Assembly (NCBI RefSeq): GCF_000506985.1
Contig: NZ_KI650981.1
Coordinates: forward strand, 109,122-173,121
Origin: Advenella kashmirensis W13003
GTDB lineage: Bacteria; Pseudomonadota; Gammaproteobacteria; Burkholderiales; Burkholderiaceae_B
Length of the DNA stretch: 64,000 nt
Reading direction: 5' to 3'
In this document: positions 1-64,000 of the stretch, in pieces
Layout: every line of letters begins with the position of its first letter
How positions within the stretch are numbered: the stretch's first letter is position 1
The notes under the pieces: model-generated
Seen by the model: only the letters and a program-made list of their open reading frames with translations
Databases searched by the model: none
What the model was told of the DNA's origin: nothing
Program-made: the position numbers and the translations under genes

Positions 1-352
1 AAAAGGGGGCGTCGTTGTGAAACTTCTGCGTGTGCCCCAGCTGTGTTGACAGATCACGCACGGCATATACCGCCGGGTTGATCAGGATCGCCTTGCAGTC
101 CAGTTCTTCTTTGAGCCAGGTTGCGTAGTAGCCGCCAAGCGATGAACCGATGACTGTCAGATCCTGCATATTTCCGGAAGGACAAAGCTGTCTGGCACAA
201 GCCAGGGCCAGTTCGATCGCCGCGCGGGGATCATCGGGCAAATCCGGCGCTGCCAGTTCGCCGGCGCGCCCCGCCGCAGCCATGACTCGCTGCAGCTGCT
301 GCGATTTGGCAGAGAGGGAAGACGAGCGAAATCCGTGCAGATAGAGAATCAT
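1..352 (-). CDS. YqiA-type alpha/beta-hydrolase esterase, partial (C-terminus off the window)
   Basis: The minus strand reads in frame from an ATG at 352-350 to the window edge without a stop. It begins MILYLHGFRSS, the usual start of the small UPF0227/YqiA esterase family, and carries a GSSLGG nucleophile elbow with Ser71 as the likely catalytic serine. About 117 residues are visible; the family is about 190-200 residues, so the Asp/His part lies outside. The start codon overlaps the stop of mpl as ATGA, so the two genes are probably co-transcribed. The family acts on short acyl esters in the cytoplasm, but its physiological substrate is unknown. Confidence 0.85.
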   Translation of the reverse strand, partial: MILYLHGFRSSSLSAKSQQLQRVMAAAGRAGELAAPDLPDDPRAAIELALACARQLCPSGNMQDLTVIGSSLGGYYATWLKEELDCKAILINPAVYAVRDLSTQLGHTQKFHNDAPF

Positions 353-1737
353 GAGACCGCTTGCGCTGCGATCTGCTCCAGTGCCTGCAGCAGTTTTTCA
401 TGGATGCCGCCGAAACCGCCGTTGCTCATGACCAGAATGACATCATCGGGCTGCGCCTGTCTGCTGACATCCTGAACCAGGGTATCCAGATCGGCATAGC
501 CCCGGGCCGGCACGGTACTGTCCCGGAACACCTGCTCCGGGTCCCAGCCCAGCGCATGTTTTCCGGTTTTTTCTCCGAAACAATAGATATAGTCAGCCTG
601 GGCCAGTGCCTGGGGCAGCCTGGCGGCCATGGTGCCCAGCTTCATGGTATTGGAGCGCGGCTCGAGTACGGCCAGAATGCGGCGCGTGCCGATTTGCTTG
701 CGCAGGCCGTCCAGCGTGGTCTGGATGGCGGTGGGGTGATGTGCGAAATCGTCGTACACCTGAATGCCATTGACCGTGCCGCGCAGTTCCATGCGGCGCC
801 GGATACCTGAAAAACGCGACAGCGCGGCGATGGCGCGGGAGGCGGGCACATTGACGTGACCAGCTGCGGCAATTGCGGCCAGGGCGTTGCTGGCGTTGTG
901 TGCGCCGGTGAGCGACCAGGCCACTTCGCCTTGGGCGATGCCGTCGCACATGATGGTAAAGCGGCTCATGTCGGCTTCGCCGGCTACAACGGTCCAGCGT
1001 CCGCCCGGGCCGAAGTGATCTTGCTGCGACCAGCAGCCTTTCTGGATAACCCGGTTCAGCGCTTCGTCCTGTTTAGGGTAGAGAATGCAGCCGCTTTGCG
1101 CCACCGTCCGGACCAGGTGATGAAATTGTGTCTCAATGGCTGCCAGATCGGGGAAGATGTCGGCATGATCGAATTCCAGGTTGTTCAGAATCGCCGTGCG
1201 GGCATGATAGTGGACAAATTTGGAGCGCTTGTCGAAGAACGCCGTGTCGTATTCATCGGCTTCAATGACAAAGTAACGCTGCGACGGATCATAGCGGGCA
1301 GAAATACCCAGATTCGTGGCAATGCCGCCGATCAGGAAATTGGGTGCCAGGCCGGCATCCTGCAGGATCCAGGCCAGCATGGAACTGGTTGTCGTTTTAC
1401 CGTGCGTGCCGGCAACCGCCAGCACGTGCTGGTTTTGCAGTACATGGTCGCCCAGCCACTGCGGCCCGGAAACATAGGGCAGGCCCTGGTCAAGAATGGC
1501 TTCCATAAGCGGATTGCCGCGCGTGACCACATTGCCGATCACGAACAGATCGGGTGACAGGCTGGTCTGGGCAGCGTCGAACCCTTCGATCAGCTCGATG
1601 CCCTGTTCCTGCAGCTGTGTGCTCATGGGGGGGTAGACGCCGGTATCGCAGCCGGTGACCTTGTGTCCGGCCGACCGGGCAATCAGAGCCAGACCGCCCA
1701 TGAACGTGCCGCAAATGCCCAAGATATGTAAATGCAT
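349..1737 (-). CDS. mpl: UDP-N-acetylmuramate:L-alanyl-gamma-D-glutamyl-meso-diaminopimelate ligase
   Basis: This 462-residue Mur-ligase-family protein rejoins recycled murein tripeptide to UDP-MurNAc in the cytoplasm, bypassing MurC, MurD and MurE. The N-terminus MHLHILGICGTFMGG is the Rossmann-like UDP-sugar binding segment. The ATP-binding loop GTHGKTTTSSM lies at residues 110-120 with Lys114, and DDFAHHPTAI in the C-terminal half is typical of Mpl and MurC. Length fits Mpl. Its last codon overlaps the downstream esterase start by four bases. The same window also holds anmK, another murein recycling gene, at 22,288. Confidence 0.95.
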   Translation of the reverse strand: MHLHILGICGTFMGGLALIARSAGHKVTGCDTGVYPPMSTQLQEQGIELIEGFDAAQTSLSPDLFVIGNVVTRGNPLMEAILDQGLPYVSGPQWLGDHVLQNQHVLAVAGTHGKTTTSSMLAWILQDAGLAPNFLIGGIATNLGISARYDPSQRYFVIEADEYDTAFFDKRSKFVHYHARTAILNNLEFDHADIFPDLAAIETQFHHLVRTVAQSGCILYPKQDEALNRVIQKGCWSQQDHFGPGGRWTVVAGEADMSRFTIMCDGIAQGEVAWSLTGAHNASNALAAIAAAGHVNVPASRAIAALSRFSGIRRRMELRGTVNGIQVYDDFAHHPTAIQTTLDGLRKQIGTRRILAVLEPRSNTMKLGTMAARLPQALAQADYIYCFGEKTGKHALGWDPEQVFRDSTVPARGYADLDTLVQDVSRQAQPDDVILVMSNGGFGGIHEKLLQALEQIAAQAVS

Positions 1738-1974
1738 AAATTTCTCCTGACCGGTATTTTAAGCGGAATCGGTCACATCGCGGCAAATGCATCGTGCAGT
1801 AGGTAGAATTAACAGGAGGTATGTCATGAGCGCCTGTCGCAAGGGGCGTTCACGCAGTCCTGACGTCAGCGCGGTCACCTGCGTAGCGATCCGCTACGAA
1901 AGAGGCATAGCGCCTGTCTGTCGGGGGGCCTGTTATTTTCATACCACGTTTAAAACAAACCGAGTAAACCTAGG
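1738..1974. other. intergenic region between divergent mpl and the TlpA-like gene
   Basis: The 237-bp gap lies between two divergently oriented genes, so it should carry both promoters. A 63-codon open frame at 1787-1978 is present but has no recognisable product. No operator or terminator was recognised. Confidence 0.4.
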
Positions 1975-2508
1975 ATGAACCGTAGACAGTTTGTCGGCGC
2001 AGGAATGCTGTTGCCCTTTACCTTCCTGATGCCTGAAATCGCCCGCGCCGGGGCGAAGCTGAATGAAGACACCTCTGCTGTCCAGGCAGAAGCATTGAAT
2101 ACATTGCTGGATCTCTCACTGCCCGATCTGCATGGTCAGTCGGTCACGTTGCGGCAATTGGGCGCAGATCACCTGACCGTTGTCAACTTCTGGGCCTCCT
2201 GGTGTGCGCCCTGTGTCCGGGAAATGCCGGCACTGGACGCCCTGCACAAGGAAAACCAGAAGGTGAACGTGGTGGGCATCAGCCTGGATACGGTTGCCAA
2301 TATTGAAGCCTTTGCGCGCAAAACCCCCGTGTCGTATCCCTTGCTGACTGCGGGAGCCGGGAAAATCAGCCTGATGCGCCAATTGGGCAATCCGAAGGGG
2401 GGGCTGCCCTATACGCTGGTGCTGGATAAGGACGCCCGACCCGTGGCAACGGTTCTGGGCGAAATCGACATGGATAGTCTGACGGCTTTTGTCAAAAGGG
2501 CGGCCTGA
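1975..2508 (+). CDS. TlpA-like thioredoxin-fold protein, exported
   Basis: The 177-residue protein begins MNRRQFVGAG followed by a hydrophobic stretch and an ARA site near residue 25. This looks like a twin-arginine signal, so the protein probably acts in the periplasm. A thioredoxin domain follows, with the redox motif WCAPC (Cys77 and Cys80) and a cis-proline region near GGLPYTLV. TlpA/ResA-type proteins reduce disulfides for cytochrome c or other envelope proteins. No cytochrome maturation gene is adjacent, so the partner is unknown. It lies about 95 bp upstream of aroQ on the same strand. Confidence 0.85.
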   Translation: MNRRQFVGAGMLLPFTFLMPEIARAGAKLNEDTSAVQAEALNTLLDLSLPDLHGQSVTLRQLGADHLTVVNFWASWCAPCVREMPALDALHKENQKVNVVGISLDTVANIEAFARKTPVSYPLLTAGAGKISLMRQLGNPKGGLPYTLVLDKDARPVATVLGEIDMDSLTAFVKRAA

Positions 2509-2602
2509 TGCCGTCGCTCACTTGCGGAATGCGAGATTTTAATAGACAAAAGCGGGAAATTGCCGTTAAATACGAGTTTATTTGCTAATATACTGGCGCT
2601 CA

Positions 2603-3067
2603 ATGACGCAAAAGGTACTGGTCCTCAATGGCCCCAATCTGAATCTGCTGGGTACGCGTGAACCGGAAGTGTACGGAAAACAAACGCTGCAGGACATTCA
2701 TGATGCACTCGTGAAGACTGCCAATGAGGCTGGCGTCGCTTGCGAATGCTTCCAGAGCAATCACGAAGGCGAACTGGTTGAAAAAATCCAGGCAGCCCGC
2801 ACCGACACCGCTTTCATTGTCATCAACGCCGCGGCGTATACCCACACCAGTGTGGCGTTGCGCGATGCACTTGGTGCTGTCGCCATACCGTTCATTGAGG
2901 TGCATATTTCCAATGTGCACCAGCGCGAACCATTCCGTCACCACTCCTATCTGGCCGACAAGGCGGTCGGTGTGATCTGCGGTCTGGGCATCGATGGCTA
3001 CCTGGCGGCCCTGCAATACGCAATAAAACATCATTTGAAACAGAGCCCTCAGACGGTCTCTGTTTGA
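2603..3067 (+). CDS. aroQ: type II 3-dehydroquinate dehydratase
   Basis: The 154-residue protein catalyses the third shikimate-pathway step, 3-dehydroquinate to 3-dehydroshikimate. [20 protein letters not shown] is the hallmark type II N-terminus with the catalytic tyrosine shortly after (EVYG). [19 protein letters not shown] and [11 protein letters not shown] are the active-site loops. The frame can be extended to a TTG at 2582, but the ATG at 2603 gives the family-standard start. It is followed by accB and accC, an arrangement common in beta- and gammaproteobacteria. Confidence 0.96.
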
Positions 3068-3093
3068 CACTTAACTCCAAGCATGGAATCAAT

Positions 3094-3555
3094 ATGGATC
3101 TCAGAAAACTGAAAACGCTTATAGATCTGGTTGCCGAATCGGGCATTGCAGAACTGGAAATCACCGAAGGTGAAGGCAAGGTCCGCATCGTCAAGTTCTC
3201 CCAGACAGTGCAACCGGTCGCCGCAGTGCAGCCTGTCGCCGTTCAGACTGCCGCTGCCGCTGCCGCGCCGGCCGCCGCTGCTGCCGCGCCCGCTGCACCA
3301 GCTGAACCGGCAGCTCCTGCAGGTCACGTCGTCAAGTCTCCCATGGTCGGTACGTTCTACCGCGCGCCCAATCCAAGCTCTCCTCCTTTTGTTGAAGTGG
3401 GCGCCACGGTTGCCGAAGGCGATGCGCTTTGCATTATTGAAGCCATGAAACTGCTCAATGAAATCGAAGCCGATAAATCAGGCGTGATCCGGGAAATTCT
3501 GGTCGAGAATGGTGAGCCCGTGGAATTTGGTCAACCACTTTTCGTGATTGCGTAA
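3094..3555 (+). CDS. accB: biotin carboxyl carrier protein of acetyl-CoA carboxylase
   Basis: The 153-residue carrier holds the biotin that shuttles CO2 between AccC and the carboxyltransferase in fatty-acid synthesis. It starts [17 protein letters not shown], has a flexible Ala/Pro-rich linker around residues 45-78, and ends in a biotinyl domain with EAMKLLNEI, where Lys119 is the biotinylation site. The frame opens upstream at 3064, but the ATG at 3094 matches the family start. accC follows after two bases. Confidence 0.96.
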
Positions 3556-3557
3556 GT

Positions 3558-4907
3558 ATGTTTGAAAAAATCCTGATCGCAAACCGGGGCGAAATCGCCC
3601 TGCGCATCCAGCGCGCGTGTCGCGAACTGGGTATCAAAACCGTTGTCGTGCATTCCGAAGCCGACCGCGATGCCAAATATGTACGCCTGGCAGACGAATC
3701 AGTCTGCATCGGGCCTGCCCCGGCCCAGCAGAGTTATTTGCATATGCCGGCCATTATTTCTGCTGCAGAAGTCACCGACGCCGAGGCGATTCACCCGGGC
3801 TACGGTTTCCTGGCAGAAAACGCCGATTTCGCCGAACGTGTCGAGCGCTCCGGTTTCGTGTTCATCGGACCGCGTCCGGAATCGATCCGCATCATGGGCG
3901 ACAAGGTTAGCGCCAAACAGGCCATGATTGCGGCCGGCGTGCCTGTCGTGCCCGGTTCGGAAGGCGCCTTGCCTGACGATCCCGCCTATTTGATCGAAAC
4001 GGCGCGCAAGGTCGGTTATCCCGTGATTATCAAAGCCGCCGGTGGTGGCGGCGGACGCGGCATGCGTGTGGTTCACACCGAAGCGGCGCTGGTGAATGCG
4101 GTCAATCTGACCAAGGCGGAAGCGCAGGCGGCATTCAACAATCCCGAAGTGTACATGGAGAAGTTCCTGGAAAATCCGCGTCACATCGAGATTCAGGTAC
4201 TGGCCGATGGAAAAAAGGACGCCATCTGGCTTGGCGAGCGCGATTGCTCCATGCAGCGCCGCCATCAGAAAGTCATTGAGGAGGCACCGGCTCCCGGGAT
4301 CAATCGCAAGCTTATTGAGCGCATTGGTGAACGATGTGCCGACGCCTGCCGCAAAATGGGTTACCGTGGCGCGGGCACATTTGAGTTTCTGTACGAAAAC
4401 GACGAATTCTATTTCATCGAAATGAACACCCGCATCCAGGTCGAACACACCGTGACCGAATGCATTACCGGTATTGATCTGGTACAGCAGCAGATTTTCA
4501 TTGCGGCCGGCGAAGAGTTCAAACTGCGTCAGCGTGACGTCGTTATCAAGGGTCACGCCATCGAGTGCCGGATCAATGCGGAAGATCCGTACAGCTTCAT
4601 GCCTTCACCTGGCCTGATCACTAACTGGCACGTACCCGGCGGTCCGGGTGTCCGGATCGATTCCCATGTGTTCAATGGCTACCGTGTGCCCCCCAACTAC
4701 GATTCCATGATCGCCAAACTGATCACGTTCGGCGACACGCGTGCGCAAGCCATTGCCCGCATGAATCTGGCTTTGTCCGAAATGGTCGTGGAAGGCATCC
4801 AGACCAATATCGCGCTGCATCGTGAGCTCATGGCCGATGCCCGCTTTGTCGAGGGCGGCACCAGCATTCATTATCTCGAACACAAACTGGAACAACGGGC
4901 CAAATAA
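3558..4907 (+). CDS. accC: biotin carboxylase subunit of acetyl-CoA carboxylase
   Basis: The 449-residue enzyme carboxylates the biotin on AccB using ATP and bicarbonate. It begins [17 protein letters not shown] and carries the ATP-grasp glycine loop [11 protein letters not shown], the [17 protein letters not shown] catalytic segment and the [10 protein letters not shown] metal/bicarbonate site. Length and domain order are standard. A strong hairpin terminator lies 8 bp after the stop, closing the aroQ-accB-accC group before prmA. Confidence 0.97.
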
Positions 4908-4915
4908 TCGTCTTA

Positions 4916-4942
4916 GCAAAAAGGTCTTCGGACCTTTTTTGC
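4916..4942 (+). terminator. intrinsic terminator after accC
   Basis: An 11-bp stem with arms GCAAAAAGGTC and its partner encloses a TTCG tetraloop and runs into six Ts. It sits just after the accC stop and 21 bp before the prmA start, so prmA expression probably needs read-through or its own promoter. Confidence 0.85.
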
Positions 4943-4963
4943 AATGAGGCAAGAGGATACGTC

Positions 4964-5881
4964 ATGCGGGAATTGGTTTTATCATGCTCGGAAGAGCGCG
5001 CGGAAGCGCTGTCCGACATCTTGCTTGAGCTCGGTGTGCTGTCCGTGTCCGTTGAAGACGCAGACTCAGGTACCGAGCGCGAGACCCCGCTCTTTGGAGA
5101 GCCGGGTGGCGAGCCTGATGTCCAGGCCTGGCATCGCAACCGTGTTGTCGCGTTGCTGCCTGACGATCTCGCGCTGGACGAATTGCTGGATGCGCTGCTG
5201 CAACAGACTGGCGAAGATTACTCAGACCTGGCTGCAGTGCGCGAAGTGGTCGACACCGATTGGGTCAGACTGACGCAGTCGCAATTTGATCCGATTTCCA
5301 TTACCGACCGGATCTGGATTGTGCCCAGCTGGCACCGGGAAAATCCCGAGGTGCCCAGTGCAGAAACAGACCAGAACCTGATTCTGATCGAGTTGGATCC
5401 CGGTCTGGCCTTCGGTACGGGCAGCCATCCGACCACACACCTGTGCGCACAATGGCTGGCCGAACACCTTCAGCAGGGCCAAACCGTGCTCGATTATGGT
5501 TGCGGTTCGGGCATTCTGGCCATCATCGCCGCCAAGCTGGGTGCGCGTGGTGTAGTCGGGGTCGATATCGATGATCAGGCTGTTCAGTCTACCGACTATA
5601 ACGCGCAGAATAACGGGGTCGAGCTCACCGCCAGCCTGCCTGATGGTTTGCAGCCGGGTACGTTTGATGTGGTGGTCGCCAATATTCTGTCCAATCCGTT
5701 GAAGGTGCTGGCGCCCATGTTGTGCGGCCGGGTTGCACCAGGCGGCCGGTTGATTCTGTCGGGTGTACTGGAGCGCCAGGCGCAGGAAGTAGCGGCCGCT
5801 TACGCCCCCTGGATCGATATGTCGGTATGGCGTAGTCACGAAGGCTGGGTTTGTCTGGCCGGTACCCGCAAGCAGGCCTGA
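4964..5881 (+). CDS. prmA: ribosomal protein L11 methyltransferase
   Basis: The 305-residue SAM-dependent enzyme trimethylates ribosomal protein L11. The N-terminal substrate-recognition domain (MRELVLSCSEERAEALSDIL) is followed by a Rossmann methyltransferase fold with VLDYGCGSGILAI as motif I and VANILSNPL as the NPPY-like motif IV. DPGLAFGTGSHPTT is the family signature before motif I. It lies between accC and a DUF3426 gene with a 9-bp gap to the latter. Confidence 0.96.
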   Translation: MRELVLSCSEERAEALSDILLELGVLSVSVEDADSGTERETPLFGEPGGEPDVQAWHRNRVVALLPDDLALDELLDALLQQTGEDYSDLAAVREVVDTDWVRLTQSQFDPISITDRIWIVPSWHRENPEVPSAETDQNLILIELDPGLAFGTGSHPTTHLCAQWLAEHLQQGQTVLDYGCGSGILAIIAAKLGARGVVGVDIDDQAVQSTDYNAQNNGVELTASLPDGLQPGTFDVVVANILSNPLKVLAPMLCGRVAPGGRLILSGVLERQAQEVAAAYAPWIDMSVWRSHEGWVCLAGTRKQA

Positions 5882-5890
5882 GGGATCAAT

Positions 5891-6889
5891 ATGAAGACGT
5901 GTTGCCCCGGTTGCAGTACCCGTTTCGATGTGACGTCTGCACAGTTGAACGCGCGACAGGGCAAAGTGCGTTGCGGTGTCTGCGGTTCTGTGTTCAACGC
6001 ATTTGATCATGCACAGGATGTTGAGGCGGATCTGCCGGTTTTGCAGAGTGCGCAGGCACAGCCCGATCACAGCCGGCATCGCCCTGAACCCGATGCTGTC
6101 TATTACGAACCCAGGGTGCGCGACGACGCCACCATACGAGATCGCAAGCGGCACGAATCTGAGAGCGGGGCGCTGCGTGAGCCGGCTTCGGGCCGGTATC
6201 GCGATCCGGCTGCCGACACACCGGCTTCAGGCAGTGAACGAGGGGCGAGCGAGCGTTTTATCGTGGATGCGCCCAGCCTGTCCGGCAGTGGCGCCTATTA
6301 CCAGGATCATCGGCTCGACGGGACCCAGATGCACGTTGAAGGGCAGTACCGTCGTCGCGTGCAGCGTGACACTGAATATGATGATCCCGAGCACAGCAAT
6401 GGCAGTGGCCTGATCTGGTTTCTGGCCGTATTGTTTGCGCTTATCGTTCTGTTCGCTCAGGGGGCCGTCGTATTTCGCAATCAGATCGCCAATGTGGCGC
6501 CGACCTTGCGCCCGCAATTGGTACAGCTGTGCAGTTTCGTCGGCTGCCAGGTGGGTTATACGCGCTCCGTGCGCAATCTGGCCATCGTCAAGCCTGCATT
6601 GCGTGAGGTTGCCAATCCGGCGGCCGCAGCCGAGACACGCGGATTCACGCTGCATGCCATCATTAAAAATAACGATACCATCGCCCAGCCCTGGCCATCG
6701 CTCGTGCTCAGTCTGAAAAATGCGTCGGAATCTGTCTCGGCGCGACGTATCATCAAACCCGAAGAGTACCTGCTGCCAGACGCGCTCAAGCGCACATTCG
6801 AGCCCAAAGACGAGATTGCCATTGATTTGCCGGTGACCGTAAGTCGTACCGACGTGGCTGGTTTTGAGTTGAGTTTGTTTTACCCATGA
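5891..6889 (+). CDS. zinc-ribbon plus DUF3426 membrane protein
   Basis: The 332-residue protein starts with an MJ0042-type zinc ribbon: CCPGC and CGVC supply four likely zinc cysteines in the first 35 residues. A long charged low-complexity stretch follows, then one membrane segment near residues 172-195 (FLAVLFALIVLFAQGAVVF) and a C-terminal DUF3426 domain, probably outside the cytoplasm. The function is unknown. The gene regularly sits beside prmA in Burkholderiales. The pfkB-family gene starts 10 bp later. Confidence 0.85.
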   Translation: MKTCCPGCSTRFDVTSAQLNARQGKVRCGVCGSVFNAFDHAQDVEADLPVLQSAQAQPDHSRHRPEPDAVYYEPRVRDDATIRDRKRHESESGALREPASGRYRDPAADTPASGSERGASERFIVDAPSLSGSGAYYQDHRLDGTQMHVEGQYRRRVQRDTEYDDPEHSNGSGLIWFLAVLFALIVLFAQGAVVFRNQIANVAPTLRPQLVQLCSFVGCQVGYTRSVRNLAIVKPALREVANPAAAAETRGFTLHAIIKNNDTIAQPWPSLVLSLKNASESVSARRIIKPEEYLLPDALKRTFEPKDEIAIDLPVTVSRTDVAGFELSLFYP

Positions 6890-6899
6890 AGGTTTTTCA

Positions 6900-7850
6900 A
6901 TGAATAATGCAGTTTTAATTTGCGGCTCGGTCGCTTTCGACACGATCACCACCTTTGAAGGCTATTTCAAAGATCATATTTTGCCGGACAATGTCAAATC
7001 CCTGAGCGTGTCCTTCTTTGTGCCGACCATGCGCAAAGAGTTCGGAGGGTGTGCGGGCAATATCGCCTACAACCTGCGATTGCTGGGAGGCCATCCTGTG
7101 CCCGTGGCAACCATCGGACCCGATGCCAGCGATTACCTGGCGCGCATGCAAAGCCTGGGCATCGAAACACGCCTGGTGCGCGTGCTTGATGATATGTTCA
7201 CGCCGCAGTGCCATATCACAACTGATCTGGACGGAAACCAGATTGCTGCGTTTCACCCGGGCGCCATGACGCGTTCCACAGAGAATGACATCGCGGGTGA
7301 AGCGGCTGTATGGGGTATTGTCGCGCCGGACGCCAAGGCGGGGATGTTCAAGCACGCCCGGGCCATGCATGCGGACAAAATTCCATTTATTTTCGATTTG
7401 GGCCAGGCCATGCCGCTCTTTGAGCGCCAGGACCTGGAAGATATGCATGCGCTGGCGACAGTCTGGACATTTAACGACTACGAGGCCTCGGTGGTCGAGC
7501 AACGCATGGGCAAGTCTGTCCAGGAACTGGCAGCCGGCTTGCGGGCAATCGTCGTCACACGAGGTGCTGACGGGGCCACATTGTACGAAAACGGGAAGAC
7601 GACCACGATCGCGCCGTGCAAGGCTGCCAGTGTCACCGATCCTACTGGTTGCGGAGATGCCCACCGGGGCGGATTGCTGTACGGTCTGACGCAGGGCTGG
7701 TCATTCGAGGATGCCTGCAAACTGGGCAGCATCATGGGCGCGATCAAAATCGCATCTCAGGGGCCACAGAACCACCAGCCTTCACGGGCGGACATTTCCG
7801 CACAATTGCAAATGGCATATGGCCTGCAATTGCCAGCGACGGCGGCATAA
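6900..7850 (+). CDS. PfkB-family carbohydrate/adenosine kinase
   Basis: The 316-residue protein has the two PfkB signatures: a glycine-rich N-terminal region (FGGCAGNIAYNLRLLGG) and the C-terminal DPTGCGDAHRGG, where Asp253 is the expected catalytic base. The usual GAGD is GCGD here. The closest functional labels are adenosine kinase or ribokinase-like sugar kinase; the substrate cannot be fixed from sequence. It ends at a convergent junction with yggT. Confidence 0.88.
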   Translation: MNNAVLICGSVAFDTITTFEGYFKDHILPDNVKSLSVSFFVPTMRKEFGGCAGNIAYNLRLLGGHPVPVATIGPDASDYLARMQSLGIETRLVRVLDDMFTPQCHITTDLDGNQIAAFHPGAMTRSTENDIAGEAAVWGIVAPDAKAGMFKHARAMHADKIPFIFDLGQAMPLFERQDLEDMHALATVWTFNDYEASVVEQRMGKSVQELAAGLRAIVVTRGADGATLYENGKTTTIAPCKAASVTDPTGCGDAHRGGLLYGLTQGWSFEDACKLGSIMGAIKIASQGPQNHQPSRADISAQLQMAYGLQLPATAA

Positions 7851-7854
7851 CAAT

Positions 7855-7886
7855 AAAAAAGCCAGTCCTGAACAAGCAGGACTGGC
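7855..7886 (-). terminator. intrinsic terminator for the leftward yggT transcript
   Basis: A perfect 10-bp inverted repeat (GCCAGTCCTG, 6-nt loop, CAGGACTGGC) is preceded on the plus strand by six As, which is a T tail on the minus strand. It therefore ends transcripts coming from the yggT side. Confidence 0.85.
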
Positions 7887-7915
7887 GATCAGCGCCGGCC
7901 GGGCCGCCCAATCTC

Positions 7916-8464
7916 CTAAAAGGGCATCACGCTGCTCACCGCAATCTGCAGGACCTGCAGAATCAGAATCAGCACCAAAGGCGAAAAATCGATCATACCG
8001 GTACGCGGCATATGGCGGCGGATGGGATCGAGCAGGGGAGCTAGCAGCGTATTGAGTACGGGCATAATGGGCTGCATGGGGTTGAGCCAGGACAGGATCG
8101 CCTGGAATATGCAGACCCAGGTTGCCAGGCTCAGGGCCCATTTGACGGCCATCAGCAAAGCGACAACCGGCAGGCGCAACAGAATACCCTCGGCAAAGCC
8201 ATAGCCGCTGATGGACATCATCAACAGCAGTTCCACCACCGCACATAGAAAGGCCATCAGTAACGAGGCCGTATCGACTTTGTTGCCGGTCGGCAAGATT
8301 GCCCGCAGGGGTGTGACCGCCCAGTCGGTAATGTTATTGATCAGTCGCGCATAGGGTGTGAAGGGGTGGATACGCACCCAGTACATCCAGGCCCTGAGCA
8401 GGAATACGGAAATGAGCAGGGAAAAGACTGTCGAGATCAGAAAGGTGAGGATCGAAGGAATCAT
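7916..8464 (-). CDS. YggT-family integral membrane protein
   Basis: The 182-residue protein has two copies of the YggT unit: hydrophobic segments near residues 1-28 and 60-105, and a second block ending near 165. It shows the family pattern WVRIHPFTPYARLINNITDW and a related SWLNPMQPIMPVLNTLLAPLLDPIRR. Members are linked to envelope or osmotic functions, but no reaction is known. It is flanked by terminators on both sides, so it is probably transcribed alone. Confidence 0.88.
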   Translation of the reverse strand: MIPSILTFLISTVFSLLISVFLLRAWMYWVRIHPFTPYARLINNITDWAVTPLRAILPTGNKVDTASLLMAFLCAVVELLLMMSISGYGFAEGILLRLPVVALLMAVKWALSLATWVCIFQAILSWLNPMQPIMPVLNTLLAPLLDPIRRHMPRTGMIDFSPLVLILILQVLQIAVSSVMPF

Positions 8465-8480
8465 AATTCAGAAGCCCGGC

Positions 8481-8515
8481 AAAATAAAAAAACCGCCCAA
8501 CCAAAGGTCGGACGG
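8481..8515 (-). terminator. intrinsic terminator downstream of the histone-like gene
   Basis: A 10-bp stem with G-T wobbles (CCGCCCAACC and GGTCGGACGG around AAA) lies next to an A-rich run at 8481-8492, which is a T tail on the minus strand. It would stop transcripts from the histone-like gene just before yggT. A second hairpin (GGGTGCG/CGCACCC, 8582-8600) lies upstream without a T tail. Confidence 0.7.
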
Positions 8516-8667
8516 CTGGCTGTGGCGCAGTTCTGGTCTGGGCCGGTCTTGTGCAACTGAACCGGTCACACCAGAAAAACAGGGTGCGGCTGGCGCACCC
8601 TGTATCCCGGAAATCAACGCGCTGTCCGAAAGGGCAGCTTCATTATAACCGGACTTCTGCTGTGTCC

Positions 8668-9609
8668 TTATGGACGACCACCCGTTGGGAATGGCCATGC
8701 AGCAGATGTATTGCTCGTTGTTTTCGCATCATCGGTTGACACAGTTTCTGCTACGGGTGCAGCCGGTGCTTTTTTCACGACTGGTTTTTTAGCTGCAGGT
8801 GCCTTCCTAGCGACGGGCTTTTTTGCCGGTGCCTTTTTCGCTACCGTTGTAGCAGGTGCCTTGGGGGCAGCGGCTTTTTTAGCGACCGCTTTTTTGGCTA
8901 CTGCTTTCTTGGCAACAGCTTTTTTAGCAACGGCTTTCTTGGCTGGTGCTTTTTTAGCGACCGCCTTTTTAGCGGGTGCTTTTTTAGCAACGGCCTTCTT
9001 GGCGGCTGCTTTTTTGGCAGCGGCTTTTTTAGCGACCGCTTTTTTGGCTACTGCTTTCTTGGCAACAGCTTTTTTAGCAACGGCTTTCTTGGCTGGTGCT
9101 TTTTTAGCGACCGCCTTTTTAGCGGGTGCTTTTTTAGCAACGGCCTTCTTGGCGGCTGCTTTTTTGGCAGGGGCTTTTTTAGCGACCGCTTTTTTGGCTA
9201 CTGCTTTCTTGGCAACAGCTTTTTTAGCAACGGCTTTCTTGGCTGGTGCTTTTTTAGCGACTGCCTTTTTGGCGACAGCTTTCTTGGCTGGCGCTTTTTT
9301 GGCTACTGCTTTCTTGGCAACAACCTTTTTAGCTACCGCTTTTTTGGCAGGCGCTTTTTTAGCGACGGTCTTTTTGGCGGGTGCTTTTTTGGCTACGGTC
9401 TTTTTCGCGACGGCCTTTTTGGCTGGTGCTTTCTTAGCTACTGTTTTTTTAGCGACGGCTTTTTTGGCCGGTGCTTTTTTCGCTACAACTTTCTTAGCAG
9501 GTGTTTTCTTCACAACTGCTTTTTTGGCAGGGGCCTTTTTGGCAACTGCTTTCTTGGCTGCGGGTTTGCTCGCAGCTTTCTTTACAGCTTTCTTGGCGGT
9601 AGTAGCCAT
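8668..9609 (-). CDS. Lys/Ala-rich histone H1-like protein
   Basis: The 313-residue protein is almost entirely made of [13 protein letters not shown]-type units, like the C-terminal tail of histone H1 and the Bordetella H1-like proteins. It should bind DNA through charge alone, compact the nucleoid and lack a folded core. A good ribosome site (AAGGAG) precedes the ATG. The short tail after residue 270 ([17 protein letters not shown]) is acidic/neutral. At DNA level a 150-bp unit is repeated from 9240 to 8881, so length variation between strains is expected. The opposite strand is also open but encodes only a Phe/Leu/Ala mirror of the repeat. Confidence 0.92.
8881..9259 (-). repeat. 150-bp in-frame tandem repeat inside the histone-like gene
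   Basis: The blocks 8881-9030 and 9031-9180 are the same except for one base I can see (cggc against gggc near the end of the unit). A third, partial copy starts at 9181 and stays identical for about 90 bp before diverging. Each unit adds 50 residues without changing frame. Confidence 0.9.
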
Positions 9610-10293
9610 GATATTGCTCCTTAGAAAGGGTCCTAATCACAAATTTGAAAATACATCTACGTAGATATAATTCAAGACAAGCAACGAAAGAGCTTGGCTT
9701 CACTACCATTTGATATGTTCCCCACTCTTTGTGCGAAACATCTCAAATGGATCTGGTGAATTGAATTCAATTTTCACCATAAGCGTAAGGGTAACGCATA
9801 ACGTCGTATAACGAAAGAATTTCTTATTGATATTATTGGCTTAACTCAATTTAACGCGTCCGTTAACGAGTCAATCAGCGTGTTTGTATTCACTTGAAAT
9901 TCTTATCAGAGCACTTGGCGATCTGCTTTCAGGCTGCTGCGACCCATTTCAATCGCGTCATTCCCGAATCATTTCTACTGTGTCTTTTCATCGCGACTGG
10001 CGTACGGATCTTTGCGTTTTATCTGGCTTTCAAAGAGGGCGAGAATTGCGCAAAGCTCGTGTTTATAAGGCTTTCAGAGCAACGGCGCATAAAGGCGCAA
10101 GGACTGTTTTGTCAGCAGCCACGAGATCATGCTGCGTTTTTCAAGAGCAGATCCGGTTCAGCAATCAACGGCATTGAATGAAGATTGTGTGTTGTGCACG
10201 CAAGCGCATCGGTTGCTGCCAGATATGTTGGCGCATGCGTCGTTGAACGTTTTGTTAAAAACCAACATTTTCACGACAGATGTGGGCGTATAA
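9610..10293. other. long intergenic region between the histone-like gene and gltX
   Basis: This AT-rich stretch of nearly 700 bp holds the histone gene promoter somewhere next to 9610. Several short open frames (for example 9894-10181 plus) have no recognisable features, so no gene is supported. No RNA gene was recognised by eye. Confidence 0.4.
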
Positions 10294-10325
10294 AGAAAAA
10301 AAAGCTGCATCAGCAATGATGCAGC
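10294..10325 (-). terminator. intrinsic terminator after gltX
   Basis: The inverted repeat GCTGCATC / GATGCAGC with a 6-nt loop is flanked on its left by an A-rich run, a T tail for leftward transcription. It lies about 48 bp beyond the gltX stop. Confidence 0.85.
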
Positions 10326-10372
10326 GTTGTGATTCAAGCGATGTTCAACAACATCCGAAGGTCTGTTTCAGC

Positions 10373-11788
10373 TTAGATGGCAGCCAAGCGTTGCAGCACA
10401 AGATCGCGACCAAGGATGGCCAGAACGGCATCGATGGCGGGTGTCTGTTTTTGACCGGTGACCGCGACGCGTAGCGGGATGCCAAGTTGCGGCATCTTCA
10501 GGCCGTTGTCGGCCAGAAATTGTTTGACCAGCGCAGCCAGTTCAGGCACATCCCAGGTTTGAACACCGGCAACAGCCGTCGCAAATTTTTTCAATGTCGC
10601 ACGTGCTTCGTCAGTCAGCACCGTGGCCGCAAGTTGTTCATCGGCGGGCTGGAAGGGGGCGCAAAATAGCATTGCACTATCGGCCAGCTGTTCCAATGTT
10701 TCTGCTCGATCACGGAACAGATTCAAAATCGCGGCAAGATCCAGGTTCTCGGTGTTGCCACCGCGTGCAGCGATGCGTGGCGCCACGTGCGCGATCAGTG
10801 CTTCGTTATCCAGTTCACGGATGTAATGCGCGTTGACCCAGTTGAGCTTCTTCGGGTCCCATTGTGCTGCCGATTTGGACAGATTGCGGGTATCGAACCA
10901 GTCAACGAACTCGTCGCGCGTAAACAATTCCTGGTCGCCGTGACTCCAGCCCAGTCGGGCCAGGTAATTGACCATGGCTTCGGGCAGATAACCCTGCGTG
11001 TCGTATTCCATGACGCTGACGGCGCCATGGCGCTTGGATAGCTTCTGGCCGTCGGGACCCAGGATCATGGGCAGGTGACCATACTCGGGTACAGGCGCAC
11101 CCAGCGCCTTGAGAATATTGATCTGGCGTGGCGTATTGTTGACGTGATCATCGCCGCGAATGACATGAGTGATCTGCATGTCGTGATCGTCCACAACGAC
11201 GCAAAAATTATAAGTCGGCGTGCCATCGGGGCGGGCGATAATCAGATCGTCAAGCTCGGCGTTATCAATCGAAATGGGGCCCTTGAGCATATCATTCCAG
11301 GTGACGGCGCCATCCTGGGGATTGCGGAATCGGATCACCGGCTTGCGTCCTTCGGGCACGGGCGGTAAAGTCTTGCCCGGTTCGGGCCGCCAGGTGCCAT
11401 CATATTTTGGCTTGCGCCCCTGTGCCTTGGCCGTCTCGCGCATTTGATCGACTTCTTCCGGACTGCTATAGCAGTAATAGGCCGTGCCGTTGTCCAGCAT
11501 CGAAGCCAGCACTTCCTTGTAGCGATCTATCCGCTGCATCTGGTAAAACGGTCCTTCGTCGGCGTCCAGCGAGAGCCATTTCATTCCATCCAGAATGGCC
11601 TGAACCGCAGCGGGGGTAGAGCGCTGCACATCGGTATCCTCGACACGCAGCACGAAAGTACCCTTGTGATGACGGGCAAAGGCCCAGGAAAACAGGGCGG
11701 TGCGTGCGCCACCCAAATGAAGATAACCGGTAGGAGACGGCGCGAAACGGGTGCGCACCGCGGTCTGGGCAGAAGGGGACGTATTCAT
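10373..11788 (-). CDS. gltX: glutamyl-tRNA synthetase
   Basis: The 471-residue class I synthetase charges tRNA-Glu in the cytoplasm. It shows [19 protein letters not shown] (HIGH-type motif) near residues 16-34 and [11 protein letters not shown] (KMSKS-type motif) in the centre, with an anticodon-binding alpha-helical C-terminus. Length is standard. It is divergent from the large acetyltransferase gene at 11,920 and ends at a clear terminator. Confidence 0.97.
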
Positions 11789-11919
11789 TGTGAATGCTCG
11801 GCAATTGGATAAATCAGAAGAGAGTCAGTTTAAAATGTTATGAATGACCAGAGCAAATGAATCTGCTGTTTATATAAAAAGATCTGGCCCGTTCAAATTA
11901 CCCAACTCCGAGAGGATAT

Positions 11920-14391
11920 ATGTTGCGTCACCGTCTCGCGGCATTTTTTGAACCACGTTCGTTATGCGTGATCGCCGACACAGAGCTTCCCGTCTTCACC
12001 CATCTGCCTTCCTATTTGAAGTCAAGCTCCGACCAGTTGCGCCTGGCGGACGATGCGACCCAGGCGCGCCAGCAGTTGCGGCACTTTGCGCCGACTCCAG
12101 GTCGCGATCTGGCCATGCTGTGCATCCGATCCAGTCTGTTGTCTGCCGCGTTGCAGCAACTTGATGCGGCACCACCCCGCGCCATTTTGCTGTTGCCTGG
12201 CGAACATGTGGATGAGGCGCCTTCGGCTACGCGCGAGCTCATCGAGCGCTGGTGCCGAAAGCACAATGTCATGTTGCTGGGGCCGCGCGCTTTCGGTATC
12301 TATCGTCCTCATCTCGGCTTGAATCTGAGCCTGGCTTCAATGCAGCCGCGAGCCGGTCGCATTGCGGTGGTGTCGCAATCGCGCATGTTGTTGCGCTCGA
12401 TCATCGACTGGGCCGAAGACGTCAACCTGGGATTATCGGCGGCGGTTTCTCTGGGTGAGGTGACCGATGTCGACCTGCCCGAGCTGATTGAGTATCTGGC
12501 AACTGATGCACGCACCGATAGCATTGCCTTGTATCTGGATAAACTGACTTCCGGCCGGGAGCTGATCAGCGCCTTGCGTGCGGCATCCAGTGTGAAGCCC
12601 GTCATCGTCCTGCGTGCGGGCCGCGCAGACCCGATACTGGCCGGCAGCGATGCTGTGCTGGACGCTGCGTTACGGCGGGCAGGCGCGATTCGTGTGAATT
12701 ATTTTGTCGAGCTTTTCGCGGCGATCAAGGCCATGTCCTATGCCCGTCGGCCGCGCGGTGGAAAAATTGCCATGCTCGCCAATGGCCGCGCGTCGGCCCA
12801 ACTGGTCCAGGATGCGATTCCTGCCGACAGTTCGATGTCGATGGCATCCCTGACCCAGGCGACTGCCAAAGGCCTGAGCGAGATTTTCGGTGTCGGCACC
12901 CTGACCGAAAATCCCGTCATTCCTTACGTGCCACTGACACCCGATGCGTTGATCAACGGCTTGCGCTGTCTGGTGGCCGACTCGCAGGTCGATGCCGTCA
13001 TGGTGATCCTGGCACCCGACGAATTCTGCGATATGCCGCAAGTTGTCACGGCACTGGCGGCCTTTGCGCCCGGCGCTCAAAAGCCGATCGTCACCTGCCT
13101 GCTGGGCGAAGCCAAAATGCGACCCTTGCGACGTCTGCTTGACGAGGCGGGCATGCCGGCTTTTCGCACACCTGAAACGGCGTTGAGCGCGGTCCTGTCG
13201 CTGACCTCCTATCACTATAACCAGCAACTGCTGCAACAGACGCGCTACGTGCATTCGGGCCAGCGCCCGGCCGAACTTGAAACTGCGCGAGCCATTCTCG
13301 AGACAGCTTGTCGGGACCATGCCGGCGTGTTGACGCGCGAGCAGTGCATTGCGCTGGTCGAATGCTTTCATCCCGACGTGCGCTGGGAGCCGGACGAGGA
13401 TGATGAGCGTTTCAGCGCACTGGATGATGTCCCTTCGGTCATGATTCGCGTCAGTCGCGACCCCGTATTCGGCCCCTGGATCTGGTTTGGAGAAGGCGGG
13501 CATATGGTGCATTTTTCTCCATCGGACCGGGGCGTGGATCTGCCGCCGCTGAATCTGAACCTGGCTGGTAAGCTGATCGAGCGCAGCCGGGTCTGGCGCC
13601 AGGAATTGCAATCCTATGTCGAGCCCCAGATTCTGCGCAAGCTGCAGGGTCTGCTGGAAACCATGAGCGAACTGGTCAGCGAACTGCCGGCAATTGAATC
13701 GCTGGAGGTCGATCCCATTATATTGGGCTATCGGGATCTGCATATTCGCGAGATCCGAATTTCGCTTATGCAGCCACTGCCCGCTGTCATTCCGCAGGAT
13801 AATGGCTTCAATCACATGGCGATTTATCCTTATCCGACCCATCTGGTGCAAAGTCGTGTCTTTGCCGACGGAACACCCTGGATATTGCGACCCATCCGTC
13901 CGGAAGATGCCGACGCGCTGCAGGAGTTTATTCGTGCCCTGTCCGAGAAGTCACGCTACATGCGTTTTGTTTCGATGATGCGTGAGCTGACGCCGAAGAT
14001 GCTGACGCGCTACACCTATGTTGATTATCACCGTGAGCTGGCACTGGTGGCCACCACCCAGGTGCCCAACCCCGCCAATCGCGGCCTGCCGCAGGAAATC
14101 ATTATCGGCCTGGCCCACTATCTGCGCAACGCAGATGGCGTGGGCGCTGAATATGCCCTGGTGATCAGTGACGAGTGGCAAAAACGCGGCCTGGGAACCA
14201 GTCTGATGCAGGCGCTTATCGCGGCCGCGCGTCAGCAGCAACTGGCTTATATCGAAGGGGTGGTGCTATCGGGGAATCGTCCGATGCTGCATTTAATGAC
14301 CTCTCTTGGTTTTATCAATGAAGAAGATCATGAGGATCCGTCTATGCGCCGGGTCTGGTTGCCGCTGGATGCGGGCGATCAGGGGGTGTGA
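11920..14391 (+). CDS. Pat/YfiQ-like acyl-CoA-synthetase-domain protein with C-terminal GNAT acetyltransferase
   Basis: The 823-residue protein has an N-terminal CoA-binding region, a succinyl-CoA-ligase-like domain (RIAVVSQSRMLL and LGEVTDVDLPELIEYLATD near 145-190), a degenerate ATP-grasp segment, and a C-terminal GNAT domain (ILRPIRPEDADALQEFI near 650; KRGLGTSLMQALI near 750 for acetyl-CoA binding). This order is that of the protein lysine acetyltransferase Pat/YfiQ, which acetylates targets such as acetyl-CoA synthetase. The targets here are unknown. AGAGGA precedes the start. A 15-bp minisatellite and an 18-bp palindrome lie right after the gene. Confidence 0.85.
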   Translation: MLRHRLAAFFEPRSLCVIADTELPVFTHLPSYLKSSSDQLRLADDATQARQQLRHFAPTPGRDLAMLCIRSSLLSAALQQLDAAPPRAILLLPGEHVDEAPSATRELIERWCRKHNVMLLGPRAFGIYRPHLGLNLSLASMQPRAGRIAVVSQSRMLLRSIIDWAEDVNLGLSAAVSLGEVTDVDLPELIEYLATDARTDSIALYLDKLTSGRELISALRAASSVKPVIVLRAGRADPILAGSDAVLDAALRRAGAIRVNYFVELFAAIKAMSYARRPRGGKIAMLANGRASAQLVQDAIPADSSMSMASLTQATAKGLSEIFGVGTLTENPVIPYVPLTPDALINGLRCLVADSQVDAVMVILAPDEFCDMPQVVTALAAFAPGAQKPIVTCLLGEAKMRPLRRLLDEAGMPAFRTPETALSAVLSLTSYHYNQQLLQQTRYVHSGQRPAELETARAILETACRDHAGVLTREQCIALVECFHPDVRWEPDEDDERFSALDDVPSVMIRVSRDPVFGPWIWFGEGGHMVHFSPSDRGVDLPPLNLNLAGKLIERSRVWRQELQSYVEPQILRKLQGLLETMSELVSELPAIESLEVDPIILGYRDLHIREIRISLMQPLPAVIPQDNGFNHMAIYPYPTHLVQSRVFADGTPWILRPIRPEDADALQEFIRALSEKSRYMRFVSMMRELTPKMLTRYTYVDYHRELALVATTQVPNPANRGLPQEIIIGLAHYLRNADGVGAEYALVISDEWQKRGLGTSLMQALIAAARQQQLAYIEGVVLSGNRPMLHLMTSLGFINEEDHEDPSMRRVWLPLDAGDQGV

Positions 14392-14460
14392 TCAGGAATC
14401 GGGTCGGCAGGTCAATACGCCGGATGCGGTCGGTACACAACCATGTCGATGCGCGGGATG

Positions 14461-14478
14461 CTATTTCAATTGAAATAG
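14461..14478. repeat. perfect 18-bp palindrome CTATTTCAATTGAAATAG
   Basis: The sequence equals its own reverse complement. It sits 70 bp after the acetyltransferase stop and about 130 bp beyond the esterase stop, in a convergent intergenic region. It could be an operator or the foot of a cruciform; it has no T tail. Confidence 0.6.
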
Positions 14479-14495
14479 TGCGGATGTCGTGGGCA

Positions 14496-14570
14496 AATGT
14501 ATTAGGCGCAGATGTATTAGGTGTAGATCTGTCGGGAGCGGACCTGTCGGGAGCGGATCTGTCGGGGGCT
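14496..14570. repeat. five 15-bp tandem repeats
   Basis: Units start at 14,496, 14,511, 14,526, 14,541 and 14,556. The last three are GATCTGTCGGGAGCG or differ by one to three bases; the first two are more diverged (GATGTATTAGGTGTA type). Read on the plus strand they spell A-D-L-S-G pentapeptides, but no real gene is supported there. Confidence 0.75.
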
Positions 14571-14580
14571 GTCTGCGACG

Positions 14581-14602
14581 GCCAGGGAGTGGTCTCCCTG
14601 GC
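14581..14602. terminator. hairpin between convergent genes
   Basis: A perfect 9-bp stem (GCCAGGGAG / CTCCCTGGC, loop TGGT) lies 7 bp beyond the esterase stop. Only a short pyrimidine stretch follows on the plus strand, so it is a weak intrinsic terminator at best. Confidence 0.5.
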
Positions 14603-14608
14603 GCTCTT

Positions 14609-15301
14609 TCAGGCCGCGCCTGTGATTGACTGCAGGAATGCCGAAATGTCGTTGATTTCGTCCAGATTGACTGAATGCGCCATCGGATAGGTATGCCACT
14701 GGGTGCGGGTATAGCCTTGAGCCGCCAGCCAGTCGCGTGTCTGTTCGCCAAAAGCGATATTGACCACTGGATCATACGTACCATGCCCGATAAAGATCGG
14801 CATATCCAGATGCGACTTGTTATGTTCGTTCGCCGTTTTGTCGGCCATGGGCAGATAACCAGACAGACAGATCAGCCCGGCCAGTCTTGCTGGCGAACGC
14901 AGCCCTGTCTGGTAGGCCATGGCGCAGCCCTGCGAAAAGCCGGCCAGTATAATGCGTTCAGTGGGCACCCCACGCTCGTTTTCCCGCCGGATCAGCGCTT
15001 CGATGGCTGTCTGCGATGCGCGCAGGCCGGTTTCATCGACATCGCGGCTGACGCTGCTGAGTGCGATAATGTCATACCAGGCGCGCATGGGCATCTGATT
15101 GTTAATCGTGACGGGGCGAACCGGGGCATTCGGAAACACGAAACGGATGCGTCGGTCTTCAGGCAGTCGCAGTTCGGGAATGACCGGAACAAAATCATTG
15201 GCGTCGGCGCCCAGACCATGCATCCAGATCACCGAATATGATGGCGCAGCCGTCTTGTCGCTGCCGTGTTCGATTTCCACGCAGTCCAGTAAATTCTCCA
15301 T
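14609..15301 (-). CDS. carboxylesterase / acyl-protein thioesterase-like hydrolase
   Basis: The 230-residue alpha/beta hydrolase matches the phospholipase/carboxylesterase family (EstB, APT1-like). HGLGADANDFVPVIPEL is the oxyanion-hole segment. GFSQGCAMA carries the nucleophile Ser123, with Asp177 (HGTYDPVV) and His209 (YPMAHSV) completing the triad. There is no signal peptide, so it is cytoplasmic. The DUF615 gene ends 5 bp upstream, so the two are probably co-transcribed. Confidence 0.92.
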   Translation of the reverse strand: MENLLDCVEIEHGSDKTAAPSYSVIWMHGLGADANDFVPVIPELRLPEDRRIRFVFPNAPVRPVTINNQMPMRAWYDIIALSSVSRDVDETGLRASQTAIEALIRRENERGVPTERIILAGFSQGCAMAYQTGLRSPARLAGLICLSGYLPMADKTANEHNKSHLDMPIFIGHGTYDPVVNIAFGEQTRDWLAAQGYTRTQWHTYPMAHSVNLDEINDISAFLQSITGAA

Positions 15302-15306
15302 GTGAT

Positions 15307-15846
15307 TTATTCCTTGTTCAGCAAAGTCTTGATGGCCTGGAAGAGGGCCCGGTATTGTTTGCGCTGGTGATCCTGGCCGGCCGGCAGTGCGGCGTTCTGC
15401 TCGCGTTCACGGCGTGCTCCGCGAATCAGCGTGCGCAGCACCTGTATGTCGGCGTCGGGATAGTCATTCAGCAGGCGCGTGAGCGCATCGTCGTCGTCCA
15501 TCAGGCGATCGCGCAACGTTTCCATGTGATGCATATGGGCAGTTTGTTCCCGCGAGCCGTTTTCCCATTCGTCCATCTTCTTTATAATGGCCTCGGTATC
15601 GGCGGTGCGCAGCAGCTTGCCGACATAATGAATCTGTCGGCGACGTCCCTCGCGTCCGGTGATTTTCTGGGCCGTGCGAATGGCTTCGAGCGTTTTTTCA
15701 TCCAGATCCAGCTGTCTGACTTTGTCCAGCGGCAGCTCCACCACCTGCTTGCCCAGCTCGGTGATGGCCAGCAGTTCGCGCTTTATCTGGGATTTGCTCG
15801 GACGATCATAAAGCGGTTCGTCATCGTTCTGATCTGCATTCTGCAT
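15307..15846 (-). CDS. darP: DUF615/YjgA ribosome-associated assembly factor
   Basis: The 179-residue protein is highly charged and carries the family core [18 protein letters not shown] and [17 protein letters not shown]. YjgA (DarP) associates with late 50S precursors. It is divergent from pmbA, a pairing that is widely conserved in proteobacteria and supports both calls. Confidence 0.92.
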
Positions 15847-15910
15847 ACATCGATATCAATAAAATGGTTAATATGTCAGTATGATAACCGCCTAATGTGA
15901 AGCCGTCATA

Positions 15911-17278
15911 ATGAATTCCCGATTGAATCCGAAAACCTCCATGCCCCAAACCCAACCCGATTTTGAAGAACTCGTCCAGCTGGCGCTGTCCCATGCCAAA
16001 AAACAGGGCGCGAGCGACGCCGCCGCCGAAATCTCCGAGTCGGGCGGTTTGTCCGTTTCAGTACGCAAGGGCAATATCGAAACCGTTGAAAAAACCCAGG
16101 ATCGCTCGCTGGGCGTGACGGTCTACGCCGGCAAGGCGCGCGGGTCGGCGTCAACGTCCGATTTGTCGGCCGCGGCCATCAGAGAAACAGTTGATGCTGC
16201 CTGGAATATCGCCAAATATACGGCAAACGATGAAGCGGCCGGGCTGCCCGACGAAGGCGATCTTGCGGTCGAGCAGCCTGATCTGGAACTCTACCGTCCG
16301 TGGGATATTTCGTCCGAGCAAGCGGCAGAACTGGCCATCGAGGCTGAGGCGGCTGCCCTGGGCTACAGCAAACAGATTACCAACTCGGAAGGCGCAGGCG
16401 TAGATACCTATCAGGGGCGTTTTGTACTGGCCAACTCCCGTGGGTTCATGGGTGGATATCCGTACTCCCGCCATGGTATGTCTGTTGCTGCCATTGCCGG
16501 TAAGGGCAATAATATGCACCGCGACTATTGGTATACCGCTGATCGTTATCCGGAGCGGCTCGCCAAAGGCACGGACGTAGGCGTGTATGCCGCACAGCGA
16601 GCCCTTTCCCGGTTGTCCGCCAGACGCATCGCTACCGGCAAGTATCCTGTTTTGTTCGAAGCGCCGCTGGCGCTGGGTCTGCTCGGCGCGCTCACCCAGG
16701 CGATCAGTGGCGGGGCGTTATACCGCAAGTCCACCTTTTTGCTCGATTCGCTGGGTAAACAGGTCATGGCAGGCCATTTACAGATCAGCGAGAATCCGTT
16801 TATCAAAGGAGCGCTGGGCAGTTCGGCATTCGATGATGAAGGCGTACAGACTCGTGCCCGCCAGTTGCTGACCGATGGCGTGCTCAATGGCTATTTATTG
16901 TCAACTTACACCGCCCGCAAGCTGGGCATGCAAACCACCGGTAATGCCGGCGGCTCGCATAACCTGCTGCTGAGCTCGTCGCAGACCGACGCGGCTGACG
17001 ATCTGCCCGCTATGTTGAAAAAGATGGGCACCGGCGTACTGGTGACCGAACTGATCGGGCAGGGCGTCAACTACGTGACGGGTGACTATTCGCGCGGAGC
17101 CTTTGGCTACTGGGTCGAAAACGGTGAAATCCAGCACGCGGTCACCGAGTTTACGATCGCCGGCAATCTGAAAGACATGTTCCTGAATATCGCCGGCCTG
17201 GGTAGTGATGTCATTACCCGAGGTTCCAAAACCACGGGCTCCATTCTTATCGAATCCATGGCTGTTGCCGGACAGTAA
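15911..17278 (+). CDS. pmbA: PmbA/TldE metalloprotease-family protein
   Basis: The 455-residue protein acts with TldD as a protease that matures modified peptides and degrades unfolded ones. TldE is the non-metal subunit. Family signatures include SVRKGNIETVEKTQDRSLG in the N-terminal domain and GNAGGSHNLLLS and GQGVNYVTGDYSRGAFGYWV in the C-terminal barrel. An alternative ATG ten codons in (MPQTQPDF) is equally plausible. tldD is not in the window. Confidence 0.94.
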   Translation: MNSRLNPKTSMPQTQPDFEELVQLALSHAKKQGASDAAAEISESGGLSVSVRKGNIETVEKTQDRSLGVTVYAGKARGSASTSDLSAAAIRETVDAAWNIAKYTANDEAAGLPDEGDLAVEQPDLELYRPWDISSEQAAELAIEAEAAALGYSKQITNSEGAGVDTYQGRFVLANSRGFMGGYPYSRHGMSVAAIAGKGNNMHRDYWYTADRYPERLAKGTDVGVYAAQRALSRLSARRIATGKYPVLFEAPLALGLLGALTQAISGGALYRKSTFLLDSLGKQVMAGHLQISENPFIKGALGSSAFDDEGVQTRARQLLTDGVLNGYLLSTYTARKLGMQTTGNAGGSHNLLLSSSQTDAADDLPAMLKKMGTGVLVTELIGQGVNYVTGDYSRGAFGYWVENGEIQHAVTEFTIAGNLKDMFLNIAGLGSDVITRGSKTTGSILIESMAVAGQ

Positions 17279-17452
17279 GTCAGACCCGCCCGAAAGTGCC
17301 CCCCCATCTCGCCAGATCAGGCTTGGGGCGGCGGCGGATGCCTTCAGGGAAAATACTAATTCTGCTTCAGCGCACTAGGTAAACCGGCGTGCGGCGTGTA
17401 TATTTAGCAAGTCAAATTTTCAAGAACAACTAAATATACCGGAGTAAATTCT

Positions 17453-18553
17453 ATGCAACGTCGTTCCTTCCTTAAAAAAGCAGGCCTGGGCGCAGTGGCG
17501 GGTACAGGCGTTATTGCCGCACCGGCCATTGCCCAGGAAAGCCCTTCAGTCAAATGGCGTATGGCGTCCAGCTTCCCGCGCAGCCTGGTGGCGCTTTTTG
17601 GTTCGGGTGAGAATTTTGCCAAATACGTTAAGGAAGCCACAGATGGCAAGATGCAAATTGACGTGTTTCCGGCGGGTGAAATCGTCCCGGCCCTGCAGGT
17701 ACTGGACGCCGTCTCTAACGGCACCGTGCAGGGTGGTCACACCTGCGGCTATTACTATTTAGGCAAGAATCCGTCATTTTGTTTCGATACGGCGGTGCCT
17801 TTCGGCCTGAATGCCCGTCAGTTGAACGCCTGGATGCTCGAAGGCAACGGCAAGAAGCTGATGCGCGATTTGTTCGGTACGGTCAATATTGTCAACTTTC
17901 CCCTGGGCAATACCGGTACCCAAATGGGCGGCTGGTTTCGCAAGGAAATCAAATCGCTTGATGATCTGAAAGGCCTTAAAATGCGTACCGCCGGCCTGGC
18001 AGGCGAAGTCCTGGCCAAGCTGGGCGTCGTCCCCCAGCAAATTGCCGGTGGCGACATCTACCCATCGCTCGAAAAAGGCACGCTTGATGCGGTTGAGTTT
18101 GTCGGCCCGCTAGACGACGAAAAGCTTGGCTTTAACAAAGTGGCCAAGTACTACTACTATCCCGGATTCTGGGAGGGCGGTGCTCAGGTGTCTGCCTACT
18201 TCAATAAAGACGCTTTCGAGAAGCTGCCCAAACACTACCAGGCTATTGTGGAATCCGCGTCACTTCGTGCCCATACTGAAATGATGGCCATGTACGATTC
18301 CATGAACCCAGGGGCGCTGCGTCGCTTGATCGCCGGTGGCGCTGTGCTCAAGGAGTTCCCAAAAGAAATGCTGGATGCCTCCTTCAAGGCCACGGCTGAA
18401 ATCTACAAAAAATACTCAGACAAGGACGAAACGTTCAAGGCGATTCTGACCGACTATATGTCTTATCGCGACGATCTGATCCCCTGGTTCAATGTGGTGG
18501 AAGGTTCCTATACCCGTTACGTCGCGCACGCCGTTTCACAGGCGCGCAAGTAA
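17453..18553 (+). CDS. TRAP transporter substrate-binding protein (DctP family), orphan
   Basis: The 366-residue protein has a Tat signal (MQRRSFLKKAGLGAVAG, AIA-Q cleavage near residue 28) and a DctP fold with FPAGEIVPALQVLDAVSNG and a conserved Arg in GLKMRTAG, which in this family contacts a substrate carboxylate. It resembles the 2-oxoacid/lactate or aromatic-acid TRAP proteins (TakP-like). No DctQ or DctM membrane gene lies beside it, so it must work with a transporter encoded elsewhere. Confidence 0.9.
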   Translation: MQRRSFLKKAGLGAVAGTGVIAAPAIAQESPSVKWRMASSFPRSLVALFGSGENFAKYVKEATDGKMQIDVFPAGEIVPALQVLDAVSNGTVQGGHTCGYYYLGKNPSFCFDTAVPFGLNARQLNAWMLEGNGKKLMRDLFGTVNIVNFPLGNTGTQMGGWFRKEIKSLDDLKGLKMRTAGLAGEVLAKLGVVPQQIAGGDIYPSLEKGTLDAVEFVGPLDDEKLGFNKVAKYYYYPGFWEGGAQVSAYFNKDAFEKLPKHYQAIVESASLRAHTEMMAMYDSMNPGALRRLIAGGAVLKEFPKEMLDASFKATAEIYKKYSDKDETFKAILTDYMSYRDDLIPWFNVVEGSYTRYVAHAVSQARK

Positions 18554-18910
18554 ACCATAGCGCCGGGCGGTCAATGTCGGCCGCCCAATGTCGACCCGCC
18601 CGATTGCGAGTTCTGCGATGCCTGTTGTCGCAGGCACGAGACATATTTTTCTCCCTTTCCCCCTGGTTATCATCAAAATCAGCGCTATTTCATTGTTTTG
18701 TTTGAAAAAAATGATTCTGCGTGTTAATATCACGGGCTTATCTGTATCTTTGCACTGTCGCGGAGCGTCGTCTCTTTTTTATAACGTTCAGGCAAATCAG
18801 GTAAACCGTCGGATAACAAGGCTGGGCGCCTGCACTTTTGTTGTACAGGGTGCGGGGCTGTATCCCGTCTCTTGCGGTCCGCTTCAAACTCAAAATTTAG
18901 GAAATACATC
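18554..18910. other. rplM upstream region and leader
   Basis: The 357-bp gap holds the rplM promoter at 18,702-18,730 and a leader of about 170 nt. Ribosomal protein L13 leaders can be autoregulatory in other bacteria, but I did not resolve such a fold here. Confidence 0.5.
18702..18730 (+). promoter_or_regulatory. sigma-70 promoter of rplM-rpsI
   Basis: TTGAAA at 18,702-18,707 and TAATAT at 18,725-18,730 are separated by exactly 17 bp. This is a strong consensus match in the right place for a highly expressed ribosomal operon. Confidence 0.75.
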
Positions 18911-19339
18911 ATGAAGACCTTTGTGGCCAAGCCCCATGAAGTCAAACGTGACTGGTATGTTATTGATGCAAAAGGCAAAGTCCTTGGTCGTGTAGCCAGC
19001 GAAGTTGCACGCCGTTTGCGCGGTAAACATAAGCCGGAATTTACCCCTCACGTTGACACAGGCGATTACATCGTCATTATTAACGCAGCTGATATCGTTG
19101 TAACAGGCGCCAAAACGGAAGACAAAAAATACTTCCGTCATACCGGCTATCCTGGCGGCATCTACGAAACCAACTTCCGGAAAATGCAAGAGCGTTTCCC
19201 TGGTCGTGCGATCGAAAAAGCCGTTAAGGGCATGCTGCCAAAAGGTCCCCTGGGTTACGCCATGATCAAGAAGCTCAAGGTGTACGCGGGTGCCGAGCAT
19301 CCTCATACTGCCCAGCAGCCTAAAACGCTGGAATTTTAA
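18911..19339 (+). CDS. rplM: 50S ribosomal protein L13
   Basis: The 142-residue protein begins [20 protein letters not shown] and includes [19 protein letters not shown], the L13 signature. The open frame extends upstream to 18,872, but the ATG at 18,911 is the family start. It is followed 9 bp later by rpsI, the universal pair. Confidence 0.98.
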
Positions 19340-19348
19340 GGATAAATC

Positions 19349-19741
19349 ATGATCGGTAATTGGAATTATGGAACGGGCCGTCGTAAAACGTCAGTTGCCC
19401 GTGTGTTTCTGAAAAAAGGTTCAGGCAATATTGTTGTCAACGGCAAGCCGGTTGACCAGTATTTCGCTCGTGAAACAGGTCGCATGGTTGTACGCCAGCC
19501 CCTGGTGCTCACCGAGTTGAATGAATCATTCGATTTCCACATCAACGTACACGGCGGCGGCGAAAGCGGTCAGGCCGGTGCAGTGCGCCACGGTATCACC
19601 CGTGCACTGATCGACTACGATGCGACGCTCAAACCTGCGCTGTCAAAAGCCGGCTTTGTGACACGTGATGCTCGTGAAGTTGAGCGTAAGAAAGTGGGTT
19701 TCCACAAGGCACGTCGTCGCAAGCAGTTCAGCAAACGCTAA
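19349..19741 (+). CDS. rpsI: 30S ribosomal protein S9
   Basis: The 130-residue protein begins [20 protein letters not shown] and ends with the [17 protein letters not shown] tail that reaches the ribosomal P site. Length and ends are standard for S9. A terminator follows directly. Confidence 0.98.
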
Positions 19742-19759
19742 TTGTTTCGGGATATGTCG

Positions 19760-19787
19760 AAAAGGCCGCTTTTGCGGCCTTTTTCTT
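19760..19787 (+). terminator. intrinsic terminator after rpsI
   Basis: AAAAGGCCGC, a TTTT loop and GCGGCCTTTTTC form a strong hairpin with a T tail 20 bp after the rpsI stop. A TATAAT hexamer at 19,798-19,803 just beyond it is a candidate -10 box for argC. Confidence 0.88.
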
Positions 19788-19840
19788 TTGGATTCTTTAT
19801 AATAGTTTTCTGCACGAAAAATTAAACGAGATACGACAAA

Positions 19841-20896
19841 ATGGCTTCTTCCTCTTCAACCGTAAAAGTAGGTATTGTGGGTGGCACGGGTTACACGGGA
19901 GTGGAGCTGTTGCGACTGCTGGCTGCGCATCCCGGCGTCAAGCTGCATGCCATTACATCGCGCAAGGAAGAGGGCATGCCGGTATCCGATATGTTCCCCA
20001 ATCTGCGTGGGCATGTTGATCTGGCGTTTTCGACGCCGGAAAACGCCGCGCTTACCGAATGCGATGTCGTCTTTTTTGCCACCCCGCATGGCGTGGCCAT
20101 GGCTCAGGCACGTGAACTTATCGACGCAGGTGTCAAGGTCATTGATCTGGCTGCCGATTTTCGCCTGCAGGATACCGCCGTTTTCGAAAAATGGTACAAA
20201 ATGCCGCATAGCTGTCCCGATATTCTGGCCGACAGCGCCTATGGCCTGGTTGAGCTGAACCGCAAGCGGATCGCCGACGCGCGGGTCATCGGTAATCCGG
20301 GCTGCTATCCCACCACAGTCATTCTGGGGCTGGCGCCGCTGCTGGAGAAAAAACTGGTCAAGCTCGACAACATTATTGCCGACTGCAAGTCCGGTGTGTC
20401 GGGCGCGGGCCGCAAGGCCGAGGTCAGCACCCTGTATTCCGAAGCCGGCGACAATTTCAAGGCGTATGGCGTGGCTGGCCATCGGCATCACCCGGAAATC
20501 ACAGAGCAATTGACAACACTGGCCGGCGAACCTGTCAAGCTGACGTTCGTGCCCCATCTGGTGCCCATGATTCGCGGCATGCTGTCTACAATCTACGTGA
20601 CCATCAACGACGAAGCCCTGCAGACTGATTTCCAGGCGCTGTACGAAAACCGCTATGCCAACGAACCATTCGTTGATGTCATGCCGGCCGGCAGCCAGCC
20701 CGAAACGCGTTCCGTTCGCGCGTCAAACACGCTGCGGATTGCCGTGCACCGGCCCGGCAACGGCAATCAGCTTATTATCATCGTGATCCAGGATAATCTG
20801 GTCAAGGGTGCCGCAGGCCAGGCTGTGCAAAACATGAATCTGCTTTTTGGTCTTCCCGAACAGACCGGACTCGGCGGCGTGGCCATTCTGCCTTGA
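19841..20896 (+). CDS. argC: N-acetyl-gamma-glutamyl-phosphate reductase
   Basis: The 351-residue enzyme reduces N-acetylglutamyl phosphate with NADPH in arginine synthesis. [18 protein letters not shown] is the nucleotide-binding loop, and GNPGCYPTT carries the catalytic Cys155. The conserved [11 protein letters not shown] follows. Length fits the long ArgC type. The DUF6776-like gene starts 10 bp after its stop, so the two are likely in one transcript. Confidence 0.96.
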
Positions 20897-20906
20897 TTTC
20901 GCGGAT

Positions 20907-21623
20907 ATGAGCATGATCGCGCGCGGATTTCTGTTTCTGGTGGGTGTCACGCTGGGTGCCAGTGGCGGGTATTACTATACCCATAACATGATGCAGCGTG
21001 AAATGCTCAGCCAGAAGTCCGAGCTGTCAGACGAGCTGTCGCATGCGCTGATGCAGGAAAAAATCAAACTGACCGCGCTGCAGAGTCGGCTGGATACCTC
21101 AGAAGCACAGCTCACGATAGACAAGGCGACCATTGCCGAATATGGCAGCCAGGTCAAGAAGCTGCAGGACGATTTGTCGCGGACCTCCGAGCAATTGTCG
21201 TTTTACGATCAGCTGGTGCCTGCCGGGCCGCAAGGGGCAATCAGTGTGCGTGGTTTTGATGCGGTCGTTGAAGGGCGGCGGGTGCGTTTCAAAGTGCTGG
21301 TGTCGCGCCAGGCGCAGGCGGGAACGGTCTTCAAGGGCGAGCTCAAGTTCACGGCAACCGGTATGCTGAAAGGCAAAGAGGCCACGGTAGACCTGATCCC
21401 GGACACCGTGGAGCATGCCAGCACCGGCTTAGACAGCATTCCGCCGGTTACCGACTTGAAAAAAATTCCTCCTGCTCCCATATTGGAATTGAATTTTGAA
21501 ACTATTCAGCGAATTCAGGGCTTGTTGATGTTCCCCGAAGGATTCGTTCCCCATAAGATCACCATGCGCGTGCTCGAGGGCAAGACGGTACGCGTCTCGC
21601 GTACCTCCGAATTGTCGCCCTGA
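20907..21623 (+). CDS. DUF6776-like membrane protein with coiled coil
   Basis: The 238-residue protein has an N-terminal membrane anchor (ARGFLFLVGVTLGASGGYYYT), a charged helical stretch near residues 30-95 that should form a coiled coil, and a C-terminal beta-rich domain. It resembles the DUF6776 proteins found after argC in Burkholderiales. No function is known. The ATG at 20,907 is preferred; the frame is open further upstream inside argC. Confidence 0.75.
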   Translation: MSMIARGFLFLVGVTLGASGGYYYTHNMMQREMLSQKSELSDELSHALMQEKIKLTALQSRLDTSEAQLTIDKATIAEYGSQVKKLQDDLSRTSEQLSFYDQLVPAGPQGAISVRGFDAVVEGRRVRFKVLVSRQAQAGTVFKGELKFTATGMLKGKEATVDLIPDTVEHASTGLDSIPPVTDLKKIPPAPILELNFETIQRIQGLLMFPEGFVPHKITMRVLEGKTVRVSRTSELSP

Positions 21624-21685
21624 TTGCGCCCTATGGTAAAATGAAGTTCTGCTAACGGTGGCTGTATCCCACCAGGAGTCTAAAA

Positions 21686-22054
21686 ATGAGTACTGTTCTC
21701 GAATCTGTCGATCTGCAAGCCCCTCCCGTGCCATTGCTTTTTACCGAAGCGGCAGCCACAAAGGTCAAAGACCTGCTGATCGATGAAGGTAATCCCGAGC
21801 TGAAACTGCGCGTCTTTGTGCAGGGTGGCGGTTGTTCCGGCTTCCAGTATGGGTTCACGTTCGATGAGGTCGTCAACGAAGACGACACCACCATTGATAA
21901 AAACGGGGTGCAACTGCTGGTTGATCCCATGAGCTTCCAGTATCTGGTGGGTGCCGAGATCGACTACAAGGAAGATATTGAAGGCTCGCAGTTCGTGATT
22001 CGCAATCCGAACGCAACCACAACTTGCGGTTGCGGCTCTTCATTCTCGGTTTAA
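21686..22054 (+). CDS. erpA: iron-sulfur cluster insertion protein ErpA
   Basis: The 122-residue A-type carrier delivers [Fe-S] clusters to apoproteins. The three conserved cysteines are in [11 protein letters not shown] and the C-terminal [11 protein letters not shown]. The N-terminus before [15 protein letters not shown] is the ErpA type. A TAAAAT hexamer at 21,637-21,642 is a possible -10 box. Confidence 0.96.
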
Positions 22055-22226
22055 GTCAGTCAGAAACGTGTGCGTCGGCAGATTCACCCGCCGACGCTGG
22101 CTTGATCGTGCGGGACAAAAGCCCGCGCTATCTGCATGCGCAACAGCCACAACAGCCAGTCAGCGGATGTCACTGACATGCGCTTAAGCGATGTGTGGTG
22201 GCTTTGCTGTTCAAATGGGCCTTCCC

Positions 22227-22260
22227 AAAAAAACCGGTGCACTGAGTGGCCGGTTTTTTT
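22227..22260. terminator. bidirectional terminator between erpA and anmK
   Basis: An A7-CCGG arm and a CCGG-T7 arm enclose a 12-nt loop. The A and T runs make it usable in both directions, fitting the convergent erpA and anmK genes. Confidence 0.85.
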
Positions 22261-22287
22261 GCGTCTTTTTCCTGTCTTGGTAACCGC

Positions 22288-23409
22288 TCAGGCGGGATAC
22301 AGACATCCCAGTATGGTTTTTTTGCGAGCACCGGTCACTGATGGCGTCCCCGCGGCGTGTCCGGACATAAATGCATGGGCGAGCCAGGCAAAGGCCAGCG
22401 CTTCCATGGCTTGCGAGGGAATCCCGTGCTCGTCGCTGGTACTCAGCGGGATGTCGGGCAGGTGCGCCTGCAGGTCGTCGAGCAACGCCCGGTTGCCGGT
22501 GCCGCCACCGCAGACGATCAGGGCGCGCGTATCGGCGGCATGGGTGCGAATGGCCTGAGCGACGGTTTCCGCAGTAAAAGCGCGCAGCGTCGCCTGTACA
22601 TCCTGCGCTGAAAGACTGGAAAATCCGCCCAGTCGCGCCTGCAGCCACTCAAGGTTGAACAGATCACGTCCCGTGGATTTAGGTGGCGGGAGCGCCAGCC
22701 AGGGCTCATTGTTTATCAGTGTTTGCAACAATGGAGTGTCCACCTGACCGCCGGCAGACCAAGCGCCTGCATCATCATATGGCTGGCCGGTATGCGCCTG
22801 GCACCACATATCCAGTAGCACATTGGCCGGCCCCGTATCGAATCCGATCACTTCGTGCCCGGGACGAATCACGCTGATATTGGCAATGCCACCCAGATTG
22901 AGTACCGTAACCGTCTGGTCGGACGCAAAAATGGCTTCGTGAAAAGCGGGCACCAGTGGCGCGCCCTGACCACCGGCTGCCACGTCGCGGCTGCGAAAAT
23001 CCGCGATCACAGCAATGGCCGTCGCCTCGGCAAGGCGGGCTGGCGCATTCAATTGAATCGTGAATCCCAATTCGGGGCGATGCCTGACCGTTTGTCCGTG
23101 CGCGCCGATGGCAGTGACCGCCGAGGCGGGCAGTTGCGCCTGCGCCAGCAGGTCGTGTACGACCTGTGCATACAGATCGGCCAGCGCGCAGGCGGCCAGT
23201 CCGGCCCGCTCCAGCTCGTTGGAGCCGGCGCGGTTTAAATCCAGCAATTCTTTTTTCAGATGATCAGGCAAAGCGCGGGATGCCTGCGCGATGATTTGCG
23301 GCGGCTTGGCATCGGAAAACGCTGCCAGCACGCCGTCAGCGCCATCGGTGCTGGTGCCCGACATCAGGCCAATAAAATAGCGGGGTTCGTGCGCTTGCGT
23401 CATAAGCAT
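22288..23409 (-). CDS. anmK: anhydro-N-acetylmuramic acid kinase
   Basis: The 373-residue sugar kinase converts 1,6-anhydro-MurNAc from recycled murein into MurNAc-6-phosphate. GLMSGTSTDGADGVL near residue 15 is the phosphate-binding loop, and GHEVIGFDTGPANVLLD and VCGGGTGNRALLDDL are the other family signatures. It is divergent from tyrS. With mpl at the window start, it indicates active peptidoglycan recycling. Confidence 0.96.
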   Translation of the reverse strand: MLMTQAHEPRYFIGLMSGTSTDGADGVLAAFSDAKPPQIIAQASRALPDHLKKELLDLNRAGSNELERAGLAACALADLYAQVVHDLLAQAQLPASAVTAIGAHGQTVRHRPELGFTIQLNAPARLAEATAIAVIADFRSRDVAAGGQGAPLVPAFHEAIFASDQTVTVLNLGGIANISVIRPGHEVIGFDTGPANVLLDMWCQAHTGQPYDDAGAWSAGGQVDTPLLQTLINNEPWLALPPPKSTGRDLFNLEWLQARLGGFSSLSAQDVQATLRAFTAETVAQAIRTHAADTRALIVCGGGTGNRALLDDLQAHLPDIPLSTSDEHGIPSQAMEALAFAWLAHAFMSGHAAGTPSVTGARKKTILGCLYPA

Positions 23410-23542
23410 CTGCCTGGCCGAAAAGGGTATAATTTAACATTGAAATATGCGCAAATGGGTTGAAATAGGCTGTTGTATGCCTTGGTTTGTCGCCAACCCC
23501 GCTCATTCGCCCATCTGTCCGCGCCCCAGGAACCCGAAATTT

Positions 23543-24772
23543 ATGTCATCACCAGAATTACCAATCAGTCCGGAAGTTGAAAACGACCTGCAAACAGTCC
23601 TGCGCGGCTGCGATGAATTGCTGGTCCAGTCAGAATTTGCCGTCAAGCTGCAAAACAGTCGCAACACCGGTACGCCGCTGCGCATCAAGCTGGGTCTGGA
23701 TCCCACTGCACCCGACATCCACCTGGGGCACACGGTAGTGCTCAATAAAATGCGCCAGCTGCAGGACATGGGCCATAACGTCATTTTCCTGATTGGCGAT
23801 TTCACATCCATGATCGGCGATCCCAGTGGCCGCAATGCGACCCGTCCGCCACTCACGCGCGAGCAGATCGAAGTCAACGCCAAAACCTATTACGAACAGG
23901 CCAGCAAAGTCCTGGACCCTGCACGCACCGAGGTGCGCTACAACTCCGAATGGTGCGACCCCCTGGGCGCCCGCGGCATGATCCAGTTGGCGTCCCGCTA
24001 TACGGTCGCCCGCATGATGGAGCGCGACGACTTCACCAAGCGTTTCAAGGGGGGTATTCCCATTTCGGTTCATGAATTCCTTTACCCGCTCATGCAGGGC
24101 TACGACTCGGTCGCGCTCAAGGCTGATCTCGAGTTGGGCGGAACCGACCAGAAATTCAACCTGCTGGTCGGGCGCGAACTGCAAAAAGAATATGGCCAGC
24201 CGGCCCAGTGCATTCTGACTATGCCGCTGCTGGAGGGCCTGGACGGGGTCGACAAAATGTCCAAGTCCAAGAACAACTATATCGGCATTACAGAAACCCC
24301 GGACTCCATGTTCGGCAAGCTCATGTCCATTTCCGATACATTAATGTGGCGTTATTATGAATTACTTTCATTCAAGTCGCTGCAGGACATTGCTACACTT
24401 GCGCAGCAGGTCAAAGAGGGTAAAAACCCGCGCGATGTGAAGGTAGAGCTGGCCCAGGAAATCATCGGGCGTTTTCATTCCAAGGCCGATGCCCAAAGTG
24501 CATTGGCCAACTTCGAGGCGCGTTTCCGCGATGGCGCCATTCCGGACGACATGCCCGAAATCAATCTCGGACCCGCGCCGCTTGGCATTCTGCGCATTCT
24601 GAAAGAAGCCGGCCTGGCCAGTTCGGGCACCGAAGCCGGCCGCAATGTGCAACAGGGCGGTGTGCGGGTCGATTCCCAGCGTGTGGAAGACAAGAATCTG
24701 CAGTTGGGCGCAGGAACATATGTGGTGCAGGTCGGTAAACGTAAATTTGCAAGGGTAACGGTAAATGCCTGA
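23543..24772 (+). CDS. tyrS: tyrosyl-tRNA synthetase
   Basis: The 409-residue enzyme is of the TyrRZ type with [15 protein letters not shown] as the HIGH-type motif and [12 protein letters not shown] as the KMSKS loop, plus a C-terminal S4 RNA-binding domain ([17 protein letters not shown]). The frame opens at 23,447, but the ATG at 23,543 ([13 protein letters not shown]) gives the usual length. An imperfect hairpin overlaps its stop codon (24,770-24,789). Confidence 0.96.
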
Positions 24773-24923
24773 TGGATATTTTTCCATCATGAGCGGTCAG
24801 CGCGGCAGATTGATGTCGCAGCTGGCAAAGAAAACGACAGGCAACACAAGCCACGTTGCCTGACGTGCCTTGCCGCGCCAACAGCGCGGTTTTGATCTGT
24901 TTTATTGAATGTGAGGGGATGTC

Positions 24924-25553
24924 ATGAAACTCAACAGCCAGTCATTTGAGAACGAAAAAGCAATCAGTCCGGTCAATGCTTTTGCCAAACCAGACGCTCA
25001 GACGCACATGATTCTGTCGGATAACAAGAATCCGCATCTGGCCTGGTCCGATATTCCAGAGGGCACCCGCTCTTTCGTGGTTTTGTGTGTGGACAAAGAC
25101 GTACCCAGCAAACCCGATGACGTCAACCAGGCCGATCGCGAAGTGCCTGCCGATCTGCCTCGGGTAGATTTCTATCACTGGGGCCTGATCGATATTCCCG
25201 CCTCTGTCACCGAGATCGCCGAAGGCGAGTTTTCCAGCGGCGTGACACCAAAAGGGAAAAGCGGCCCGCTGGCAGCCAAAGACATGCGCCAGGGTGTGAA
25301 TGACTTCACCAACTGGTTTGCAGGTGATCACGATATGGAAGGCGACTACTTCGGTTATGACGGTCCGTGCCCACCCTTTAACGATGCGCTGGTACACCGC
25401 TATTACTTTACGGTCTATGCGCTGGACATCGAATCGCTGCCGCTGACCGGTCGTTTCACCTGCGCCGATGTCGCCCAGGCCATTGAGCCGCACGTGCTGG
25501 GCCAGGCGACGGTCATGGGTCTGTACTCGCTGAATCCCAAGGTTTCATTTTAA
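24924..25553 (+). CDS. YbhB/YbcL-type PEBP (Raf kinase inhibitor-like) protein
   Basis: The 209-residue protein belongs to the phosphatidylethanolamine-binding family, with [20 protein letters not shown] and [12 protein letters not shown] forming the anion pocket and [10 protein letters not shown] following. There is no signal peptide, so it should be cytoplasmic. Bacterial members have no settled role. It lies upstream of glyA with a 37-bp gap. Confidence 0.9.
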
Positions 25554-25590
25554 ATTTTATTCATCTAAGCGATTTATTATAGGATACGTT

Positions 25591-26835
25591 ATGTTTGACC
25601 GCTCTCTAACTCTTGACAAGGTAGATCCTGAACTCTGGAGTGCCATTCAAAAGGAAAACACACGTCAGGAGCAGCACATTGAGCTGATTGCTTCTGAAAA
25701 CTACACCAGCCCGGCAGTCATGCAGGCGCAGGGTACTCAACTGACCAACAAATACGCAGAAGGCTATCCTGGCAAGCGCTATTATGGTGGTTGCGAGTTT
25801 GTGGATATTGCAGAAGAACTGGCCATCAGCCGCCTGAAAGAGCTGTTCGGTGCAGAAGCGGTCAACGTACAGCCTAATTCCGGTTCGCAAGCCAACCAGG
25901 GCGTTTACATGGCCGTGCTCAAACCCGGCGATACCGTGCTGGGCATGAGCCTGGCCGAGGGTGGGCACCTGACACACGGCGCCTCTGTCAACGCGTCGGG
26001 CAAACTGTACAACTTCATCCCCTATGGACTGGACGAGAACGAAGTACTCAACTACGCCCAGGTAGAACAACTGGCCAAAGAACACAAACCCAAGATGATT
26101 GTGGCCGGCGCTTCTGCCTATTCACTGCAAATCGATTTCGAACGCCTGGCGAAGATCGCCCGCGACAATGGCGCATACCTGATGGTCGATATCGCTCACT
26201 ATGCAGGTCTGGTCGCAGGTGGGCAATACCCGAACCCGGTTCCTCATGCTGACTTTGTGACGTCCACAACGCACAAATCATTGCGTGGCCCTCGCGGCGG
26301 CGTCATCATGATGAAGGCCGAGTACGAAAAGATCATCAATTCCGCCATCTTCCCCGGCATTCAGGGTGGTCCGCTCATGCACGTGATCGCCGGCAAGGCC
26401 GTCGCATTCAAAGAAGCACTCAGCCCCGAGTTTTCGACCTACGCGGCACAGGTCGTGGCCAACGCCAAGGTGCTGGCCGACACACTGGTCAAGCGCGGCT
26501 TGCGTATTGTGTCCGGCAAAACCGAGAGCCACGTCATGCTGGTGGACCTGCGCGCCAAAGGCATTACCGGTAAAGTTGCAGAAGCCCGCCTGGGTGATGC
26601 GCATATCACGGTCAATAAAAATGCCATTCCGAATGATCCGGAAAAACCATTTGTGACCAGCGGTATCCGCCTGGGAACACCGGCCATGACAACACGCGGA
26701 TTCTCTGAAGCCGAAGCAGAGTTGACCGCCAACCTGATTGCCGATGTCCTGGATAATCCCGATGATGAAGCCAATATCGCGGCGGTTCGTGCTAAAGTGA
26801 ACGAACTTACTGCGCGCTTCCCTGTTTACAAATAA
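25591..26835 (+). CDS. glyA: serine hydroxymethyltransferase
   Basis: The 414-residue PLP enzyme interconverts serine and glycine with tetrahydrofolate, the main one-carbon source. [15 protein letters not shown] carries the PLP lysine Lys229. [18 protein letters not shown] is the conserved substrate loop. Length is standard. It precedes nrdR and ribD, a common order in betaproteobacteria. Confidence 0.97.
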
Positions 26836-26891
26836 ATCGCGCGTCAACCTCTACGCGATAACGCCATTGCCCGGCACAGGACTTCTGCAAT

Positions 26892-27389
26892 ATGAAATGC
26901 CCGTTTTGTTCACACCACGATACACAGGTTATGGACTCGCGGGTATCCGAAGAGGGCGACACGATTCGTCGGCGTCGCCGTTGCCTGTCCTGCGACCGGC
27001 GTTTCACGACTTACGAACGGATCGAATTGGCCATGCCGGCTGTGGTCAAGCGCAACGGCACCCGTGTTGAATTCGATCCTGCCAAGCTGCAGGCCAGTCT
27101 GCGGCTGGCGCTGCGCAAGCGTCCGGTCAGCACGGAATTGCTGGAGCGTGCCGTTGCACGTATCCAGGAAACCCTGCTCAACATCCCGGAAAAGGAAGTG
27201 TCCACCGACCATATCGGTGAACTGGTCATGAATGAGCTCAAGCAGTTGGATCAGGTTGCCTATGTGCGATTTGCTTCGGTCTACAAGAGCTTTCAGGATA
27301 TTGAAGAGTTCGTCAATGCCATCAAGGAAATGCAAAAGCCGGTCAAGCCACACAACGGTGGTCGCGCCGATTCTTCCGGCGCAGCCTGA
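26892..27389 (+). CDS. nrdR: transcriptional repressor NrdR
   Basis: The 165-residue repressor of ribonucleotide reductase genes has an N-terminal zinc ribbon (MKCPFC and CLSCDRRF) and an ATP-cone domain ([20 protein letters not shown]). It senses ATP/dATP and binds NrdR boxes. No nrd gene is in the window. Confidence 0.96.
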
Positions 27390-27481
27390 GGGCGCGTATG
27401 GGTATGGCGACAACAGGCGGCTCTGTGCTATGCGTCTGCGCCAGAACGCGAATCGTTCTCTGACTATCGGAAACCTCATCA

Positions 27482-28621
27482 ATGACTGACCAGGATTATA
27501 TGAATCGGGCGCTGGAACTTGCCCGAAGCGTGATGGTGAGCACCAGTCCCAATCCGCGCGTTGGCTGCGTGATCGTCAGTAACGGGCAGATTCTTGGCGA
27601 GGGCGCTACCCAGCCGCCAGGCGGGCCGCACGCCGAAGTCTGCGCCATTCGTGACGCCCAACAAAAGGGCCACGAGCTGCGTGGTACCACCTTTTATGTC
27701 ACCCTTGAACCCTGCAGCCACTATGGCCGCACACCACCTTGCGTCGATGCTCTGCTGGCCGTCGAACCGGCGCGGGTCGTGATTGCTGCCCGCGACCCCA
27801 ACCCGTTGGTAAGTGGCGCGGGAATCCGCAAGTTACAGGAAGCTGGCATTATCGTTGATCTTGGGCTGGGTCTGGAACAGGCACTGGAAATCAACCCGGG
27901 ATTCGTCTCGCGCATGAGCATACAGCGCCCCTGGGTGCGCATGAAAATCGCCAGCACTCTGGATGGCAAGGTCGCGTTGAATAACGGTCGCTCCCAGTGG
28001 ATTACCGGCAGCGCCGCCCGACTCGACGGTCACCACTGGCGCGCCCGTGCGTGCGTCATTCTGACGGGCTCAGGGACGGTTCGCGACGATGACCCTTTGC
28101 TCACAGTGCGCGGCGTCGACACCCCCCGACAGCCGGTCCGCGCGGTCATCGACAGCCAGTTTGCTATCGACGAAGACGCTCGGCTGTTTGACGGTGGCCC
28201 TGTCTGGATTTTTGTGACCGAGTACAACGCTGACAAGGCAGCACGTCTGGCAGCCCGCAATGTGCGCGTCATTACAGTGGCAGAGAAAAACAATCATGTT
28301 GATCTGAAGGCCGTCATGGCCTGGCTGGGTCAGCAGGATATCAACGAGGTGCATGTGGAAGCCGGGCCGGGTCTTAACGGCGCATTGTTGCAGGCAGGCT
28401 GTGTTGACGAATTGCTGGTCTACATGGCGCCGAAGATCCTGGGCGAGGCCCGTTCGGCTGTCGCACACCGACCGTTTACAGTCCTGGCCGATGCCTATCA
28501 ATTTGCCTTTTTCGATACCACAGCGTGTGGCGATGACCTGCGCCTGCGCGCCAGACTGCCCATGCGCTGGAATCAATTACAATTGCAATCTGGCGCAACA
28601 CCGACGTCAGACACGGAGTAA
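27482..28621 (+). CDS. ribD: bifunctional riboflavin deaminase/reductase
   Basis: The 379-residue protein catalyses two riboflavin steps. The N-terminal deaminase has zinc ligands in PHAEVCAI and EPCSHYGRTPPC. The C-terminal reductase has KIASTLDGKVAL and HVEAGPGLNGALL. ribE follows after two bases, so they are one transcript. The remaining rib genes are not next to them here; a tRNA follows instead. Confidence 0.96.
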   Translation: MTDQDYMNRALELARSVMVSTSPNPRVGCVIVSNGQILGEGATQPPGGPHAEVCAIRDAQQKGHELRGTTFYVTLEPCSHYGRTPPCVDALLAVEPARVVIAARDPNPLVSGAGIRKLQEAGIIVDLGLGLEQALEINPGFVSRMSIQRPWVRMKIASTLDGKVALNNGRSQWITGSAARLDGHHWRARACVILTGSGTVRDDDPLLTVRGVDTPRQPVRAVIDSQFAIDEDARLFDGGPVWIFVTEYNADKAARLAARNVRVITVAEKNNHVDLKAVMAWLGQQDINEVHVEAGPGLNGALLQAGCVDELLVYMAPKILGEARSAVAHRPFTVLADAYQFAFFDTTACGDDLRLRARLPMRWNQLQLQSGATPTSDTE

Positions 28622-28623
28622 GC

Positions 28624-29229
28624 ATGTTTACAGGAATCATCAGCGGCGTGGGCCGCATCAGCGAAGTCAAGCCGGCCGGGGCGAGCGCCGACGATGGCGT
28701 GCATCTGACCATCGAAGCCAATAATTTTGATATGTCCGGCATCGGGCTGGGCGATTCAATCGCTGTGCAGGGCGCCTGCATGACAGTCGTATCACAGGAG
28801 CAGGGCACCTTCCAGGTTGACGTCTCACGTGAAAGTCTCGACAAAACCACGGGGCTGGATGCCGTGGGCAGTGTAAACCTGGAGCGTTCGCTCAAGCTGG
28901 GCGATTCCCTGGACGGGCATCTGGTCTCGGGCCATGTGGACGGCATGGGTGAAGTCACTCGGTTTGACGAGGTCGGGGAATCGCACGAGTTGCGGATTCA
29001 GGTACCGACTGAATTGTCGAAATACCTGGCTTACAAGGGTTCCGTGACGGTCAATGGGGTGAGTTTGACCGTCAATTCAGTTGAAGATAATGCGAATGGC
29101 TGTGAAATCAGCATCAACATCATTCCGCATACGTTGCAGGTCACTACACTCGGGCAACTGAAAGCGGGGTCTAAAGTGAATCTTGAGATTGATATGATTG
29201 CGCGTTATGTCGAAAGGATGCTAAAATAG
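28624..29229 (+). CDS. ribE: riboflavin synthase, alpha subunit
   Basis: The 201-residue enzyme dismutates 6,7-dimethyl-8-ribityllumazine to riboflavin. It has two lumazine-binding repeats, the first starting MFTGIISGVGRI and the second near residue 98 (GHLVSGHVDGMGEV). Naming varies (ribE or ribC). The last gene before the tRNA and island boundary. Confidence 0.95.
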   Translation: MFTGIISGVGRISEVKPAGASADDGVHLTIEANNFDMSGIGLGDSIAVQGACMTVVSQEQGTFQVDVSRESLDKTTGLDAVGSVNLERSLKLGDSLDGHLVSGHVDGMGEVTRFDEVGESHELRIQVPTELSKYLAYKGSVTVNGVSLTVNSVEDNANGCEISINIIPHTLQVTTLGQLKAGSKVNLEIDMIARYVERMLK

Positions 29230-29247
29230 CAGGCTATGTCGAGAACG

Positions 29248-29290
29248 GGGTCGTGGCTGAGTGGTTAATAAGGCAAGGCTCGCAGTAGCG
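29248..29290 (+). pseudogene. partial tRNA-Ser-like 5' segment
   Basis: GGGTCGTGGCTGAGTGGTTA at the start of this stretch closely matches the first part of the adjacent tRNA-Ser (GGGTCGGTGGCCGAGTGGCT), including the D-arm. Similarity is lost after the D-loop and there is no T-arm or CCA end. It looks like a decayed or recombined tRNA copy. Confidence 0.55.
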
Positions 29291-29302
29291 TTCTGAATAT
29301 CA

Positions 29303-29390
29303 GGGTCGGTGGCCGAGTGGCTGAAGGCGCACGCTTGGAAAGCGTGTATACGGTAACGTATCGGGGGTTCGAATCCCCCCCAACCCGCCA
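29303..29390 (+). tRNA. tRNA-Ser, anticodon GGA
   Basis: The 88-nt sequence folds as a class II tRNA with D-arm, anticodon stem ACGCT-TGGAAAG-CGT containing GGA, a long variable arm (TATACGGTAACGTA), T-arm GGGGGTTCGAATCCCCC and an encoded CCA end. The acceptor stem GGGTCGG/CCAACCC has one C-A mismatch at pair 5-68. It lies at the left edge of the accessory island. Confidence 0.93.
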
Positions 29391-29497
29391 GTGTTACACA
29401 GCAAATCCAATAAAATCAATAAGTTATAAAATTTGGATTTTGCCTGATTGTGCTGGATTATGGCTGTTTGTGGTGGGTTTTGCCACTATTACGCCAC

Positions 29498-29656
29498 TCA
29501 TGAAAATGTGTCCACAGCCTTTTCACCCGCGGCAATATTGGCATCTGGCATCCACTTGCCGTACACTTTCGCAATCATTGTCCAGTCTGCATGTCCCATT
29601 TGATCAGCAACCCACATCGGATGCTCTCCAGCCGAGAGCATCATACTGGCGTAGGC
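29498..29656 (-). pseudogene. phage-type tyrosine integrase, C-terminal remnant
   Basis: The minus strand encodes YASMMLSAGEHPMWVADQMG, then HADW, and VYGKWMPDA ending at a TGA at 29,498-29,500. This is the last part of a phage-type tyrosine recombinase, with the GH-x-D-W box and the nucleophilic Tyr in VYGKW. Upstream of the Tyr-Ala-Ser the frame turns into unrelated sequence with a stop, so the catalytic Arg region and the rest of the gene are missing. It sits about 110 bp past the tRNA 3' end, the usual place for an integrase of a tRNA-inserted element. Confidence 0.85.
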
Positions 29657-29765
29657 GAAGAAGCCACATCAGTTTGTGGCTGTGGTGTGGGGTTTGCGAA
29701 ACGGGACGGGAAACGTAGCTATTTTGATCGAACTCTAGCTAGATCGGCTTAAAAATTATTGAAAT

Positions 29766-30287
29766 CTACTTCAATGCAAGCTGCTCTGAGAACAACTCCC
29801 AGTTGTTTTCGTGGGGCTCCAAATCACTTGCATAGTATCTATTGTCCAGGGATCTAAAGTTCCGCGGGCGGCGCCAGGAATGTTTAGATATAAATTCTCG
29901 GTAATTGTTTGCGCAAATATTTTGCAAATCACTTTTCTTCAAGATGAAGAACCTATCTTTTTGATCCGTATCGGGCATTGCAAGCAATACGCAAACGTAT
30001 ATTAAATCTGGATTTGGTATTGAGTGGTTTCCACCATCGATTTGACGCCTGTTCTCTTCATCAATTTCTATATTAATCCATAGGTTCGCGGATGTTGGCC
30101 AACTGATGCCTCGAGATGTTTTTACTTGGACGGGAAGGGTTTTGAGTGAATTGTCAGCCACGATAAGGTCAAACTCTGGTACGTTACCTGTAAATGATGT
30201 GGCTATGTATCCTCGCCGCCCTAATTCGGCACAAACCAGAAATTCACCGACTTGCCCTGCAAGTTTATTGTTGAGTCCTTTGCTCAT
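29766..30287 (-). CDS. PD-(D/E)XK-like nuclease-fold protein
   Basis: The 173-residue protein begins GLNNKLAGQVGEFLVCAELG, then PEFDLIVAD and LPVQVKTSRG. The order Glu in the first helix, Asp in a strand, and (Q/E)-x-K in the next strand matches the PD-(D/E)XK nuclease core, with Gln replacing the second acidic residue. Such short proteins occur on islands. It is the last gene of a leftward group of island genes. The activity is an inference. Confidence 0.6.
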   Translation of the reverse strand: MSKGLNNKLAGQVGEFLVCAELGRRGYIATSFTGNVPEFDLIVADNSLKTLPVQVKTSRGISWPTSANLWINIEIDEENRRQIDGGNHSIPNPDLIYVCVLLAMPDTDQKDRFFILKKSDLQNICANNYREFISKHSWRRPRNFRSLDNRYYASDLEPHENNWELFSEQLALK

Positions 30288-30420
30288 ATTTTTATCCTAA
30301 TTTATTCAGCCTCGATTAACGTCCAGGAGACTCGTTACGCATTTATTGCTCAACAAGAAGGACAGTTAAATAAAACCCGCCGGAGCGGGCAGGGCACAGT
30401 CTATATTGTTCAATGTGCGA

Positions 30421-30933
30421 TTAATTTCTACCTATTACTACTTTATATACGGTACTAATCACTGTGCCACAATGTTGTACGAATGCGTCGTCCACTTGAA
30501 TAAGAGTGTCTGGCTCGGAAATATCTCCTTCAAAGTAAAATGCTTCATTCGGCTGTTTCACGCGAAAGGGTAATTTTTTTGCTTTCGCAACGAGCTTCTT
30601 ATAGCTGCGACCTTCTCCGTGTTTGAGCGCATTGATAGCATCTATCAAGTCTTCAAAGCCCTCTTTCAAGTCATTTTCGCCTTGTCGTTCTAATTCACTT
30701 TTGGCCTCGCGGAAGCCGTCTCTGCAGTCCAAACGACTCTGTAAGCTTGCCTCGAAAATTGAGAACATCCCAACCGCCAAAATTACTTTCTGCAGCTGTA
30801 TCATCTTGAGTGTTTGAACGAGCCGTGTGGCCCCGCTCGTATGTAGAGCTTCTACTGTGGCCTCATTTGCAATTCGTAAGGCATCGAGAGTGAAAATTGC
30901 GCAATGTTCAGCAAGTTCGTCAAATTCATGCAT
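30421..30933 (-). CDS. unrecognised island protein, helical
   Basis: The 170-residue protein is not recognised. It looks mostly alpha-helical in its first 130 residues, with a central INALKHGEGRSYKKL stretch, a pattern seen in some uncharacterised HEPN-like or Abi-like proteins, though the canonical R-x4-6-H motif is not clear. The C-terminus (YFEGDISEPDTLIQVDDAFV) looks beta-like. It lies between the nuclease-like gene and a gene fragment on the same strand, in AT-rich sequence. Confidence 0.55.
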   Translation of the reverse strand: MHEFDELAEHCAIFTLDALRIANEATVEALHTSGATRLVQTLKMIQLQKVILAVGMFSIFEASLQSRLDCRDGFREAKSELERQGENDLKEGFEDLIDAINALKHGEGRSYKKLVAKAKKLPFRVKQPNEAFYFEGDISEPDTLIQVDDAFVQHCGTVISTVYKVVIGRN

Positions 30934-30996
30934 ATCGTTTCCAAGCTTGTATCAATTTAGGCTTCGAATTGTTGACTAGATAGTTAGGCCGAGATC

Positions 30997-31161
30997 TCAC
31001 GGAAAACCTTCGACTTTAGTCCTTGATATTGCCGCCCAGTTGATCAAGACATTTTTTGGCTTAGTGATTGGTTCTTCCTTATCTTTGTCCCATTCAAAGT
31101 TACTCTCTAACAATGGACCTGGGATGTGTTGTTCAACGTCAACTGTCTTGGCCGTTGCGCG
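30997..31161 (-). pseudogene. 3' fragment of an unrecognised gene
   Basis: An open minus-strand frame with protein-like composition (HIPGPLLESNFEWDKDKEEP, then PKNVLINWAAISRTKVEGFP and a stop) has no start codon and is closed upstream by a stop. It is probably the C-terminal remnant of a gene lost in island rearrangement. Confidence 0.35.
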
Positions 31162-31214
31162 TCAATTAACTTGGCCGGTTGACGCGGAGTAGATACCACA
31201 TCGTAACGCGCCCA

Positions 31215-32180
31215 TTACTGAGGGGCAATCCTTATCTCTGTGTCACGGCTCCACCTTAGCCGCGTGCCCTCGATTTGAATATGTTTAGCAATAATAAATT
31301 CACACTTAAGTTTGTTAGCAACGCAGGCGCCAATCTTCTGGAAATAATCTAAATTCGCGTCAGCTTGAACCAAATTCAACAACTCACGACCAGCCTGTGT
31401 GAATAACTTGGTGTGTACTTCGGGCGTTTTGTCTCCTTTATTTTTGATTACAATTGCCTGACCTCCACCAATATGAAACCAATACCCATCTTTAAATCTT
31501 CGAACGCTTCCCGCTGATAAAAGCAAGCCTAAATCTTCCAATTCGAGCTGCGTCAAATATGGAACACCGTATTCATAAAATATATTATCTTCTGTAATGA
31601 GAAAAGCCCGCTCGGTTTCCCAAGTAGCCAAGGAAGCGAGATTTAAGAATATTTCCGCATCATTCTTGCCTAGCCGACTCATCACATGGAGAGTATTAAA
31701 AGAAAATCTTCCTGGCCTCTCTAATTCACCAGCTAAAATTTTTCCCCAAAGCATCCTCATTTCGTCGGAAGACACATGGCTGGCATAATCTTTCCATTTA
31801 AAAGACCAATCTGGATCGATTTGCTCTTCAGTCGGCTCAGATTTCGATTGTTGAAGCACCTCAAGCGCATGTTGCACGCTTTTCGACACGTTCATTTCTT
31901 TCTGCAACGCATCTGCCTTCTGATTCAAATCTACCAATTCCAAACCGTAAATGTACGGCTCTTTTCTTCCATCTGGCTTCAGTTGTTCTTCAATTAGTCC
32001 TTGTCTTAACCTCTCAACATGGTCCTTTGCAGCTTCCATTGCAATATAGTTTGCGACGTTGTGTTTAATCAGTTCCGGCGAATCTCGTCTAATTTTTGCT
32101 GCGCTTCCGAAGTAATCGAGTCCCTTTGCTGCAGTTCCGAAAATTGTAGCGATTATCCCGCCTGTTGGATCTGATGCCAT
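31215..32180 (-). CDS. DUF2806-domain protein
   Basis: The 321-residue protein has a charged helical first half and the DUF2806 core DPDWSFKWKDYASHVSSDEM and LWGKILAGELERPGRFS, followed by a C-terminal region with a possible membrane-independent fold. DUF2806 proteins are found on islands and near mobile elements; no biochemical role is established. A start ATG at 32,180 is preceded by AGGAGA. The neighbours on the same strand suggest an island operon. Confidence 0.75.
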   Translation of the reverse strand: MASDPTGGIIATIFGTAAKGLDYFGSAAKIRRDSPELIKHNVANYIAMEAAKDHVERLRQGLIEEQLKPDGRKEPYIYGLELVDLNQKADALQKEMNVSKSVQHALEVLQQSKSEPTEEQIDPDWSFKWKDYASHVSSDEMRMLWGKILAGELERPGRFSFNTLHVMSRLGKNDAEIFLNLASLATWETERAFLITEDNIFYEYGVPYLTQLELEDLGLLLSAGSVRRFKDGYWFHIGGGQAIVIKNKGDKTPEVHTKLFTQAGRELLNLVQADANLDYFQKIGACVANKLKCEFIIAKHIQIEGTRLRWSRDTEIRIAPQ

Positions 32181-32241
32181 ATCCTCTCCTTAGGAAAAGG
32201 ATATTGTATCTATAAGTTACTTCAACTTCGGTTCGTACTTA

Positions 32242-32589
32242 TCAAGCATGTCCAAAAAAATAGCGACATATTGCCATCATGTCTGAACCCTTCTCCTCAT
32301 CGATTATCGCCTTTAATACATTCAGTTTTTGCTCACTTTTGATTTTTGCTACATCGGAAAGAGTGGAATAGGCGTAATCAGCCATTGCACGTAATGCTAG
32401 TTGCATATTTAAAATCTTCTCTTTGCGTGAGTGTTTTCGCCAATCGCCTTGCTTATCTTGGAATTGGGGTTCGCTACCTGTGGGATCAAATATCACCCAG
32501 CAAAAATTTTCGAGGCATTTGCGCAAAAAACGTCCCGTGGAAGATACCGTATAGTATGTATTGAAAGAGGTTGAGCCTGAATTAGACAA
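32242..32589 (-). CDS. hypothetical island protein
   Basis: The 115-residue protein is unrecognised. It contains GRFLRKCLENFCWVIFDPTG and a C-terminal helical stretch KIKSEQKLNVLKAIIDEEKG. It lies 61 bp upstream of the DUF2806 gene on the same strand and could be its operon partner. The short length and the lack of a homologue I can name keep confidence modest. Confidence 0.45.
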   Translation of the reverse strand: MSNSGSTSFNTYYTVSSTGRFLRKCLENFCWVIFDPTGSEPQFQDKQGDWRKHSRKEKILNMQLALRAMADYAYSTLSDVAKIKSEQKLNVLKAIIDEEKGSDMMAICRYFFGHA

Positions 32590-32851
32590 TTGAAACTATC
32601 TATACCTGAATCAGATATTTGAGTATTCGATATGTAGGAGGTTTTCGAAATGTCGCAGGAAAAATTAAAAATAGTGGCTAGTATATCCGGGATGAACTGC
32701 ATTCGAACCGAGTGCCGGGTATTATCAAATAAGGTAATGACAGACCATCCAATGAACCACCATATTCTCAACCTTTTCTCACAATGGTGAATAATTATTG
32801 TTATTTGCACTCTCATGAAGAGTCGGTATAGTTTTAGTAAGTGAGACATTG

Positions 32852-34030
32852 ATGATGAACGTATATAAGGAGATTTATAAAACCCCGGGTAGCTTTGCTT
32901 TCTCATCTGCGGCCTTCATTGGACGGATGCCGAGGGCAATGACAGGGCTGGGAATCATCATCATGCTTTCACAGTTTCGTGGCGAGTATGCACTTTCGGG
33001 AACGGTTGCTGCGATATTTTCGTTATCTGGGGCCGTACTGGCCCCTCAGGTATCCCGATTGGTAGATCGTCACGGTCAAAGAAAAATTTTGCCGATCGCA
33101 GCGATTGTCAGCGCGTCTTTCATGTTGGCTCTTTTATTTTTCGCGCGACAGAATGTGCCGGCATGGGCGCTTTTGGCATGCGCTGCTTTTGCCGGATGCA
33201 TGCCAAGCATGTCGGCCATGGTAAAAGCGCGATGGACACCTTTGCTTCGAGGCCGACCGCAATTGAAAGCTGCATATGCCTTGGAGGCTGTCCTTGATGA
33301 AGTTAGTTTCATTATTGGACCGCCCTTAGCTATTGGCTTGAGCGTGACGTGGTTCCCGGAGGCCGGATTGCTTTGTGCAGTACTGCTCCAACTGCTTGGA
33401 GTGGGACTGTTTGTCATGCAAACGCGCACGGAGCCGCAGATTGATCAGCGAGTATCGCACTACGATAAATCCCCACTCGGAATAGCGGGCGTTCGGACAT
33501 TGTTAATCTTGTTGTTGTCGATGGGCATCATTGTTGGAACCATTGATGTAGTGAGTATTGCATTTGCGAGTCAACACGGCCAGGCGGCGTCAGCGAGCGT
33601 TGTCTTGTCTGCGTACGCACTCGGCTCATTTATTGGCGGATTGCTGTTTGGCGCAATCAAGATAGACATCCCACTAGGACGGCAGTTGCTGTATTCCGGT
33701 ATTGCAACTTTGCTCACAACCTTGCCTTTGTTTTTTGTCGGAAATATCACAAGCCTGGCCATCACCATGCTTCTCAGCGGGGTGTTTTTCGCGCCAACCC
33801 TGATCGTAGCCATGTCATTGGTAGAGCGCATAGTGCCAGGAAACCAACTGACAGAAAGCTTTGCCTGGTTGGGCAGTGGCTTGAATGTTGGGATCGCTAT
33901 GGGTGCGGCCGTCTCGGGGTGGCTTGTGGATGGTTTGGGTGCGCACAGCGGTTTTGCAGTTGCCCTTTGCGCGGGGGGCGCTGTCCTTGTCACAGTCTTG
34001 GTTGGGCAGCGGTATTTCAGCAACTGTTGA
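32852..34030 (+). CDS. MFS transporter
   Basis: The roughly 392-residue protein has about twelve hydrophobic segments and the loop RLVDRHGQRKIL at the motif A position between segments 2 and 3. It resembles single-component exporters. The substrate is unknown. The ATG at 32,852 is preferred over the TTG one codon upstream. It is the only plus-strand gene in the island and is GC-richer than the genes to its left, so it may have arrived separately. Confidence 0.82.
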   Translation: MMNVYKEIYKTPGSFAFSSAAFIGRMPRAMTGLGIIIMLSQFRGEYALSGTVAAIFSLSGAVLAPQVSRLVDRHGQRKILPIAAIVSASFMLALLFFARQNVPAWALLACAAFAGCMPSMSAMVKARWTPLLRGRPQLKAAYALEAVLDEVSFIIGPPLAIGLSVTWFPEAGLLCAVLLQLLGVGLFVMQTRTEPQIDQRVSHYDKSPLGIAGVRTLLILLLSMGIIVGTIDVVSIAFASQHGQAASASVVLSAYALGSFIGGLLFGAIKIDIPLGRQLLYSGIATLLTTLPLFFVGNITSLAITMLLSGVFFAPTLIVAMSLVERIVPGNQLTESFAWLGSGLNVGIAMGAAVSGWLVDGLGAHSGFAVALCAGGAVLVTVLVGQRYFSNC

Positions 34031-34059
34031 AAACGCGATATATGATGAAAATACTTTTG

Positions 34060-34325
34060 CTAGTATCCACATGTCCAATAATATCGCAGTCCATTCCATC
34101 GACGTGAAACCGTAGGATTTTTTAATGGATCTTTCTTAAATGTGCGTTGCACCCATCCATCCAACGTATTTTTGTGGGGCTTGAGCTGCTTCATGATTGC
34201 TTCGATCTGCGTCCTGGTCCAAAAATCTGTCTTCGGGAGTGGATTCAAAACCCTAAAATTTCTTATAAAAAATGGACCGGTTTCGTTGACTACGATGCTT
34301 TTCAGGTTCTGAATAACCCATCGGT
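34060..34325 (-). pseudogene. unrecognised open frame, probable gene fragment
   Basis: An 88-codon open minus frame reads RWVIQNLKSIVVNETGPFFI and PLPKTDFWTRTQIEAIMKQL before a stop at 34,060. Only late TTG/ATG codons could start it. Composition looks like real protein, but no family is recognised. It directly follows brnA on the same strand. Confidence 0.35.
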
Positions 34326-34336
34326 GCTACGTTGGT

Positions 34337-34624
34337 TTAACACTGCTCCGTTACTTTATGCGTCCGAAGCCAATCCTTAAGAGCATCGTTCACACGGGTT
34401 TGCCAGCCTGGGCCAGACTTGCGGAATACTTCCAGTACTTCATCGTCCAGTCGAATGGAAATTTGGGTTTTATGCCCACTTCCGACCGGGCGACCTAGTT
34501 TGCGCGGATCGACTCGGACCAAGTGATCAAAACCGTCTTTCGGATCGAAAGTATCAGGGTCAGAGGCAATCGCTTTGTTGATTGCATCGTTCTCTTCAAT
34601 GGACGGTTTTAACAGTTTTTTCAT
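34337..34624 (-). CDS. brnA: BrnA-type antitoxin
   Basis: The protein of about 95 residues starts MKKLLKPSIEENDAINKAIA and ends with a ribbon-helix-helix DNA-binding segment (TQISIRLDDEVLEVFRKSG, then WQTRVNDALKDWL). It should neutralise BrnT and repress the shared promoter. The start at 34,624 is chosen over the longer frame from 34,681 because it gives the family N-terminus. It overlaps the brnT 3' end by 29 bp. Confidence 0.88.
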   Translation of the reverse strand: MKKLLKPSIEENDAINKAIASDPDTFDPKDGFDHLVRVDPRKLGRPVGSGHKTQISIRLDDEVLEVFRKSGPGWQTRVNDALKDWLRTHKVTEQC

Positions 34625-34877
34625 AACGCTCAAGCTCCCGATCGTTGGCCTTCCGCAAGCTGATGATTCGATATGCATCATGGCGGACGGTGAAAATAAC
34701 GTAATACAAGCGGATGTTCAGCGGCGCATATCCGATATAACGGGCTTCGCTGTAATCTATGCGCCTGTCCTCATAAATGACAATCGCATCCCAATCCAGT
34801 TTAGAAGCTTTCGTAAAATACACGCCATGTTTAGCGAAATTAATTGCGTTCTTTAGTGGATCAAATTCGATTTTCAA
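34596..34877 (-). CDS. brnT: BrnT-type toxin (predicted ribonuclease)
   Basis: The 93-residue protein shows the BrnT pattern: FDPLKNAINFAKHGVYFTKA, YSEARYIGYAPL and a C-terminal RIISLRKANDRELERY. BrnT is a RelE-fold ribonuclease that arrests growth when free. The start is a TTG at 34,877 because an in-frame stop lies four codons upstream. A consensus promoter is 29 bp upstream. Toxin-first gene order is typical of brnTA. Confidence 0.9.
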   Translation of the reverse strand: MKIEFDPLKNAINFAKHGVYFTKASKLDWDAIVIYEDRRIDYSEARYIGYAPLNIRLYYVIFTVRHDAYRIISLRKANDRELERYEKTVKTVH

Positions 34878-34905
34878 TTTATTTGATTACCTTGTTGTAG
34901 ATATA

Positions 34906-34934
34906 ATTATATATACGTTAAATTAAAAATTCAA
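34906..34934 (-). promoter_or_regulatory. promoter of brnT-brnA
   Basis: On the minus strand TTGAAT (34,934-34,929) and a perfect TATAAT (34,911-34,906) are 17 bp apart. The surrounding 60 bp are A/T-rich and palindromic (TATATATA and TTAATT stretches), a likely BrnA operator. The TTG start codon lies about 30 bp downstream. Confidence 0.75.
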
Positions 34935-35207
34935 GAAATTAATGTATATATATTAATTGGCTGATTCCGATATCAGGGTGGCATTTTTTAGCGGCTGTCC
35001 TGGTAGAGCGTACTCACAAGCCGAGATAAATTCTGACTTACCTGACAAGCAGATGAGTCAGATACAGGTACGGGCTTGGGAGGCAACGTCTAACGCTAAA
35101 CGATTCTAGTCGAATGTGAATAGATATCGAAAGCAGGAGGCGGGGCATTTCCGCCACGCTTGACGTCTCATTTTTTGCAAGACAAGCTGGAAGAGGCTGC
35201 GTAAACT
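34935..35207. other. intergenic region, probable right edge of the island
   Basis: No gene is supported here. A small hairpin (GGCGG-GGCATTT-CCGCC, around 35,140) lies downstream of the LysR gene without a T tail. No copy of the tRNA-Ser 3' end was found by eye. Confidence 0.35.
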
Positions 35208-36107
35208 CTATCGATGTTTGGTCAAACGCAAGGCATCAACAACCAGTGAAAACGCGGGCGACGACTGGCGGCGGCTCGGATAATACAAATGATAACCTCC
35301 AAATGGAGCGCACCAGTCTTCCAATACCCGGATGAGCTCCCCACTATCCATATAAGGCATCAATTCATCTTCGGGTAATAAGACAAGTCCAAGGCCGGCC
35401 AATGCTGCTTCAATCTGCGGCTGGGTGGTGTTGAAAATCAATTGGCCATCAACCCGTACATTTACTTGTCGGCCATTGTGTTCAAAATCCCACACATAGA
35501 GGCCCCCGGAACTTTGCATCCGCTGGTTGATGCATCGGTGCTTCATGAGGTCCTGAGGTTTCCTTGGTACTGAATTGGCGGCAAAGTACTCCGGTGAGCC
35601 GACCACCGCCAGGCGCATGACGGGACCGATGGGGATGGCGATCATGTCTTTGTTAATGGTGTTGCCCAGGCGCACGCCCGCATCAAATCGGTCGGCCACA
35701 ATATCGCGCAGTCCGAAATTCACGTCAAATTCCAGATTGATATCCGGATAGTCGCGTACCAGCGGCATGAGTTTGGGCAGCAGGATGCTATGCAGGGCAA
35801 AGTCACCACAAGTAATGCGGACGGTGCCAGCCGGTTTATTGCGCAGCTCTGTCAACTCTTCCAGTTCGGACTCGATTTCATCGAATCTGTGGCCAATGGC
35901 ATTCAGCAGGCGTTCTCCTGCCGCTGTTGGCGAGACACTGCGGGTGGTACGTGTCAGCAGGCGGATATCCAGCCTGGTTTCAAGGCCCCGAATGGCTTGG
36001 CTCAGCGCAGACTGCGTGACCCCAAGCAGGGATGCCGCGCGCGTGAAACTGCCTTCCCGTGCAACGGTGACAAAGTATAGGAGATCGTTGAGGTTGCGCT
36101 TTACCAT
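35208..36107 (-). CDS. LysR-family transcriptional regulator
   Basis: The 299-residue protein has an N-terminal winged helix (DLLYFVTVAREGSFTRAASL and GVTQSALSQAIRGLE) and the periplasmic-binding-fold effector domain. It is divergent from a cyclophilin-like gene, with a symmetric operator candidate between them, so it probably controls that gene and possibly the following exporter. Confidence 0.92.
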   Translation of the reverse strand: MVKRNLNDLLYFVTVAREGSFTRAASLLGVTQSALSQAIRGLETRLDIRLLTRTTRSVSPTAAGERLLNAIGHRFDEIESELEELTELRNKPAGTVRITCGDFALHSILLPKLMPLVRDYPDINLEFDVNFGLRDIVADRFDAGVRLGNTINKDMIAIPIGPVMRLAVVGSPEYFAANSVPRKPQDLMKHRCINQRMQSSGGLYVWDFEHNGRQVNVRVDGQLIFNTTQPQIEAALAGLGLVLLPEDELMPYMDSGELIRVLEDWCAPFGGYHLYYPSRRQSSPAFSLVVDALRLTKHR

Positions 36108-36129
36108 TTTTCCAGTGTCTCACAGATTA

Positions 36130-36168
36130 TTAATTAGTATAGCTTATAAGGCTATTAAGAATTAATTA
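36130..36168. promoter_or_regulatory. inverted repeat between LysR and the cyclophilin-like gene
   Basis: ATAGC at 36,139-36,143 and GCTAT at 36,151-36,155 form arms around 7 bp, flanked at similar distance by two TTAATTA palindromes. The symmetry and position suit a LysR-type binding site. Confidence 0.5.
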
Positions 36169-36206
36169 GCTAGTAATGAGGCTCGATCTGCCTCACAATT
36201 CCCCTA

Positions 36207-36713
36207 ATGAAAACACTCAATTTCAATTGCAACCCATACCTGAGATGGGCAGGTAGAACCTTGCTTGTCTGCGTAAATGCGTGGTTGCTTAGCGGTGCAG
36301 GCGCGGCATTAGCCCAGCGTGCACCGAACACTGTCCAGCCATTCTCAAAGGAATTTCCCATGAAAATTCGTCTTGTCGCCGGTGCGCAAACCGCCACCGC
36401 CACACTGTATGACAATGCCACTGCAAGGGATTTTGCAGCGTTGTTGCCTCTTACCCTGACATTGACTGATTATGACCGTATCGAGCGGGTTGCCGATCTG
36501 CCTCGCAAGCTGTCTACGCAAGGGGCTCCGGAAGGGATGGCGCCTGTCGCTGGCGAGCTGACTCATTACGCGCCCTGGGGCAATTTGGCGATCTTCATCG
36601 AACCGCGTTCGTATTCGCGTAGTCTGTTACCACTGGGTAAGGTCGATGAGGGCCTCTCTGTCCTTTCGCAGCCAGGGCCATACCAAGTGCGGATCGAGCG
36701 CGCTGAGCCCTGA
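36207..36713 (+). CDS. exported cyclophilin-like fold protein
   Basis: The 168-residue protein has a long signal peptide (TLLVCVNAWLLSGAGAALA, cleavage near residue 37) and a domain matching the cyclophilin-like family of small beta-barrel proteins: MKIRLVAGAQTATATLYDN, then HYAPWGNLAIFI. These lack known peptidyl-prolyl isomerase activity. An internal ATG at residue 52 would give a cytosolic form of standard length. The MFS gene follows 112 bp later. Confidence 0.8.
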   Translation: MKTLNFNCNPYLRWAGRTLLVCVNAWLLSGAGAALAQRAPNTVQPFSKEFPMKIRLVAGAQTATATLYDNATARDFAALLPLTLTLTDYDRIERVADLPRKLSTQGAPEGMAPVAGELTHYAPWGNLAIFIEPRSYSRSLLPLGKVDEGLSVLSQPGPYQVRIERAEP

Positions 36714-36825
36714 GTCAACTATTTGTATGCAAAGAAATCTGAATCCTGCACAGTTCACAAAATTTGAAATCACACGATCCTCTACGCAACATTTTCTGTT
36801 GGTACTAGATGGAAAAAAATAGTCT

Positions 36826-38040
36826 ATGACAACTACCATTATCGACGAGTCCATGAACACGAATAAAAATGAAACGTCAGCTTCCTGGAGTGGTGTATTC
36901 GCCATGTCGGTTTGCGCGTTCGCGCTGATCGCATCAGAGTTTCTGCCTGTCAGCCTGCTGACGCCTATTGCGAATGAATTGAATATCTCCGAAGGCATGG
37001 CCGGCCAAGGCATTGCCATTTCGGGTGCCTTTGCCGTACTGACGAGCCTCTTTATCTCTGCGATGGCGGGTGGTTTGAACCGCAAGATACTTCTTCTAGG
37101 GTTGACTGCCGCCATGGGCGTGTCTGGCGCAATTGTGGCGTTGGCGCCTAACTATCTGACCTATATGCTGGGTCGTGCACTGATCGGCGTCGTCGTGGGC
37201 GGGTTCTGGTCTATGTCGGCGGCCACTGCCATCAGGCTCGTTCCTGCGCGTGACGTGCCGCGCGCGCTGGCCATCGTCAACGGCGGCAACGCGCTGGCCA
37301 CTGTGGTGGCTGCACCACTGGGCGCTTACCTTGGCACTGTTGTCGGGTGGCGGGGCGCGTTTTTGTGCCTTGTGCCGATCTCGTTGATCGCATTGCTCTG
37401 GCAATGGAAAACACTTCCCTCTATGCAGGCAGCATCTCGTGTGACGGGCATTGGGAGTGCCTTCAAGGTATTCACATTGTTTAAGCATCCTGGTGTTGTT
37501 GTCGGTATGCTGGCAAGCAGTCTGTTGTTTATGGGGCAGTTTTCGCTGTTCACGTACGTGCGGCCGTTCCTGGAAACAGTAACGGCCGTGCACGGTTCCA
37601 CCATCTCCGTCGTTTTGCTCATAATCGGTGCTGCAGGTTTTATTGGTACTGTGTTGATTGGTAAAGTCCTGCAACGCGGTTTCTATCAGACATTGGTGAT
37701 CATCCCGATATTAATGGCGATGACGGCTTTGGCCTTGACCGCATTTGGTGGATTGTTTGCTGCCGTAGTCGTATTGCTCGGTTTGTGGGGTTTGACGGGG
37801 ACGTCGGCTCCTGTGGGGTGGTGGGCCTGGATCGCCAGGGTTTTCCCACAGGATGCTGAAGCGGGCGGTGGTTTGTTTGTTGCTGTAGTCCAGATGTCCA
37901 TTGCACTGGGTTCGACTTTGGGCGGGCTGCTTTTCGACCATAGTGGGTATCAAAGCACGTTTATCGTAAGCGCCGTGCTATTGGCGATGTGTGCTGTGCT
38001 CACAATGTTGACGGCACGAAAAACAAGGCATGCCGCATGA
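36826..38040 (+). CDS. MFS transporter, DHA1-type drug/sugar efflux
   Basis: The 404-residue protein has about twelve hydrophobic segments. It starts FAMSVCAFALIASEFLPVSL, the pattern of the arabinose/multidrug exporters (AraJ, YdhP group), with FWSMSAATAIRLVP in segment 5. An alternative ATG lies ten codons in. The exported compound is unknown. It may be co-regulated with the cyclophilin-like gene by the upstream LysR protein. Confidence 0.88.
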   Translation: MTTTIIDESMNTNKNETSASWSGVFAMSVCAFALIASEFLPVSLLTPIANELNISEGMAGQGIAISGAFAVLTSLFISAMAGGLNRKILLLGLTAAMGVSGAIVALAPNYLTYMLGRALIGVVVGGFWSMSAATAIRLVPARDVPRALAIVNGGNALATVVAAPLGAYLGTVVGWRGAFLCLVPISLIALLWQWKTLPSMQAASRVTGIGSAFKVFTLFKHPGVVVGMLASSLLFMGQFSLFTYVRPFLETVTAVHGSTISVVLLIIGAAGFIGTVLIGKVLQRGFYQTLVIIPILMAMTALALTAFGGLFAAVVVLLGLWGLTGTSAPVGWWAWIARVFPQDAEAGGGLFVAVVQMSIALGSTLGGLLFDHSGYQSTFIVSAVLLAMCAVLTMLTARKTRHAA

Positions 38041-38138
38041 ACTGTATGGTCCACGCGCGGCTGTGAAGGAGCAGCGGGCTGAACTCAAGGCCGTGGATAC
38101 CAGTGTCGTATGGGATTGTGATTCTAAATATATTTAAA

Positions 38139-38156
38139 TGAATCATTTTTGATTCA
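38139..38156. promoter_or_regulatory. inverted repeat upstream of the TetR gene
   Basis: TGAATCA, four Ts and TGATTCA form a perfect 7-bp inverted repeat in an AT-rich region 69 bp before the TetR start. This fits a TetR-family autoregulatory operator. Confidence 0.5.
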
Positions 38157-38224
38157 AATTGTCTTAATTTTATTAAAATAAGTTAAAATTATGTCATTGA
38201 TAACTGAAGAAATTTCCGGATTCA

Positions 38225-38833
38225 ATGACATCTATGGAACCTGTAAAGACTAGAGCAAATACGCTCGAAGGCAAGGCACTCAATGCACAAGGTGCGACAA
38301 GAAACGATGAGAAGTTTCTTGCCTCGTTGGCGCTGGCGCTGCTTGAGAACCCAGCGGCCACCTTGCAGGAACTGGCTCGTGCTTTAGGGGTCAGCAAGGC
38401 AACACTTTATCGTTTCTGTCCGACGCGCGATCAGCTTGTCGAGCGCCTGATGGAACACGCGACGCGCTCTCTTAGCCAGGCCATCCGCAGCGCCGAACTG
38501 GGGCGTGATCCTCCGCTGGAGGCACTCAGGCGACTGACCGTCAAGAGCCTGGAGAATCAGGAGCTGACACTTTTCCTGACGTTTTTCTGGAGACCCGGCG
38601 CGTCGATTGAGGAACAGGCGTACACAGACTGGATGACTGCGCTGGACGCCTTTTTCTTGCGGGGGCAACAGGCCGGCGTGTTTCGCATCGACATCTCTGC
38701 CGCGGCCATGACGGAACTATGGATTTCTATATTGATTGGGCTGCAGGATGCCGAGCGGCGCGGTCGAGTCGCGAGGGTGGGTCTGCCTGCCCTGTTTGAG
38801 TTGTCGTTCCTGCACGGAACCACTCAGGTTTGA
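38225..38833 (+). CDS. TetR-family transcriptional regulator
   Basis: The 202-residue protein has a helix-turn-helix with TLQELARALGVSKATLYRFC near residues 42-62 and a helical ligand-binding C-terminus. The gene is followed 93 bp later by an MFS exporter on the same strand. It probably represses itself and the exporter until a ligand binds. Confidence 0.9.
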   Translation: MTSMEPVKTRANTLEGKALNAQGATRNDEKFLASLALALLENPAATLQELARALGVSKATLYRFCPTRDQLVERLMEHATRSLSQAIRSAELGRDPPLEALRRLTVKSLENQELTLFLTFFWRPGASIEEQAYTDWMTALDAFFLRGQQAGVFRIDISAAAMTELWISILIGLQDAERRGRVARVGLPALFELSFLHGTTQV

Positions 38834-38926
38834 ATGCGGTTGGAAGTACAGGCAGTCATGTTTGGTTCCGAATGACCAGGGTAATGCTCTGTGCTTCTTT
38901 GTCAATTGTTGGAAGAAGGACATTAG

Positions 38927-40441
38927 ATGGTTCAAGGAAACCGTTGGCTGATTCTGGCCATCGTCTCGAGCGCGCTGCTGCTCATTGTCATCGATATGAC
39001 GGTACTCTACACGGCGCTGCCGACACTCGCTCACGACCTGAACGTGAGCGCCAGTGAAAAGCTCTGGATCGTCAATATTTATCCGTTGATCGTTGCGGGG
39101 CTGCTGCCCGGTCTGGGTACGCTTGGTGACCGCATCGGACACAAGCAGACTTTCCTGGCTGGCCTGCTGGTGTTCGGGTTGGCTTCATTGTGGGCCGCCT
39201 ATTCGCCCACAGCAGCATCGCTGATCGGTGCGCGCGTCATGTTGGCGGCCGGTGCCGCCCTGATGATGCCGGCGACCCTCTCGCTCATCCGTCTGACGTT
39301 CACAGATGCCCGGGAGCGGTCCTTCGCGATCGGCGTCTGGGCGGCTGTTGCATCAGGCGGCGCGGCGCTTGGTCCAGTGGTCGGCGGTTTTCTGCTGGAG
39401 CATTTCTGGTGGGGATCCGTCTTTCTCATTAACATACCGGTCGTGCTCGTCGCGCTGCTGGCAGGGGGGCTTCTTCTGGAGAAGCGGCCTGGCAATCCCG
39501 AGTTGCAGTGGGATCTGGTTGGCTCGATACTGATCATGGTTGGTCTTATCGGCATGACTTTCGCGATAAAGGAAATCGCAAAGATCGATCCGTCGTCCAT
39601 CATTGCGGCTGCCGCGCTGGCTATCGGTGCCATTGCGCTGTTCGCGTTCGTGCGCCGTCAGAGCCGTCGCGCCAGCGTACCGTTGATCGATTTTTCCCTG
39701 TTTTCCAACCCCATCTTTGCGGGCGGAGTGTTGGCCGCAATGGTGGCCTCGGGTTCGCTGATCGGCGTTGAACTTGTCTATAGCCAAAGACTGCAGCTGG
39801 TGCAAGGATTCTCGCCGCTCGAAGCCGGGCTGCGCATTCTTCCCATCCCGCTTGCGGCCTTCGTTGCAGGCCCGCTTATCGGTCTGCTTCTCCCGCGCCT
39901 CGGAACGAAGCTGCTGCTATGGTTGCCGTTAGGCGTGATCGCGCTCGCGCTGCTTGTCTTTCTGTTGACCCGCGACATGGCGCCCGTCTACTGGATGACT
40001 TCGCTTGTTGTCATGGGCTTCGCGGTTGGAGCTGCGGTGACTACGGCTTCGAGTGCGATCATGCTATCGGCGCCAGAAAAAAGCGCAGGAATGGCTGCCT
40101 CCATCGAGGAGGTGTCGTACGAGCTGGGAGGTTCGCTCGGCATTGCCGTGCTCGGTAGCGTGATGTCGGCTTTTTACACGCGAAGTCTGGTCATTCCGGA
40201 AGGAGTCGCCGTGCCCGATCAAGTGCGTCAGGGGCTCGATCAGGCCCTGCTCTATGCAGAGCGACTGGAGGAAGGGCAACGAGAGGCCGTCGTTAATCTT
40301 GCGCGCGCCGCCTTTGACCATTCCTTCTCGGCTGTTATCGTCACGACCGCCATCCTGCTGGCTGTCGCCTCGCTGGTGCAATGGCTGATTGTTCTGCGAC
40401 GAGCTTGCGATCCGCCACTAACGGGCGCGGGACATCATTAG
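38927..40441 (+). CDS. MFS transporter, DHA2 (14-TM) drug exporter
   Basis: The 504-residue protein has about fourteen hydrophobic segments. It starts WLILAIVSSALLLIVIDMTV and has LGDRIGHKQTFLAG as motif A, resembling SmvA/QacA drug:proton antiporters. Length fits DHA2. The upstream TetR gene is the likely regulator. Confidence 0.9.
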   Translation: MVQGNRWLILAIVSSALLLIVIDMTVLYTALPTLAHDLNVSASEKLWIVNIYPLIVAGLLPGLGTLGDRIGHKQTFLAGLLVFGLASLWAAYSPTAASLIGARVMLAAGAALMMPATLSLIRLTFTDARERSFAIGVWAAVASGGAALGPVVGGFLLEHFWWGSVFLINIPVVLVALLAGGLLLEKRPGNPELQWDLVGSILIMVGLIGMTFAIKEIAKIDPSSIIAAAALAIGAIALFAFVRRQSRRASVPLIDFSLFSNPIFAGGVLAAMVASGSLIGVELVYSQRLQLVQGFSPLEAGLRILPIPLAAFVAGPLIGLLLPRLGTKLLLWLPLGVIALALLVFLLTRDMAPVYWMTSLVVMGFAVGAAVTTASSAIMLSAPEKSAGMAASIEEVSYELGGSLGIAVLGSVMSAFYTRSLVIPEGVAVPDQVRQGLDQALLYAERLEEGQREAVVNLARAAFDHSFSAVIVTTAILLAVASLVQWLIVLRRACDPPLTGAGHH

Positions 40442-40503
40442 GCAGCATAACGACAGGCCGCCGGGCGGCTGTAGCGTTCAACAATTAAGTTGAATGAAAA
40501 AGC

Positions 40504-41883
40504 TCAAGAATAGGGTAGTCTCATAAAGCTGGCGACGGAAGCGATTGCAGCAAAGAGCGCGCCGAGCCAGATTGCGTTTATTGCACCGTAGGTCGACGAC
40601 ATGGTAAAGCAGGCTGCCACGAGTGCCGCGCCGGTCGACTGGCCCAGCAGTCTGACGGTGCCTATCATGCCGCTGGCACCACCGCTGCGCTCTGGCGGCG
40701 CCGAGGACATGATGGTACGCACGTTCGGGGACTGGAAGAATCCGAATCCGGCGCCACACAGCGCCATGCGCCAGCCTATATCAAGCGGGGTCGGATCGGC
40801 CGGCATGAGCGCCAGAAAAGCCATTCCGGCGCTTAGCATGATCAGTCCGACGCCGGCCAACAGGCCGGCCGGATAGCGGTCGGATAACCGTCCCGCGACA
40901 GGGGCCATCGCTGCAACCAGAATGGGCCACGGCGTAATCAGAAAACCTGTTTCGATCTGGGTATATCCCAGCACCTGCTGGAGCATGAAAGGCAGAGAGA
41001 CAAAAGCCAGGGCTTGCGTGGCAAATGTACAAACGGCGGTCGCCGCCGATAATGCAAAAATCGGTTTGCGAAGCAGGTCCAGCGCCAGCAGCGGTGCCGG
41101 AACGCCGGCCTGACGGCGAAGCAGAGCGAGCAGGCACAGTAGGGTCAGCGCACTGGTCAGCACCAGTGTCCAGCCCGTATTGCCTTGTGCGCCTGCATTC
41201 AGTGAATAAACGAGTAATCCAAAAAAACCGGCGCACAAAAGAGCGGCGTGTGGATCATAGGATCGGCTGCTCTGCGGCGTCGCGGGCAGTGCCCGCAGGC
41301 CCAGCGCCATGGCAACAAGGCCTATCGGTATATTGATCAGAAAGAGCCAGTGCCAGCTGCCTACCGATAAGATCAGGGACGCCAGGGTAGGCCCCGCTGC
41401 GAATGAAATCCCGACCACAAGCGAATTCAAGCCGACTCCGCGTCCCAATGAGCCGGATGGATAGATAAAACGCACCATGGCGCCATTGACCGCCATCAGT
41501 CCTGCGGCACCCAATCCCTGTACGACGCGGGCAAACACCAGCCACTCCAGCGAAGGGGCCATGCCGCAAGCCAGAGAGGCCAGCGTAAACAGAACAAGTC
41601 CTGCCATTAAAATGCGGCGGTGCCCGATGATTTCGCCCAGTGAGGCGGCAGGCAATAATGCGGCGACGACGGCAAGCTGATAGGCGCTGACGATCCAGAC
41701 AGATAACGCTTGCGTCGTACCCAGATCTGATGCCATGGTGGGCAAAGCCGTATTGGCGATCGCCGTGTCCAGACTGGCCATTGACACGCCCAGCATGACG
41801 GCCAATACTGATTTCCAGCGCTCGTTCTGGGGAACACCCTGGCTGATGGGATAAATTTCTGTAGAAGCGAAGCGAAACAGCAT
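40504..41883 (-). CDS. MFS transporter, DHA2-type exporter
   Basis: The 459-residue protein carries MLGVSMASLDTAIANTALPT in segment 1, typical of EmrB-like exporters, and GRLSDRYPAGLLAGVG in a later loop. It is convergent with the exporter at 38,927 but only distantly similar, so it is not a recent duplicate. The nearest regulator on its strand is the LysR gene upstream. Confidence 0.9.
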   Translation of the reverse strand: MLFRFASTEIYPISQGVPQNERWKSVLAVMLGVSMASLDTAIANTALPTMASDLGTTQALSVWIVSAYQLAVVAALLPAASLGEIIGHRRILMAGLVLFTLASLACGMAPSLEWLVFARVVQGLGAAGLMAVNGAMVRFIYPSGSLGRGVGLNSLVVGISFAAGPTLASLILSVGSWHWLFLINIPIGLVAMALGLRALPATPQSSRSYDPHAALLCAGFFGLLVYSLNAGAQGNTGWTLVLTSALTLLCLLALLRRQAGVPAPLLALDLLRKPIFALSAATAVCTFATQALAFVSLPFMLQQVLGYTQIETGFLITPWPILVAAMAPVAGRLSDRYPAGLLAGVGLIMLSAGMAFLALMPADPTPLDIGWRMALCGAGFGFFQSPNVRTIMSSAPPERSGGASGMIGTVRLLGQSTGAALVAACFTMSSTYGAINAIWLGALFAAIASVASFMRLPYS

Positions 41884-42046
41884 GCGGTCACGGCCTGGTC
41901 GGTGATTTGAAACGTCTCAAGGAGCGTTTGAAAAGAGAAGCTAACCTTCTTATTCTAACCCTCTAACGCTGACGAATAACTGAGGAGGACCGTCACGGGC
42001 AATTTGCCAGGGGTGCTATAAATTTTTCGTTTTTCTTCACAACCGG

Positions 42047-42952
42047 TCACGCAGGGTCGAATTTACGTTTGTATAACTTGCGAAGCCAGTCGATAAAAAC
42101 GCGCAGTCTCTGGGGCATATGCTCGCGATACGGATACAGCACCGACAGCGGTAAATCCGGGCTCGACCATTCAGGCAGGACTTCAATAAGCGCTCCCTGC
42201 CGCAACGCTTCTTCGACATGAAAGCGCGGCACCTGAATCAGTCCGTAGCCATGCAGCGCGCTGGTGACATAGTTTTCTGCGTCATTAACGGATATCCAGC
42301 TCTCCAGAAAAAAGTTTTCCGTTTTGCCCTTGATGGTGAACTGCAGCGGATAACGAACCATACCGCTACGGGAAAAGAACCGGACTTCTTTGTGCTTTGA
42401 GAGTTCTTGCGGATGACTGGGTGTTCCAAACGTATCAATATAGCCCGGACTGGCGCAGACAACTTGCGGCAACACGGCCAGTTTTCTGGCGATCAATGTA
42501 GAGTCCCTGGGCGTTCCTGCGCGTATGACGCAGTCAATCCCCTCACGAACCAGGTCGACCAGCCTGTCGCCACTGCTGATCACTAATTCAATATGGGGAT
42601 ATTTCGCATGAAATTCATGGATATTGGGCAATACGATAGTGGTGGCGTGCGTACCATGCATATCGACGCGCAATACGCCCTGCGGGTCCCGAGTGCTCTG
42701 GCTAACCGACGTGAAAGCGTTGTCCAGCTCGCCGAGCAAACGTACGCATCGTTCATAAAACGCCTGTCCGTCGTGGGTTATGCGCACATGCCTCGTAGTC
42801 CGGTCCAGCAGGCGTGTGCCCAGACTGGTCTCCAGTTCCTTGATGGCATAGGTCGCCGTCGCGCGCGGTATGTTCAGGGCGCTTGCTGCCTGGCTGAAGC
42901 TGCCCATTTGCACAATGCGGATGAATAGTTGGAGGGAATTTAGGCGGTCCAC
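42047..42952 (-). CDS. LysR-family transcriptional regulator
   Basis: The 301-residue protein begins MDRLNSLQLFIRIVQMGSFS with the winged helix continuing to AIKELETSLGTRLLDRTTR. It is of the AaeR/PecT-like subgroup. It is divergent from the SDR gene at 43,073, its probable target. Confidence 0.92.
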   Translation of the reverse strand: MDRLNSLQLFIRIVQMGSFSQAASALNIPRATATYAIKELETSLGTRLLDRTTRHVRITHDGQAFYERCVRLLGELDNAFTSVSQSTRDPQGVLRVDMHGTHATTIVLPNIHEFHAKYPHIELVISSGDRLVDLVREGIDCVIRAGTPRDSTLIARKLAVLPQVVCASPGYIDTFGTPSHPQELSKHKEVRFFSRSGMVRYPLQFTIKGKTENFFLESWISVNDAENYVTSALHGYGLIQVPRFHVEEALRQGALIEVLPEWSSPDLPLSVLYPYREHMPQRLRVFIDWLRKLYKRKFDPA

Positions 42953-43072
42953 GGTTCGATTGTTGAGATTTGTTGAATTCAGATGCCAGGCTTGCGGTAT
43001 TTACTTGGCCAGTATATACAAGAATAATGTTTCATCAGAATGGTTTTTTCAATCAATCAGTTGGAGCATGTA

Positions 43073-43813
43073 ATGAATTCAGAAAATATGAAAGCGGCGA
43101 TTGTGACCGGCGGTTCCAGAGGGATCGGTCGGGCCATCGCCAAACGCCTGGCCAAAGACGGCTTCGCGGTCGTTGTCAATTATGCCGGGAACGTTGGCAA
43201 GGCGCAGGAAACTGTCAGCGAAATAGAGCAGGCTGCGGGCAAAGCCGTCGCCGTTCAGGGCGATATCTCGAATCCCCAGGATGTACTGGCGCTTTTCGAG
43301 TTCGCACAAAAGACATTCGGACGGGTTGATGTTGTTGTCAATAGTGCGGGTGTGATGCCCATGGCATCGATCGATGCGAAGAATCTGGCTGACTTTGATA
43401 AAACGATTGCGACCAATTTGCGCGGCGCTTTTCTGGTGCTGGCACAGGCCGCGACCGCTGTTCGGGAAGGTGGCCGGATCATTGCATTATCCAGCAGCGT
43501 CATCGCCAAATCATTTCCGGGCTATGGCCCTTATATTGCGTCCAAGGCCGGCGTAGAAGGACTGGTGCGCGTGTTGGCCAATGAAATGCGAGGTCGTCAT
43601 ATTACAGTGAACGCCGTGGCGCCCGGACCGGTCGATACCGAGCTTTTCCGCCAGGGTAAAACGGCGGCACAGATTGAGCAGATCGCCAAACTCGCGCCCT
43701 TGGAGCGATTGGGGACGCCGGAAGATATTGCCGCCGTGATTTCATTTTTGGCGGGAGAGGGCGGGGGATGGGTGAACGGGCAGATACTGCGGGCCAACGG
43801 CGGGTTTGCCTGA
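43073..43813 (+). CDS. SDR-family oxidoreductase
   Basis: The 246-residue protein has the NADP loop VTGGSRGIGRAIAKRLAK, the NSAG motif, and a catalytic Ser and Tyr-x3-Lys (SSSVIAKSFPGYGPYIASKAG). It resembles 3-oxoacyl-ACP reductase-like and aldehyde-reducing SDRs. The ATG at 43,073 has a good GGAG ribosome site, so the 11-codon extension is unlikely. Divergent from a LysR gene. Confidence 0.9.
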   Translation: MNSENMKAAIVTGGSRGIGRAIAKRLAKDGFAVVVNYAGNVGKAQETVSEIEQAAGKAVAVQGDISNPQDVLALFEFAQKTFGRVDVVVNSAGVMPMASIDAKNLADFDKTIATNLRGAFLVLAQAATAVREGGRIIALSSSVIAKSFPGYGPYIASKAGVEGLVRVLANEMRGRHITVNAVAPGPVDTELFRQGKTAAQIEQIAKLAPLERLGTPEDIAAVISFLAGEGGGWVNGQILRANGGFA

Positions 43814-43888
43814 CGTTCTGTTTTCTTCGTCCGAAGAACAGCCAACACCGGCGCTGTCCCTTTACGCCGTTTGGCTTCTTCATAAAGA

Positions 43889-43918
43889 TTGACGGATTCA
43901 CTTTTTAAATGTTATGTT
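43889..43918 (+). promoter_or_regulatory. promoter of the TonB receptor/CobN-like operon
   Basis: TTGACG at 43,889-43,894 and TATGTT at 43,913-43,918 are 18 bp apart. The -10 box lies inside the Zur-like palindrome, so a bound repressor would block RNA polymerase. Confidence 0.55.
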
Positions 43919-43928
43919 ATAACATAAC
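43911..43928. promoter_or_regulatory. Zur-like operator, perfect 18-bp palindrome
   Basis: GTTATGTTATAACATAAC equals its own reverse complement. It contains two overlapping 13-mers, GTTATGTTATAAC and GTTATAACATAAC, each one base from the GTTATA-N-TATAAC core of enterobacterial Zur sites as I remember it. It sits about 70 bp before the TonB-dependent receptor. Confidence 0.75.
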
Positions 43929-43998
43929 TTTTTAAAACCAGCCCAATGCTGTCGCGCCTTGTTGAGCCGAGCCCGGGAATTGCAAGTGAATTCGTAAT

Positions 43999-45993
43999 AT
44001 GAATGAGAGATTTACAGCCATCGTCAGCTTATTGGCGCTGATGGCATGGAGCAGTTCGGCCGCGCCCGGCCCATTGGAGGAAGAATCGGAGAGGCGTGCA
44101 CGTCCGCTTGTTTCGGCACCTCCCGGCGACTATGTCATGACCTTGCCGACTGTGGTGGTTACGGCGACTGATAATGAGCGGCAACTGAGTCATGCGCCCG
44201 CCAGTATCACCATTGTCGACGGAGAGCAGTTACGCCGGCGACCCGTCAATGATCTGGCAGATGCCCTCAAAGACACGGTCGGAGTCAGTCTGGAAAATGT
44301 CGGACAGGGACGCAGGGGAATATCTATTCGCGGCATGAGTGGGGAGCATACGCTGATGCTCGTTGACGGACAGCGGATCAGTTCTTCTGCTTCGGCAATT
44401 GCTCATTCCGATCTCGAGTTAGGCTGGGTGCCTGCAGAGGCAATCGAGCGCGTGGAGGTGGTGCGTGGGCCGATGTCGTCGTTGTATGGGTCAGAAGCCC
44501 TGGGCGGGGTTGTCAACGTGATCACGCGCGATGCGACTGATCATTGGGCGGGGTCGCTCAGCAGCTATGCGCTTGCCAATGATCATGGTCTGGGCGGTAA
44601 CCAGTACAAAAACGGCTTTTATATTGGTGGACCGATTGTGCCCGGTCAACTGGGGCTGACCGCCTGGGGGGAGTTCAGGCAGCGCAGTATGTTGCACGAT
44701 GCCACCGATACCGCATTAAGCGCGCTTGACCGGCAACGCGCCCTGACCGGGCATCTCGGACTGAGCTGGACGCCGGATTCCCGGCAGCGTATCGACCTGA
44801 CCGCAGATGCCGTCAACGAAAAACAGGCCGGCGTGCATGGCGGATCTCGCGGGGTCCCATACCGCAGCGAAAACGAAATCCAGCGCCGTCGTTATGCTTT
44901 CTCTCACACAGGGGACTGGAATTGGGGGACCAGCCGGGTCCGTTTGTATCGCAGTACCCTGGACCGGCAGATCTGGCGTAGTGATGGCGATGATGCCAGT
45001 GGTCCCAATCGTTTCGTCGATACGGTGTTGGATACGCAGGCCAGTTTCCGCGTGGGCCCGATCCATAGGCTGACCGTCGGGGGCCAAGTCAGGCGCGAAA
45101 CCCTGGAAGATCCGAATGTAAATCGCAAAGGCAAGCAGTCCCAAAATCATTACGCATTATTTGTGCAGGATGAGATGGCGCTGGGTAAACACTGGGAATT
45201 GGTACTGGGCAGCCGCGTCGACCGGCATGAGGATTTCGGCTGGGAGATCAGTCCTCGCGCGTATCTGCTTTTCCATCCCACGGAACGCCTGACATTGAAG
45301 GCCGGGGTAGGGCGCGGCTTCAAGGCGCCGACGCTCAAGCAACTGTCTCCGGAATTCGAGTCCTGGGCTGCAATGGGTGGACGAGGCGTCATCAGGGGAA
45401 ATCCGGAGCTGCAGCCCGAGACCAATCGTTCCTTTGAGTTGGGGGCGGCTTATGAGACGCAATCGTGGTCGGCCAGTGCGACCTTTTTTCACAATGATGT
45501 ACGCAACCTGATCGATACAGTCAGGCAGCCTGCCTGCTTTGTTCCTGGCCGCGTCTGCCTGGCGTACGAGAATGTCGCCAGGGTCCGCCTGCAAGGCGTG
45601 GAGTTGACTGGCGGCGTGGATTTGTCGCCCCGGTGGCGGCTGGATGCCAATTACACTTATCTGGATGCCCGCGACCGCGTTAGCGGCGGGCCGATGCCTG
45701 ATCGCTCCCGGCATCGCGCGAATGCGACGCTGGCCTGGAAACCGCTGGCGTCCCTGTCTACGCGGGTGCAGCTTGAATACATCGGCGCTCAGCAGCGGGC
45801 GGACGAAGCGGGCAAACGCCCGGGGTATACGCTGTTGCACTGGTATCTGGACTACGCCCTGAATCGCAATCTCAGTGTGCAGGTCGGTGTGGAAAACCTC
45901 AGTGACAAGCGTCTGGCCAATGACGACCTCGCTCTTTACAGTCGAGCCGATGAAGGGCGGCGCTATTTTGTCGGATTAAAGGCACAATTCTGA
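43999..45993 (+). CDS. TonB-dependent outer-membrane receptor, probably for zinc or a metallophore
   Basis: The 664-residue protein has a signal peptide, a TonB box (LPTVVVTATD, residues 49-58), a plug domain with RGMSGEHTLMLVDGQRIS and VEVVRGPMSSLYGSEALGGVV, and a barrel ending YFVGLKAQF with the typical terminal Phe. It resembles CirA/FepA-type receptors. A Zur-like box lies in front, so zinc limitation is the likely inducer. Its stop overlaps the start of the CobN-like gene by one base, so the two are translationally coupled. Confidence 0.93.
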   Translation: MNERFTAIVSLLALMAWSSSAAPGPLEEESERRARPLVSAPPGDYVMTLPTVVVTATDNERQLSHAPASITIVDGEQLRRRPVNDLADALKDTVGVSLENVGQGRRGISIRGMSGEHTLMLVDGQRISSSASAIAHSDLELGWVPAEAIERVEVVRGPMSSLYGSEALGGVVNVITRDATDHWAGSLSSYALANDHGLGGNQYKNGFYIGGPIVPGQLGLTAWGEFRQRSMLHDATDTALSALDRQRALTGHLGLSWTPDSRQRIDLTADAVNEKQAGVHGGSRGVPYRSENEIQRRRYAFSHTGDWNWGTSRVRLYRSTLDRQIWRSDGDDASGPNRFVDTVLDTQASFRVGPIHRLTVGGQVRRETLEDPNVNRKGKQSQNHYALFVQDEMALGKHWELVLGSRVDRHEDFGWEISPRAYLLFHPTERLTLKAGVGRGFKAPTLKQLSPEFESWAAMGGRGVIRGNPELQPETNRSFELGAAYETQSWSASATFFHNDVRNLIDTVRQPACFVPGRVCLAYENVARVRLQGVELTGGVDLSPRWRLDANYTYLDARDRVSGGPMPDRSRHRANATLAWKPLASLSTRVQLEYIGAQQRADEAGKRPGYTLLHWYLDYALNRNLSVQVGVENLSDKRLANDDLALYSRADEGRRYFVGLKAQF

Positions 45994-48900
45994 TGCGGCT
46001 GCAATGTATAAACAGGAGGGTTTGTCAGCAACAGTCGCAGCAATGGGTCCGCCTGATATGCAGTGGCTTGCTGGCGCTTTATTTCAGCCTGATCGCTGCT
46101 AATGTGTATGCGGGACCGGTGGTGCAGGTGCTGCACAATCATTTCGTTTCGGCAGACAAATTTGCGCATTTGCAGCGTATTGCTGCTCAGGAAGACGTGA
46201 CGCTGCAGGCGCTGGATGTAGAGACGGCATCGTCGCAGGAACTCAAAGTAGCGCTTGCCAACGCGGCGTTGATTGTGCTTGATGCGCCCAGGCCGGGTGA
46301 TCGTGCAATGGTCGAGGAACGGCTGGCACAGGCGCGGCAATCGCCGGCTCGCAATAATGACACGCCGCAACTGACGGTGGGCGGTGGCCGACCACAATGG
46401 CAGAATCTGGAAGCGCGCGCGGGAGCCGTCCTCGCCGGGCTATACAGTGTGGGTGGAGAAGACAATTTCCGACGCTTCTTTGCACTGGCCCGTTCTGCAT
46501 CTGAAGGTGAAGAGCCCTCCATTGAACAGTTGAAGGCGCCCGAGCGTGCTGCGGATATCGGTTTCTATCACCCGCAAGCCAGTCGGATTTTCGACAATGT
46601 AGAAGCCTATCTGGACTGGCATGCCACGACCTATTCGCTGGTGGCCACAGGGCAGGGATATTCAGGTCGTGTCGCTTTCCTGATCAGCCGGCAAGTGGTG
46701 ACGGATTTCGTCACCCGCGAGGTGGATGAGCTGGTTCGCCGCAGCGAAACCGCTGGCCTGGTACCGATTGTTTTCTGGGTGGATGCGGACAAACCGGCAG
46801 GACTGGCCGGCGCCCTGCAAAACGCCAGGGTAGACGTGCTCGTCAACCTGACGCATATGCGCGACGGCGCCGCGCGGGCACGCGATTTCAGGACGCTGAA
46901 CGTGCCTGTGATCCAGACCCTGAGTTTTCGGGAAGGTGAAGCGAGCGCATGGCCCGCTGCTGCCAGCGGCGTGAATGCCCGCACCGCTGCCATCTTCCTG
47001 GCTGGCCCGGAAGGCTGGGGGATCAGCGACCCGCTGGTTTTATCGGCCGCCACTGCAGGTGTGGATAATTTGCTGCCGCTGCAGGCAGACGCCCTGATTG
47101 CCAAATTGCAGAGCCTGGTGGCCTTGCGACATACGCCTGCTGCCGACAAGCGCCTTGCATTGATGTTCTGGAATTATCCCGCCGGTGAAAAGAACCTGGG
47201 CGCATCCAATCTGAACCTGCCGCGCAGCGTTGTGTCGATCCAGGTAGCGCTGGCGGCGCAGGGTTACGCGGTCGGTGAGCCGTTAAGCGAAAAGCGCGTC
47301 ATTGAGACCGGACAGCGTATGCTGGGTGCATTATACGGTCGTGTATCCCTGGACGATCTGCTGGCAGACGACCTGGCTGGCCTCTATCCGCTGGCCGATT
47401 ACGAGCGCTGGCTGGCGACGCTGCCTGGCGAACGGCAGGCACAATTGCGTCATCAGGGCCCGCCGGCGCGTCATCATTCGGTGCGCGAGATCGACGGGCA
47501 GCGTTATTTCGTGATTCCCCGGTGGCAGATCGGGCACCTGCTGGTCATGCCGCAAATGCCGCGCCACGCCGATACGGCTGCGCACTATCATGACACCGCC
47601 AGCGCGCCCGACCATCTGTACATGGCCGCGTATTTGTATTTGCAAAAGCAGTACCGTGCCCATGCGCTCATTCACCTGGGCACGCACGGAACACAGGAAT
47701 GGTTGCCGGGCAAGGATCGTGGCCTGGCTGCGACAGACTATCCCTGGCTCGCTGCGGGAGGTCTGCCCATATTCTATCCGTACATCCAGGACAATATCGG
47801 CGAAGCCATTCAGGCCAAGCGGCGCGGCCGGGCGGTCACCATCAGTCACCAGACGCCGCCCTTCGCACCAGCCGGACTCTATGACCAGTTGCGTGACCTG
47901 CATCTCATGATCCATGAGTACCAGCAACTGGATGAGGGCATGGTACGGGATCAGGTAGCGACGCGTATTCGGCAAGCCGCTTTCGCGGCCAACCTGCACC
48001 AGGACCTGGGATGGAGCAGGGATCAGGCCGAAAGCGATTTTGCGGGCTTTCTGCAGGCGGTCCACGATCAATTGCATGAGTTGGCGCGCACGGCCATGCC
48101 GCTGGGGCTGCACACCTTTGGCCAGCCCGCCAGCGCCGCGCATCGTGCAAGCACCATCATGCAGCAACTCGGCGAGCCTTTCTATGCCGCACTTGGTGTG
48201 GACCAAAACGAGCTTTTCACCGCAGACCACGACGCACTGTTGACGAACCCGGCATATCGCGCTGTGCAGCAAATGCTGGACCCAGTCGAAGCGAAGATGC
48301 CGCGCGGCCCCGTCGCCGATTTTGCCCAGCGCGTCAGGGAGCAGGATCGGCGTCTGCGCGACACGCAGGAGAATGAGGCATTGCTTGCCGGGTTGGCCGG
48401 TGGGTTTGTTTTGCCAGGTGCGGGGGGCGATCCGGTTCGCGATCCGAGCGTGGAGAGCGGGCGCAATTTATACGCCTTCGAGGCAGATAAAATTCCTTCC
48501 CGTGCTGCCTACGATGCGGCAGCGACGGCGTACGACCAGTTGGTAGAGACGTTTCGTGCCCAGCACAATGGTGAATGGCCGCAAAAGCTGGCGTACAGCT
48601 TGTGGTCATCCGAAGCAATCCGTCATCTGGGGGTGACAGAAGCGCAGGTTCTGCATGCCTTGGGACTGCGTCCTGTCTGGGACAGCGGGGGTCGGGTCAC
48701 CACTCTGGAGATTATTCCCGTCAAAACGCTGGGCAGACCGCGCTCTGATGTGGTGATTCACGTGACCGGTGTGTACCGGGACCAGTTCGACAGTTTCATG
48801 CGACTGCTTGACGATGCATTGCTGCGGCTGGCAGCGTTGGACGAACCGGGCAATCCCATTGCCGCGAATAACCGGCGTGTCGCAGCGGTGCTGCGGCAAC

Positions 48901-50012
48901 AGGGTATGACGGCGGATCAGGCCGATGTCGCAGCCCGGTATCGTATTTTTGGCAATGAGCCTGGCGCGTACGGCACCGGTGTACCCGATCTGGCGTTGCG
49001 CTCAACCGAGTGGGACGATGATGCCGGACTGGCCCAGCGCTTTCTGGATAGTAGCGGCTATGCCTACGGCACCAGGCAATTGACACAGACATCGACCGGA
49101 ACCAATTTGCTGGCCGAGCAACTACGGGGAACGCAAGCCGCGATCATGTCGCGGTCGTCAAACTTGCACGGTGTGCTTTCTACGGACCATCCGTTCGAGT
49201 TCATGGGCGGTCTCTCGGCGGCCATTCGCCACCTGGACGGCCAGGCGCCGCAATTGCTGATTTCCGATCTGCGTGACAGCCGGATCAGAACTACCGGCCT
49301 GGCCCGCTTTCTTTCCGACGAAATGCGTGGTCGCTATCTCAACCCGCAATGGATCAGCGCCATGCAGCAGGAAGGATATGCCGGCACGCTGCAAGTGCTC
49401 AATGTGACCAATAACCTGTTTGGATGGCAGGTCATGGATCCCTCGACTGTGCGCGACGATCAATGGCAGGCCATGTTCGATACCTATGTCAATGACACGC
49501 GCGAGCTGGGCACGCACCAATGGTTCGAACAGCACAATCCCACGGCCCAGGCGCAGATCATGGAACGAATGGCTGAAGCCATTCGCAAAGGATACTGGGA
49601 CGCACCCGAACAGACCCGGCGTGACCTGGCTGCGCGCTGGCAGCAACTTGACGAGCAATTGGACGTGAGTACCGGCGCACAGGTGACGCGTCAGTACCTC
49701 GCCGATTTGGCCCAGGGGTTTGGCCTGACCTCCGGCCAAGCGCCGCAACGTGATTCCGCGCCAGCCCATCCAGCCCCGCCTGAAAGCTCGACATCAGCGA
49801 AACAAACGACGCAATCTGTGCAGGGACCTGTTCTGACCCGAGTGGAGACGTCTGCCGAATCGGCGCAGGACACGGTGCTGGATACGGTGCTGGCATTGCT
49901 GGTGCTGCTGGCGGCAGGCGTAGCCGGCGGTGTGAGGCAGTGGCGGACGGGTCGCCTCTCGGGCCACGGTAGCAGCATGGGTCCGTCAGGATCCAGCCCG
50001 GACGCCGTTTGA
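45993..50012 (+). CDS. exported, membrane-anchored CobN/magnesium-chelatase-like protein
   Basis: The 1339-residue protein has the CobN/ChlH core, with HLGTHGTQEWLPGKDRGL from His561 and QAKRRGRAVTISHQTPP after it, and covers most of a CobN. Unlike cytoplasmic CobN it starts with an apparent signal peptide (hydrophobic 21-36, site after Ala40 in NVYA-GPV). It ends with a Pro/Ser/Thr-rich linker and a membrane segment near 1296-1314 followed by RQWRTGR. This predicts a periplasmic body with a C-terminal anchor. No cobalamin gene and no CobS/CobT gene is nearby. Co-transcription with a TonB receptor and an ExbB-like gene points to metal uptake; the reaction is unknown. Confidence 0.88.
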   Translation: MRLQCINRRVCQQQSQQWVRLICSGLLALYFSLIAANVYAGPVVQVLHNHFVSADKFAHLQRIAAQEDVTLQALDVETASSQELKVALANAALIVLDAPRPGDRAMVEERLAQARQSPARNNDTPQLTVGGGRPQWQNLEARAGAVLAGLYSVGGEDNFRRFFALARSASEGEEPSIEQLKAPERAADIGFYHPQASRIFDNVEAYLDWHATTYSLVATGQGYSGRVAFLISRQVVTDFVTREVDELVRRSETAGLVPIVFWVDADKPAGLAGALQNARVDVLVNLTHMRDGAARARDFRTLNVPVIQTLSFREGEASAWPAAASGVNARTAAIFLAGPEGWGISDPLVLSAATAGVDNLLPLQADALIAKLQSLVALRHTPAADKRLALMFWNYPAGEKNLGASNLNLPRSVVSIQVALAAQGYAVGEPLSEKRVIETGQRMLGALYGRVSLDDLLADDLAGLYPLADYERWLATLPGERQAQLRHQGPPARHHSVREIDGQRYFVIPRWQIGHLLVMPQMPRHADTAAHYHDTASAPDHLYMAAYLYLQKQYRAHALIHLGTHGTQEWLPGKDRGLAATDYPWLAAGGLPIFYPYIQDNIGEAIQAKRRGRAVTISHQTPPFAPAGLYDQLRDLHLMIHEYQQLDEGMVRDQVATRIRQAAFAANLHQDLGWSRDQAESDFAGFLQAVHDQLHELARTAMPLGLHTFGQPASAAHRASTIMQQLGEPFYAALGVDQNELFTADHDALLTNPAYRAVQQMLDPVEAKMPRGPVADFAQRVREQDRRLRDTQENEALLAGLAGGFVLPGAGGDPVRDPSVESGRNLYAFEADKIPSRAAYDAAATAYDQLVETFRAQHNGEWPQKLAYSLWSSEAIRHLGVTEAQVLHALGLRPVWDSGGRVTTLEIIPVKTLGRPRSDVVIHVTGVYRDQFDSFMRLLDDALLRLAALDEPGNPIAANNRRVAAVLRQQGMTADQADVAARYRIFGNEPGAYGTGVPDLALRSTEWDDDAGLAQRFLDSSGYAYGTRQLTQTSTGTNLLAEQLRGTQAAIMSRSSNLHGVLSTDHPFEFMGGLSAAIRHLDGQAPQLLISDLRDSRIRTTGLARFLSDEMRGRYLNPQWISAMQQEGYAGTLQVLNVTNNLFGWQVMDPSTVRDDQWQAMFDTYVNDTRELGTHQWFEQHNPTAQAQIMERMAEAIRKGYWDAPEQTRRDLAARWQQLDEQLDVSTGAQVTRQYLADLAQGFGLTSGQAPQRDSAPAHPAPPESSTSAKQTTQSVQGPVLTRVETSAESAQDTVLDTVLALLVLLAAGVAGGVRQWRTGRLSGHGSSMGPSGSSPDAV

Positions 50013-50013
50013 C

Positions 50014-50055
50014 GTACGTCGCTTAAAGTACCTCGCTTAAGGTACGCCGCTTAAA
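50014..50055. repeat. three 14-bp tandem repeats between the CobN-like and ExbB-like genes
   Basis: The units GTACGTCGCTTAAA, GTACCTCGCTTAAG and GTACGCCGCTTAAA follow one another directly after the stop codon. They differ by two or three bases. They may come from slippage or serve as a processing or binding site. Confidence 0.7.
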
Positions 50056-50096
50056 TTAGTTCATTCAGTTTTTTCATTAACTCCTTCTTTATCGAC

Positions 50097-50615
50097 ATGA
50101 CCCTTATGGACTATTTTGCCAATATCGAACATTTGCTGTATGCAGTCTCGCGTGTTTTTCTCATGCCGGTCCTGCTTCTGATCGCTTTTTCTCTTTTGTA
50201 TGCCATTGCCATGCTGGGTGCTTTTTTTGTCGAAGGCTGGCAGCGTCGGCGGCAGCCTGGCACGGAGCGATTGCTCAGGGCGACCCGGCAAAAGCTACAG
50301 CGCATGGACATATCCTCTGGCGATATGGAACTGTATATCCTGAAGCGCCTGGAGTGGTTGCGGGTGGTATCACGCACGGCGCCGATGCTCGGATTGATTG
50401 CGACCATGATCCCGATGGGACCGGCACTGCTGGCACTGGGCAATGGCGATGCCACGGAAGTAGGTAAAAATATGGTGGCCGCGTTCTCGGCGGTCATCCT
50501 CGCATTGCTGGCGGCCAGTGTGAGTTTCTTTATTCTCACCGTCCGCCGCCGCTGGCTTTTGCAGGACTTGCAAGAGGCCGAACGGGCCCTGTTATTGCAG
50601 ACGGAGTCGGTATGA
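50097..50615 (+). CDS. MotA/TolQ/ExbB-family proton channel protein
   Basis: The 172-residue protein has an N-terminal membrane segment (VFLMPVLLLIAFSLLYAIAML) and the conserved pair of later segments with RTAPMLGLIATMIPMGPALL and VGKNMVAAFSAVILALLAAS, the signature of ExbB, TolQ and MotA. Such proteins form pentameric channels that turn proton flow into motion of a partner. It overlaps the DUF2149 gene as ATGA, marking that protein as the partner. Confidence 0.9.
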   Translation: MTLMDYFANIEHLLYAVSRVFLMPVLLLIAFSLLYAIAMLGAFFVEGWQRRRQPGTERLLRATRQKLQRMDISSGDMELYILKRLEWLRVVSRTAPMLGLIATMIPMGPALLALGNGDATEVGKNMVAAFSAVILALLAASVSFFILTVRRRWLLQDLQEAERALLLQTESV

Positions 50616-50923
50616 CGCGTTTTCTGGAAGATGATGATACCGATCCCATGTTGTCAGTGGTGAACCTGATCGATTTGTTTTTAGTTATTATCGGGTTGCT
50701 GATGATCGTCATTGCGCAGAATCCGCTGGGTCCCCTGTCACGGGATAACGTGACTGTTGTGGAAAATCCCGGTAAAGAGGACATGCGCATTACGGTCAAG
50801 GAAGGCAAGGAGCTGACACGATACGAATCCAGCGGCGAAGTCGGAGAGGGAATGGGGGCACGTGCGGGGGTAACGTATCGCCTGGATGATGGTCGCATGA
50901 TTTATGTACCTGAGAAAAATTAA
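50612..50923 (+). CDS. DUF2149 protein, probable ExbD-like partner
   Basis: The 103-residue protein has a short acidic N-terminus, one membrane segment (residues 16-35) and a small outer domain. The segment NLIDLFLVIIGLLMIVI places Asp21 where ExbD and TolR carry their essential membrane aspartate (FIDVMLVLLI type). This suggests it is the rotor/stator partner of the upstream ExbB-like protein. DUF2149 has no assigned function. Its stop lies one base from that of the convergent binding-protein gene. Confidence 0.85.
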   Translation: MTRFLEDDDTDPMLSVVNLIDLFLVIIGLLMIVIAQNPLGPLSRDNVTVVENPGKEDMRITVKEGKELTRYESSGEVGEGMGARAGVTYRLDDGRMIYVPEKN

Positions 50924-50924
50924 T

Positions 50925-52511
50925 CTATTCGTGCTCAATCCAGATGTTTTTCAGCGATGAAATGGCGGCGTCAGGTTCAGCCCCCACGCCATGCAATTTG
51001 CTGCTGTATAGCGTGAAGTGCTGAATTTCAAACAAGGGCAGTACCGGAAGATCGTTCATGCCAATCCGCTGCAAGTCGTGAAACAGCCGGAATCGTTCTT
51101 CCGGGTCATTCGAAACCTGGATTCTTTCAATAATCTTGTCTGCTCCGGGATTCGAGTAGTTGGATGCGTTGGTCCAGGGCACTCCTTTCGCAATACTTTT
51201 CGACCAATAGTGGCGTATACCACCAATTTGCGGATCCAGGTAAGGGGAAATCTGGCCGGTATTGATATCAAAATCGTAATCGGTATAGACACGCTTGATA
51301 AAACCGGGCAGATCCTGATTGCGGACAGTCACGGCGATACCGATTGCCTTCAGGTTCTGGCGCAGGTACTCCGAGTGAAATTTGTATGCTTCATTAAATG
51401 GCTGATAATCCAGCTTCAGGGAAAAGCGGACGCCGTTTTCCTTGCGAGGATAGCCTGCTTCGTCCAGCAGGGCTTCTGCGCGTGCAGGATCAAAGGGGTA
51501 TTGAGGCACGCCGTCAGTGGTATAAAAATCGGTCAGGCTGGAGGGGATCATGCCCGTTGCCGGTTTGCCGAAGTCGTACCACACTGTCTTGATCAGGCTT
51601 TTGACGTCGATTGCATGTGCAATAGCCTGGCGAACTTTGAGTTTTTCCAGAATCGGGTTGCGCAGATTGAATTCGAGAAATACATTCTGCGCCTGCCAGC
51701 TATATCCGTTGGTTGTGACCCGTAAATTGCCGGTTTGTTCAAGACGCTTCACGTCGGCATGCGCGACGGCATCGTAAGGGGCATATTGTACTTCTCCGGT
51801 TTCCAGCGCAACGGCGCGCGATCCTGCGTCGGGGACGATGCGAAATATCAATTTGTCCAGATAGGGTTTGCCGCTATCCCAGTAGTCAGGGTTGCGCTCC
51901 AGTTCGATATATTGCCCCTTGTTCCATTGCCTGAATTTGAACGCACCGGTACCGATAGGGCGAACGTTGGCCGGATTCTTGTTGAAATCTGTTCCTTCAT
52001 AGATATGCTTTGGGATAACCTGGGATTCGACTGCATTCAATGCACTTAATATGACGATTGAAGGATGGGCCAGGTGCAGCACCACGGTATGTTCATCCGG
52101 TGTGTCCACCGAAGTCACGGGGGCAAACGTGACCCGGCCCCGGGTATGCAGTTTTTTCCATACTTCGAGCAGACTGAATTTGACATCCGCCGATGTGAAC
52201 GGTTGTCCGTCGTGCCATTTCACGCCGTGCCGCAGATGAAAAGTGATGGTCAGCCCGTCCGGGGCGACTTCCCATCGTTCCGCCAGGCCTGGCTGGGGTT
52301 TGCTGTTCTCGTCATAGGTAAGCAAACCATCGAAAATATTTGCAGAGACGATCAGGTTCGGGAATGTATTCTGAAAGGAGGAGGTCAGCGCCGTAGGCTC
52401 CGGCTGTACGATTGCCTGCAAAGTGCCGCCTCGCACTGGCGTGACGGTCGCGGCCTGCGCGGGGAAGTAAAAGGCAAACACGAAGAGTGCCGCGCTTAAA
52501 TACTTTTTCAT
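50925..52511 (-). CDS. ABC transporter substrate-binding protein, family 5 (peptide type)
   Basis: The 528-residue exported protein (signal LSAALFVFAFYFPAQA-A) has the SBP family 5 fold with GLAERWEVAPDGLTITFHLR and VKWHDGQPFTSADVKFSL. It is clearly paralogous to the binding protein at 61,662, sharing long stretches such as ALETGE and AIAHAID. It is last in the minus-strand cluster. The ligand may be an organosulfur compound or peptide. Confidence 0.9.
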   Translation of the reverse strand: MKKYLSAALFVFAFYFPAQAATVTPVRGGTLQAIVQPEPTALTSSFQNTFPNLIVSANIFDGLLTYDENSKPQPGLAERWEVAPDGLTITFHLRHGVKWHDGQPFTSADVKFSLLEVWKKLHTRGRVTFAPVTSVDTPDEHTVVLHLAHPSIVILSALNAVESQVIPKHIYEGTDFNKNPANVRPIGTGAFKFRQWNKGQYIELERNPDYWDSGKPYLDKLIFRIVPDAGSRAVALETGEVQYAPYDAVAHADVKRLEQTGNLRVTTNGYSWQAQNVFLEFNLRNPILEKLKVRQAIAHAIDVKSLIKTVWYDFGKPATGMIPSSLTDFYTTDGVPQYPFDPARAEALLDEAGYPRKENGVRFSLKLDYQPFNEAYKFHSEYLRQNLKAIGIAVTVRNQDLPGFIKRVYTDYDFDINTGQISPYLDPQIGGIRHYWSKSIAKGVPWTNASNYSNPGADKIIERIQVSNDPEERFRLFHDLQRIGMNDLPVLPLFEIQHFTLYSSKLHGVGAEPDAAISSLKNIWIEHE

Positions 52512-52701
52512 GAACTATATTCCATTTGTAATTTGAGGTTTTAGTTGACTCTGTATATCGGATAAGGGTCTGAGGACTGCGTGGCTAAGCTGATCGAGCC
52601 GGGTCGCGACAAAGGATAAAGAAGGGGGCGGCAAATCGGTGTTTTGGTTCATGGCGTGCAACAGATCAGCGGTCAGCGCCGGATAAATGTGATTGGTGGC
52701 G
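52512..52701. other. intergenic region before the binding-protein gene
   Basis: The 190-bp gap is the longest inside the minus-strand cluster and may hold a secondary promoter for the binding-protein gene. No gene or terminator is supported. Confidence 0.35.
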
Positions 52702-53898
52702 TCAAAAGAATCCCTGGGCCGGTAGCGAAACACCATTGACGCGCAGGTTTCCCAACGCATAGGCTTTATGGCTGGCCGGATTATGACTCGACAGCGTGCG
52801 TATGTTGCGCCAATGCCGGTCGAGATTGTGATGTGCCAGGGTGGCAGAGGCGCCGGCAATATCGAACAATGATGACGCCGTGTGCTGCGCAATGCGATCG
52901 ACCGTAATTTTTGCCTTGGCGGCGGCCGCAGCTGCTGCTTGCAATAATTGGCCGGCTTGCGCATCTTCCGCGATCAAAGCAGCGTGAGCATGATCGGCGA
53001 CGCTCGCGGCCGCAAGGACGATGGCCCGGACCGCAAAGGCATCTGCCTGCTGTTCGCCCAGGGCCGCAAGCAATAGCGGATCCTGTGCGCCCGCAGGGTG
53101 CGGGGCATAGTAAAAATTACGTTTGCGTTTGCCTAGCAGCTCAGCGGCATCCCTGGCCAAAGCAGACACAATGCCGGCAACGATGCTGGTCAGGTAAAGC
53201 TGGGCAATCGTCGAGCCAAACGGACCGTATTGCTCAGGAATATCTGTTGCAAAAAGAATGTCGTCCGGTTCGACATTCACGTTATCAAATATTGTGGTAC
53301 CGCTTCCTGTCAGGCGCTGTCCCATCCCCATCCAGTCGTCAATGGTGTGCAGACCCTTCCGGTCTTTAGGCAGAATGACCACAACGCGACTGTCATCTTC
53401 CAGGGAGACCGGCGCGTAGATCCAATCGGAATAAAGTGCCCCGGTCGAATAGAATTTCTTGCCGTTCAGTACGTATTCTGTGCCTTTTCTGACCAGTTTG
53501 CTGAAGAACGGCGTGTTGCCTCCGATCTGGGAATGGTTCAGTTCGGTATTCGCCTGGCCGATCAGGTCGCCGGCAAGAACCCGGGCACGCAGCTTCTTCA
53601 CCAGGGGGTGTTGTGATGGCGTATTGAGCAGCCGTTCCAGCACTACATGGTGGTTTCTCCAGATATGGGCCAGATTGGGGTCGGCTTCTGCAACGACAAG
53701 TGCGGCAGAAAATGTGTCGGCCAACGTTATTCCTTCGCCGCCGAAAGCACGGGTCAAACGCTGGCGGCCGAAGCCGCTGGTTTTCATTTCTTGGATCAGC
53801 CCAAAAGGCTGATCGCGTTTGGCATCGCGCTGCGCTGCTCCTTGCGTTATGCGTTGCAATAGTTCATCCGGAATAAAGGGGGGGATCGTGTTGCTCAT
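52702..53898 (-). CDS. acyl-CoA-dehydrogenase-fold flavoprotein, DszC/SfnB-like
   Basis: The 398-residue protein has the acyl-CoA dehydrogenase fold. The middle domain reads KFYSTGALYSDWIYAPVSLE and DDWMGMGQRLTGSGTTIFDN, which matches the DszC/SfnB group of FMNH2-dependent sulfur-compound monooxygenases better than true dehydrogenases. It would oxygenate a sulfur or similar heteroatom substrate using reduced flavin supplied elsewhere. It is a paralogue of the gene at 56,869. Confidence 0.85.
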   Translation of the reverse strand: MSNTIPPFIPDELLQRITQGAAQRDAKRDQPFGLIQEMKTSGFGRQRLTRAFGGEGITLADTFSAALVVAEADPNLAHIWRNHHVVLERLLNTPSQHPLVKKLRARVLAGDLIGQANTELNHSQIGGNTPFFSKLVRKGTEYVLNGKKFYSTGALYSDWIYAPVSLEDDSRVVVILPKDRKGLHTIDDWMGMGQRLTGSGTTIFDNVNVEPDDILFATDIPEQYGPFGSTIAQLYLTSIVAGIVSALARDAAELLGKRKRNFYYAPHPAGAQDPLLLAALGEQQADAFAVRAIVLAAASVADHAHAALIAEDAQAGQLLQAAAAAAAKAKITVDRIAQHTASSLFDIAGASATLAHHNLDRHWRNIRTLSSHNPASHKAYALGNLRVNGVSLPAQGFF

Positions 53899-54023
53899 TT
53901 ATTTTTCGGGCTGTGCAAAAGGGTAGGACAGGGATGGCGCATTGGCGACACATTGGCTTTTCATTGGAAGATACCGATAGAATTGCTGCGCGACTGCGCC
54001 GGCGCCATAGATGTAAATACGGA

Positions 54024-55646
54024 TCATGGCAGTCTGAACCCGGCTTCGGAGGCCGCACCGATCTGCCGCGGCAGGTCCGCCTCCCATTGGAGGTAGGCCG
54101 CGCTGGCTTCCAGGTTGCCGGCATGTCTGTCATGGAGCCAGAACAGATAGTCAATACGTTCGTGATTGGCCAGTGCCTGGCGCTCAATCACAACTTCAAG
54201 GCCCGCGCGCTCCCAGGCATTGAAGCCGCCGTCGACGATCGCCAGGTTCGTCTGTGCACCGGATTTGCTGGTGAGCTCCTGCAGGGTTTGGCCCAGCAGA
54301 CGCGCGACCGTATTGTCATCGGCCAGAATAACGGCTCGGCCCGCCAGCGCGATTTTTTCAACGAGCGCGGGAGATACAGCAGCCCGGTTGGCCCAAACGG
54401 CGCCCCGGGCATGTGATTGCAGATAGCGTTCGCTGCTGCGTGCATCGACAAGGATGGCGCCTTTCGATGTCCATTCCGACGCCGCCCTTGTATTGATGGC
54501 GGGAATGCGCTCCCAGTCTGGAGTGCCGGGCTGTGTATCGGAAACAGAAACGGTTGTGGGCAGTATCCCGTCGGCTGGATTAAATAGCGCAACCTCTGCG
54601 CCCAGCCGATGCAACCAGTTCGCGACAACGACAGCGCGACTGCCATCGTCATCGACGAGCACGACCCGCGCGTGACGCACGACTGCGTGTTCGTCGAAAC
54701 ACTGAATCAATTGCACGCCCTCGGCCCAGACGGCATCGGCCAGCGGGGCGTTTTCGAATTCTTCGCGACTGCGAATGTCAAACAGGTAAGTGGTTCGGGC
54801 CGGATCCGCCTGCCACGCCTGCAATGTTCCCGCATCGATTCGTACAAGACCGGCGCGCTTTTCCAGTTCGCGGGCGCGGGTCCTGGCAGTTTTCTGTGCC
54901 GCAGGGCTTGCGGAGTTTGTCTCTTCGCCCGAGCCGTAGTGCAGGTCAAATCCTGCAAGACGCCAGCCCTGCGTTCCGCCCGCCAGGGCAACGACACGAT
55001 TGGGCACGCCCGCATCGATCAGGCTTTGAGCGCCGATAATACCCCGGGTGCGCCCGGCGCAAGTCACAACCACAAGCGTATCGGGCGAGGACACAACATC
55101 CGCGAAGCGCGTGACAATTTCGCCACCGGGGCAACTGATGGCGCCCGGTACGTGGAATTTGCGATGTTCTTCCAGAGTCCGGGAATCCAGCAGGACCACA
55201 TCCTGCCCTGACTGCTGTAGGTCTGCCAGCGTTTCAGCGGTCACTGACCGGGTTTCAAACGCGTGCTCCACATATTCAGAAAACGCTTTGCTCGGAACGT
55301 TCACGCCCTGGAAGGTTTTGTAGCCTTCCTGCTGCCAGCGGTGCGTACCGCCCTCCAGCCAGTGTACATATTGGTATCCCAGTTCGACAGCCCGTGCGGC
55401 GGCAAGCGGTGCAAGTTGACCGTCGAATGAAGTCAACACCAGACGGGTGCCGCTGCGAGGCACTTTATCCAGCAGTGCAGGCTCAAACCGGCTGTAAGGA
55501 AAATTGGAAGCCAGCAATAAATGTTGCTCGCCGAACTGGCCTGCCTCGCTGACATCGATCAGGGCGATTTCCTGACCGTCCGCGAGCCATGTGCGTAGCG
55601 TTGTCGGCGTGATCGCCCGGGCAGCTTTGGGGAATGCAAGTGTCAT
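54024..55646 (-). CDS. four-domain rhodanese (sulfurtransferase)
   Basis: The 540-residue protein contains four rhodanese-like domains, at about 12-110, 133-238, 268-358 and 382-486. Only the second has an active-site cysteine, Cys196 in VVTCAGRTRG. The equivalent loops of the others read LTSFDGQL, LVDDDGSRA and ILADDNTVA and lack it. The C-terminal tail (residues 495-540) is an extra helical segment. It probably carries or releases sulfane sulfur produced by the neighbouring enzymes. No signal peptide is seen. Confidence 0.88.
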   Translation of the reverse strand: MTLAFPKAARAITPTTLRTWLADGQEIALIDVSEAGQFGEQHLLLASNFPYSRFEPALLDKVPRSGTRLVLTSFDGQLAPLAAARAVELGYQYVHWLEGGTHRWQQEGYKTFQGVNVPSKAFSEYVEHAFETRSVTAETLADLQQSGQDVVLLDSRTLEEHRKFHVPGAISCPGGEIVTRFADVVSSPDTLVVVTCAGRTRGIIGAQSLIDAGVPNRVVALAGGTQGWRLAGFDLHYGSGEETNSASPAAQKTARTRARELEKRAGLVRIDAGTLQAWQADPARTTYLFDIRSREEFENAPLADAVWAEGVQLIQCFDEHAVVRHARVVLVDDDGSRAVVVANWLHRLGAEVALFNPADGILPTTVSVSDTQPGTPDWERIPAINTRAASEWTSKGAILVDARSSERYLQSHARGAVWANRAAVSPALVEKIALAGRAVILADDNTVARLLGQTLQELTSKSGAQTNLAIVDGGFNAWERAGLEVVIERQALANHERIDYLFWLHDRHAGNLEASAAYLQWEADLPRQIGAASEAGFRLP

Positions 55647-55675
55647 GTCGTGTATACCTATATAAATCTGAAAAA

Positions 55676-56857
55676 TTAGGGTGTCGGTGCGTGCGGCTGG
55701 GCTATCGGTTTGCGTAAGCCGGCCTGTTCCAGCAGCGGAATGACGCGTTCGCCGAAATAGGCCAGTTCAGGTTCGTAGTCGAAGAAACAGATTTGGATGC
55801 CATCGCAGCCGGCGGATTTGAGTTGCTGCAATTGGTCGACAATCTGCTCGGGCGTGCCGATCAACTGGATGTTGCCGCCGACCGTGCGTTCATCCCGTTC
55901 GTGTCCCCGCCATGACTTGCTGTCGCCGGTTGCATGGGAGTGGAAGAAGCCGTCTATTGCGCCCTGATCCGCCTTTGCCAGAATGGAGCGGTATACTTCC
56001 TGTGCTTCCCGTTCCGTCTCGCGGCAAATGATCATCGGGTTAATCAGCGTGCGCACATCGCGCCCCACGATTGCAGCCTGCTCCTTGACGCTGGCGTTCA
56101 ACTGGGGCAGGGCACCAATGGCTTTCTCGAACCGGGCGCCTGTCGGGCTGGTAATGAAAATCAGGTCGGAATGCCTGACCGCGCTGGCGATACCCGCAGG
56201 CGAGCTTGTGGCGCTGACCAGTATCGGACGGCCATATTGCGGTTTTGGGGTAACAAAAGCCTGCTGGAGTTGCCATCTCGCACTGTGATAATCCAGATTT
56301 TGCTCATGAGTCCAAAGTTTGCTCAAGATATCAACGTATTCATCTGCAATCTGGTAGCGGGTATCGTGCTCGATCTGCTGCTGGCCGAACATGGCCCACT
56401 CATCCTTGCGAAAACCGGTGACGATATTCAGGCCCCAGCGTCCCTTGGCAATGTGATCAAGGGTTGCGCCGAACTTTGCCAGGTGCAACGGATGCCAGGG
56501 TCCATAAAGAATATGGATGGTCGACACCAATAGAATCCGGTTTGTGATGGCAGCAAGGGCGCACGTCGCGATAAAGGCGTCAAGAGATTGCTCGCGATAT
56601 TTTGTTTCTCCGCCGAAGCCGCCTTTGGATAACCAGTGTGCCGGTCCGAAGGCCAGGTCAAAGCCTAATTGCTCCGCCTGTTTCGTCAACGCGGCGTTAT
56701 AGTCGAAGGTCCAGTCCGTATCCCGTGGCAATGTCGACATGGTCCATCCGCCATTATGAATGGGAAGGAACAAGCCCAATAGCAGAGGTTGTGCAAGCGC
56801 GTGTCCCAAAGGGCTGTGGCTGGGCAGGGAAGCCAGAGGCAGGATGTGATCGGTCAT
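55676..56857 (-). CDS. FMN-dependent LLM-class monooxygenase
   Basis: The 393-residue protein is a bacterial luciferase-like flavin monooxygenase with LTKQAEQLGFDLAFGPAHWL, GATLDHIAKGRWGLNIVTGF and EHDTRYQIADEYVDIL. It resembles the SfnG, DszA and RutA groups. With reduced FMN it would cleave a C-S or C-N bond of an oxidised substrate. The start at 56,857 is preferred; the frame runs upstream into the next gene. Confidence 0.9.
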   Translation of the reverse strand: MTDHILPLASLPSHSPLGHALAQPLLLGLFLPIHNGGWTMSTLPRDTDWTFDYNAALTKQAEQLGFDLAFGPAHWLSKGGFGGETKYREQSLDAFIATCALAAITNRILLVSTIHILYGPWHPLHLAKFGATLDHIAKGRWGLNIVTGFRKDEWAMFGQQQIEHDTRYQIADEYVDILSKLWTHEQNLDYHSARWQLQQAFVTPKPQYGRPILVSATSSPAGIASAVRHSDLIFITSPTGARFEKAIGALPQLNASVKEQAAIVGRDVRTLINPMIICRETEREAQEVYRSILAKADQGAIDGFFHSHATGDSKSWRGHERDERTVGGNIQLIGTPEQIVDQLQQLKSAGCDGIQICFFDYEPELAYFGERVIPLLEQAGLRKPIAQPHAPTP

Positions 56858-56868
56858 AATTTGAAGCG

Positions 56869-58104
56869 TCAGATTTTGGTGTTGATGGGGGGAAGTACGC
56901 CGTTCAGATAGTAATTTCCGACGGCTTTGGCTTTGTAGGCGACCGGATCGTGTGTCGTATGCGTACGCGCATTCCGCCAATGACGATCGAAATTCCAGTT
57001 GCGTGTCGTGGCACTCGCGCCGCCCACCTGAAAAAGCATCTCGCTCACGCGCAGGCAGGCGGATGTTGCCGCGATCTTGGCCTCGGCGACGATGATGGAG
57101 GCGTGACCCAATTCGGTATCAGTTGCCGGTTCGCCGATTGCGTCGGGTACGACCGATTGCAATACGACGGCTGCGCGTTCCACCATTGCCTGTGCGCCAT
57201 GGGCCAGCGCCGCCATTTCGCCGACTGCCTGTTGCAGGTAGGGATCGTCACTGCCCCGGGAAACCCCGGCCTCCGGTACCGGACGGGCACGGCTGCGTCC
57301 ATACTCGCACGCGTCCGCGAAGGCGGCCAGAGCGATGCCGCTATCAATGGCAGCATGCAATAATTGTGCGTAAGCGCCCTCATAGGTCCTGACAGTACCC
57401 GGCGCAGGAAGCAGCATCTGCTCGTCATCGGCCACTGCGACGCTGCGCAAGCGCACAGTGCCGGATGCAGTCGTGCGCTGCCCCATTCCATCCCAGTCGT
57501 CCATGACCTCCACCCCTTGCCGGTTGCGCGGCACCAGGGCGATGCTGCGCATGCCGTCGTCACGCTGCGCCAGAATATAGAAGTGGCTTGCGTACAGGCT
57601 GCCGGTGCAGTAGTGTTTGTCGCCGCTCAGTTCCCATCTGTCTGCATTGCGGGAAAGCTGCACTTTGATCTCTCCCACAACGGCACCGCCTCGTTCGGCC
57701 GATGCGTTTGTGATAATTGCACCCTGCCGGACGAGTGAAAAATACTTTGCACGCTGGTCCGGTTTACCATAAATCCGGATTTTTTCCAGGCCGCAAGCAT
57801 GCGGCTGCAATGCCTGCGCGATATTGGGGTCCGCTTGCGCCAATCGGGAAAATAGCCTGACTTGCTCGGTGATGCCGATACTTGCGCCGCCATATTCGCG
57901 GGGAACGCGGGCCGCCGCAAATCCGAGATCGATGAGCTTGCGAATCTCCTGATAGGGCAACTCCCGCTCCCGGTCGCGTTGGGCGGCGCCGCTCGCCAGT
58001 TCAGCGAAACACGCTGACAGTGAGTCTTTCATCGTGCACCAGTCGGAGCGTTGTTCGTGCGCTGGCGCAAGCGGTTTAGGTAATAGCGAGTCCACGGTGC
58101 TCAT
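56869..58104 (-). CDS. acyl-CoA-dehydrogenase-fold flavoprotein, SfnB/DszC-like
   Basis: The 411-residue protein has DKHYCTGSLYASHFYILAQR and DDWDGMGQRTTASGTVRLRS, the same signatures as its paralogue at 52,702. It should be a flavin-dependent oxygenase or desaturase of an organosulfur compound. The start ATG at 58,104 overlaps the stop of the upstream aldolase gene as ATGA, so the longer frame from 58,317 is rejected. It ends 11 bp before the LLM gene. Confidence 0.87.
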   Translation of the reverse strand: MSTVDSLLPKPLAPAHEQRSDWCTMKDSLSACFAELASGAAQRDRERELPYQEIRKLIDLGFAAARVPREYGGASIGITEQVRLFSRLAQADPNIAQALQPHACGLEKIRIYGKPDQRAKYFSLVRQGAIITNASAERGGAVVGEIKVQLSRNADRWELSGDKHYCTGSLYASHFYILAQRDDGMRSIALVPRNRQGVEVMDDWDGMGQRTTASGTVRLRSVAVADDEQMLLPAPGTVRTYEGAYAQLLHAAIDSGIALAAFADACEYGRSRARPVPEAGVSRGSDDPYLQQAVGEMAALAHGAQAMVERAAVVLQSVVPDAIGEPATDTELGHASIIVAEAKIAATSACLRVSEMLFQVGGASATTRNWNFDRHWRNARTHTTHDPVAYKAKAVGNYYLNGVLPPINTKI

Positions 58105-58892
58105 GATGCATAATCCGGTTCGCGTTTGTCCAGCAGGCGGCGCAATGCTTCGAAGTGCAACTGGCTGGCCGGTTTGTGGCCTGCAGTGTCCTTGCTGTGC
58201 AGTGCCGTGTTGCGAATTTGATGCTGGACCTTGGCCACTTGTTCCGGTGTCAGCGTTTTGGTGGGCAGGCCGGTCCATAATGCGTGCAAATGCACGCGCG
58301 CGTAGCGTTCCAGGCAATAGAGTCGATCATAAGCTTCAGCCACGGTACTGCCTGTGACAAGGACACCGTGATTTGCCATGAATAAAATGGTTTTTTCTCC
58401 CAGCGCTGCTGCAACCCGCTCTCCCTCGGACCAGTCGCGCGCCAGCCCTTCATATTGATCGTCGTAGGCAATTTGATCGATGAGCAGCGCTTCGGTTTGC
58501 CCAAGAGCCTGCAATCTTTGATCTTGCAGGCGCACCAATGCACTGGTGTATGCCATATGAGTATGCAGAACAACCGCGTGTTTGGGGTGGGCGGCATGCA
58601 CGGGTGCATGAATACAGTAAGCGGATCGCTGTAGAATGCCTTCGCCTTCCAGTATGCGGCCGGCGAAATCGATGGTGAGCAATTGGCTGGCCCGTACCTC
58701 GCTCCAATGAAGCCCGAAGGGCGGAACATAGAAGCGGTCGGTGAAACCCGGGACACGTGCGGTGAGATGATTGTAGATACCTTCAGTCAGATCGTGCCAG
58801 ACAGCCAGGCGGTGCGCGGCTGCAAGATCCTCTCGTTGCTGTTGCGCCTGCTGCTGAACGGCTGAAAAATCGGGATGGATAAGTGATGGCAT
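58101..58892 (-). CDS. class II aldolase/adducin-family protein
   Basis: The 263-residue protein has the class II aldolase fold with HTHMAYTSALVRL supplying two metal-binding histidines and FMANHGVLVTGSTVAEAYDR supplying the glycine loop and a third. It may cleave a carbon skeleton left after sulfur removal. The substrate is unknown. It overlaps the following flavoprotein gene by four bases. Confidence 0.85.
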   Translation of the reverse strand: MPSLIHPDFSAVQQQAQQQREDLAAAHRLAVWHDLTEGIYNHLTARVPGFTDRFYVPPFGLHWSEVRASQLLTIDFAGRILEGEGILQRSAYCIHAPVHAAHPKHAVVLHTHMAYTSALVRLQDQRLQALGQTEALLIDQIAYDDQYEGLARDWSEGERVAAALGEKTILFMANHGVLVTGSTVAEAYDRLYCLERYARVHLHALWTGLPTKTLTPEQVAKVQHQIRNTALHSKDTAGHKPASQLHFEALRRLLDKREPDYAS

Positions 58893-58943
58893 GATGTATG
58901 TTTGCTATGTGAATTTAATATGTTGCGTGGGTGACCTGCGTGA

Positions 58944-59783
58944 TTACTTGCCGTTTTGCTGCACACGTGGATTGAACAGGTCATTGAGGCCGTTACCCAG
59001 TAACATCAGGCTAATGACCGTAACAAATATCGCAGCGCCGGGCAGCGCTGTCATATACCATGCGGTCCGCAGCGTGGAGCGACCCATGCCGATCATGCTG
59101 CCCCAGGAAATGACGCCAGGATCGCCCAGGCCCAGAAACGACAATGATGCCTCGGTCAAAATGGCATGAGCCATCAGCACCGATGTTGTGACCACAACGG
59201 GCGCCAGACTGTTGGGTAAAACGTGCGAGAGCAGAATCCGATAGCCGGGGAGGCCTATGGTGTGAGCCGCCGTGACGAATTCTGCGTTGCGCACACGCAG
59301 GGCTTCGGCGCGCACCAGGCGGGCAATCTGCGGCCATGCCGTGATGCCAATGGCAAAGATAATGCTGTAGATTGACGGTTCGAGTATCACGACCAGCACA
59401 ACGGCAAACAGAAAACTGGGAAACGTCTGGAACATCTCTGTCAGACGCATCAAAACATCATCGATCCAGCCGCCTGCGTACCCGGCCACTACGCCCAGAG
59501 CGATACCGATGGTCACCGATAGCAGCGCGGCGAAAAAACCGACAGCCAGCGACACGCTTGCTGCGTGCATCAAGCCTGCGCCCATGTCGCGGCCCATCAT
59601 GTCCGTGCCAAGATAGTGGTCGGGTGCGCCCGGCCACAGATTCGCGGGCGCGACGATATCCAGCGGGTCCTGCGGGTACACGACATTGGCCAGCAGTGCA
59701 CACAGGATGATCAGTAACAGCAGTCCCGATCCCAGCATTAACGCCCGGGATTGCCGGAATTTTTGAACAAGACGCAGGTTCAT
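58944..59783 (-). CDS. ABC transporter permease, DppC type
   Basis: The 279-residue membrane protein has about six hydrophobic segments, HYLGTDMMGRDMGAGLMH before the core domain, and the EAA loop EFVTAAHTIGLPGYRILLSH. It pairs with the DppB-type protein, whose gene overlaps its start by four bases. No ATPase genes are in the window, so it must borrow or lie next to unseen ones. Confidence 0.92.
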   Translation of the reverse strand: MNLRLVQKFRQSRALMLGSGLLLLIILCALLANVVYPQDPLDIVAPANLWPGAPDHYLGTDMMGRDMGAGLMHAASVSLAVGFFAALLSVTIGIALGVVAGYAGGWIDDVLMRLTEMFQTFPSFLFAVVLVVILEPSIYSIIFAIGITAWPQIARLVRAEALRVRNAEFVTAAHTIGLPGYRILLSHVLPNSLAPVVVTTSVLMAHAILTEASLSFLGLGDPGVISWGSMIGMGRSTLRTAWYMTALPGAAIFVTVISLMLLGNGLNDLFNPRVQQNGK

Positions 59784-60769
59784 GAGCGTTTTCCTGCAAT
59801 TCTGGGATCAAGCAGGGCGTACAGAATATCCACAAGAAGATTCATAAAGACCACGAGTAAAGAGCTGAACAGAAAGACGCCCATCAGCAGATTGATGTCA
59901 CGGTTGAAGACGGCGTCATAGGCCAGCCGGCCCAGTCCGGGCCAGGCAAAAATGGTTTCGATTACGATCGACCCGCCCAGCAGGGATGCCAGTTGCAGGC
60001 CCGTTAATGTGACCACGGGCAGCAGCGCATTGCGCAGAACATGTTTGACGGCTATGCGCGATTCGCTCAAGCCTTTGGCGCGCGCGGTGCGCACGAAGTC
60101 CAGTCCATAGACTTCAAGCATGGCCGAGCGTGTCACCCGAACGTAAATAGACAGATAGAAAAACGCCAGTGTTGAAGCGGGCAGGACCAGATGACGAACA
60201 AGCTCGGCCATCCCGGCCCAACTGGCCAGGGGCGGGCCGCCGATGCTGGTCATGCCGGCGGACGGAAGCCATCGCAGGTTGACCGAGAAGATGACGATCA
60301 ATACAAGTCCGACCCAGAAAACAGGCGTGGCAAATCCTAGTGTCGAGACCAGGGAAATGGCTTCGTCCAATAGGCTGCCCCGGTACCTTGCCGACAGCAC
60401 ACCTAACGTCACGCCGATGACGGTGGCCAGCATAATACTGGTCAGCATCAGCACCAGAGTCGGTCCCACGCGGTCAACAATCAGATCGGCCACCGGCATG
60501 CCATGGCGGAAAGAGAAGCCGAGATCGAAATGGAGCAAGTTCTTGAGGTAATTAAAAAATACCGTGCTCGCTGGCAGATCAAGGTTGAATTGACGACGCA
60601 ACTGTTCCATATACTCAGGCGTGGCCGACCCTGACTCGCCCGCAATGACATCGGCCAGATCACCCGGTGCAAGGCGTAGCAGCACATAGGTAACCAGAAT
60701 AATCAGAAGCACGATGGGGACTAATTGAAGCAATCGGCGCGCGATATAGGTAAATAAGGAGTTGTTCAT
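59780..60769 (-). CDS. ABC transporter permease, DppB type
   Basis: The 329-residue membrane protein starts MNNSLFTYIARRLLQLVPIV and has the EAA loop DFVRTARAKGLSESRIAVKH. The start at 60,769 follows a GGAG-type site; the frame open to 60,982 is rejected because its added residues look like a non-coding mirror of the SDR gene. It overlaps dppC by four bases. Confidence 0.92.
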   Translation of the reverse strand: MNNSLFTYIARRLLQLVPIVLLIILVTYVLLRLAPGDLADVIAGESGSATPEYMEQLRRQFNLDLPASTVFFNYLKNLLHFDLGFSFRHGMPVADLIVDRVGPTLVLMLTSIMLATVIGVTLGVLSARYRGSLLDEAISLVSTLGFATPVFWVGLVLIVIFSVNLRWLPSAGMTSIGGPPLASWAGMAELVRHLVLPASTLAFFYLSIYVRVTRSAMLEVYGLDFVRTARAKGLSESRIAVKHVLRNALLPVVTLTGLQLASLLGGSIVIETIFAWPGLGRLAYDAVFNRDINLLMGVFLFSSLLVVFMNLLVDILYALLDPRIAGKRS

Positions 60770-60794
60770 GTTTGACAATATCCGCTGCGTATGA

Positions 60795-61613
60795 TCAGAT
60801 GACCGGCGCGGCGCCGCCGTGGACGGGAATAATCGCGCCGACGACATAACTGGATCGCTGGCTTGCCAGGAACAACGCGACCTGTGCAATCTCCTCCGGT
60901 CTGCCGTAACGGCCCAGCGGAATCTGGGACGCGCCTTCCGCGAATGCCTGCTCGCGCGTGATACCCCGACGCTGGCTCTCAAGTGCCAAGGCCTGTTCGA
61001 TACGGCCGGTCAGGGTGAATCCCGGGTTGATTCCGTTGATGCGAATGCCATAGGGTGCATAATGTGCCGCGAGTCCGACAGTGGCCAACATCAGGGCGGC
61101 ATTGGCCGAGCCGCCTGCAAGGTGGCTTGATGTCGGCTGTTTACCACCCGTGCCGATAATGTTGACCACGACGCCGATTGACTCTTCGTTTCGAGCCCGC
61201 TCCGGCGCTTGGGAGGTCCAGCGTTGCAGCACGGCATGCAGTGTGTGCAGATTAGGATAGAATTTGGCATCAAAAGTCTCGCGCCACAGTTCGGGTGTCA
61301 ACGTTTCAGGCGTATGGCGCTTGGCCGCGCCTGCGCTATTGATCAATATGTCTATGGGGCCGAGCTGGCTTTCGATGCTTTCCAGGGCGCGTTGCGATTC
61401 GACGACGTCCAGTAAATCTGCTGCTGCAGTCGCGACAGGTAATCCGTCGTCCGCCAGGCTACGTACCGCCTTGTCCAGATTTTCGCGCGACCGCGAAATA
61501 ATGCCGACCCTGGCTCCTTCCTGGGCGAACAGGCGCGCCGTTGCCAGACCGATTCCCTGGCTGCCGCCGGTCACCAGAACGACTTTATTTTCAAATTCCT
61601 GTGACATCGTCAC
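60795..61613 (-). CDS. SDR-like protein lacking the catalytic Tyr-Lys
   Basis: The 272-residue protein has the nucleotide loop VTGGSQGIGLATARLFA and the NSAGAA motif of SDRs. At the active site, where Tyr-x3-Lys is expected, the sequence reads SSHLAGGSANAAL, with neither Tyr nor Lys. The C-terminus (IIPVHGGAAPVI) is SDR-like. It may bind NAD(P) without classical dehydrogenase chemistry, or use other residues. It lies between the binding-protein and permease genes. Confidence 0.85.
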   Translation of the reverse strand: MTMSQEFENKVVLVTGGSQGIGLATARLFAQEGARVGIISRSRENLDKAVRSLADDGLPVATAAADLLDVVESQRALESIESQLGPIDILINSAGAAKRHTPETLTPELWRETFDAKFYPNLHTLHAVLQRWTSQAPERARNEESIGVVVNIIGTGGKQPTSSHLAGGSANAALMLATVGLAAHYAPYGIRINGINPGFTLTGRIEQALALESQRRGITREQAFAEGASQIPLGRYGRPEEIAQVALFLASQRSSYVVGAIIPVHGGAAPVI

Positions 61614-61661
61614 TCCGTTTCAAGGGTTACTGTTGCTTGTTGCGACAATTGCACAATGCTT

Positions 61662-63275
61662 TTATGGTTCGAGCCAAAGCGTTTTCAGTGAAGACAGTGC
61701 GCCGTCAGGCGCTTTGTTCAGGCCATGCAGCCTTTTGCTGTACACAGTGAAATTGGCTTGTTCAAACAAGGGAATCACTGGTAGATCCTGTTGGGCCAGG
61801 CGCTGGAATTGATGAAAGCCTTCCATTCTTTTGTCGCTGCCGGCTTCTACCTGTATCGCCTCGATGATTTTGTCCATTTGCGGATTGGCATATCCCGAGG
61901 CGTTGGTCCAGGCGATTCCCGGCGCAATTGACTTTGACCAATAATGACGGAATCCGCCCACCTGAGGATCCATGGTTGGCACCCAGCGCCCCGTATTGAT
62001 ATCGAAATTGTGATCGGTGTATACGGCTTTAAGATGTCCTGGAATATCGCGATTGCGGATGTTGACGTCGATACCGACACGCTTAAGCGATTGGCGGATA
62101 AATTCCGCATTGTTTTTGAACGCTTCGTGAAAATTCTGATATTCCTGATTCAGCGTAAACCTTACGCCGTTCTCTTTGCGAGGATAGCCCGCAGCATCGA
62201 GCAATTGCTCCGCCCGCTTGGGGTCGAACGCATACTGGGGCACATCTTTTGTCGTATAAAATGTTTTCAGGCTGGATGGCACCGGTCCGGTGGCCGGCTT
62301 GCCCAGTCCATACCAAACGACGTCCACGAGCGCCTTGCGGTCAATTGCATGGGCGATCGCGCGACGCACGTCGGGATTCTGCAAGATCGGGGTGCGCAAA
62401 TTGAATTCCAGGAAGACGTAAGCCGATTGCCATGCGTAGCCATCCAGGCTGACGGCAAGGTTGGGATTAGATCGGATGCGTTGGATATCCGACAAAGGAA
62501 CCGGATCGAACGGGGCGTAATCCGCCTCACCTGTTTCCAGCGCCGCTGCACGAGAGCCTGCATCCGGAATGAATCGAAAAACGAGTTTATCCAGATAGGG
62601 CTTGCCGGTATCCCAATAGTTGGGGTTACGATCCAGCACGATATATTGACCTTTCTTCCACTCCTTGAAAACAAAGGGGCCGGTTCCGACGGGTTTCAGA
62701 TTATAGGGATTGGTGAGAATATCGGTTCCTGCATATAGATGCTTTGGAAGCACTTGTCCTTCGATGGCATTAAGAGAGCTGAATACAACCAGAGAGGGGT
62801 GACTCAAATGAAATACGACGGTGTGCTCATCAGGTGTATCGACCGATTCAATCGCTGCAAAGGTATTGCGGCTGCGGGGATGGGTTTTTTTCCAGACCTC
62901 CATGGCGCTAAATTGCACATCAGCCGATGTGAACGGCTTGCCGTCGTGCCACTTGACGCCCTTGCGAAGTTTGAAGGTAATGGTTTTGCCATCTTCGGCG
63001 ACTTTCCAGGAGGTAGCCAACGAAGGCTGCAACTGCTGTTTTTCATCAAAGCTGAGCAAGCCTTCCAGAACATTGCTGGCGACCACACCGATCGAAAAAC
63101 TTGTATTGAATGCATTGGTCAACACATTGGGCTCAGGCTGTGCGATAGCGGTCAATGTTCCGCCTCGTACAGGTGTTTCCTGTGCGTTGAGGGCAGGGGA
63201 TCCGAGCAGGCCGAACGCTAGCGCGATGCCAGTCACCAAACGCAAAGTTAAATGTTTATTCTCAATTTGCTTCAT
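61662..63275 (-). CDS. ABC transporter substrate-binding protein, family 5 (peptide type)
   Basis: The 537-residue exported protein (signal TGIALAFGLLGSPALNA-Q) is the first gene of the minus-strand cluster. It has VRGGTLTAIAQPEPNVLTNA and VKWHDGKPFTSADVQFSAME. It is a close paralogue of the product at 50,925. It should deliver the substrate to the DppB/DppC-type permeases encoded 0.9 kb downstream. Confidence 0.92.
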   Translation of the reverse strand: MKQIENKHLTLRLVTGIALAFGLLGSPALNAQETPVRGGTLTAIAQPEPNVLTNAFNTSFSIGVVASNVLEGLLSFDEKQQLQPSLATSWKVAEDGKTITFKLRKGVKWHDGKPFTSADVQFSAMEVWKKTHPRSRNTFAAIESVDTPDEHTVVFHLSHPSLVVFSSLNAIEGQVLPKHLYAGTDILTNPYNLKPVGTGPFVFKEWKKGQYIVLDRNPNYWDTGKPYLDKLVFRFIPDAGSRAAALETGEADYAPFDPVPLSDIQRIRSNPNLAVSLDGYAWQSAYVFLEFNLRTPILQNPDVRRAIAHAIDRKALVDVVWYGLGKPATGPVPSSLKTFYTTKDVPQYAFDPKRAEQLLDAAGYPRKENGVRFTLNQEYQNFHEAFKNNAEFIRQSLKRVGIDVNIRNRDIPGHLKAVYTDHNFDINTGRWVPTMDPQVGGFRHYWSKSIAPGIAWTNASGYANPQMDKIIEAIQVEAGSDKRMEGFHQFQRLAQQDLPVIPLFEQANFTVYSKRLHGLNKAPDGALSSLKTLWLEP

Positions 63276-63555
63276 TCCGGTTTATCCAAAAAAAATCACT
63301 AATGTGATATTCGAGTGAACTCATGATAACGATTCATTTGTTATGCAAAAAATACAAATTAAGAATTTATTTATGTGATTCGGTGAGGGTAGCGGCCTGG
63401 GACGCCCGTCGTGTCTGTGTTTCCGTACTGCGCCAACCCATGCGGCGCACACTTAGTTTTCTTTTGATATTTGATAATAAGAAAGCTGTCTTTTGATCGG
63501 TTGACGACCTGTGCCAATATGTGAACCGATTCATTCTCGGTAGAAATTTTTTCGT
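63276..63555. promoter_or_regulatory. divergent promoter region of the organosulfur-type cluster
   Basis: The 280-bp AT-rich region separates the first cluster gene from the LacI-type regulator. An imperfect inverted repeat, ATAAC (63,326-63,330) and GTTAT (63,340-63,344), is a possible operator. No gene is supported here. Confidence 0.45.
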
Positions 63556-64000
63556 ATGTCTGTGACGAGTTCCGCAAAAAACAAGGTCAGTCGTACGACT
63601 GTGCGAGATGTGGCCAGGTTGGCAGGCGTGTCGGTCGGAACCGTGTCGCGTGTCGTCAATCGCGTAGACAACGTGACGCCTTTGATTCGTTCACGAGTCG
63701 AAGCAGCGATGATTTCTCTGAACTGGAAACCAAGCATGCTAGCCCAAAACATGCGAGACCAGTCCTCCCGCATGGTCGGATTTATCTTTTCCGATCTGGA
63801 TAATCCGCTGTTTGCTTCCATGGTCAAGGGAGCAGAGAGCGTGCTGACCAAAGCCGGTTACCAGTTGATTGTTGGCAGCAGCAATGATTCAGCCGAACAC
63901 GAGCGCAGTCTGATTGAGCTTTTCGGACAAAGACAGGCAGATGGGTTGATCTTCACCATGACGGACGAAGGGAATCCCGATGTGCTGGCAAGCCTCTCGC
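63556..64000 (+). CDS. LacI-family transcriptional regulator, partial (3' end off the window)
   Basis: The first 148 residues are visible. They show the LacI helix-turn-helix (TVRDVARLAGVSVGTVSRVV), a hinge helix with LNWKPSMLAQNMR, and the start of the periplasmic-binding-fold domain (MVGFIFSDLDNPLFASMVKG). It is divergent from the ten-gene minus-strand cluster, so it probably represses that cluster in response to a small-molecule ligand. Confidence 0.92.
   Translation, partial: MSVTSSAKNKVSRTTVRDVARLAGVSVGTVSRVVNRVDNVTPLIRSRVEAAMISLNWKPSMLAQNMRDQSSRMVGFIFSDLDNPLFASMVKGAESVLTKAGYQLIVGSSNDSAEHERSLIELFGQRQADGLIFTMTDEGNPDVLASLS

What the first reader, a model, noticed from the sequence alone, without database searches (positions are those of the whole stretch)
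43889..50923. Zur-like box controlling a TonB receptor, exported CobN-like, ExbB-like and DUF2149 operon
Seen: a perfect palindrome GTTATGTTATAACATAAC overlapping a -10 box, followed by four tightly linked genes (1-bp and 4-bp overlaps, one 84-bp gap). Known, from memory: Zur sites in proteobacteria have a GTTATA-N-TATAAC core, and a Pseudomonas aeruginosa zinc-starvation operon (PA1922-PA1925) has similar gene types. Inferred: a complete zinc or metallophore uptake system whose mechanism is not described.
Basis: partly seen in the sequence, partly recalled or inferred. Interest (0 to 1): 0.82.

Follow-up and report, generated by a model that had tools for sequence, protein, structure and literature searches.

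The report
Zur-controlled zinc de-chelatase-like operon
A four-gene bacterial operon that looks switched on by zinc starvation pairs an outer-membrane receptor with an exported relative of the enzyme that pulls iron out of heme, which suggests that the cell strips zinc from a captured chelate outside its cytoplasm.

Summary
In detail: the palindrome at 43911-43928, the four genes, both overlaps and the 84-bp gap are as described. The palindrome is very likely a Zur operator. The exact 18-mer occurs three times in the 4.85-Mb genome, before this operon, znuA and zinT; a weaker form precedes zur. In relatives 19 of 29 loci read have it at zur. Related operons from three proteobacterial classes carry it (24 of 32 by script, window included; 0 of 21 others).

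"Complete uptake system" is too strong: no TonB and no inner-membrane permease are encoded. The operon type is known from Pseudomonas aeruginosa (PA1922-PA1925), where its function is open.

I add mechanism. The "CobN" is exported, has a C-terminal membrane helix, carries the active-site set of the heme de-chelatase HmuS (H565, D1065, H1066, E1069) and sits with homologues of HmuU and HmuV. It lacks HmuS's Met-79 ligand and methionine-rich insert. Best reading: a zinc-specific sister of HmuS that strips Zn from an imported chelate, possibly a Zn-tetrapyrrole, in the periplasm, perhaps driven by its own ExbB/DUF2149 proton motor. Substrate, activity and motor coupling are unproven.

The parts
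43889..43918 (+). sigma-70-like promoter TTGACG-18-TATGTT, -10 inside the palindrome
   Evidence: consensus match only
43911..43928 (.). Zur operator, perfect 18-bp palindrome; two overlapping GTTATNNNATAAC cores
   Evidence: same 18-mer before znuA and zinT and at zur in relatives
43999..45993 (+). TonB-dependent receptor, CirA/FepA-like
   Evidence: PF07715, PF00593; best NCBIfam CirA 414.9 bits, below its 745 cut-off; best PDB hit colicin I receptor
45993..50012 (+). exported class I chelatase-like protein (CobN/HmuS superfamily), signal peptide-like N-terminus and C-terminal membrane helix (residues about 1297-1317)
   Evidence: PF02514 968 bits; best PDB sequence hit HmuS 9d26; termini by hydropathy
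46854..46856 (+). His288, aligned with HmuS heme ligand His-254
47685..47687 (+). His565, aligned with HmuS catalytic His-538 (HxGTHG)
49185..49199 (+). Asp1065-His1066-x-x-Glu1069, aligned with HmuS D1208/H1209/E1212; D-D-x-x-Q in two solved CobN and a 15-row sister clade
50097..50615 (+). ExbB/TolQ/MotA-like proton-channel protein, homologue of HmuU
   Evidence: PF01618 E=2e-8; same family in a Prevotella hmu operon
50612..50923 (+). DUF2149 protein, one membrane helix with invariant Asp21, homologue of HmuV
   Evidence: PF09919; alignment A1, 34 rows; helix 12-35

Best explanation
A Zur-repressed zinc-scavenging cassette. When zinc is scarce Zur leaves the palindrome over the -10 box and the four genes are made. 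The receptor, energised by the cell's ordinary TonB-ExbB-ExbD, brings a zinc chelate into the periplasm. The membrane-anchored CobN-like protein, a zinc-specialised sister of the heme de-chelatase HmuS, holds the chelate between His565 and His1066/Glu1069 and releases Zn(II). The ExbB-like and DUF2149 proteins form a dedicated proton-driven stator that acts on the CobN-like protein through its C-terminal helix, doing the job that the ATP-driven CobST or ChlID motors do for cytoplasmic chelatases. Freed zinc passes to ZinT/ZnuA, which share the operator, and the zinc ABC importer. Shown: operator, gene order, export signals, residue pattern, clade. Inferred: repression by Zur, de-chelation, substrate, motor coupling.
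For: Exact 18-mer only before this operon, znuA and zinT in the genome; a weaker site (14.7 bits) lies before the genome's zur. Of 29 loci returned from relatives, 19 are at zur, 6 at other zinc genes, 1 at this receptor (model scores of examples). A matrix trained on 27 other zinc sites scores >10 bits (limit set after seeing the scores) before 24 of 32 operons of this type, window included, and 0 of 21 others. The CobN-like clade is supported (33 rows, SH-aLRT 99). In 33 of 33 rows the His of HxGTHG and the Asp-His pair are kept, with Glu (31) or Asp (2) at the third place; 31 of 33 keep the HmuS His-254 equivalent. N-terminal hydrophobic stretch in 31 of 33, C-terminal in 33 of 33; neither in two genuine CobN. 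HmuS also has membrane segments at both ends. A Prevotella hmu operon has the same ExbB-like and DUF2149 families. No other CobN and no CbiC in the genome. In 21 stretches of up to 11 kb around DUF2149 genes, window included, an ExbB-like frame is present in 21 and a CobN-like one in 20. Trichlorobacter has this pair beside a separate exbB-exbD-tonB. Purified HmuS without its helices and partners made only 1-2 turnovers, which leaves room for a motor.
Against: Met-79 of HmuS is Pro in 33 of 33 and the methionine-rich insert is absent (53-87 residues, at most 2 Met, against 219 with 30 Met in Prevotella HmuS). The D-H-x-x-E set is not exclusive: four rows outside the clade (L103, L042, L083, L087) have it without a Zur box. 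Fold does not favour HmuS: Foldseek ranks HmuS first but the second aligner gives CobN Z 50.6 and HmuS about 41. The receptor is closest to catecholate receptors, not heme receptors. DUF2149 gave no fold match to ExbD and is not found by the ExbD model. Purified HmuS converts some heme without HmuU/HmuV, so a motor is not strictly needed. No recurring neighbour beyond the four genes names a substrate. Six of 32 operons show no good box, nor does the Azospirillum member. The genome holds a CobS/CobT-like pair.
Confidence: 0.5

Rival explanations
1. ExbB-like and DUF2149 are only a dedicated energiser of the receptor (as papers assume for PA1924 and HmuU/HmuV), and the CobN-like protein is a periplasmic zinc-binding or handover protein without de-chelatase activity.
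For: Published view for PA1922/PA1924 and for HmuU/HmuV; the four genes are usually together.
Against: No TonB in the operon, and the genome has its own ExbB-, ExbD- and TonB-family genes; in an Azospirillum cluster the pair stays with CobN with no receptor directly upstream (nearest listed one about 5 kb downstream); in Trichlorobacter it coexists with a full exbB-exbD-tonB; catalytic residues kept in 33 of 33.
Confidence: 0.27
2. A cobalt route: under zinc starvation the operon recovers cobalt, or strips it from corrinoids, to replace zinc.
For: Name CobN; raised cobalt in a P. aeruginosa znuA mutant; cobalt eases zinc starvation there; other members of the wider family lie in corrinoid clusters or behind cobalamin riboswitches.
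Against: Zur-clade proteins have D-H-x-x-E, not the D-D-x-x-Q of two solved CobN, Tsukamurella CobN and Trichlorobacter (Nitratireductor CobN aligned with neither); no riboswitch at this operon; no CbiC in the genome.
Confidence: 0.12
3. An ordinary CobN that works with the genome's CobS/CobT-like pair in B12 synthesis.
For: CobS_N/AAA_5 and CobT pair at about C1:694-697 kb; NCBIfam names the protein CobN, above that model's cut-off.
Against: Export signals; no CbiC; in 151 family genomes only 10 of 28 DUF2149 carriers have CobT_C (34 of 151 carry it; Fisher p 0.08); Zur-type operator.
Confidence: 0.03

Closest known systems
PA1922-PA1925 operon of Pseudomonas aeruginosa
   Same: Same four gene types (as annotated), Zur-controlled; induced 45- to 147-fold in a znuA mutant and Zur binds the PA1922 promoter. 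A Pseudomonas sp. WN033 member with a box lies inside the clade.
   Different: PAO1 sequences were not in my sets, so orthology was not tested directly. Papers call it import of non-chelated zinc or leave it open; the HmuS link is drawn here.
HmuYRSTUV heme de-chelatase system of Bacteroidota (HmuS, PDB 9d26)
   Same: TonB receptor + exported CobN-like + ExbB-like + DUF2149; membrane segments at both ends; H538, D1208/H1209/E1212 and H254 equivalents.
   Different: Zur box; no HmuY or HmuT in the operon; no Met-79; no methionine-rich insert; distant in sequence.
CobNST cobaltochelatase and ChlHID magnesium chelatase
   Same: Class I chelatase fold and HxGTHG-type motif.
   Different: Those are cytoplasmic and ATP-driven; here exported, D-H-x-x-E in place of D-D-x-x-Q of solved CobN, ExbB/DUF2149 in place of AAA+ partners.
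ChaN-type heme cassettes of Burkholderiales (sister clade, L085 and L041)
   Same: Receptor, exported CobN-like, ExbB-like, DUF2149.
   Different: Receptor passes heme-receptor cut-offs, ChaN gene present, D-D-x-x-Q, no Zur box. Another sister-clade member (L102) has a CirA-like receptor instead.

Membership tests
Zur regulon | operator shared with known zinc-uptake genes of the same genome | tested here: met
   identical 18-mer before znuA and zinT, nowhere else; weaker site before zur
Zur regulon | a zur gene in the genome | tested here: met
   FUR-family protein in L148, best NCBIfam match Zur 117 bits, below its 167 cut-off
Zur regulon | operator conserved before orthologous operons | tested here: met
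   24 of 32 by script, window included, 26 with two read by hand; 0 of 21 others
Zur regulon | Zur binding and zinc-dependent expression | not testable with these tools
   needs gel shift and RNA; published for PA1922
PA1922-PA1925-type operon | TonB receptor, CobN-like, ExbB/D-like, small protein, Zur box | tested here: met
   PAO1 sequence itself not compared
HmuS heme de-chelatase | catalytic His-538 and D1208/H1209/E1212 | tested here: met
   33 of 33 for H538, D1208, H1209; 31 E and 2 D at E1212
HmuS heme de-chelatase | heme ligands Met-79 and His-254 | tested here: not met
   His in 31 of 33, Met-79 in 0 of 33
HmuS heme de-chelatase | methionine-rich insertion in domain IV | tested here: not met
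   53-87 residues, at most 2 Met
HmuS heme de-chelatase | complete hmuYRSTUV operon | tested here: not met
   only four genes; flanks are a short-chain dehydrogenase and an opposite-strand solute-binding protein
HmuS heme de-chelatase | releases metal from a tetrapyrrole | not testable with these tools
   needs purified protein
CobN cobaltochelatase | cytoplasmic protein in a B12-making cell | tested here: not met
   export signals by hydropathy; no CbiC
ExbB/ExbD/TonB energiser | ExbD-family partner and TonB in the operon | tested here: not met
   ExbD model finds two other genes, not DUF2149; no TonB among the four genes

The most novel reading that the evidence does not exclude
Proteobacteria take zinc from Zn-tetrapyrroles such as zinc coproporphyrin by running a class I chelatase backwards in the periplasm, and power it with the proton gradient through a dedicated ExbB/DUF2149 stator that couples to the chelatase's own membrane helix: a PMF-driven chelatase in place of an ATP-driven one, with the metal set by the regulator and a few active-site residues.
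Probability: 0.22. Interest if true: 0.85.

Novelty: new member of a known kind. Interest (0 to 1): 0.55.

Why it matters
PA1922-PA1925 is strongly induced by zinc starvation in P. aeruginosa, yet its function is open and its CobN has been discussed in terms of cobalt. If the family are zinc de-chelatases, bacteria have a way to take zinc from chelates, and the open question becomes testable with one purified protein and a few Zn complexes. The ExbB/DUF2149 pair also makes a clear prediction for the uncharacterised HmuU/HmuV.

Tried and rejected
Rejected: chance palindrome; cobalamin riboswitch control of this operon (none); NikR or Fur boxes explaining the sister clade (nothing convincing; both consensus patterns recalled, not from a call). 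Plasmid carriage: no near match in 72,556 plasmids; the protein search of plasmids gave 159 records, all under 60% identity.

Led nowhere: DUF2149 structure (mean pLDDT 61, only the helix confident) and its fold search, so its ExbD-likeness is only a local resemblance around Asp21. Fold comparison could not separate HmuS from CobN. Searching neighbours for a substrate clue found no recurrent gene beyond the four in the clade as a whole (a dehydrogenase recurs in 6 of 35 loci, all Advenella or the window). L050 has DUF2149 and ExbB-like frames without a detected CobN.

Limits: the operator matrix was trained on sites chosen for at most one mismatch to this palindrome, so it favours such sites; the 10-bit limit was set after seeing the scores. 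Dropped rows L076, L080, L081 and L091 do have sites of 11.8 to 29.2 bits in their loci. In L052-L054 the receptor is cut by the end of the fetched stretch, so 18 of the 21 negatives are informative; Fisher p is 1.4e-8 with 21 and 9.4e-8 with 18, ignoring relatedness. One search gave a Fisher value with 20 negatives, a miscount. On the tree the box label needs 7 changes against a shuffled mean of 19.5. Two operons were added by hand: L067 (16.4 bits, just before a split receptor frame) and L059 (34.0 bits, over 1 kb upstream). In one search the ZnuC and ZnuD queries came from L118 and L112 themselves; its automatic count is 27 of 29, but L116 is only a generic ABC hit, so I count 26, one of them this receptor (L109). 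Those 29 loci are what one search returned; 49 other genomes had a match. Residue numbers are 13 too high (stop-to-stop frame); the report uses the 1339-aa protein. In one search the lookup for Ser-1014/1015 failed and those two rows are void.
Full report
What is there. The finding's coordinates are right. A perfect 18-bp palindrome (43911-43928) covers the -10 of a sigma-70-like promoter. Four plus-strand genes follow: a TonB receptor, a 1339-aa CobN-like protein, an ExbB-like protein and a DUF2149 protein, with the overlaps and the gap as stated.

The operator. The 18-mer occurs exactly three times in the 4.85-Mb genome and no further site is within 3 mismatches; the reversed control gives none. 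The other two copies lie before a ZnuA and a ZinT gene. The looser GTTATNNNATAAC alone is not informative (8 against 8 control hits). The genome has two FUR-family genes, one of them Zur-like, near a zinc-permease-like gene and a COG0523 GTPase; before it lies a weaker site, ATAATGATATAACATATC, 14.7 bits. In 151 genomes of the family, own included, 50 have the 18-mer with at most one mismatch; the reversed control scored in one (G409). Of the 29 relatives' loci returned, 19 lie at zur, 6 at other zinc genes (four ZnuD-like receptors, ZnuA, a COG0523 GTPase), 1 at this receptor, and 3 (L114-L116) at nothing I could assign (model scores for examples).

Conservation of the link. The order receptor-CobN-ExbB-DUF2149 is widespread. 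A matrix trained on 27 zinc-gene sites outside CobN operons finds a site above 10 bits before 24 of 32 operons of the window's type (window included) and 0 of 21 others. Adding L067 and L059 by hand makes 26 of 32. Misses: L063, L064, L070, L073, L077, L082. The Azospirillum member, not in that count, has none either. On the CobN tree the window's type is a supported clade of 33 rows from alpha-, beta- and gammaproteobacteria (SH-aLRT 99), mixing classes in a way that suggests transfer (quick method, long branches for HmuS and CobN).

What the CobN-like protein is. By sequence its best solved relative is HmuS. Like HmuS it has a hydrophobic N-terminus and a C-terminal membrane helix: 31 of 33 and 33 of 33 in the clade, neither in two genuine CobN. 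HmuS works with His-538, His-1209, Asp-1208 and Glu-1212 (PMC12583661). The clade has H in 33/33, D in 33/33, H in 33/33 and E/D in 31/2. Two solved CobN proteins, the Tsukamurella CobN, Trichlorobacter and a 15-row sister clade have D-D-x-x-Q there; the Nitratireductor CobN aligned with neither pattern, and four rows outside the clade (L103, L042, L083, L087) have D-H-x-x-E without a Zur box. The heme ligand His-254 is kept in 31 of 33, Met-79 in none, and the methionine-rich insert is absent. So it resembles HmuS in its catalytic residues but is not HmuS by that family's own definition. As an inference from general chemistry, Zn(II) in a porphyrin is content with one axial ligand, so keeping His and losing Met would suit a zinc-tetrapyrrole. 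Fold does not decide: the model is a class I chelatase, Foldseek puts HmuS first, the second aligner puts CobN first.

Not B12. The genome has one PF02514 protein and no CbiC. A CobS/CobT-like pair does exist elsewhere. Across 151 family genomes its presence is only loosely related to DUF2149 (10 of 28 carriers; Fisher p 0.08).

The ExbB-like/DUF2149 pair. A Prevotella nigrescens hmu operon shows that HmuU and HmuV belong to the same two families; a 2026 paper still calls HmuV without homology to a known family (PMC13227078). In 21 stretches of up to 11 kb, the window's included, an ExbB-like frame is present in 21 and a CobN-like one in 20. Azospirillum brasilense has CobN-ExbB-DUF2149 with no receptor directly upstream and a listed one about 5 kb downstream (that gene table is incomplete), and Trichlorobacter lovleyi has the pair next to a separate exbB-exbD-tonB. 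The window's genome has ExbB-, ExbD- and TonB-family genes elsewhere. I therefore favour a motor for the chelatase over a receptor energiser. Cytoplasmic class I chelatases need an ATP-driven AAA+ partner (PMC7689651 passages); the periplasm is held to have no ATP (general knowledge). This is inference. DUF2149 has only a local ExbD-like look (invariant Asp21 in its helix). Purified HmuS without helices and partners did convert heme, but with only 1-2 turnovers, which cuts both ways.

Substrate. Unknown. The receptor resembles catecholate receptors. Two sister-clade operons (L085, L041) have receptors that pass heme-receptor cut-offs and a ChaN gene, a third (L102) has a CirA-like receptor. 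Zinc coproporphyrin III is a real microbial product (PMC6104308 abstract and discussion). No linked gene names the ligand.

Literature. P. aeruginosa PA1922-PA1925 is Zur-controlled and strongly induced, with function undetermined (PMC4542158, PMC8456098, PMC10393844, PMC13083405, PMC11761036, PMC8531726; passages only). One review found Zur control of PA1922 unique to P. aeruginosa within its genus; here a Pseudomonas sp. WN033 operon has a 17.7-bit site, and sites occur in three classes of proteobacteria. Passages of PMC2770081 and PMC545781 do not describe this operon; PMC11481552, on Zur-regulated systems, does not name it under the six terms tried. In eight searches of this library no listing or passage that I read links this operon to HmuS or to a proton-driven chelatase; subscription papers are mostly not held, and a figure in PMC13227078 with operon schemes could not be seen.

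Verdict. Very likely a Zur operon of a known type. The mechanism proposed here (periplasmic zinc de-chelation, probably motor-driven) is supported by residues, topology and gene company, and untested at the bench.

Noticed in passing
window 50014-50055: Three 14-bp tandem repeats (GTACGTCGCTTAAA) fill half of the 84-bp gap between the cobN-like and exbB-like genes.
   Followed up: no
L085 2668-10797 and L041 1773-10004: Sister cassettes in Burkholderiales: TonB receptor passing heme/hemoglobin model cut-offs, exported CobN-like (DD..Q), ChaN-family protein, ExbB-like, DUF2149. Looks like a proteobacterial heme de-chelation system that I have not seen described; L102 of the same clade has a CirA-like receptor.
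   Followed up: partly
L035 5203-5456 and 9765-10015: Two cobalamin riboswitches; the first stands directly before a receptor-ExbB-DUF2149-CobN operon, a likely corrinoid version of the cassette.
   Followed up: partly
own genome, about C1:694-697 kb (L145 5306-8211): CobS/CobT-like pair beside a phosphotransacetylase-family gene, a TPP-enzyme gene and, nearby, a COG0523-like frame, in a genome without CbiC; function unclear.
   Followed up: partly
L138 3498-14907 (Trichlorobacter lovleyi plasmid): Receptor, DUF2162, ExbB-like, DUF2149, CobN, then exbB-exbD-tonB and another receptor, next to corrinoid genes.
   Followed up: no
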